DNA of 25,998 bases, from positions 1 to 25,998 of the IMG/VR virus record IMGVR_UViG_3300017963_002325, one strand, 5' to 3'. Positions 1-25,998 of the stretch are shown piece by piece (position 1 is the first letter of the stretch; every line of letters begins with the position of its first letter). Made by a program: the position numbers and the translations under genes. The notes beneath the pieces are model-generated. The model was not told where the DNA came from. It did not search any database and saw only the letters and a program-made list of their open reading frames with translations. Source of the DNA: a virus.

Positions 1-631
1 AACGCCAGTAGTTGCAGGCCATCGAGACTGTGTACCCTCGGATCTCGCCGATCGCGCGTCCTGCAGCTGCTCCGATCCAGTTCAACAAAGGAGAGGCGCA
101 GAGAGCGCCTGCGCCGAGCCAGAGCATCGACCAGGGTACCTTCCAGACCCCTATGCCGATGCACGCACCCATGCCGAGAGCAGTCCACGTGAAGAACCAT
201 GCCTTCTTGCGAGGCCACAGATAACCTAGTCCGAGACCTGCGACGAGCATCCCGAAGCAGGCGAGTGCCCACAACTTGCCGTAGATGAAGAACGGGATCA
301 AGAGCGCAAGGAAGAGCAAGTGAGGCAATCCGTAGATCCACTTCAACCACGACCAGTCGACCATGTGCTGACCTTCGTGGGCTCGTGTCTTGAACGTCCA
401 CCACTCGCGAGCGAGCACTTGCAGCTTACGACCAGCACCCCAGAAGATCTGGTTGTAGTTCCTGGTCGTGTTGTACCGCATGTAGTCCGGGTTGAACGGA
501 GCCACCAGGTGAGCGAGGATGGCTGAAGACTTCTCTTCCTCCTTGAAGCGGTCCTTGTAGTCAGCACCGAACTTCTTCCTGCATAGGTTGAGGAGCATGT
601 CCCCAGCCTTCTGCTCCATTGGACTCGCCAT
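1..631 (-). CDS. Membrane protein with HExxH motif (3' end outside window)
   Basis: This open frame runs off the left edge, so only the first 210 residues are visible. The start ATG at 631 has an AAGGAG ribosome binding site just upstream. The first 70 residues are soluble and charged. A zincin-type HEGQH motif lies at residues 85-89, after an aromatic stretch (EWWTFK). From about residue 98 there are several hydrophobic segments rich in Trp, Leu and Gly, broken by a PRKK loop near 160, so the protein is very probably a multi-pass inner-membrane protein. HExxH is the zinc and catalytic motif of many metallopeptidases, and small membrane-linked HExxH proteins do occur in phages, but a peptidase role is only inferred. 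The motif could be chance, and a third zinc ligand cannot be assigned. It is the last visible gene of the leftward block containing terminase and HU. Confidence 0.75.
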   Translation of the reverse strand, partial: MASPMEQKAGDMLLNLCRKKFGADYKDRFKEEEKSSAILAHLVAPFNPDYMRYNTTRNYNQIFWGAGRKLQVLAREWWTFKTRAHEGQHMVDWSWLKWIYGLPHLLFLALLIPFFIYGKLWALACFGMLVAGLGLGYLWPRKKAWFFTWTALGMGACIGIGVWKVPWSMLWLGAGALCASPLLNWIGAAAGRAIGEIRGYTVSMACNYWR

Positions 632-646
632 GGTAGCTCCTTTCGT

Positions 647-1402
647 CTAGACCGACTGCTGCAGACGCTCTGGTACGGTACCGTCCTCGAGATAGGCCAT
701 CATCTCGTCTTCGGTAAGGGAGTCCAAATCGATCTCGTCCTGCTTGGTCTCGCCGTTACCGTTCTCATTCGACCGAGCACTCTTCGCACGTTCGACAGCC
801 TCGTTGACCTTGTCCTGGATGAACTGCTTCTCGCTCTCCTCGAGGTTCTCCTCGGCGAGAGTCTCGACGATGTCGTCGATCTCACAGCCCATGTCGATGT
901 ACTCCTGGAACTGCTGGAAGGTGCATCCGAGGATCTGAGACCACTCGACTGCGGTGTGGGTCTCGTCGTTGTACGTGTACTCGGTCATCTGCTTGCGCTC
1001 TTCCTCGAGCATCTGAGCGCGTTCCTTGTGGTACTCGTTGATCACCTGAGCACGAGCAACGTTCAGCTCGTGCATGCTGAGGATAGGGATCTCGACTTCG
1101 ACTGTTTCGAGCTTGCCCTCAGCATTCGCGACTGCGAACCCGTTCTCGTCGACCTTCGCTGTCGTGATCTTGATCTTCTTCTCAGTCAGCACTCGAGCGA
1201 TCGCGTTGACCGAGAACATGAGGTTGGCGACGACCTGAGCCTCCTCGATCCTCGTGTCATTGATCTTCTGCTGTGCAGTCTCAAGAGTCTCGAGACGCTG
1301 ATGCAGCTTGATCTGCTTCTTCAGATCTGCTGACATCTTCTGCATCTTCGACGATTTCGTCGAAGTCGTCTTCCTCTTCCTCGGCTTCTGCGAACGCGGC
1401 AT
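647..1402 (-). CDS. Phage protein of unknown function, acidic and helical
   Basis: This 251-residue protein is not recognised. The N-terminal 20 residues are strongly basic (KPRKRK). A long, probably helical region follows (about 20-70), then a mixed region with a short hairpin-like stretch (NAEGKLETVEVEIP), a second helical charged region (about 115-210) and an acidic C-terminus. The start at 1402 is chosen because AGGAG lies 6 nt upstream. Internal Met codons at residues 20 and 23 lack a comparable site. With this start the gene overlaps the end of the HU-like gene by 122 nt in another frame. No membrane segment or enzyme motif is visible. Position beside terminase and HU suggests a virion or packaging-related role, but that is weak inference. 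Confidence 0.75.
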   Translation of the reverse strand: MPRSQKPRKRKTTSTKSSKMQKMSADLKKQIKLHQRLETLETAQQKINDTRIEEAQVVANLMFSVNAIARVLTEKKIKITTAKVDENGFAVANAEGKLETVEVEIPILSMHELNVARAQVINEYHKERAQMLEEERKQMTEYTYNDETHTAVEWSQILGCTFQQFQEYIDMGCEIDDIVETLAEENLEESEKQFIQDKVNEAVERAKSARSNENGNGETKQDEIDLDSLTEDEMMAYLEDGTVPERLQQSV

Positions 1403-1691
1403 CGGACTCTCCTAGAGCTTGAGTCATTTGTTTGTCAAAGAAACGGGTCGATCGGAACCCTAGGCGAACTTTGGGAGGTATCTGCAGGATCTCTCCTGAG
1501 GATGGCTGCTCCCAGGTCCTCCCTTTCGTGAACCGAGGGTAGAACGTCCCGAACTTGGGAATCTGGACCTCTTCTCCTGTGAGAAGCACTTCTTGTATCG
1601 CATTGAAGACGAGCTTCGCCGCCAGACGTGCATCTTCCCTAAGGAGATAGTGATCCTTCATCAACTTTCGTATGAAGGCATTGAACGTCAT
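1281..1691 (-). CDS. HU/IHF-family DNA-binding protein
   Basis: The first 85 or so residues follow the HU/IHF pattern: an N-terminal helical half, then a beta-rich half with KFGTF (around 46-50), a charged beta-arm region (TKGRTWEQPSSGE) and a closing segment ending in a hydrophobic-basic strand (RLGFR). HU-type proteins form dimers that bend and compact DNA in the cytoplasm. Phage versions may organise replicating or packaged DNA. The protein is 136 residues against about 90 for bacterial HU. The extra C-terminal 45 residues are very acidic (EEEDDFDEIVED), which is atypical. That tail is encoded in the 122 nt shared with the next gene. The ATG at 1691 lies 2 nt after the zinc-ribbon stop codon with no clear ribosome binding site, so translational coupling is likely. 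Confidence 0.85.
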   Translation of the reverse strand: MTFNAFIRKLMKDHYLLREDARLAAKLVFNAIQEVLLTGEEVQIPKFGTFYPRFTKGRTWEQPSSGEILQIPPKVRLGFRSTRFFDKQMTQALGESDAAFAEAEEEEDDFDEIVEDAEDVSRSEEADQAASASRDS

Positions 1692-1693
1692 GG

Positions 1694-1870
1694 TTAATCT
1701 AGCAGCGTCCTTCTGGTGCGCGTCTCGTCACCAGTACTCTCGTCTGAACTGGGAGGGAGTCTGACCGGTTCGGGTAGTACCTGACCGCAGCGGACGCATG
1801 TCGTCAACACGACTGGTCCGCTACCCTCTGTCTTCTCTTGTCTGTTGTCGTACCCGCAGTTCGGACACAT
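1694..1870 (-). CDS. Small zinc-ribbon protein, 58 residues
   Basis: A short open frame fills the gap between terminase and HU. It starts at ATG 1870, with AGGAGG ideally spaced upstream, and ends in TAA at 1694-1696. It begins MCPNCG and contains a second knuckle CVRCG at residues 25-29, a two-CxxC zinc ribbon (C2, C5, C25, C28). A polar, Arg/Thr-rich tail follows. Zinc ribbons of this kind bind nucleic acid or mediate protein contacts, and the specific role is unknown. The four cysteines, the strong ribosome binding site and the tight spacing to both neighbours (9 nt from the terminase stop, 2 nt from the HU start) all support a real gene. Confidence 0.8.
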   Translation of the reverse strand: MCPNCGYDNRQEKTEGSGPVVLTTCVRCGQVLPEPVRLPPSSDESTGDETRTRRTLLD

Positions 1871-1879
1871 GATCGCCTC

Positions 1880-3952
1880 CTAATCCTCGAAGAGAGTCTC
1901 TAGTGGATTCTTCTGGTTTGGACGAGCAGCTACCCACGTCGAAGACTTGATCTGTTGGATCGGATCTGGTCCTGTACCGAAGTGGTGCTCTAGTCTTTGT
2001 TTGAGTTCACGTTCTTCTGGCTCAGCTTGTAGCTCTTGCTTCACCTCCAAGAGTCTCGTGACTACACCGCAGACTCCGTCAGAGACGTCCTTACTACCAC
2101 CTCGAGGGTGGTCGATCGGAGGTTTAGCCTTGGTCAGAGTACGATCCTGGAGAGTGGTGATCTCGTCGGTGAACGGTTCGTACTCGTACATGTCAAACCT
2201 ACCCTCCATGATCGTGGAACGTAGGTAGTGGTACGGGATCGCCTTCTTGTCGACCGACAGCAGCTTGACATCAAATCCTGCCTTCTTCATCTGCTGCATC
2301 GAATCGACACTCTGGAACCCGTCGTACGAGACATACTTGATAGGGAACCCGATGTGGTGCAGGTAGAAGATGAACTGTCGGATCTTGGAGAAGTCGATCT
2401 CACTTCCTCTTGCTGCGCGGATACGTAGTGCGAAGTCGACGAACATCCCGTAGTCCGTTGCACGGTAGGGACGTTCGTCGGCGTCGAACCGCGTAACTGC
2501 TTTGACGTCTCCTATACAACCCATAGCCATACCAGCACAGTCCTTCTTGACTGCGAGGTCGACATGGACTGCTCGATCGACACCAGCGAACCAGCGAGGA
2601 CGCCACGCACCAGTCGCCTTGTCGTGCTGCAACATGCACTTGGTCTTGTCGAACACATCGATGATCGTGCGATCGTCGTCTGCTTCGATTGAGAGCTCTA
2701 CCGTATCTACGGTGAACGGATGGTCTCGGATGGTCGAATCACGGTAGCAATCGTACAGCTTGTCTCGACGTGGCAAGAACAGGTCCGTCCCGTAGGTTGG
2801 GATACCTGCTAGGTCTCGGATCGCTCCTTCGACATCGTACTCGAAGCGTTGCCGCAGAGACTCTGGGACGTCGATGACCTCGAGGTTCTTCTGAGCGACG
2901 TCTCCCAGCTGGTCGTCTCGCGGGATGAACGATCGGATCCGCTGGTTCCCTACTACGACCTTGAACGTGTCTTGTCCTTCGAACAGGTGGCTTTTGATCT
3001 CCCAGAGCTTGAACGCAGAGATATGCGTGTGAGGATCGCTAGAGACCTTCTTGACGTGTTTCTCGAGAAAGGAATCCTTCCCACGGACCTGAGAAACAAG
3101 CATCAGGATACCCGGATTCGAGCCTCCTGCTTGCATGAATCGAGAATCCATACGAGACCGGACCTGTCCATACATATCCGCTACCTGAGAACGTTCCTCG
3201 TCGGAGATGGACTTCTCCTTACCCATGTCTGCTTCGTCTAAGAGACCTCCGAAGATGTTCTGTCCAAGAGCATGGATCGCTTGAGAGCCCATCGCGACCG
3301 TGATGTTCTTCGGGAACTGTACGAACGAGTTCGCCATGTCCTCGAGGTTCATCCCGTACATACGATTGAGTCGTTGCAGCCACCCAGGGACTGTCCTCTG
3401 GTTCATGTACGTCCGACGGATCACATCCTGGAAGTACGGGGAGAGCTTGGTCCAGCTCATCAGGTACTGGTAGGCTGTGTCCTTCGCGAGGTACTTGAAG
3501 ATATTGAAGAGACCGAAGACGATCGGAGATCTCGCCGTCAGGCCATAGTAGTCCTGCGGGTCTTTCATGCAGGTCAACCAGTAGATCTTGTAGAGTAGCG
3601 AAATGACAGCGATGGTCGTCTTACCCGCGCCGATGCACCCTCGAAGAATCCATTCTCCTATCTCTGCTGCAGGGTCGTGGACCCTACGGAGTTCCGTCCT
3701 CCATAGCGGAAAGATGCTCTTACCGACCTGTCCGAGGTAGTAGTCGTCGTCGAGGAACTCGTCGATCGAGACAGGCTTCCTCTCGAAGTCCTCCATCCAC
3801 AGAGCCTCGAGGACACCGCTCTCGCCAGACTTCTCCACTTCTCGTAGAGCAGTCAAGATGACCCGTCTCTCTTCCGGAGCAATCGTGTCCAGTAGAGAAT
3901 GGTCTCCGGCTCTGACGCGAGCGATGATCGAGGCTGCTGTGGCTATCTTCAC
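1880..3952 (-). CDS. terL: Terminase large subunit (DNA-packaging ATPase/nuclease)
   Basis: TerL drives ATP-dependent DNA packaging into the procapsid and cuts the concatemer. The N-terminal ATPase shows Walker A GCIGAGKT (residues 105-112), Walker B GGLLDEAD (235-242) and a coupling motif MLVSQ (284-288). The C-terminal nuclease (about 445-640) has an RNase H-like fold pattern, with candidate metal ligands D455 (HVDLAV) and D534 (SYDGF) and a late Asp in KDVSDGV. At 690 residues it is somewhat longer than many TerL proteins. The start is GTG at 3952, overlapping the thyX stop by 4 nt with no clear ribosome binding site, so translation is probably coupled. No small terminase subunit is recognised; the helical protein at 4978-5592 is one untested candidate. 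Confidence 0.95.
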   Translation of the reverse strand: MKIATAASIIARVRAGDHSLLDTIAPEERRVILTALREVEKSGESGVLEALWMEDFERKPVSIDEFLDDDYYLGQVGKSIFPLWRTELRRVHDPAAEIGEWILRGCIGAGKTTIAVISLLYKIYWLTCMKDPQDYYGLTARSPIVFGLFNIFKYLAKDTAYQYLMSWTKLSPYFQDVIRRTYMNQRTVPGWLQRLNRMYGMNLEDMANSFVQFPKNITVAMGSQAIHALGQNIFGGLLDEADMGKEKSISDEERSQVADMYGQVRSRMDSRFMQAGGSNPGILMLVSQVRGKDSFLEKHVKKVSSDPHTHISAFKLWEIKSHLFEGQDTFKVVVGNQRIRSFIPRDDQLGDVAQKNLEVIDVPESLRQRFEYDVEGAIRDLAGIPTYGTDLFLPRRDKLYDCYRDSTIRDHPFTVDTVELSIEADDDRTIIDVFDKTKCMLQHDKATGAWRPRWFAGVDRAVHVDLAVKKDCAGMAMGCIGDVKAVTRFDADERPYRATDYGMFVDFALRIRAARGSEIDFSKIRQFIFYLHHIGFPIKYVSYDGFQSVDSMQQMKKAGFDVKLLSVDKKAIPYHYLRSTIMEGRFDMYEYEPFTDEITTLQDRTLTKAKPPIDHPRGGSKDVSDGVCGVVTRLLEVKQELQAEPEERELKQRLEHHFGTGPDPIQQIKSSTWVAARPNQKNPLETLFED

Positions 3953-4968
3953 AGGAGTTCGCCAGTGTCAGGGTCTCGACGCCAGAAGTCCTTGTACTGC
4001 AGACGCATGTGGTTGAAGTTGACCTCCTCCTGCTGCGTCGGACTCGTGTAGACTTTGCCTTCGTTCTGGTGATGTACCCAGAGCGAACACGGAGGCAGCT
4101 TGTCCTCTCCTTCGTACCGACGCTGGTTGTCCGTGTTGTACAAACAGCCATTGAACTTCTCGTTCTTGATGCACGGAGGCGTGATGAGCTTGGCGAATGC
4201 CGGATGGATCTTCTCGACGCACTCCGCGACCATACCCTTGATGATCGGACCCCAGTAGCCAAGCTGGAGGATCCAGCAACCTCGCTTGCCGATGATGTGG
4301 AGTAGGGATGCGACGTTGAGCTTCCACGAGATGGAGTGGGTAGAACCGAGAGGGATCACCTCGCGAGCCTGTTCCATCGGACATCCCTGTTCGACCCACT
4401 TGGCGTAGTTCGCTTGGATGTCGTACATCAGCTGACGGTACTCCATCTCCCGCTTCTCGTCCTGACGGAACCACTCAGGGATGATGAAGTTACCGTTGTT
4501 CGCGAACCTCGTCATGTCGAGGATACGCATTGACTGCGACCACCACGTCGAATCGGAGATCTCCGGAGCGAAGTCGACACCGAGACGTTCACCGACCTTG
4601 ACACCGATACGGTGGCGAACCATCTGCTCGCGGAACGAGACCGACACGTTCTCCAGCATGAAGACCAGATCGATGTTCTCCATGACCGGAACCTTCATGT
4701 CCAGCAGCTTCGCGAAGAGATCCGTTGGATTCGGGAACTCGTTGGTCCACTGGTTGTACGTCGCACCACGTGACTGGTCCACAGGAACTCCCCTCATCGC
4801 CGCAGCAGTCTCCACGATAGGAGCAGCCATCGTCTTACCGACGGCAGACAAGTAGTCCTGTTGGACTTCCTCGAGTGTCTTCTCGTACTTCGAACACTGC
4901 CAGATCTCGTAGATCGTCTTGATGGGATCTGGGGTGTGAGCTATCAATGTGACCTTGGGTTCTTTCAT
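3949..4968 (-). CDS. thyX: ThyX-like flavin-dependent thymidylate synthase, divergent
   Basis: ThyX makes dTMP from dUMP using FAD, NADPH and methylene-tetrahydrofolate. The family layout is visible: FREQMVRHR at about 112-120 matches the start of the ThyX motif, and the C-terminal substrate-binding region has QAREVIPLG (about 190-198) followed by a segment with an Asn and a conserved Arg (KLNVASLL, GKRG). The signature is not canonical. RHR is followed by IGVKVGER, so Arg stands where the RHRx7S motif has Ser, and the usual NEQS/SxR pattern is missing. At 339 residues it is longer than typical ThyX (about 220-270). It may have altered activity or substrate, for example a modified pyrimidine. 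Start ATG 4968 has AGGAGA upstream. Confidence 0.8.
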   Translation of the reverse strand: MKEPKVTLIAHTPDPIKTIYEIWQCSKYEKTLEEVQQDYLSAVGKTMAAPIVETAAAMRGVPVDQSRGATYNQWTNEFPNPTDLFAKLLDMKVPVMENIDLVFMLENVSVSFREQMVRHRIGVKVGERLGVDFAPEISDSTWWSQSMRILDMTRFANNGNFIIPEWFRQDEKREMEYRQLMYDIQANYAKWVEQGCPMEQAREVIPLGSTHSISWKLNVASLLHIIGKRGCWILQLGYWGPIIKGMVAECVEKIHPAFAKLITPPCIKNEKFNGCLYNTDNQRRYEGEDKLPPCSLWVHHQNEGKVYTSPTQQEEVNFNHMRLQYKDFWRRDPDTGELL

Positions 4969-4977
4969 CGCCTTCTC

Positions 4978-5592
4978 CTATGGTTTCGAACGATCGCCGT
5001 TCGACTTGTCCGGTGGTAGTGCTCCTTCGATGAGGTCACCCTCGTGTTCCTCTTCGTCCATCGATATGTCGTGGATCAGTCCTTCGACGATCCTACGGAC
5101 ATTGCCACGCTGTTGAGCATTCAGCTTTGGTAGAGCCGCTAGAGCATTTATCTCCTCGGTCTCGCGTGTCGTGAGCGTACTCGTTATCGCTGCTTGTGCG
5201 GTCGCTAGCTCCATACGCATGTCAGCGACCTTCTTCACGTAGTCTAGCGAATTGTTGAGATTGCTCTGTTGTAGCGCGTAGACCTTGATCAGCTCCTTCG
5301 GACACATGGAGGCGATGACTTCAGGCTTCTCAATCTGCTCTTCGAGAGAGTCGATCGTCCTCATCAACCTGAGGATACGCTGTAGCTGTCGGTTGGCTAC
5401 GCCAACCATGAACACTCGTAGCTGGTTCTCGTAGTTACTGACCGCCTGCTTGACGGCCTTACGGATCATCTGAGGATCCGTGTACTTCGCCGTGATCGCC
5501 TTTACGATGACTTCGAGGACCTTGTCCTCGTCTTGGATCGGGCGATCGAGCAGCCTGTTAAGTGTCGCTTCGATATCGCCTGCGTCGCTCAT
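4978..5592 (-). CDS. Helical protein of unknown function
   Basis: This 204-residue protein is not recognised. It is almost entirely predicted helix, with charged heptad-like stretches (about 60-150) and a polar, acidic C-terminus ending KSNGDRSKP. It starts at ATG 5592, overlapping the end of the HTH gene by 35 nt. The upstream ribosome binding site is weak (AGG). Two genes upstream of terL in the same leftward run, it could be a terminase small subunit or a structural accessory protein, but no DNA-binding motif or diagnostic signature supports either. No cysteine motif, signal peptide or membrane segment is present. Confidence 0.75.
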   Translation of the reverse strand: MSDAGDIEATLNRLLDRPIQDEDKVLEVIVKAITAKYTDPQMIRKAVKQAVSNYENQLRVFMVGVANRQLQRILRLMRTIDSLEEQIEKPEVIASMCPKELIKVYALQQSNLNNSLDYVKKVADMRMELATAQAAITSTLTTRETEEINALAALPKLNAQQRGNVRRIVEGLIHDISMDEEEHEGDLIEGALPPDKSNGDRSKP

Positions 5593-5947
5593 GTAGAACC
5601 TGCATCCCTAGCTCGCCTTCGATCAGCTTCTTGGTCTTCTCGTAGACGAGTCTAACGTTCTCGGTTGACAGATGGTACTCCCTCGACAGATCGTGGATTA
5701 CCTGCGCTCGGTTCTTCGACGTAGCATTCTTGACTCGGATGTAGATATGCACCTCTGCTGCGAGACGATGCAACTCACGAACCGGAGGGAACTTGATCTT
5801 GTTACCAGCAAAGATGTCAAGAACTCTCAGAGTCAGATCCTTACCAAGGACTTCGTACAACTCTGGGAGGAAGTCGTACTGTCCCGAGCATAGCAGTAGG
5901 ACATAGAACACGTCCGCTGCGTAGCCGTTGATGTCAAGAATCCTCAT
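5558..5947 (-). CDS. Small helix-turn-helix (Mor-like) protein
   Basis: This 129-residue protein starts at the second Met of a longer frame (MRILDING), because AAGGA lies 5 nt before that ATG and the upstream part overlaps the sigma-like gene. The central part is helical. The segment LSREYHLSTENVRLVYEKTKKLI near residues 94-116 resembles the helix-turn-helix of Mor/C-type transcription activators (an LSxxYxLS turn followed by a recognition helix). It probably binds DNA as a dimer and regulates transcription. It overlaps the sigma-like gene by 14 nt, so the two are probably co-translated and may act together on late genes. The family match is by pattern only. Confidence 0.65.
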   Translation of the reverse strand: MRILDINGYAADVFYVLLLCSGQYDFLPELYEVLGKDLTLRVLDIFAGNKIKFPPVRELHRLAAEVHIYIRVKNATSKNRAQVIHDLSREYHLSTENVRLVYEKTKKLIEGELGMQVLHERRRRYRSDT

Positions 5948-6590
5948 CCAAGTCCTTGTAGTAGTACAGCGATGTCTTAACGAGCACACGCGTGTACTTC
6001 AGTAGAGCTTTGGTCCTCCTACGAGTCAGCGAGAACTTGTACTGAGCAGCCATCGGATCCGCAGACATGTAACCTAGCTCGCAGAGAGCCATGTAACAAC
6101 ACGCATCCTTCTCAGGACCTATGAAACGACAGTCGTTCTTTACCAGAGATTTGATGAGATCGGTGAGCTGTCGTAGATGGATCCTCGCTTCTACCTCTCG
6201 GTGCCCAGGTACTCTACCACTGAACGATTCAAGGAGAAGCTCGTCAGGTTCAATGACTTTCTCAGCAGAGCGACGAATCGTGTCGATCATCGCCCGTTTG
6301 ATGGATGTGTACAAGAACGAAGTGAAGCTACGCACACAGTCGGTAGGCACTCCTCCGTCTTCGAACTCTTCGAACAGCTTCGTTAGAGCATCGCACTTGA
6401 GTCCTTCGAGCGACTCGCCTACCAAGCGATCCTGTTTGATCTCCGTGCTCGCAACGATACCCACCAGAGGTGCTACTTGTAACAGAAGCTCTTGGAGGAG
6501 CTCTCTGTCTCCCTTGCACCCATTCTGGTACTCATCGGCCAGGGCGCAGGAAAGGACTGGATCGTAGCTACCCTCAAAGAGTCTCACCAT
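5934..6590 (-). CDS. Sigma-70-family-like factor
   Basis: The 218-residue protein has a sigma region 2-like core at about residues 55-110: LKCDALTKLFEEFE followed by FTSFLYTSIKRAMIDTIRR, matching the 'yl...i...mid..R' helix that binds the RNA polymerase clamp and the -10 element. The C-terminal half is helical and basic (SLTRRRTKALLKY) and could play the region 4 role. T4-type phages use a similarly small factor (gp55) for late promoters, so a late-transcription role is likely. It is followed by an HTH gene, and packaging genes lie downstream. Start ATG 6590 overlaps the resolvase stop by 17 nt and has only a weak ribosome binding site. Exact sigma group is not assigned. Confidence 0.75.
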   Translation of the reverse strand: MVRLFEGSYDPVLSCALADEYQNGCKGDRELLQELLLQVAPLVGIVASTEIKQDRLVGESLEGLKCDALTKLFEEFEDGGVPTDCVRSFTSFLYTSIKRAMIDTIRRSAEKVIEPDELLLESFSGRVPGHREVEARIHLRQLTDLIKSLVKNDCRFIGPEKDACCYMALCELGYMSADPMAAQYKFSLTRRRTKALLKYTRVLVKTSLYYYKDLDEDS

Positions 6591-7038
6591 TCAGTAGCCT
6601 ACGTACGCATTCGGCGCACCACAGAGCGTCAGCTTCATTGTCATCCTCGGGCAAGTAGTTCCATCGCTGGAGAGTAGCTCCTTCAACGGCCTCTTTGTCT
6701 GCGGAGGACAGAGTCGTAGCTGTTCTCTTGATCTGCTGAACGGTAATATGCACTATCCAGTCCTCAGGGATGCCACATATGTAACAACCCTTCCAAAGAA
6801 GAGCTTCGTAGCCACCGTAAGCATGTGCAGCCTCGACACCTCTGTGTCGACGGACTTTCTCATATCCGACCGCGCTAACTCCTTCCACGAATACTCCTTC
6901 GAGAAGAGTCTCAAACTCGTGGATGGACCTACCGCTACGTCGTCCGAGGTCCCATGTGCCTGAACGTAGCCTACTTCCGTCTTCTTCGAGGATCGCATAG
7001 CCGCACTTGCGTCCTAGATCGAATCCTGCGATTAGCAT
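6574..7038 (-). CDS. RuvC-like Holliday junction resolvase
   Basis: RuvC-type nucleases cut four-way DNA junctions using two metal ions held by four acidic residues. With the start at ATG 7038 (154 residues) the pattern is complete: D7 in GFDLGRKCGYA, E60 in VGYEKV, and an acidic cluster EDDNEADAL (D132/D133/D137) near the end. The fold order strand-D, strand-E, helix-D fits the RNase H-like resolvases used by phages to debranch DNA before packaging. A start 30 nt further upstream is possible, but GGAG sits 8 nt before ATG 7038. That GGAG lies inside the tRNA-like cloverleaf described separately, so translation could depend on that fold. Confidence 0.88.
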   Translation of the reverse strand: MLIAGFDLGRKCGYAILEEDGSRLRSGTWDLGRRSGRSIHEFETLLEGVFVEGVSAVGYEKVRRHRGVEAAHAYGGYEALLWKGCYICGIPEDWIVHITVQQIKRTATTLSSADKEAVEGATLQRWNYLPEDDNEADALWCAECVRRLLNGETL

Positions 7039-7040
7039 AG

Positions 7041-7104
7041 TCGGATCTCCGGGGCTCGAACCCGACACCAGTCGGTCAACTGAGTGGCCAGTACCACGAT
7101 CCGA
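7041..7104 (-). ncRNA. tRNA-like cloverleaf, 64 nt, non-canonical
   Basis: Read on the minus strand, the sequence folds into a cloverleaf. The acceptor stem is TCGGATC/GATCCGA (7 bp). A first arm GTGG/CCAC (4 bp) has loop TACTGG. A second arm TCAGT/ACTGG (5 bp, one wobble) has loop TGACCG. A third arm TCGGG/CCCGG (5 bp, one wobble) has the classic T-loop TTCGAGC. It is too short for a normal tRNA: there are no bases at positions 8-9, the anticodon loop has 6 nt, the variable region has 2 nt, and no CCA follows (CTATG instead). It is either a shrunken or decayed tRNA or an RNA control element. Its 3' strand contains the GGAG and runs to 3 nt before the resolvase start codon. The rest of the 7039-7197 gap shows nothing clear. 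Confidence 0.45.
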
Positions 7105-7197
7105 TGGGAGGCAGTTTAGCGTCTGTGCCTAGGACGAGACGTACTACTCTTGAAGGGTTGAGACTGGCTGAGGTGGGAAGGGAGAGACGACGTAGAC

Positions 7198-7935
7198 CTA
7201 CTCGTCGTCCTTCTTGGTCTCCTCCTTCTTGGACTCGGACTTGGTGGCGGCGTCGCCCTCGCTCTTCTTCTTGCGCGTGCGCTTGGGGCGGAGCTCCTTG
7301 ATACGCTCGCGAGCCGCCTTGATCTCCTCCCGGAGGACCTTGATCTCCTCTCGCTTCTTCGCGATGAGCTCCTTCTGCTCCTGGACCTCCTTGGCCTCCT
7401 CGACCTTCATCCCGAGACGTTGCGCACGCTTCTCCGCACGCTCAGCGAGACGCTCGCGGATCTTGGCCTCCTTCTCGAGGAGGCGCTTCCGCATCTTCTC
7501 CTCCTCCTTGGCCATCCGCTCCTTGAGCTTCGCCTCCTGCTTCTCGGTCAGCTGGACATCGTCCTCGCCGCTGGCCTCGACCTGCTCGTCGTCCTTGGAC
7601 TCGGTCTTGGCCTCCTGCTTCTCCTCCGACGTCTCCTCGGACTTGGTCTCCTGCTTCTCCTCCGTCTTGGACTCGCCGTTGGAGGACAGCTTCTTGTTGA
7701 GCTCGAGGAGCTCCTTGTACAGACCCGGCTTCAGGACCTTGTCCCTCTGCAGGGACCCGATCAGCTTCATGACACCGGGATTCTTGAGACCGTTCTTGTC
7801 GATGGAGTCCAGCAGCTGCTTCTTGCCGTCCTCCTTCTTCGCGTCATCGGCCTCCGCACCATCCTGGAACGAGAGGATGGCAGCCTCGAGGTCTGCATCC
7901 AGACCCGACTCTTGCAGTTTCTGAAGTGTGCTCAT
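7198..7935 (-). CDS. Highly charged coiled-coil protein, 245 residues
   Basis: The N-terminal 75 residues look globular and helical (MSTLQKLQESGLDADL onward). A Lys/Glu/Ser-rich low-complexity stretch (about 85-130) follows, then a long unbroken coiled coil of Glu, Lys, Arg and Ala (about 130-220), and a Lys-rich tail (RPKRTRKKK). Function is unknown. Codon choice is unusually uniform (mostly GAG, AAG, CTC, GCC), unlike neighbouring genes, which suggests high expression. The start is at 7935, where AAGGAGAG precedes the ATG; a Met 18 nt upstream would place that site inside the gene. A nucleoid-associated, scaffold-like or RNA-binding role would fit the charge pattern, but none can be chosen. 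Confidence 0.8.
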   Translation of the reverse strand: MSTLQKLQESGLDADLEAAILSFQDGAEADDAKKEDGKKQLLDSIDKNGLKNPGVMKLIGSLQRDKVLKPGLYKELLELNKKLSSNGESKTEEKQETKSEETSEEKQEAKTESKDDEQVEASGEDDVQLTEKQEAKLKERMAKEEEKMRKRLLEKEAKIRERLAERAEKRAQRLGMKVEEAKEVQEQKELIAKKREEIKVLREEIKAARERIKELRPKRTRKKKSEGDAATKSESKKEETKKDDE

Positions 7936-7949
7936 GTTGGTTCTCTCCT

Positions 7950-9293
7950 TCACGGTTTGTCTTCCCTCAGTCGCACGAACCTCGGGAAGAGCAGCTTACC
8001 ATCTGGCGTGTACTCCTGGAACCGGACCTCGACGGTCTGGCCTACCAGTTCTCCGTTCTCGAGTGATTCAAGGAATCCGTACTTGTGCGGACGTTTCAGT
8101 CCAGATCCCACAGACGTACGGACTCCGTTGCCCGGATCGACGATCAGAGATCGCACAACTGGATCCCACGAGTTCTCGTCAAGATCTGACGCTCGAGGAT
8201 CGTCATCGTCGATCACCGATCCATCGTACTTGTGGAGCCATCCGAGCTTGGCATCCACAACCTTTGCATCGACGTCCTTGACGAACTTGAACTTCTGCCA
8301 TGCCTCGTTTCGATCGTAGGCGTACGGACTCTTCGGATCCTTGATGACCGAGCCTTCCCATCCTTCCTTGACATAGTCCTGCGTGATCCCTACGATCTCG
8401 CCAGAGGCGGCTGCCAGGCGATGTGGAACATGAACGAGCTTGTCGCTACCCAGAGACTGTACAGCCACCTGGAGTAGGGCGTCTCGCTCGAACAACGGAG
8501 TCTCGGTGGGTTTTCCTGAGACCCATTCGCGGAGAGGGATCGCATCGAAGATGTAGTACTTGAGCCTCTCAAGGCTCGTTGGTGCTTTCTTGCTCGACCG
8601 CAAGATCGACACCGAGTCGTTCCATGCTTCTGCGTAGAACTCTCCGTCGAACACGTACGGTTCACCGTAGATCTCCTCCAGAGCTAGAAGGATCTCCAGG
8701 ATCTCCTCGACGTTGTAGAACGGTTTGCCGTTGCGAGACATCGCCACCAGACTCTCTGAATCGAATCTGCCGACGACACCACGAGCGCCGTCCATCTTCG
8801 GTTGGATGATGTGTGGATAGGGTAGGTCACCTCCTTTGTATTTCTTGCAGAGTTGGACGCCGAAGCGAGGAATCGCACCTGGGAAGAGCTTGTCGATGGT
8901 GGACTTACCCACGCCGATCTTGAAGTTCTTGTTCAAGAACATGGCGAACCATTCGACCATCCCGAAGTCGACAGACGAGAGGAAGGAGCAGATCTCCGTA
9001 CGAGCGGCTTTGCCGACGAGTTCGCCGGACTCCAGCCTGTTCAGTAGGACGAGGAAGTCTCTCCATATCTCTACGTCTTCCTTAGGGGTGCCGAAGGATG
9101 CGCTCCTGTCCACCATCGCTGAGGTCACTTTGACCTGCAACCTCCGATATGGGTTGAACACGAACTTCACGAGATCCTCGAACACCTCCTTGTTCGGAGA
9201 TGCCAAGATCTCGTGGAGCAACTCTTCCTTCTCGGTGCGCGAGGACGTATCTCGGATGTCCTCGAGAACGGAGAACAGCAGATTGAGATCCAT
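7950..9293 (-). CDS. ATP-dependent DNA ligase
   Basis: The enzyme seals nicks in duplex DNA through a ligase-AMP intermediate. The nucleotidyltransferase motifs are in order: motif I KMDGARG with the adenylated lysine K166, motif III-like FDGEFYAEAW (about 215-224), motif IIIa region KYYIFDAIP (about 245-253), motif IV EGSVIKD (313-319) and motif V WQKFKF (332-337). An OB-fold region follows and ends with RFQEYTPDGKL. The first 140 residues form a helical N-terminal domain, as in other phage and archaeal ATP ligases. At 447 residues it is close to T4 gp30 (487). The gene begins after a 111-nt gap carrying a degenerate copy of the repeated TTAAGGG element, so it may have its own promoter. The ribosome binding site is weak (AAGGA, 10 nt). 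Confidence 0.95.
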   Translation of the reverse strand: MDLNLLFSVLEDIRDTSSRTEKEELLHEILASPNKEVFEDLVKFVFNPYRRLQVKVTSAMVDRSASFGTPKEDVEIWRDFLVLLNRLESGELVGKAARTEICSFLSSVDFGMVEWFAMFLNKNFKIGVGKSTIDKLFPGAIPRFGVQLCKKYKGGDLPYPHIIQPKMDGARGVVGRFDSESLVAMSRNGKPFYNVEEILEILLALEEIYGEPYVFDGEFYAEAWNDSVSILRSSKKAPTSLERLKYYIFDAIPLREWVSGKPTETPLFERDALLQVAVQSLGSDKLVHVPHRLAAASGEIVGITQDYVKEGWEGSVIKDPKSPYAYDRNEAWQKFKFVKDVDAKVVDAKLGWLHKYDGSVIDDDDPRASDLDENSWDPVVRSLIVDPGNGVRTSVGSGLKRPHKYGFLESLENGELVGQTVEVRFQEYTPDGKLLFPRFVRLREDKP

Positions 9294-9332
9294 TCGTTCT
9301 GAGTCCTTGATCCCGGCTCCCGGAGCGAAAGC

Positions 9333-9390
9333 CGTTAAGGGTTTGATATAGCTTGTCGGGTCGGAGAATTATCGTTTATGCGATAAATTC
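9333..9390 (-). promoter_or_regulatory. Degenerate copy of repeated intergenic element plus AT-rich hairpin
   Basis: The gap before the ligase gene holds GTTAAGGG (9334-9341), then CGGGTCGG (9357-9364), as in the three better copies elsewhere in the window, but the second inverted arm is missing. Next to it is an AT-rich stem, GAATTATCG (9366-9374) with CGATAAATTC (9381-9390), 9 bp with one bulge. Minus-strand GATAAT lies within this stem and could serve as a -10 box for the ligase gene. No good -35 box is seen. There is no T-run, so an intrinsic terminator is unlikely. Confidence 0.4.
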
Positions 9391-9404
9391 TTGAGGAGAT
9401 CGAC

Positions 9405-9725
9405 CTACTCTTCCTCTTCCTCGAATTCTCGCAGAAGCTCATCTACGAATCCTTCCCGTTCCCCTATCCTGACCCACTCCAGGTACTTGATTCGGTGTTC
9501 CAGTTGCTCGATCCTCTTACTGCTAGAAGATCGCTTCGAGGTACCAGAACTCTGAACCGTAGATTTCATAGATCCAGATTCCTGGACCTGTTTCTTGATC
9601 CCAGAGAACTGAGAGTGACTGGCTTCGATACCGGTCTTCTCCATGAAGTCAGCAAGACTACCCTCAGGATGCTTCCCAAGGAAGTCTCGGATGCTGTCCG
9701 CTTTGGACACTTTCTTCTTAGCCAT
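9405..9725 (-). CDS. Small HTH-like protein with C-terminal coiled coil
   Basis: The 106-residue protein has an N-terminal segment (about 8-47) of the type 'SIRDFLGKHP...GIEASHSQFSGIKKQV'. This resembles a recurrent winged-helix/HTH pattern in which a 'hP' turn is followed by a helix ending in a basic xIKxxV. A Ser-rich linker (50-70) leads to a charged helix and an acidic tail (EFEEEEE). It probably binds DNA or a protein partner. The start has GAGGAG upstream and overlaps the previous gene's stop by 8 nt. The family is not firmly assigned. Confidence 0.65.
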   Translation of the reverse strand: MAKKKVSKADSIRDFLGKHPEGSLADFMEKTGIEASHSQFSGIKKQVQESGSMKSTVQSSGTSKRSSSSKRIEQLEHRIKYLEWVRIGEREGFVDELLREFEEEEE

Positions 9726-10137
9726 TGTTCGCTCTCCTCTTCAGAGCCTTGCGAGCCAGCTTGACTCGCTCCGAATGCTCCAGTCTCTCCTGCGCTTCCT
9801 CGATCTCCCGATCCAAGAAGTCCGTGACCGCCTTACGGGAGGAGAACTTCCGGAGGAACTGGGAGATGTTGAGGTAGAGGGAGAGTCTCTTCTCGGGATC
9901 GACCGGCGGGAGCATCAGGATCGGGACTCCGTAGAAGGAGACGATCAGACGGAACTTGTCGTATGCCTTGTTGCAGTAGACGATCGCCTCGCAGTGTCGG
10001 AGTTTGCGTCCGTACTCCTTCTCGTACTCGAGCATCCTCTTCTCGAGCACACGCTGGTTGTGGCTGACGTGCAGGAGGTTCACCTGTTCTTCCTGGTGAA
10101 CTATCCTGATCGGCAGCAGTGTCGCTGTGTCAGACAT
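9718..10137 (-). CDS. Protein of unknown function, 139 residues
   Basis: Not recognised. The start at 10137 (MSDTATLL) is preceded by AAGGAGG. The middle has a beta-rich hydrophobic stretch (FRLIVSFYGVPILMLPPVDP, about 80-99), which looks like a small soluble domain. The C-terminal 50 residues are helical and basic (ERLEHSERVKLARKALKRR). An HCEAIVYCNKAYD segment at about 60-72 has two cysteines without a clear metal pattern. It overlaps the glycosylase gene by 8 nt and the HTH-like gene by 8 nt, forming one translationally coupled trio. Confidence 0.7.
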   Translation of the reverse strand: MSDTATLLPIRIVHQEEQVNLLHVSHNQRVLEKRMLEYEKEYGRKLRHCEAIVYCNKAYDKFRLIVSFYGVPILMLPPVDPEKRLSLYLNISQFLRKFSSRKAVTDFLDREIEEAQERLEHSERVKLARKALKRRANNG

Positions 10138-10483
10138 GGAACACCTCCTTGTATTTGGCCCAGCACTGGTCACAGCGCGCTAGAAGGTCCTCTAGCGCAG
10201 TCTCAACATCGACGGGATTCACTACGAGAGACAGTCCCTCGAGATCCTCCTCGTCGATCGGTGTCTCATGGAAGTAACCTGATGGCCATCCGCGTCGTCT
10301 ACATTCCTCAACGATGTCGTCGTGCCTCTGCTTGATCATCGAGGGATCGACGATACGGTTGGTCAGATACTTACCTAGTGTAATTCCAACTTGGATGGAT
10401 CCTAGAATCATGTGTATCTCCTTGTGTTCACCAAGGAGATGGTTCTTGCACATGATACGAGTATCCACCATCCACATTCTCAT
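10130..10483 (-). CDS. denV: Pyrimidine-dimer DNA glycosylase (DenV/endonuclease V type)
   Basis: The start MRMWMVDTRIMCKNHLLGEH, followed by an HMILGSI segment and then RHDDIVEECRRRG (about 53-65), fits the phage pyrimidine-dimer glycosylase family related to T4 endonuclease V. These enzymes flip out the base opposite a UV-induced cyclobutane dimer, cut the glycosyl bond and then the backbone. His and Glu residues in the first helix (HLLGEHKE) correspond to the family's DNA-binding and catalytic face. The family's usual N-terminal nucleophile (Thr2 in T4) is not conserved here. At 117 residues it is slightly shorter than T4 DenV (138). A GGAG lies 8 nt before the ATG, within a tandemly duplicated 17-nt sequence and an inverted repeat that could mask it. 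Confidence 0.75.
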   Translation of the reverse strand: MRMWMVDTRIMCKNHLLGEHKEIHMILGSIQVGITLGKYLTNRIVDPSMIKQRHDDIVEECRRRGWPSGYFHETPIDEEDLEGLSLVVNPVDVETALEDLLARCDQCWAKYKEVFHV

Positions 10484-10494
10484 CTCGAGTACTC

Positions 10495-10635
10495 CAAGAA
10501 GACGACTACTCCAAGAAAACGACTACAAGTCGAGCTCCGTCCGATCCCCTACCCACCCCGTATACGATCGGCAGCTACTAGAGCTCTCAACAACACCGTA
10601 GAGGATAATGGCCAATGGCAGTAGTCGTCTTCTTG
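10495..10635 (-). repeat. 16-bp inverted repeat and 17-bp tandem repeat before glycosylase gene
   Basis: The plus strand has CAAGAAGACGACTACT at 10495-10510 and its exact reverse complement at 10620-10635, 109 nt apart. The first arm is also tandemly duplicated: ACTCCAAGAAGACGACT is followed by ACTCCAAGAAAACGACT (about 10491-10524). In the leftward mRNA the arm covers TTGGAG, the ribosome binding site of the glycosylase gene, and the tandem copy supplies a second TTGGAG. Pairing of the 16-bp arms would bury the site, so this is a plausible translational switch. Confidence 0.6.
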
Positions 10636-10749
10636 CATAACTCGAAAGTAGGTCCCGAGACCCTCGGTGCCACCCAGGAGATAGACACGTTGGGCCTCGG
10701 GACCTTGCAGTGCTAGACCCCTACAGGAGGGATCCTTCGCCGGCACCAT
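10549..10749 (-). CDS. Possible small protein, 66 residues (uncertain)
   Basis: An open frame begins at ATG 10749 inside the end of the preceding Cys-rich gene and ends in TAG before the glycosylase leader. Its composition is protein-like after residue 17 (VYLLGG, TYFRVMQEDDY, LLRALVAADR). However, it has no ribosome binding site, it starts 29 nt before the upstream gene's stop, and it spans a long palindrome and one arm of the 16-bp inverted repeat. It may be a coupled gene, or the region may be untranslated and structural. No family is recognised. If it is not a gene, the 237-nt gap 10484-10720 holds only repeats. Confidence 0.35.
   Translation of the reverse strand: MVPAKDPSCRGLALQGPEAQRVYLLGGTEGLGTYFRVMQEDDYCHWPLSSTVLLRALVAADRIRGG
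10650..10719 (+). repeat. Long palindrome followed by inverted copy of hairpin-cassette tail
   Basis: AGGTCCCGAG (10650-10659) and CTCGGGACCT (10698-10707) form a perfect 10-bp inverted repeat with a 38-nt spacer that contains a further short CCCA/TGGG pairing. On the plus strand it is followed by GCAGTGCTAGA (10709-10719) and ACAGGAGG. That is the order seen on the minus strand after the three hairpins at 13946, 15440 and 15959. No start codon follows on the plus strand. It looks like a partial inverted copy of that cassette, or a relic of one. Confidence 0.45.
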
Positions 10750-10969
10750 TGTCGGCGAAGATGAAGTCGTACTTCACACGGACCACGTCGGGATCGATCT
10801 GGAGAGCGAGGTCTCGTGCGTGGTGGTCGCAGAACCGATCCTCGCCGAGGATCAGCATCGCTTCCTCGTCGCAGTTGTCGCAGGTCTCGCCGCTCGGAGG
10901 CACGACACCTCCTAGCAGTTGAGCCATCTCTTCTCCGTCCAGATCAGGGAGCAGTCGAGCCACAGTCAT
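10721..10969 (-). CDS. Small Cys/His-rich (zinc-binding) protein
   Basis: The 82-residue protein has CDNC at residues 30-33 and FCDHH at 46-50, a plausible four-ligand zinc site (C30, C33, C47, H49 or H50) flanked by acidic helices. The remainder is acidic (pI probably low), with a C-terminal KYDFIFADNG. Start ATG 10969 has AGGAGG upstream. It belongs to the run of small leftward genes between 16.3 and 9.4 kb. Function is unknown; phage proteins of this size often bind host factors, but nothing specific is visible. Confidence 0.75.
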   Translation of the reverse strand: MTVARLLPDLDGEEMAQLLGGVVPPSGETCDNCDEEAMLILGEDRFCDHHARDLALQIDPDVVRVKYDFIFADNGAGEGSLL

Positions 10970-10981
10970 CTTCAGAACCTC

Positions 10982-11188
10982 CTAGGCTTCCACAGGGTTG
11001 ATGTATTCCATGCAGATGTTCAGAAGGTCATCGTACGAGTGCGCCTCGCTGAACGCACGTCGTTTGAGCTCCTGAGCCTCTGCACGGTATCCGTTGCGTC
11101 GCAGAGTATCCACACAGATACCTACGACAGAGAACGCGTTTCCATTCGCTCCGATGATCGGAGCATCACACAGCGGTTTCTCTGGCAT
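10982..11188 (-). CDS. Small protein of unknown function, 68 residues
   Basis: The protein has a short N-terminal strand-turn (PIIGANGNAFSVVGI) followed by two helices (DTLRRNGYRAEAQELKRRAF and SYDDLLNICMEYI). This 'IG..GN.F...G...LR..G....A.E' layout recurs in phage hypothetical proteins, but no function is known. It overlaps the HAD-like gene's stop by 23 nt, and its ATG at 11188 lies within that gene, so coupling is likely. No metal-binding or membrane motif is seen. Confidence 0.7.
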   Translation of the reverse strand: MPEKPLCDAPIIGANGNAFSVVGICVDTLRRNGYRAEAQELKRRAFSEAHSYDDLLNICMEYINPVEA

Positions 11189-11510
11189 CCTCAGCCTCCA
11201 GTAGCTGAAGCATCGCTGCTCCGAATGCTTCAGCAGTCATGGTGTTGATCTTCGGGAACCTGCCATAGGTCCTCAGAAGATATTCTTCATCGTCCACGAC
11301 GATACCCTCTCGGATAGGCATACCGTCTGCTTTCGAGTACAGCGCATGCGCGAGAGATCGGATCCACTCCGGAGTCCTCTCGATACATCCAGACCACACG
11401 TGCAGGACAGCACCACGACTCTTCAAGAGAGCGAGAGCTCTCTCCACCTGGTCTCTCGAAAGAACAGGATTGTTCTCGAGAGTCCCTCCTATGTCCAGCA
11501 AGAATACCAT
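11166..11510 (-). CDS. HAD-like hydrolase, small
   Basis: The start at 11510 (MVFLLDIGGTLENN) is set by AGGAGG placed 5 nt before the ATG; a longer in-frame extension to 11609 has no good site. HAD motif I is DIGGT at residues 6-10. Motif II could be HVWSG near 38-42. A VVDDEE segment at about 74-79 could be motif IV. HAD phosphatases normally have DxDGT; here the second Asp is Gly, so phosphatase activity by the usual mechanism is doubtful. At 114 residues there is no cap domain. Members of this fold in phages include nucleotide and end-repair phosphatases. Confidence 0.65.
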   Translation of the reverse strand: MVFLLDIGGTLENNPVLSRDQVERALALLKSRGAVLHVWSGCIERTPEWIRSLAHALYSKADGMPIREGIVVDDEEYLLRTYGRFPKINTMTAEAFGAAMLQLLEAEDARETAV

Positions 11511-11538
11511 TCTCCCCTCCTGTCTAGATGTTCCAACA

Positions 11539-11575
11539 CTGCTCAAGAGACACTCAACGAATGCCGCTTGAGCAG
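11539..11575 (-). repeat. 9-bp inverted repeat in leader of HAD-like gene
   Basis: CTGCTCAAG (11539-11547) and CTTGAGCAG (11567-11575) are a perfect inverted repeat with a 19-nt spacer, between the repeated TTAAGGG element and the ribosome binding site of the HAD-like gene. It would form a stem in the leftward mRNA. No T-run follows. The role is unknown; a leader stem or an operator would both fit. Confidence 0.5.
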
Positions 11576-11597
11576 GGCTGGATCGCACCCTGCCAGC

Positions 11598-11631
11598 GTT
11601 AAGGGCCAAGAGATCCTTAACGGGTCGGTTT
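11598..11631 (-). promoter_or_regulatory. Copy of repeated TTAAGGG / GGGTCGGTTT element
   Basis: GTTAAGG (11598-11604) and CCTTAAC (11615-11621) form an inverted repeat, immediately followed by GGGTCGGTTT (11622-11631, plus-strand reading). The same arrangement is at 25728-25761 and, with CTTAAGG arms, at 16513-16548. The element overlaps the stop codon of the gene at 11617 (TAA is part of the arm) and precedes the HAD-like gene. It is a candidate promoter or operator for the leftward genes downstream. Confidence 0.5.
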
Positions 11632-11970
11632 AAGATCTCGTTTCAAGAGTCCTCGAATCTCGTCGTAGGACTCTGGTGTCAGGCAGATCTCGTCTTCGCC
11701 ATCTTTCTCTTTTATGTAGAGACGGATCTCGACCTCTCCTGCGTGAATCGTCTCGCCAGACCAGTCACACGTCGAACGATAGTTGTCCTGCGAGGTCTCC
11801 ACGTCTTCGATCGTGCATGACTCCAGTCGTTCCAGGAGTTCTTCCTGACGTTGCTCTTCCTGCTCTTCGTAGCAGCCACAGCCTCCCTCACTGAGATGGT
11901 AGCGACCACCACAGTTCTCACAGGTCCTGTAGTACATTCCCCAGTCGTCAGGGACATTGAACTCAGCCAT
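11617..11970 (-). CDS. Small protein with N-terminal zinc-ribbon motif
   Basis: With the start at 11970 (MAEFNVPDDWG; GGAGG upstream) the protein has 117 residues. Four cysteines in CENCG (17-21) and CGC (31-33) form a compact zinc-ribbon-like site. A Glu/Gln-rich helix follows (EEQEEQRQEELLERLE), then a beta-rich segment (IHAGEVEIRLYIKEKDG) and a short C-terminal helix. Unknown function. The stop TAA lies in the repeated regulatory element. The start overlaps the stop of the gene upstream by 8 nt. Confidence 0.75.
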   Translation of the reverse strand: MAEFNVPDDWGMYYRTCENCGGRYHLSEGGCGCYEEQEEQRQEELLERLESCTIEDVETSQDNYRSTCDWSGETIHAGEVEIRLYIKEKDGEDEICLTPESYDEIRGLLKRDLKPTR

Positions 11971-12172
11971 TGTATGCCTCCATCGTCTCACGAACAGCCT
12001 CGGAGAATTCCTCCAGCGCCTGGTCTACATCCATGTTCAGCGCAACACAGAGAGCGACGAACCGTCCGACCAGGGATGCTTGCTCGTCAGCTATCGTCAT
12101 GTCTCGTGCTCTCTCTGCTGCCTCTTCTGCCTGCTGCGCGCAATGCGCACGCATATCGTCTCTAGCGTCCAT
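11963..12172 (-). CDS. Small helical protein of unknown function
   Basis: The start at 12172 (MDARDDMRAH) is preceded by GAGGAG, giving 69 residues. It is all helix by composition (Ala, Glu, Met-rich: AEEAAERARDM, LEEFSEAVRETMEAY). It overlaps both neighbours by 8-11 nt. No domain is recognised. Confidence 0.7.
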   Translation of the reverse strand: MDARDDMRAHCAQQAEEAAERARDMTIADEQASLVGRFVALCVALNMDVDQALEEFSEAVRETMEAYNG

Positions 12173-12428
12173 GAATCCTCTCCTCGAGAGATGCAAGCAT
12201 CTCCTCTACGGTACCTCCACCCAGATACTCTGGGAGATGGCGATCCTCGATGTAGATCCAGACACGGACGCGGTCGATGTGCTTGCAGTCCACTGTCACA
12301 GGACAAGAGCAGCGCCACTGTGTCCGGATCTTCTCCACGCGGTAGACCTCGAGTGGCTCGGACTTGTCTCCGAACTTGGCCACCTCCCACCGCATAGGAG
12401 AGACCTCTCGCACGACGTATTCAGCCAC
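12162..12428 (-). CDS. SWIM-type zinc-finger protein
   Basis: The 88-residue protein starts at GTG 12428 with AAGGAG 5 nt upstream. Residues 38-54 (QWRCSCPVTVDCKHIDRVR) match the SWIM pattern CxCx(n)CxH: C40, C42, C48, H50. SWIM domains bind DNA or proteins and occur in nucleases, helicases and recombination mediators. Here the domain stands almost alone, after a short beta-rich lead (VREVSPMRWEVAKFG) and before a helix (VEEMLASLEERI). An adaptor role is likely but the partner is unknown. Confidence 0.75.
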   Translation of the reverse strand: MAEYVVREVSPMRWEVAKFGDKSEPLEVYRVEKIRTQWRCSCPVTVDCKHIDRVRVWIYIEDRHLPEYLGGGTVEEMLASLEERIHGR

Positions 12429-12642
12429 GGAGACTCCTTGTCCTCGAGTCGATCTTGGAGATCAGTCGGAGAAGAGCATCCTCGATGGAGGGACCTGTCG
12501 CTGTGAACGGAGACGAGTAGTGGTCCGGAGTAGCCTCCACAGACCAGAGTCTCTGTCCGTCGTCCATGTAGCTGTCGACGTGGACTGCGTAGATACCTAC
12601 TCGATTCATCTCTCGTTCGATCTGCTCAACGGTCCTCGACAT
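12421..12642 (-). CDS. Small protein of unknown function, 73 residues
   Basis: The start at 12642 (MSRTVEQIERE) is set by GGAGG 5 nt upstream; a much longer upstream extension lies in the neighbouring gene and is not used. The protein has an N-terminal helix, a beta-hairpin (IYAVHVDSYMDDGQRLWSVE) and a C-terminal helix (IEDALLRLISKID). It overlaps both neighbours by 8-17 nt. No family is recognised. Confidence 0.7.
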   Translation of the reverse strand: MSRTVEQIEREMNRVGIYAVHVDSYMDDGQRLWSVEATPDHYSSPFTATGPSIEDALLRLISKIDSRTRSLRG

Positions 12643-12952
12643 CTTCGCCTCCATTGTAGTTGCATGCCCAGCACTCCTCCTCGCCGTCGCAGAACGTGGG
12701 AGATGTGCAGAGCTCGAGTTGTTCTGGTATGGGCTCGAATCCCTCGGGAGGAGTCCCGATAATGTAGAACAGATTCGAGTCGCCGGGGAGTGGGATGACC
12801 CACGGTCCTTCAGGCCAGGACTGGTCGACTCTCTCGTTGAACTTGGCGAGAGCCTCGTAGGTAGTTCCACTCGACAGCAGATGTGTGTTCAACCGACCCA
12901 ACTCCTTGTTGGAGAGAGGTCGGTACCTGTGCACGAACGTTGGAGATGCCAT
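12626..12952 (-). CDS. Small protein with C-terminal Cys cluster
   Basis: The 108-residue protein has cysteines at about 82, 88, 94 and 97 (LCTSPTFCDG, CWAC) near the acidic end, which could bind one zinc. The front part is not recognised: an Arg-rich start (FVHRYRPLS) then a Trp/Pro-rich segment (WPEGPWVIPLPG). It starts at ATG 12952 with AGGAGA upstream, 1 nt overlap with the preceding stop. Confidence 0.7.
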   Translation of the reverse strand: MASPTFVHRYRPLSNKELGRLNTHLLSSGTTYEALAKFNERVDQSWPEGPWVIPLPGDSNLFYIIGTPPEGFEPIPEQLELCTSPTFCDGEEECWACNYNGGEDVEDR

Positions 12953-13359
12953 CAGATCACTCTCCTGACAGCATCCACAGAGTCCTCCCAGAGGAGACGA
13001 TGGCAGCGATCGCAGTAGAGAACCGTCTCGCCAACGTAGCCTCCACCCTCCTTGATCTGGTCCGACTTACCACACTCCGGACAGATCTCAGGGATAGGAG
13101 CATTCTCCTGTTTCGAGAGCTCTCGCGCCTCGAACGAGTCCATGCCCTGGTCGAGATACTCGAGATATCTCGCCTGTCGACGCTCCTCATCGGAGAGGAC
13201 GACACGATAGGGCTTCTTCGCATCGTCGTCCCACATGACCATATCGCCACCAGGACCATCCATCGAGTACCCACCCTCGGACGACCCGACGATGCGGTAC
13301 CCGTTCTCTCTGTTGCACTGTGCCCACTCTTCAGCGGACAACTCGACATAGTTCGGCAT
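12952..13359 (-). CDS. Small protein with C-terminal zinc ribbon
   Basis: The 135-residue protein ends in a clear two-knuckle ribbon: CPEC at 93-96 and CDRC at 116-119, followed by HRLLWED. The front half has a Gly-rich segment (GSSEGGYSMDGPGGDM) and an Arg/Glu helix (SDEERRQARYLEYLDQ). The ribbon could bind nucleic acid or RNA polymerase, as do other small phage zinc ribbons, but this is inference. AGGAG precedes the ATG. Confidence 0.72.
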   Translation of the reverse strand: MPNYVELSAEEWAQCNRENGYRIVGSSEGGYSMDGPGGDMVMWDDDAKKPYRVVLSDEERRQARYLEYLDQGMDSFEARELSKQENAPIPEICPECGKSDQIKEGGGYVGETVLYCDRCHRLLWEDSVDAVRRVI

Positions 13360-13368
13360 CGTCGTCTC

Positions 13369-13719
13369 CTAGTTTATGGTCGCGTCCGGATCCGCATACT
13401 GCCGGAGAGCGAACGCCAGTCTCTCGAGCTCCTCGTACTTCTGCTTCAGGAGAGCCTGAGCAGACAGCGCCTCTGCTCTCCTACCCCAGCACGGAGAGTC
13501 GAACGTGTGGTCGACCTCAGTGAGGTGCTGGTTGATCTCCTCGAGGAACTCTGCGATCTGCTCAAGATCGTGCTCGAGGACCTGTTTGAGAGCCTCCATG
13601 TTCATAGCGAGGTTCGCGATGAACACATCCTCTGGGAGAGTACGGAACTTCTGAGGAACGGGATGGATCTCTTCCATCAGAGCGATGAGATCCTCTCGCG
13701 TGATCTTGGTCTCTGTCAT
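13369..13719 (-). CDS. Helical protein of unknown function, 116 residues
   Basis: Composition is almost all helix, with heptad-like stretches (LEHDLEQIAEFLEEINQHL and LLKQKYEELERLAFALRQYA). No motif is recognised. The start overlaps the previous stop as ATGA and has GGAGG 7 nt upstream. It probably oligomerises through a short coiled coil. Confidence 0.7.
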   Translation of the reverse strand: MTETKITREDLIALMEEIHPVPQKFRTLPEDVFIANLAMNMEALKQVLEHDLEQIAEFLEEINQHLTEVDHTFDSPCWGRRAEALSAQALLKQKYEELERLAFALRQYADPDATIN

Positions 13720-13922
13720 TTGTCCACCTCCGAGAGAGCTCGCTCGATCGTCTCCTCGAGATCAGTCCCGCGCCACTCCTGCGAGCACATCCTCGACATG
13801 ACGTGCACCTGTCCTCGTTCCAGATCTCTGGACCACCCGAGGATCGGTATGCCCAGATCCACACGGACCACACCCATCGTCCTGGCTGAGTCCATGTACT
13901 CGATTCTGTAGTTCTTTGCCAC
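13716..13922 (-). CDS. Small protein of unknown function, 68 residues
   Basis: Starts at GTG 13922 with AAGGAGGAG upstream, right after hairpin cassette A. It has a beta-rich N-terminal half (YRIEYMDSARTMGVVRVDLG) and a helix (LEETIERALSEVDK). Nothing identifies its function. It is the first gene after the 87-nt hairpin-bearing gap. Confidence 0.65.
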   Translation of the reverse strand: MAKNYRIEYMDSARTMGVVRVDLGIPILGWSRDLERGQVHVMSRMCSQEWRGTDLEETIERALSEVDK

Positions 13923-13945
13923 TGCTCCTCCTTTCGTGGTTCTAG

Positions 13946-13990
13946 CACTGCGCTGGACCCACTCCGATGAAGAATGAGTCCAGCGCAGTG
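13946..13990 (-). promoter_or_regulatory. Conserved RNA hairpin cassette A
   Basis: On the minus strand CACTGCGCTGGACTCATTC pairs with GAGTGGGTCCAGCGCAGTG (19 bp including two wobbles) around loop TTCATCG. It lies in the 87-nt gap between the DUF2786 gene and the next start. CTAGAACC and then AGGAGG follow. Copies B and C share the base of the stem (CTGCG/CGCAG) and the CTAGAACC tail but differ in the upper stem with compensating changes. No U-run follows, so it is not an intrinsic terminator. Confidence 0.75.
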
Positions 13991-14009
13991 CGAGAGCCCT
14001 GCTGAGACG

Positions 14010-14741
14010 CTACGATAGCAGCTTCCGACCCCTGCCCCGGACCTGTGCCGCACGGGTCTGAGAGGTCTTCAGTGCGTCGTGGAGATGGACCTGACGACCA
14101 GCCTCGCGGCCATGACTGCGAGCGGTGTAGTCGCTGTGGCTGCGACGACGAGTGCCCTTGCGGAGACCGAGAGATGCCAGGTAATTCTGCACCGCATCCC
14201 ACTCCTTGTCGATACGGACGAGAGCAGTACAACTGGTCGCTCTCGCCTCCTCGTGGATCTCCCTCTTGCGAGCGAGAACACGCTCTCCCACAGTCTCCGT
14301 AGCACCCTCCAGGAAGGACATCCTGATATTGGCCTTGACCTTGGTGGTGCCATAGAACTCGCGACAGTAGATGCGCATCAGGTGTCGGAGCATCCGGACC
14401 AGATACGTGTGAAAGTAGTCCACGATCTGGACATTCTCCGGAGTGCCGACCACGATGAGCTGCTTGTTGCGCTTGAAGCACGCACAGCTGTTGGCCTTGG
14501 CGATGTGGAGTGCGAGCTGCGTGTGCCACAGAGGCTTGCCACCGAACAGTGGATGCTCGATCACATCGATGGTAGCATCCGGATCCTCCTCACGGAGCTG
14601 AGCCATCTCGATCTGGTACTTGGCCATCAACTCCTGCGCACGAGCAGCAGCGAGAGCAGCCTCGTTCTCGTTGTCCGACTCCGAGAGAGCCAGACACTTC
14701 TTGATCTTGTCGACGATCTTGTCGAACTCTGCAGTTGTCAT
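14010..14741 (-). CDS. DUF2786-domain protein
   Basis: The N-terminal 45 residues (KIKKCLALSESDNENEAALAAARAQELMAKYQI) match DUF2786, a short helical domain found in phage and bacterial proteins of unknown function. The middle region (about 65-200) is mixed alpha/beta, with paired cysteines CACFK near 87 and a conserved-looking WHTQLALHIAKAN segment. The end is basic and Gly/Arg-rich with a GREAGRQVHLHDAL segment typical of this family. The protein is 243 residues. AGGAGA precedes the ATG. It is the largest gene in this accessory block. Confidence 0.8.
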   Translation of the reverse strand: MTTAEFDKIVDKIKKCLALSESDNENEAALAAARAQELMAKYQIEMAQLREEDPDATIDVIEHPLFGGKPLWHTQLALHIAKANSCACFKRNKQLIVVGTPENVQIVDYFHTYLVRMLRHLMRIYCREFYGTTKVKANIRMSFLEGATETVGERVLARKREIHEEARATSCTALVRIDKEWDAVQNYLASLGLRKGTRRRSHSDYTARSHGREAGRQVHLHDALKTSQTRAAQVRGRGRKLLS

Positions 14742-14743
14742 CG

Positions 14744-14938
14744 CTAGTTCTCCTGTGAGTCAAGCAGTTCGTTGAGAGCACAGAGATACTCGTCGAACGA
14801 CATGTTCCAACGACGAAGTACATCTCGTTCGAAGAACGATAGCTCGTAGCTATATCTTCTCTCTACGAACTCTTTCTGCAGACGTTCTGTCCTGGACACC
14901 TCTTGGAGGAGGAGGCTTCTCATGATCTGCACATGCAT
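14744..14938 (-). CDS. Small helical protein of unknown function
   Basis: The 64-residue protein is charged and helical (LQEVSRTERLQKEFVERRYSY; FDEYLCALNELLD). It starts at ATG 14938, with GAGGAG 6 nt upstream; that site overlaps the end of the preceding gene. No motif is recognised. Confidence 0.65.
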   Translation of the reverse strand: MHVQIMRSLLLQEVSRTERLQKEFVERRYSYELSFFERDVLRRWNMSFDEYLCALNELLDSQEN

Positions 14939-14941
14939 ATC

Positions 14942-15205
14942 CTACTCCTCGTCACGCTGGGAGTTGAAGCCGTAGTAGGCCTTCAGCTGAGGATCGTCGT
15001 CCTCTCCCCAGCGACAGTTGAGACCCTGCTCGAGCCAGAGTCCCTCGCGATCACGAGCCCACTTGATAGCTCCTTCGACAGTGGTGATACCCTCCCGCTG
15101 GAGCTCCTCTGCGATCTCGTGGTCGTCGAAGCACTCGTCGATGGATGTGCAAGATCCTGCACCGACCAACTTGTCCTCGCGGATCGCCTTGACCAGAGTA
15201 TCCAT
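14942..15205 (-). CDS. Small acidic protein of unknown function, 87 residues
   Basis: The start at 15205 (MDTLVKAIRED) has GGAGG upstream; a longer upstream extension lies inside the zinc-finger gene and is not used. The protein has an acidic helix (DECFDDHEIAEELQREG) and a Trp-rich segment (IKWARDREGLWLEQG). No family is recognised. Confidence 0.68.
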   Translation of the reverse strand: MDTLVKAIREDKLVGAGSCTSIDECFDDHEIAEELQREGITTVEGAIKWARDREGLWLEQGLNCRWGEDDDPQLKAYYGFNSQRDEE

Positions 15206-15206
15206 C

Positions 15207-15410
15207 TCAACCCTCCACCTTCTCGAGAGTCGAGAGATCGTACTTCTGGCCACGACCAGTACCGAGACCGACACCGATCTCCTCGTGGCACTCCACGCAG
15301 AGCAGTCCCCATGGACCCATCTGCGTCTTGCCGTCGATAAAGTACTTCTTGAATGGTCTGTGGCAGACGTCACATGACGTCGGCTCAGATCCTGCCCACT
15401 TGGTAGCCAT
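15207..15410 (-). CDS. Small zinc-finger protein, 67 residues
   Basis: The start at 15410 (MATKWAGSEP) has AGGAGG 5 nt upstream, in the same leader sequence (CAGGAGGATACA) as the gene at 15914. Two knuckles, CDVCH (13-17) and CVECH (38-42), form a four-Cys site separated by 21 residues. This is a treble-clef or zinc-ribbon-like arrangement. The C-terminal tail is Gly-rich and basic. Function is unknown. Confidence 0.75.
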   Translation of the reverse strand: MATKWAGSEPTSCDVCHRPFKKYFIDGKTQMGPWGLLCVECHEEIGVGLGTGRGQKYDLSTLEKVEG

Positions 15411-15439
15411 TGTATCCTCCTGGTTGGATGGTTCTAGCA

Positions 15440-15494
15440 CTGCGATGAATCCTCCTCCGAAGAGAAGGACTCATCGCAGGGCATGAAGCCCTGC
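15440..15494 (-). promoter_or_regulatory. Conserved RNA hairpin cassette B
   Basis: Minus-strand CTGCGATGAGTCCTTCTC pairs with GAGGAGGATTCATCGCAG (18 bp, two wobbles) around TTCG, giving a C(UUCG)G tetraloop, one of the most stable known. It is preceded in the RNA by a short hairpin GCAGGGC/GCCCTGC with loop TTCAT (15476-15494), which shares four bases with the large stem. CTAGAACC, then the ribosome binding site of the zinc-finger gene at 15410, follow. Confidence 0.8.
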
Positions 15495-15500
15495 AGGAGA

Positions 15501-15914
15501 CTAGGCGACGAGGGAGAGAGCAGCCTGCAGACCAGCGCAGAACTCGACCGGGTTGTACTGGCTGGCACGGGACTGCGTCACACGGTTCTGACGACGAGCC
15601 AGGTAGTCGAGGATGTCGTCGGACAGACCCGTGAGCGTCACGGAGTGGTAGTGCGCAGCCACACCCTGGCAGAGACCGGAGAACATGGAGTGGCTGGTGG
15701 CCTGGGACCTGCACTCGTTGCGCAGCCTCTTGATGGTGCGCTTGCACTCCTTGACCAGCGAGTTGTCGGAGTGCACGAGCCAGATGGTGGAGCCGTCGTG
15801 GAAGCAGCCGACACCGTAGTACTTGGCGACAGCGACAGCCATCTCGTAGGAGCCCTTGGACTGCTTGCTGAAGAGACGGTAGCGACGCAGGTAGTTGGTG
15901 GTGTTCTCGGACAT
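15501..15914 (-). CDS. Protein of unknown function, 137 residues, strong codon bias
   Basis: The start at 15914 (MSENTTNYLRR) has AGGAGG 6 nt upstream; the in-frame extension reaches back through hairpin C and is not used. The first half is alpha/beta (YEMAVAVAKYYGVGCFHDG, TIWLVHSDN). The second half is helical with a LTGLSDDILDYLARRQNRV segment. Codons are strongly biased to C/G-ending forms, as in the genes at 7198 and 16019, which suggests high expression. Not recognised. The flanking hairpin cassettes B and C make this gene a discrete mRNA unit. Confidence 0.75.
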   Translation of the reverse strand: MSENTTNYLRRYRLFSKQSKGSYEMAVAVAKYYGVGCFHDGSTIWLVHSDNSLVKECKRTIKRLRNECRSQATSHSMFSGLCQGVAAHYHSVTLTGLSDDILDYLARRQNRVTQSRASQYNPVEFCAGLQAALSLVA

Positions 15915-15933
15915 TGTATCCTCCTGTTGGTTG

Positions 15934-15947
15934 TGCCCACTCGGGCA
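15934..15947 (-). promoter_or_regulatory. Small leader hairpin before ribosome binding site
   Basis: TGCCC/GGGCA with loop GAGT (minus strand) sits 10-25 nt upstream of AGGAGG for the gene at 15914, followed by ACAACC. The gene at 16306 has the same arrangement with GCCCC/GGGGC (16325-16336), then ACAACC and AGGAGG. The stems differ in sequence but keep pairing, so the leader structure looks conserved. Confidence 0.5.
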
Positions 15948-15958
15948 GGTTTCTAGCA

Positions 15959-16014
15959 CTGCGCAGGACCCACTCGTGGGAATGAATCCTGCGCAGGGCA
16001 TGAAGCCCTGCTAG
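15959..16014 (-). promoter_or_regulatory. Conserved RNA hairpin cassette C
   Basis: Minus-strand CTGCGCAGGATTCATTC pairs with GAGTGGGTCCTGCGCAG (17 bp, with wobbles) around CCAC (15959-15996). A short hairpin GCAGGGC/GCCCTGC with loop TTCAT (15993-16011) precedes it, and an outer CTAGCA/TGCTAG pairing (15953-15958 with 16009-16014) would close a three-way junction. It lies directly after the stop of the gene at 16019. Confidence 0.78.
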
Positions 16015-16018
16015 GAAA

Positions 16019-16306
16019 CTACTGCGACTTCCACTCCGACTTCGCGGTACGGATCTCCTCGCGCAGCGACTTGATCTCCTGAGCCATCGCCTTGCGCTGC
16101 GACTGCAGCTCCTCGATGCGCTTGCGCTTGTCCGCCACCATGTTCTCGAACTCGGACTTGGCCTTCTGCTTCTCGACCATCTTGGTGACCTTGTTGGCCA
16201 GCTTGTCCTCGAAGGATGCACGTAGCTTAGCGATGGCCTCCTCCGCCTGCTGCTTCTCCTCCTTGGACAGACCCTTGAGCACCTGGTTGACGTTCGACTG
16301 GGACAT
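16019..16306 (-). CDS. Small coiled-coil protein, strong codon bias
   Basis: The start at 16306 (MSQSNVNQVLKG) has AGGAGG 5 nt upstream, giving 95 residues; the upstream extension is leader. Nearly all of it is a charged coiled coil (KQQAEEAIAKLRASFEDKL, KRKRIEELQSQRKAMAQEI). C/G-ending codons dominate, as in the genes at 15501 and 7198. It is the first gene after the long non-coding region, so it is probably the promoter-proximal, highly expressed member. Function is unknown; a structural or DNA/RNA-associated role is possible. Confidence 0.75.
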   Translation of the reverse strand: MSQSNVNQVLKGLSKEEKQQAEEAIAKLRASFEDKLANKVTKMVEKQKAKSEFENMVADKRKRIEELQSQRKAMAQEIKSLREEIRTAKSEWKSQ

Positions 16307-16512
16307 TGCTTCCTCCTGGGTTGTGCCCCGTGGGGCGGTTTTTGTTCGCGGACGCTCCTGCGCCCACACGAAAACGAAGCAAAACCCAAGCCAAATCCGC
16401 GCCGAGAACCGCTGAATCGGTTCTTCAGGCCCGACGTTCAGAGGCTCTCAGCGACCGTCTGAACGGTTTTCGCCAGGAATGAGCCAAGAGAGGCCTCCGG
16501 CCGTTTCAACCG

Positions 16513-16548
16513 CCCTTAAGGGCGTTCAGAGCCTTAAGGGGTCGGTTT
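16513..16548 (-). promoter_or_regulatory. Copy of repeated TTAAGGG / GGGTCGGTTT element
   Basis: CCCTTAAGGG (itself a palindrome, 16513-16522), spacer, then CCTTAAG and GGGTCGGTTT ending at 16548. Same order as the copies at 11598 and 25728. It lies in the non-coding region about 210 nt upstream of the first accessory gene. Confidence 0.5.
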
Positions 16549-16580
16549 ATTTCGACTGTGATTCCGGTTGTTTAGCCCTT

Positions 16581-16659
16581 GGCGCGAAAGGTTTTACGCG
16601 GCTGTGGACCGGAAACCTATGATTTCGGTCGGTTAATGGCGCGAAAAGGTTTTCGCGCC
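16581..16659. repeat. GCGCGAAAA palindrome and related copy
   Basis: GGCGCGAAAA (16638-16647) and TTTTCGCGCC (16650-16659) make a perfect 10-bp palindrome around GG. A related copy, GGCGCGAAA then GGTTTTACGCG, lies at about 16581-16600 with imperfect symmetry. Such twofold symmetry suits a dimeric DNA-binding protein. Confidence 0.65.
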
Positions 16660-16725
16660 TCCGCGCAAGGATTTACGCAACTGAGGGGATTTCGGCGATT
16701 TCCCTGTGTCAACGGTGGGATAGAG

Positions 16726-16767
16726 GGCCGACAAATTTGGGTCGCAGGGCGACGAATTTTGTCGGCC
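16726..16767. repeat. Long nearly perfect hairpin with TTTGTCGGCC arms
   Basis: GGCCGACAAATTT (16726-16738) pairs with AATTTTGTCGGCC (16755-16767) at 12 of 13 positions. Inside it, GTCGC (16741-16745) pairs with GCGAC (16749-16753) around AGG. The whole 42-nt stretch is one stem-loop. The arm sequence TTTGTCGG recurs at about 16822, suggesting a shared binding site. Confidence 0.65.
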
Positions 16768-17073
16768 TTAAGGACTCAGAATCCTTAGGGAATTCGGGAA
16801 TCGCTCGGTCAGGAAGGCGAAGTTTGTCGGAGGGCGTAAAGCACCGGAATCGTAGGGAATTTCGGGGGCTGGATTCCCCTATGATTTCGCGGGTTTCCCT
16901 TCAGGCTTCGTGTACGGCCGCTGAAGGCGTCGGCCGGAGGCCCGAGGCACCGGCCCGAGGGGTGCCTCCCCGCGCCTTGACGGGGCTCTCAGGGCTCGCT
17001 GGACCCAAGAATCCACGCGCCTGCGCGCCTGTGCGCGTCCGCGGGCATCCGCGTACGTACATGAGAGTGAAGG

Positions 17074-17400
17074 TCACCGCGACCTACGAGTCCTCCTACG
17101 CTTGTCCGGAGGACCACCACGACCACCGTTCGTACGAGGTGGCCTCTCCTTCTGCTCTGCGAAGTCGACACGGATCTGTCGTCCCTTCAACTCCGTGTCG
17201 TGCATCTCGTCGCGTGCGACCCTGGCATCGTCCGCACTCTTGTAGCGCACGAACCCGAATCCTCGTGAGCGTTTGGTCTCCCGATCGTACACGATCTTCA
17301 CCTCCTCGACAGGACCGAACACTCCGAATGCCTCTGCGAACTCCTGCTCGGTCAGAGACCAAGGCAATCCACCAACGAACAACTTCTGCTGATCTGTCAT
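17074..17400 (-). CDS. RRM-domain RNA-binding protein
   Basis: Residues 6-82 form one complete RNA recognition motif: RNP2 LFVGGL (about 7-12), RNP1 RGFGFVRY (about 46-53), and the rest of the beta-alpha-beta pattern (EQEFAEAFGVFGPVEEV, ADDARVARDEM, GRQIRVDFAE). The Arg/Gly/Pro-rich tail (NGGRGGPPDKRRRTRRSR) is like those of small glycine-rich RNA-binding proteins of cyanobacteria and other bacteria. RRM proteins bind single-stranded RNA through aromatic residues in RNP1/RNP2. They are uncommon in phages. The ATG overlaps the stop of the SbcDC gene by 4 nt, so the two are co-translated. It is a candidate binder of the mRNA hairpins found downstream. Confidence 0.9.
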   Translation of the reverse strand: MTDQQKLFVGGLPWSLTEQEFAEAFGVFGPVEEVKIVYDRETKRSRGFGFVRYKSADDARVARDEMHDTELKGRQIRVDFAEQKERPPRTNGGRGGPPDKRRRTRRSR

Positions 17401-20312
17401 AGCAGTTCTCCAAGTCGGGTGACACCATCCTCTTTCACCAGAGTCAACTTGTTCGGCAGGATGGAGTCTAGGAACGGCCGATGTGCCATCAAGAAGATGG
17501 TCATCTGATCGGCCTTGGATTCCAGGATATCGACGAACGACGCGAGTGTCGTCTCGTCGATAGGATCGATGACCTCGTCGCAGATGAGGAGATTGACATG
17601 GCTGCCTCCGGTGGCCACAGCCAGATCATTGAGAGCGCATTGGATGGACAAGTCCACCATCATCTTCTCTCCGCGCGAGAGTCCTTTGTAGGGCCGACTC
17701 CGTGGGAGCACCACTTCGATCTTCTCCTCCAAGTCCCCAGACTTCGTCTCACGATAGTCCAGATGACAAGGTTGTCCCAGCTTCTGCGAATACTCGACGA
17801 GACGAGAGTTCAAGAAGGGCAGGGACACCTGGAAGAGGAGGTCGGCTCGAATGCCTGTCGTGTGGAATGCTTCCGAGAGCCATTCTAGGACCTCGTGGGA
17901 ATAGGACTGCTTCTCCAAGAGGTCTTCGAGTCGAGCGATCTCTGCCTGAGTCGACTTGATCGTGGACAGACGTTCTTCTCGGGCAGATCGTAGGTCCTGT
18001 GTTTCTCTCCCTAGTTGTTCGAGTTCTTCTTTCAGTTCCAAGTCCTTCATCTGTAGGTCAGAGATGTTCCGACGCAGACGATTGACTTCCTCCGATTGTT
18101 CAGCTGCCTCCTCTCTGTACCTTTCTTGGTACTCTTGAAGCTGGGTTTGACGAGTACGCAGCTTCTCGTACTTCTCTCTCGAAGGAGCGAGACGAGATTC
18201 AAGGTCTTCGAGTTCTGCGACACGTTCGTCGAGTGACCGACGGACAGGAGCTCCTTCAGCAATCTCTTGTCCGCATTCCGGACAGTGTCCTCGTTCAATG
18301 AGAGCTCGGATCTCAGCAACTTGATTGGACAAGATCCCTATCGATGTCTCAATCGATCGAGTCTGTTCCGCAGCTTGCAACAAGGGTTGCTGAAGCGCCT
18401 TCAACTTCAGCTCGACAGAGTTGACCTTCGGGAGAGTCTGCGAGAGCTCGAGTTCTGCTTCTTCGAAGCGAACTTGCAGGCTTCGTAGCTCTTCTGCATT
18501 CTCCTTCAGATCTCGCTGTTTGGCGTTGATGATCGGACCTTTGGTGCCTCTTACCACCTTAATCTGCGCATCTATTTCACTTATCCGAGCTTCGGAGGAC
18601 GCTACAGTTTCACGCAAGGAAGACAAAGAACCTTGAGTCCTCATCCATTCGGATGATATCTTGTCCGTATCCTTCTTCACCAGAGCACCAGCGCTCGCGA
18701 AGACCCCTACGTCGGTGATCTCCTCGATCAAACGGATCCTGTCTGGGTACGTCAACGACGTGAACTTGTGAGACAGGCCCGAAGTCAAGAACACCGAGTG
18801 CTGAAGGACTGTGGTGCTCCTCCCGAGCAGGTCTGCGATCTTCTTGTCGGTGTCAGACTTCAGTCGAGCCGAGATGTCGACCATACCATCTTCGGAGTCC
18901 TTCCAGAGGAGTACCGTGGTACCGTCGTCAGGATCTTTCCGCGAACGGAAGATCCAGTACTTCTCGTCACCTATGCGAAGCCACAGTTTCACGTTGCAAT
19001 AATCGTGGTCCCAGTGTATGACTTCGTCCCCTGTGTACTTCCGGAGAGACTTGCCTGTCAGACACCAGTAGATCGCTTCGTGGATCGTGGACTTGCCGAC
19101 ACCATTCGCATCGTAGGGATCGTCTCGGTTGATACCTTCGACGTACCACAGACCTCCTTGATCGAGTTGGAACTTGACTCGGCCGAGTGACTGGAAGAAG
19201 TTGGCTTCCATCTTCTCGAACGTGATAGGGAGCGTATGGTGTCTGATGTCGCAAGACGCTTGTTTCAGATACTCGATCCCTCGAGCGACTAGATCCTTAC
19301 GCTTGATACCTTCGGGCAGACGACTGTTGATGTAGGTTTCGAAGACTTTCAGAGCAGAGAAGTGCTCTGACGAGAACTTCGGAGCTTCACCGGATAGGTT
19401 GCCTGTCTCGGGTAGGACCTCAGTTCTGGAACCTTGCGAGAAGTATCCGATCTGCTCGACGAGCTCTTTGAACTCGGACTTGTAACGAATCCGGACGTAG
19501 CAGTTCTCGAAGCCAGAGACTCCTGATTCAAGCTTCTCCTGCCACGTGGCCGCAGTCGCTTCATCTTTGATGAAGACGTCTCGGAACGGTACGTCGTGTG
19601 GGTTCGGATAGAACTGTTCGGTACCGACAACGTTATCGACAGAGACGAGCCAAGCACCACGAGGATCCGAATCCACATCGGAGAACGTCCGTGAGAGTAG
19701 AGCACCTAAGTTCTGGACGTTCTTTCCGACGGCTCCTGGGTTGTGGGTATGTCCGTTAAAGACAGGCACGCGGAACATGTCCGGCTTCGCACCGAACTCA
19801 GCACGCTTGGTCTTGTAGAGGAAGCTACCTTCGATGTCCAAGTGCGTCAGAATGCACTTCGTCTTTGGAGGTACCTCTACCTCCTTCGGATCTGATGTCC
19901 ACGGAATGCAGAAGATGTCCGAGTCAGGAAGAGTCAAAGGATGATCTACGACCCAAACGTTCTGCATGTGTCGAAGGAACTCCAAGTTGTGGATGTTGTG
20001 TTCCGTCGAATAGGCGTCATGGTTGCCTACCAGGCAGAACACAGGAGCACCCACGTCATCCGCAGCGACAGCGAGACGATCGAAGAGCTCTGTCGCTACC
20101 TTCAACGAAGTGGTATCGACGAAGCCAGTCGTCTCCGTCACATCTCCCAGACAAACCACATAGTCAGGCGTGGTCTCTTGGATCAGATCTTCCAACCAAT
20201 GGAAGGACTTCACGACCCTGTGGAGGTACGTCGAGAGACCATCCGATGTCGGTTGGGAGAAGGCTGCCTTGGGAGTGATGTGAGGGTCGGTGAAGAGGAG
20301 GAGTCGTTTCAT
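17397..20312 (-). CDS. SbcD-SbcC (Mre11-Rad50) fusion nuclease/ATPase
   Basis: One 971-residue chain carries both subunits of the DNA-end-processing complex. The N-terminal phosphodiesterase has D9/H11 (FTDPH), LGDV (55-58), GNHD (96-99), a His in LTHLD (about 157) and GHTH (187-190). From about 365 the ABC ATPase begins. Its Walker A ends DANGVGKST (401-409) and carries an insertion after the first Gly. A long coiled coil (about 550-810) holds a zinc hook HCPEC (676-680). It ends with the signature LSRGEK (878-883) and Walker B LLICDEVID (908-916). T4 encodes these as gp47 and gp46, on separate genes. There is no stop or frameshift between the parts. The ATG overlaps the exonuclease stop by 4 nt. 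Confidence 0.95.
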   Translation of the reverse strand: MKRLLLFTDPHITPKAAFSQPTSDGLSTYLHRVVKSFHWLEDLIQETTPDYVVCLGDVTETTGFVDTTSLKVATELFDRLAVAADDVGAPVFCLVGNHDAYSTEHNIHNLEFLRHMQNVWVVDHPLTLPDSDIFCIPWTSDPKEVEVPPKTKCILTHLDIEGSFLYKTKRAEFGAKPDMFRVPVFNGHTHNPGAVGKNVQNLGALLSRTFSDVDSDPRGAWLVSVDNVVGTEQFYPNPHDVPFRDVFIKDEATAATWQEKLESGVSGFENCYVRIRYKSEFKELVEQIGYFSQGSRTEVLPETGNLSGEAPKFSSEHFSALKVFETYINSRLPEGIKRKDLVARGIEYLKQASCDIRHHTLPITFEKMEANFFQSLGRVKFQLDQGGLWYVEGINRDDPYDANGVGKSTIHEAIYWCLTGKSLRKYTGDEVIHWDHDYCNVKLWLRIGDEKYWIFRSRKDPDDGTTVLLWKDSEDGMVDISARLKSDTDKKIADLLGRSTTVLQHSVFLTSGLSHKFTSLTYPDRIRLIEEITDVGVFASAGALVKKDTDKISSEWMRTQGSLSSLRETVASSEARISEIDAQIKVVRGTKGPIINAKQRDLKENAEELRSLQVRFEEAELELSQTLPKVNSVELKLKALQQPLLQAAEQTRSIETSIGILSNQVAEIRALIERGHCPECGQEIAEGAPVRRSLDERVAELEDLESRLAPSREKYEKLRTRQTQLQEYQERYREEAAEQSEEVNRLRRNISDLQMKDLELKEELEQLGRETQDLRSAREERLSTIKSTQAEIARLEDLLEKQSYSHEVLEWLSEAFHTTGIRADLLFQVSLPFLNSRLVEYSQKLGQPCHLDYRETKSGDLEEKIEVVLPRSRPYKGLSRGEKMMVDLSIQCALNDLAVATGGSHVNLLICDEVIDPIDETTLASFVDILESKADQMTIFLMAHRPFLDSILPNKLTLVKEDGVTRLGELL

Positions 20313-21307
20313 CGGAGTCTCTGGAAGGGAGTGATCCAGTGGTGGATCTGGTCCGTGATACTGAACAGGTCGAGCTCGGTGAGGTAGTACTTCACCTTCA
20401 CGATGTCTGCTTCGACGGGAGCATCGAGCAGATTCTGGACTTGAGATGCAGTCCCATCAGGGTAGGGCTCGAGATGGAACGCCATGAGCTCGTAGTTACG
20501 GAGGACGACGTCCAGCTGGTCCGCGATCTTCCTCACTGTCTTCGTCTTGTGCTCGAAGCACCAGACGATGAATTCTTCGAAGGGGTATGCTGTCGGTCCG
20601 TGGTAAGCATCGAAGATCTTTCGTAGCCAGCCTTTGCCCACTCCTTCCACACCACGGATCTTGTCGCTCCCATCTCCGACAATCGCACGCCAGAGTAGGT
20701 GGTGGCTCAGGTCATGTCCTACAAGGAACCTGAAGTTGGACTCGGTAATGTGTTCATCATGGATGGGTCTGAGAACCGACAGAGAGCCGTACTGATCACC
20801 GACGTCAGGTTCTCTGGATCGCCACTCGTTGACAGCCTGAACATAGTCCAAGTCGTCTGATACGAGGAGCACAGATCCGGGTCTCTCGTGGTACTTCGAT
20901 GCGATTCTGTAGCAGAGGTCGTCTGCTTCCCAACCGACGATACGTACCACACGAGTCCCGAGCAGAGGTAGGACGTGCTGCAAGTAGGTCCTCTGTCGGG
21001 AGAAGTCGCGACGGTACTGCGACTTCTCAGGATCAGGATCCGGCTCTTCGTACAAGGGATCCTCCGGAGTACGGTACTTGGAGCCCTTGTACTCTGGGTA
21101 CAGCGCTCTGCGTCTCTGGGAGATGCCTCCGTCAAAGACGACGGTGCAGACGTTGACCTGCTGTTCGATCAAGATCTTGCGGAGAGACTTCAAGAACCCC
21201 ATGACACCACCCGTAGGCTTGTCATGTCTGTTACGCAACTGTGCTAGATCTCCTGCACGCATACAACGGTGCAGGAGATAGTTGCCATCGACGACTGCGA
21301 TCGGCAT
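20309..21307 (-). CDS. FEN-type 5'-3' exonuclease (T4 RNase H-like)
   Basis: This removes RNA primers and 5' flaps during lagging-strand synthesis. Metal-binding acids are in the expected places: D7 (VVDGNY), D59 (VVFDGG), E127/D129/D130 (GWEADDL), D151/D152/D154 (VSDDLDY) and D212/D215 in GDGSDKIRGVEGVG (211-224), the helix-three-turn-helix DNA-binding segment. An arch region rich in Arg and Tyr (RRRALYPEYKGSKYR) follows the second acid. At 332 residues it matches T4 RNase H (305). AAGGA precedes the ATG. Position beside SbcDC and UvsX supports a replication/recombination role. Confidence 0.93.
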   Translation of the reverse strand: MPIAVVDGNYLLHRCMRAGDLAQLRNRHDKPTGGVMGFLKSLRKILIEQQVNVCTVVFDGGISQRRRALYPEYKGSKYRTPEDPLYEEPDPDPEKSQYRRDFSRQRTYLQHVLPLLGTRVVRIVGWEADDLCYRIASKYHERPGSVLLVSDDLDYVQAVNEWRSREPDVGDQYGSLSVLRPIHDEHITESNFRFLVGHDLSHHLLWRAIVGDGSDKIRGVEGVGKGWLRKIFDAYHGPTAYPFEEFIVWCFEHKTKTVRKIADQLDVVLRNYELMAFHLEPYPDGTASQVQNLLDAPVEADIVKVKYYLTELDLFSITDQIHHWITPFQRLR

Positions 21308-21309
21308 GG

Positions 21310-21540
21310 TCAGTCCTTCGGATTGTCGTCCACGACTTCTTCGGATTCCACCATCATGTCCAGCGACTGAAGGTTCCAGTCCAGTTGCGGAGCACGCTTG
21401 GTGATGTTCGTGATGATCGGCCCACGAGCAAGCGTAACGATCTGCTCACCATGAACCGGACCTTCCGGAGCGTCCAGAGTAGCGATGAGATGAATGTGGA
21501 TTTCTTTACGTACCAGCTTACGCTTCTTCTCTTCTGCCAT
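21310..21540 (-). CDS. Small protein of unknown function, 76 residues
   Basis: It starts with a Lys-rich segment (EEKKRKLVRK) then a beta-rich region (EIHIHLIATLD, EQIVTLARGPIITN) and an acidic end (ESEEVVDDNPKD). No family is recognised. Its ATG has GAGGA 4 nt upstream. The 5' 187 nt overlap the open frame of the RlpA-like gene in another frame. The 2-nt gap to the exonuclease gene indicates tight coupling. Confidence 0.75.
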   Translation of the reverse strand: MAEEKKRKLVRKEIHIHLIATLDAPEGPVHGEQIVTLARGPIITNITKRAPQLDWNLQSLDMMVESEEVVDDNPKD

Positions 21541-22001
21541 GATGTCCTCGAGTAAACGAATTCGACTCTGTCGAACGCACGATGCTTGATCGCTCTCGCT
21601 ACAGGTCGGCTAAGATCGAAAGCACCTCGGTACTTCCAACCAGGTTGTAGTCGTGTTTGAGCTTGCCACCAGTAGCACTGTCCTCGCCACCTGATCCTGC
21701 GTGGAGTACCTATGCCTTTGGACGACGATGGATCCTTACGACACGGGAGCATAGCTCCAAAAGGCCCACGGTCCTGAACAGAAGTTCTGACGCAACGTCC
21801 AGTACGAGAGTTGCACAGATAACCGGAGGTACCAATGGGTAGAGAACGGTGCGCGATATGCGCGTCCTCAGGGAGGAACTTCTTGCCGTTCGCTTTGTGC
21901 GTCCCACAGTGTCCATCACCAGGCCAGTAGACCGTCGCCAGACCACCTGCAATCCTGACGTCTGGCGATGTCGAGAACAGTGCTGCTAGCAACAAGAACA
22001 T
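21354..22001 (-). CDS. RlpA-like double-psi beta-barrel protein
   Basis: The N-terminus is hydrophobic (MFLLLAALFS), signal-peptide-like but without a basic n-region. Residues 21-150 follow the RlpA/double-psi beta-barrel pattern: LATVYWPGDGHCGTHKANG, IAHRSLPIGT (49-58), DRGPF (77-81) with the catalytic-type Asp, and FDLSRPVARAI (128-138). RlpA proteins cleave peptidoglycan glycan strands; expansin-like relatives loosen walls. Four to five cysteines could form disulphides, fitting export. The domain ends near residue 150, yet the frame stays open for about 62 more residues that look like shadow translation of the next gene (Ser/Arg-rich). The start has only a weak ribosome binding site. A wall-acting gene inside a recombination operon is unexpected. 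Confidence 0.75.
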   Translation of the reverse strand: MFLLLAALFSTSPDVRIAGGLATVYWPGDGHCGTHKANGKKFLPEDAHIAHRSLPIGTSGYLCNSRTGRCVRTSVQDRGPFGAMLPCRKDPSSSKGIGTPRRIRWRGQCYWWQAQTRLQPGWKYRGAFDLSRPVARAIKHRAFDRVEFVYSRTSWQKRRSVSWYVKKSTFISSLLWTLRKVRFMVSRSLRLLVGRSSRTSPSVLRNWTGTFSRWT

Positions 22002-22016
22002 AATCCATTCCGGATC

Positions 22017-22682
22017 CTAGCCTCGCTTCGGAGGCATCCACTCCTCGGTGCCGATGAACTTCTGTCCCAGCCACCGGAAGATGTAGTCGACGATCGAGTT
22101 GGCGTACGGGATGTCTTGGTTACGAGTTCTACCCTCAGGAGGGAACCTCGTAGCACGGTACTTCCGTGCGTAGGTCTCGAGAGGAATCCCACGTTGGAGA
22201 CCGATCGAGACAGCGATAGCCAACTGGTCCAGGACACCCTTCAAGAAGCCAGTCAACTCGCTGACTGTCTGGTGGATCATGACGACGTACTGATCGTCCT
22301 TGAGGTGCTCTGGGAGATCGGCTTCGCCTTGGTGACGGACTTTGATGAAGATCTCACCGAGGTCGTTGCTGTCGGGGTAGACACCGCACGTGATGTACCC
22401 TCGACCGAGGTCTCCCATACCGATGTGGAACTTGTGAGTCACCGACTCCCGTGTGTCCGGCATCCGGAAGTGAGGAGGTGGTCGTCGGGACGACGGGTTC
22501 TCGAACTCGAGGACCTCCTCTTCCAACTCTTCGTTCTCATCGGTGAGCTCGTCGATCTGATCTTCCAGCTCTTGGATGCGCTCCTCTAGAGTAGAGTTCG
22601 TAGATTCAAGCTCCTCGCAGCGAGCAGAGAGCTTATCGAGCGCTTCCTGCTGCTCACTCGCTAACGATTCCCAATCGCTCAT
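22017..22682 (-). CDS. Stand-alone TSCPD-domain protein with coiled-coil lead
   Basis: Residues about 73-217 match the TSCPD domain found at the C-terminus of B12-dependent ribonucleotide reductase (NrdJ): RMPDTRESVTHKFHI, YITCGVYPDSNDLGEIFIKV, LDQLAIAVSIGLQRGIPLETY, TRFPPEGRT, NSIVDYIFRWLG. The catalytic reductase barrel is absent; instead the first 62 residues are an acidic coiled coil (ESTNSTLEERIQELEDQ and similar heptads). In NrdJ this domain helps form or regulate the complex, so here it may tether or regulate a reductase encoded elsewhere, or act independently. The usual Cys pair of the NrdJ tail is not seen. TAATG coupling and AGGAGG link it to recA-like. Confidence 0.85.
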   Translation of the reverse strand: MSDWESLASEQQEALDKLSARCEELESTNSTLEERIQELEDQIDELTDENEELEEEVLEFENPSSRRPPPHFRMPDTRESVTHKFHIGMGDLGRGYITCGVYPDSNDLGEIFIKVRHQGEADLPEHLKDDQYVVMIHQTVSELTGFLKGVLDQLAIAVSIGLQRGIPLETYARKYRATRFPPEGRTRNQDIPYANSIVDYIFRWLGQKFIGTEEWMPPKRG

Positions 22683-23767
22683 TACTTTCCTCCATGCTTC
22701 TCAGCCCAGACCTCGTCCGCGCAGAGTTGCAGGAAGTCCAGCAGCTCCGGGTGTTTGGCGTAGGCGTCGTAGGCTTTCTTGTGCCAGAACTTGAGTTCCT
22801 TGTCTGGCTCAGGGAAGTCCAGGATCGTAACACGACCCGCAGACATGTTGACGTAGTTGGAGTTGTCGATCAAGAAGTTCAAGACTTCGTAGAGAGTGTC
22901 GACACCATCCGCGTACCGGATAGGCAACTGGACATCCCTGTTCGGAGGTTCCAGTTTGTCCTTGACCGTGGTCACCTCGGTCAGGATACCTGTGTTGTCC
23001 GTCGGGTAGTGCATCCTCCCAGAGGAGTAGACCTTCAACCTCTTCGCTGCCCAGAACTTGATCGCACCACCACCTGGTGTGGATTTCTTCGCTCCTCGAC
23101 CAGGTCCTGCTGGTCCTGAGATCGTCTGGTTTACGAACACGAGAGAACAGTTCGTGTTCGGGAGGACCATGGAGAGCATGCGGAGAGCACGACGGATCTT
23201 TCGAGGCTTATCCATCATGCCGTCCGCATAGATGTCTCCTGACTTCTCACCTTCTGTCTGGGACGCGGAGATGGTATCCCAGAAGAAGCCTACGGGCATA
23301 TCCTGAGGGAACTTGCTACCTTTCATGCGGATGCGCTTGATGGTCGAATCGATGACTGAGAAGCCTTGTTCGACCGTATCACACTGCAGGTGCAAGTGTC
23401 TGCTCGGATTATGCCCGATCGATAGAGCACGTCTCCTGTCCCAACCGGACTCCGCATCCAGCAGGACGGAGATACCTGGGTACCTCTGAAAGCCTACGAT
23501 CATGTGCTCGACGAGCGTGGACTTGCCGTGCGAGGGTTCTCCGTAGAGTTCCATCACACGACCGAGAGGAATCCCTCCTCCGAGCAGAAGGTTCAGGAGA
23601 TGACTCGACGTAGGGATACGAACCGTAGCCTTGTCGGAGTGAGTCATCTCCTCGCCAGCAACTGCAACCTCAGCACCGAACTCTTTGTTCAGGTCTTTGG
23701 ACAGAGAGCGGAGATGGTCTGTCTCGGAGGGTATGTCTGAGCTAGGTTTCTTCGAGTAGAGGGACAT
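22682..23767 (-). CDS. uvsX: RecA/UvsX-type recombinase
   Basis: The strand-exchange ATPase shows Walker A GEPSHGKST (76-84), a catalytic Glu in LLDAESGWD (about 106), Walker B GFFWDTIS (160-167) and a disordered L2-type loop with GPAGPGRGAKKSTPGGGA (about 218-235). FVNQTIS before it matches the RecA 'NQ' sensor. The N-terminal 50 residues form the oligomerisation helix-strand typical of the family. C-terminal residues (about 320-361) are helical. At 361 residues it is close to RecA (353) and UvsX (391). It lies between the single-strand binding protein and TSCPD gene with 1-nt overlaps, one transcription unit. Confidence 0.93.
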   Translation of the reverse strand: MSLYSKKPSSDIPSETDHLRSLSKDLNKEFGAEVAVAGEEMTHSDKATVRIPTSSHLLNLLLGGGIPLGRVMELYGEPSHGKSTLVEHMIVGFQRYPGISVLLDAESGWDRRRALSIGHNPSRHLHLQCDTVEQGFSVIDSTIKRIRMKGSKFPQDMPVGFFWDTISASQTEGEKSGDIYADGMMDKPRKIRRALRMLSMVLPNTNCSLVFVNQTISGPAGPGRGAKKSTPGGGAIKFWAAKRLKVYSSGRMHYPTDNTGILTEVTTVKDKLEPPNRDVQLPIRYADGVDTLYEVLNFLIDNSNYVNMSAGRVTILDFPEPDKELKFWHKKAYDAYAKHPELLDFLQLCADEVWAEKHGGK

Positions 23768-24813
23768 CAGAGACCCTTCTCCTCCTTAGCGTCCATGCAG
23801 CGGAGCTCGTGCTCGCAGATGACGCACTTCTCGAGGTCCTCGTTGAAGCCGAAGGTACCGACCACGTCCTCGGGGACATCGCTACCGTCGTGAGGCTCCG
23901 GAGCTTCCAGACCAGCGAAGCAGGGAGGGAAGCCCTTAGGATCGACACCATCGAGAGTCGATGTACGAGACTTCGCAGTCTCGCGCTTCTTCGGCTCTGC
24001 CTTCTTCTCCTTCTCGGGTTTCGCAACCTCGGTACGACGAGCAGGTCGACTCTCCTCGGCTGCCTCTTCGCCGGAGGAGCGACCACGCTCGTTGTCCTGC
24101 TTGTACTTCTTGAAGTAGTAGGACACCATCGCGCTACCCTTGGAGATGATCTCGCCGATCTTCTCGTCGTCCGGATAGGGCTTCAGCTTGTCCAGGTCGT
24201 AGAGACCCTCGAGCCACTGAGCTACGAGATCGTCGTCTTCATGCAGAGGAGTCACGCGAGGCATCCAACCAGGAGTGTACTCCTTCTGAGTACCTCCACC
24301 CTTGCGAGCCTTGATCTTCAGGACGACCTTCAGATCGATGCCAGTCTCGATGTCGGTGACGTCACCGATCTTCGGATTGCCCATCTCCGCCATGATCCAG
24401 TTGTAGGACGCAGGCGTGAAGCGAGCGATCTGGACACCCTTCTCTTCATCGTCGCGATCGATGACGTTCGCTGCGTATTTCGATGCAGGCATCTGCCGAC
24501 GCAACTCGAGCTCTGGGAAGGCTGCCAAGATCTTGTCGATCGCGTCGCAGATCGGGCAGTGGTCGGTCTTCGACGGCCAGGTCTCGAGAAGGCACGGGAA
24601 GTGATCCTTGCCCGGAGCGAGCTCCCAGTGCTCGGCCTCCTTGCGGAAGATACGACCATGCGCTGCCCAGCACGGGAGCAGACGCAGGTTGTTGTCTCCC
24701 TCCTTCCAGTCGTAACGCTGGATTGGACCGGAGGTTGACTTGTTCGCTGCCTCCTTCTCGATCCTCTCCGCCTCCTGACGAACCCAGTTCATGTCTGGCT
24801 TATGTACTATCAT
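23767..24813 (-). CDS. gp32-like single-stranded DNA-binding protein
   Basis: The start at the third Met of the frame (MIVHKPDMNW) has GGAG 6 nt upstream. The core (about 40-230) carries a gp32-style zinc site: H71, C74, C86, C89 (HFPC, CPIC) inside an OB-fold. The N-terminus is basic and helical, as in gp32 cooperativity domains. Past 240 is a Lys/Glu/Arg/Ser low-complexity linker. The end has four cysteines (FPPCFAG, CVICEHELRC). gp32 ends in an acidic tail that recruits partners; here a Cys-rich module replaces or extends it, and the tail is only modestly acidic. It overlaps the homing endonuclease stop by 14 nt and uvsX by 1 nt. Confidence 0.85.
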   Translation of the reverse strand: MIVHKPDMNWVRQEAERIEKEAANKSTSGPIQRYDWKEGDNNLRLLPCWAAHGRIFRKEAEHWELAPGKDHFPCLLETWPSKTDHCPICDAIDKILAAFPELELRRQMPASKYAANVIDRDDEEKGVQIARFTPASYNWIMAEMGNPKIGDVTDIETGIDLKVVLKIKARKGGGTQKEYTPGWMPRVTPLHEDDDLVAQWLEGLYDLDKLKPYPDDEKIGEIISKGSAMVSYYFKKYKQDNERGRSSGEEAAEESRPARRTEVAKPEKEKKAEPKKRETAKSRTSTLDGVDPKGFPPCFAGLEAPEPHDGSDVPEDVVGTFGFNEDLEKCVICEHELRCMDAKEEKGL

Positions 24814-25234
24814 CATCCTCTCCGTAGTGGGCATGAATATCGTCCATTGTGCACCCAGCGCGTAGATATCGCCGGAGCTTCACGGATGAGATCTTCAGCC
24901 TTCTAGCCCACTCTGCTAGGCGAAGAGTCTCTCCACGAAAGGTAATCAAATGTACTCTACCACCATTCTGGCGACGGTTCTTCGCTTGTTCAGACTTCGT
25001 AGCCCATCGACAGTTACTAGGCTCGTAGTCACCTTCGTTATCTATACGTTCTAGAGACAGTCCTTCTGGTCGTTCACCCATGTCCGCGATGAAGTTGTTG
25101 ATGTCTCTCCATCGAGAGCAGACAAGGATGCCACGTTCATAGTACCTAGGATCTTGATCGCATCTACGAAGCATCCCGATCCACGACTCGTAAGCACGAG
25201 TACCACACCACCCATGCTTCGTGGTAGGAGGCAT
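24800..25234 (-). CDS. HNH-type homing endonuclease (candidate)
   Basis: Residues 6-88 match a common phage HNH-related family: WCGTRAYESWIGMLRRC, YYERGILVCSRWRDINNFIADMG, LERIDNEGDYEPSNCRWATKSEQAKNRR. Paired cysteines (C25, C39, C75) may bind zinc. The end (LRLAEWARRLKISSVKLRRYL) is a NUMOD/HTH-like DNA-binding segment (WArrLgIs pattern). Free-standing homing endonucleases of this type insert between phage genes and copy themselves into uninserted relatives. It sits between the UvsY-like and gp32-like genes. AGGAG precedes the ATG. Base composition is similar to neighbours, so transfer is not recent or not visible. Confidence 0.78.
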   Translation of the reverse strand: MPPTTKHGWCGTRAYESWIGMLRRCDQDPRYYERGILVCSRWRDINNFIADMGERPEGLSLERIDNEGDYEPSNCRWATKSEQAKNRRQNGGRVHLITFRGETLRLAEWARRLKISSVKLRRYLRAGCTMDDIHAHYGEDDDST

Positions 25235-25242
25235 GTTCTCTC

Positions 25243-25713
25243 CTAGTGGTCTGCCTTGAGCTCTTGTCGGTAGTTGACTGACAGCTCGTTGAGTTTCTTG
25301 TTCCGTCCGAAGACGATCATTGATATCTCTTGCAACGTCTCGTAGAGAGCTTGCGCTGCTTGGTTCCTCCGTCGCTTGACAGCGACGTCAGGGTGAGTCA
25401 ACTGGTAGGCTTTGAGTTCGTTCGCAGTAGCCTTGTAGCCACCATTGTTGATCCTGGGAGAGTCGAGGAAGACTCCCGCTTGCTCTTCTTCCAGATCGAA
25501 CTTGGATTCAGCGGCGACATTCCTGTACTTAGACAGGAGGTAGACCATGTCTGCTTCGATCTCGATCTGCTTCTGGATCTTCTGATTCACATCCTCGAAG
25601 CCATGGAGATCGAGCTCCAGACGGTATACCACCTCCTTGATGACCGGACGGTCTTCGGACTCAAGGAACTCAGAAGTTAGGACTTGTTTGACGAGACGTT
25701 GTAGGGCGTTCAT
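25243..25713 (-). CDS. UvsY-like recombination mediator (candidate)
   Basis: The 156-residue protein is helical with a charged central stretch (KIQKQIEIEADMVYLLSKYRN, about 44-64) and a C-terminal helix pair ending KLNELSVNYRQELKADH. T4 UvsY (137 residues) has the same layout: an N-terminal helical region, a central segment around a 'SADKDV' turn, and a closing basic-helical end (KHIQDMRAFEAG). Here TANELKAYQLTHPDVAV is the comparable turn. UvsY loads UvsX onto gp32-coated DNA, and both partners lie directly downstream. The match is by layout only. Confidence 0.55.
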   Translation of the reverse strand: MNALQRLVKQVLTSEFLESEDRPVIKEVVYRLELDLHGFEDVNQKIQKQIEIEADMVYLLSKYRNVAAESKFDLEEEQAGVFLDSPRINNGGYKATANELKAYQLTHPDVAVKRRRNQAAQALYETLQEISMIVFGRNKKLNELSVNYRQELKADH

Positions 25714-25727
25714 TGCTTCCAGAAGGG

Positions 25728-25761
25728 GTTAAGGGCCTTGCTACCCTTAACGGGTCGGTTT
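25728..25761 (-). promoter_or_regulatory. Copy of repeated TTAAGGG / GGGTCGGTTT element
   Basis: GTTAAGGG (25728-25735) and CCCTTAAC (25744-25751), perfect 8-bp arms with an 8-nt spacer, then GGGTCGGTTT (25752-25761) and TCTTTT. It fills most of the gap between two leftward genes and is the best-preserved copy. In the rightward sense it ends in a T-rich run, but no rightward genes are present. Confidence 0.55.
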
Positions 25762-25764
25762 CTT

Positions 25765-25998
25765 TTAGGCTGCTTTCAACAGAGGAGCGAACTCCCAGAC
25801 GGATGTGATAGCTTCCTCCTTGATCGCCTCTCGGGTGACCTCAGAGCGACCGCTGTGTACCAGTTCACTACCGTCTTCCAGGACCAGAACCTTGTTCTCC
25901 TCGAGAAGGATCGGAGGTTCGTCCCACATCATGAAGGCTTCGCACATCTTCTCGTAGTACTCTGGTTTCGCCTTCTCGAACTTGATTTGATGGTCTCC
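25765..25998 (-). CDS. Protein of unknown function (5' end outside window)
   Basis: The open frame continues past the right edge, so the 5' part is missing; 77 C-terminal residues are visible. A Met at 25947 is internal, since the frame stays open upstream (EYYEKMCEAF). The visible part has an acidic helix, then beta strands (ENKVLVLEDGSELVHSG) and a helix ending EFAPLLKAA. No family is recognised. It ends 4 nt before the repeated TTAAGGG element. Confidence 0.65.
   Translation of the reverse strand, partial: GDHQIKFEKAKPEYYEKMCEAFMMWDEPPILLEENKVLVLEDGSELVHSGRSEVTREAIKEEAITSVWEFAPLLKAA

Follow-up and report, generated by a model that had tools for sequence, protein, structure and literature searches.

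Introduction

The polycistronic mRNA of phage T7 is laid out with hairpins of about two helical turns between its genes, and these hairpins do not carry a U-run. RNase III is widely distributed, so that a phage need not supply an enzyme of its own. At the T7 site R1.1 a single bond is cut (PMC4858673). A minimum of 22 nt has been used for RNase III targets, and the verified sites are without a striking sequence pattern (PMC5371410), so that recognition by RNase III cannot be scored reliably. In the Cluster K mycobacteriophages, short-spacer inverted repeats known as SAS and ESAS are found just upstream of the translation start in a subset of genes (PMC3203893, PMC11373665). The arms of the ESAS follow a sequence consensus and contain SigA-like promoter hexamers.

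Here, we analyse an entire IMG/VR record, a linear fragment of 25,998 bases (the window), in which the minus strand carries all of the recognisable genes. The same strand carries four long hairpins, E1-E4 (Table 1), which are copies of one cis-acting RNA element related by common descent.

Table 1. Coordinates of the hairpin elements, their flanking genes and the overlapping contigs.
Feature	Position in the window	Strand	Description
E1	13938-14002	-	Core stem 13946-13990, 20/20 pairs; companion weakened by one G-A mismatch; tail CUAGAACC
E2	15430-15494	-	Core stem 15438-15481, 19/20 pairs, one C-U mismatch; C(UUCG)G loop; tail CUAGAACC
E2 companion arms	15488-15494 / 15476-15482	-	
E3	15947-16011	-	Core stem 15957-15998, 18/19 pairs, one C-U mismatch; tail CUAGAAACC
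E3 companion arms	16005-16011 / 15993-15999	-	
E4	11532-11593	-	Core stem 11537-11577; tail UUGGAAC; more diverged copy
E4 companion arms	11588-11593 / 11572-11577	-	GCAGGG / CCCUGC
Gene upstream of E3	16019-16306	-	95 aa; stop UAG; weak coiled-coil-type matches only
Gene between E3 and E2	15501-15914	-	137 aa; stop UAG
Gene downstream of E2	15207-15410	-	67 aa; no family match
Gene upstream of E1	14010-14741	-	DUF2786/DUF7168 protein; phrog_421; stop UAG
Gene downstream of E1	13716-13922	-	GTG start; no family match
Gene upstream of E4	11617-11970	-	No family match
Gene downstream of E4	11166-11510	-	No family match
Contig L161 (IMGVR_UViG_3300017971_001616)	25247-25998 (overlap)		99.2% identity over the 752-base overlap
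Contig L156	25715-25998 (overlap)		Same phage species

Structure of the four hairpins

The three hairpins that a preliminary description had placed at 13946, 15440 and 15959 are real. Their minimum free energies are -49.9 (E1), -48.8 (E2) and -54.2 kcal/mol (E3), which correspond to fold z-scores of -7.40, -7.30 and -6.65, and none of 200 dinucleotide shuffles reaches these energies. A stem scan of the minus strand returns four hairpins with a score of at least 40, against none in 20 dinucleotide-shuffled windows. The initial set of three was thus incomplete, the fourth copy being E4. Stem lengths of 19, 18 and 17 bp had been proposed for the first three; the stems themselves stand, and their minus-strand cores have instead the pair counts listed in Table 1. 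Beyond the C-U mismatch of the E2 and E3 cores a lower helix is present, and with this helix and its mismatch included the length comes to about 24 pairs.

All four copies have in common a foot in which CCCUGC (CACUGC in E1) faces GCAGUG, a core of 19-20 pairs, a loop of 3-5 nt and a tail of the pattern [CU]U[AG]GAA (YURGAAC). The base CTGCG/CGCAG and the C(UUCG)G loop of E2, both pointed out previously, are present in the sequence. The tail, described as shared by the three, is identical in E1 and E2 and differs in E3. The foot and the tail are conserved in four of four copies, while the middle and upper parts of the stem vary with their pairing retained. The upper stems had been said to differ and nevertheless to pair; they do pair, with the difference residing mainly in E2 (and E4), and those of E1 and E3 are largely alike. 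The sequence GCAGTGYTRGAA has exactly four exact occurrences in the window, all of which lie inside elements, compared with 0.41 expected when one mismatch is allowed.

A small companion hairpin is part of the element and is formed by pairing between GCAGGG and the CCCUGC of the main-stem foot. It had been reported as identical in two copies, which is correct; the GCAGGG arm is in fact found in all four, and E2, E3 and E4 have it with an unbroken partner. In E1 the second arm reads CACUGC, giving one G-A mismatch, and in E4 the companion loop differs and is longer. GCAGGGY followed by CCCTGC within 4-10 nt occurs solely at E2, E3 and E4 (0.01 expected).

Covariation and strand preference

A covariance model built from E1-E3 alone and searched against the window with filters off recovers E4 with 35.0 bits (E = 1.5e-7), and the next match outside the elements has an E-value of 0.13. 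A weak match (E-values of 0.003 to 0.13) falls within coding sequence, at 17771-17831, and was taken as chance.

In the four-sequence alignment, which was obtained with MAFFT, 89.9% of the cells pair. Both sides have changed in 11 of the 25 pairs, compared with 3.6 +/- 1.5 in shuffles, none of 500 of which is as high. When the partner is slid by 1-3 columns the number of pairs changed on both sides drops to 0-2, although this control is biased in favour of the structure, which was taken from the individual folds. The covariation is based on four paralogues from one genome, a small number of related copies. As the pairing is retained while the letters have changed, it is the folded RNA that matters, and the paired structure has been kept through compensatory changes.

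In the core stems, G-U pairs number ten and A-C pairs are absent; the opposite strand would read ten A-C mismatches. Each copy also scores far higher with the covariance model on the minus strand (77-72 bits) than on the plus strand (44-27 bits). The transcribed RNA, and not a DNA palindrome, is therefore the most likely target of selection. These numbers support the earlier proposal of a conserved mRNA element whose changes are compensatory, and the polarity of the wobble pairs points to the transcribed strand. The roles suggested together with it, in processing, stability or protein binding, are conjectural. The likeness between E1, E2 and E3 may be partly due to recent duplication.

Placement among the genes

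All four elements are strictly intercistronic, and the position between stop codon and ribosome binding site that had been assigned to the first three is confirmed in the sequence. From 11.1 to 16.3 kb, neighbouring genes overlap or are nearly contiguous save for four spacers, each of which holds one element. These spacers measure 104, 88, 87 and 106 nt, with 90 nt for the E2 spacer when the start codon is corrected to 15410. The companion arm starts 6-7 nt past the UAG stop codon in E1-E3, and downstream of each element an AGGAGG is followed by a start codon, the distance from the end of the tail to the ribosome binding site being approximately 5-22 nt. Over the whole window, elements occupy four of the ten spacers of at least 25 nt; the remaining spacers are empty, including the 767-nt noncoding region 16307-17073.

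This noncoding region contains several short repeats (GCGTAAAACCTTTCGCGCC-like, TTAAGG and GGGAATCC) and is perhaps an origin or the main control region. Searches with the product of 16019-16306 gave no family above the curated cut-offs, and that of 15501-15914 found nothing in Pfam, NCBIfam or PHROGs. Also on the minus strand, 17397-20312 is an SbcC-like gene and 20309-21307 has matches to DNA polymerase I (its 5'-3' exonuclease part, in NCBIfam) and to the phrog_107 exonuclease.

Two further repeated features were observed on the minus strand. The motif AAACCGACCC[G/C]TTAAGG occurs three times (0.03 expected), at 11615-11631, 16532-16548 and 25745-25761, each time with a complementary CCTTAA after it and either near a stop codon or in the noncoding region; it is a possible promoter or regulator site at the head of transcription units. 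E4 sits immediately downstream of one of these copies. A second type of small hairpin, with a shared tail of its own, stands ahead of two genes at 15914-15950 and 16306-16340, and its two sequences, GCCCGAGUGGGC-ACAACC and GCCCCACGGGGC-ACAACC, both lie immediately 5' of AGGAGG.

The phage and its relatives

The phage is an orphan, a DNA search against 50,697 phage records having returned no match, with the qualification, stated by the tools themselves, that the searched databases may omit near-identical records. The best identity of its terminase is 36% among everything found in protein and alignment searches. Relatives were sought by DNA, by single proteins and by alignments of the terminase and UvsX, and none of those recovered has the hairpin element; no homologue is present in about 145 distant loci and 40 whole records. 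Degenerate DNA patterns of the hairpin match viral contigs at chance level only, and by eye none of the long hairpins listed for the related loci is similar to E1-E4.

A scan with the promoter-like motif led to L156 and L161, contigs that come from other samples and belong to the same phage species (Table 1). Of these, L161 adds 13.7 kb upstream with genes for a portal protein, a helicase, a DnaB-like helicase, a primase and a DNA polymerase. These 13.7 kb contain no further copy of the element, and the family is confined to about 4.5 kb of the known genome of this phage.

No family of Rfam 15 reaches its gathering threshold anywhere in the window. With relaxed limits, the closest bacterial family is PhotoRC-I (RF01716), which is matched by E2 only, with 21.4 bits against a gathering score of 45, and through GCAGGGCUUC..GCCCU and CUUCGG. 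Membership of PhotoRC-I was rejected on account of this low score, the restriction to one copy and the second hairpin of the model, which does not match the long stem. The 13-bp SAS GGGATAGGAGCCC, which in Cluster K adjoins the start codon, has ten matches in the window with at most three mismatches, compared with 7.3 expected, and none of them is at an element.

Possible functions

The best explanation that we can offer, and one that we put forward tentatively, is that E1-E4 are intercistronic processing or protective hairpins that act like the T7 RNase III sites. The long helix would be a cutting or end-protecting site in the polycistronic transcript. Host RNase III, a double-strand RNase, or another nuclease would open the message at the foot and tail, both of them conserved, leaving an upstream message with a stable hairpin at its end and a downstream message that starts just ahead of the ribosome binding site. 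The small genes that flank each element could thus be expressed and decay independently. Processing or protection accounts for the strength of the stem, the free sequence of its upper part, the lack of a U-run and the location of the element after a stop codon and ahead of a ribosome site, and the helix meets or exceeds the 22-nt minimum RNase III target of PMC5371410. It does not explain the conserved foot and tail well; a binding protein would explain them.

The specific foot and tail exceed the needs of a general double-strand nuclease, and a dedicated binding protein may be involved. It is conceivable, if somewhat unlikely, that an RNA-binding protein of the phage or the host recognises the foot (CCCUGC/GCAGUG) together with the tail (YURGAAC) and thereby controls the following gene, either repressing or activating its translation. 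Such a protein would be consistent with the constancy of foot and tail across the four copies, in which the upper stem varies but stays paired, and with a tail that ends so close to the ribosome binding site. However, no candidate regulator can be named, the adjoining small genes being without a family match, and the conservation among E1-E3 may in part reflect the duplication considered above.

The companion and the foot of the long stem use the same bases, so that the two folds compete and cannot both form fully. A two-state RNA switch is therefore imaginable, in which GCCCUGC is shared by two exclusive partners, the companion (GCAGGGC:GCCCUGC) and the long-stem foot (GCCCUGC:GCAGUGC), but we regard it as unlikely. 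The companion would form early, and the order of folding during transcription, or a ligand or protein, would decide between a full long helix (cuttable or blocking) and a shortened helix with the tail exposed. The companion is indeed transcribed earlier, and equilibrium favours the long stem: forcing the companion costs 3.1 kcal/mol in E3, 4.7 in E2, 7.8 in E4 and 15.3 in E1. In E2, E3 and E4 the main stem keeps a C-U mismatch at the C that the companion needs, and E1 has A-U at this position. The mismatch thus tracks the intact companion, a single evolutionary contrast that is suggestive only.

That the hairpins act as transcription attenuators or as U-run-less ('I-shaped') terminators is distinctly unlikely. 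The stems are found within 50 nt after the stop codon, as in mycobacterial U-less terminators (PMC12288462). However, the lack of a U-run noted in the preliminary description is confirmed, with no intrinsic-terminator T-run directly after the stem in any of E1-E4 by sequence or by scan, and the scan detects no terminator-like or promoter-like match at the elements, including SigA-like -35/-10 hexamers. Termination would also cut off the directly following genes, which have strong ribosome sites and no promoter-like site in between.

Translational coupling, in which the sequence after the stop codon would mask the next Shine-Dalgarno (SD) sequence until a ribosome arriving at the stop frees it, is very improbable. 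UCUCCUG of E2 is able to pair with CAGGAGG across the hairpin, and the SD of E1 and E2 becomes more exposed when the stop region is blocked. However, SD exposure is not consistently below that of 26 control genes (mean 0.34), and shuffled flanks mask equally in E2 (106/200) and E4 (77/200) and only weakly less in E1 (17/200) and E3 (12/200), so that masking, when tested, was not above chance. Finally, a DNA palindrome serving as an operator, a mobile repeat or a site of recombination or replication is extremely improbable: multicopy inverted repeats are known in phages, for example the 17-bp palindrome of Cluster O mycobacteriophages (PMC4351075), but here the arms co-vary and the half-site sequence is not retained, the wobble pairs favour one strand, and four of four copies lie between a stop codon and a ribosome site, with none within genes. 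Termination, Shine-Dalgarno masking and SAS/ESAS membership all fit less well than processing or protection.

Comparison with known systems

E1-E4 add to phage mRNA biology an RNA element that is absent from Rfam, and the four natural variants already show which parts are kept and which vary. If processing is true, a further phage lineage would be seen to split its operons through RNA cutting; were the switch true, a phage would have the same small bistable RNA ahead of several genes.

The elements resemble U-less terminators in having a strong stem shortly after a stop codon, but differ from them in being paralogous, with a conserved foot and tail and a ribosome site directly after. As with the SAS and ESAS of Cluster K, there are several short-spacer inverted repeats just ahead of translation starts; unlike the consensus arms of the ESAS with their promoter hexamers, the arms of E1-E4 covary and have no promoter-like site. 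T7 R1.1 is cleaved, whereas cleavage of E1-E4 is only proposed, and their foot overlaps a competing small hairpin; like the T7 RNase III sites, of which R1.1 is an example, they place a long double-stranded stem without a U-run between the genes of a phage operon.
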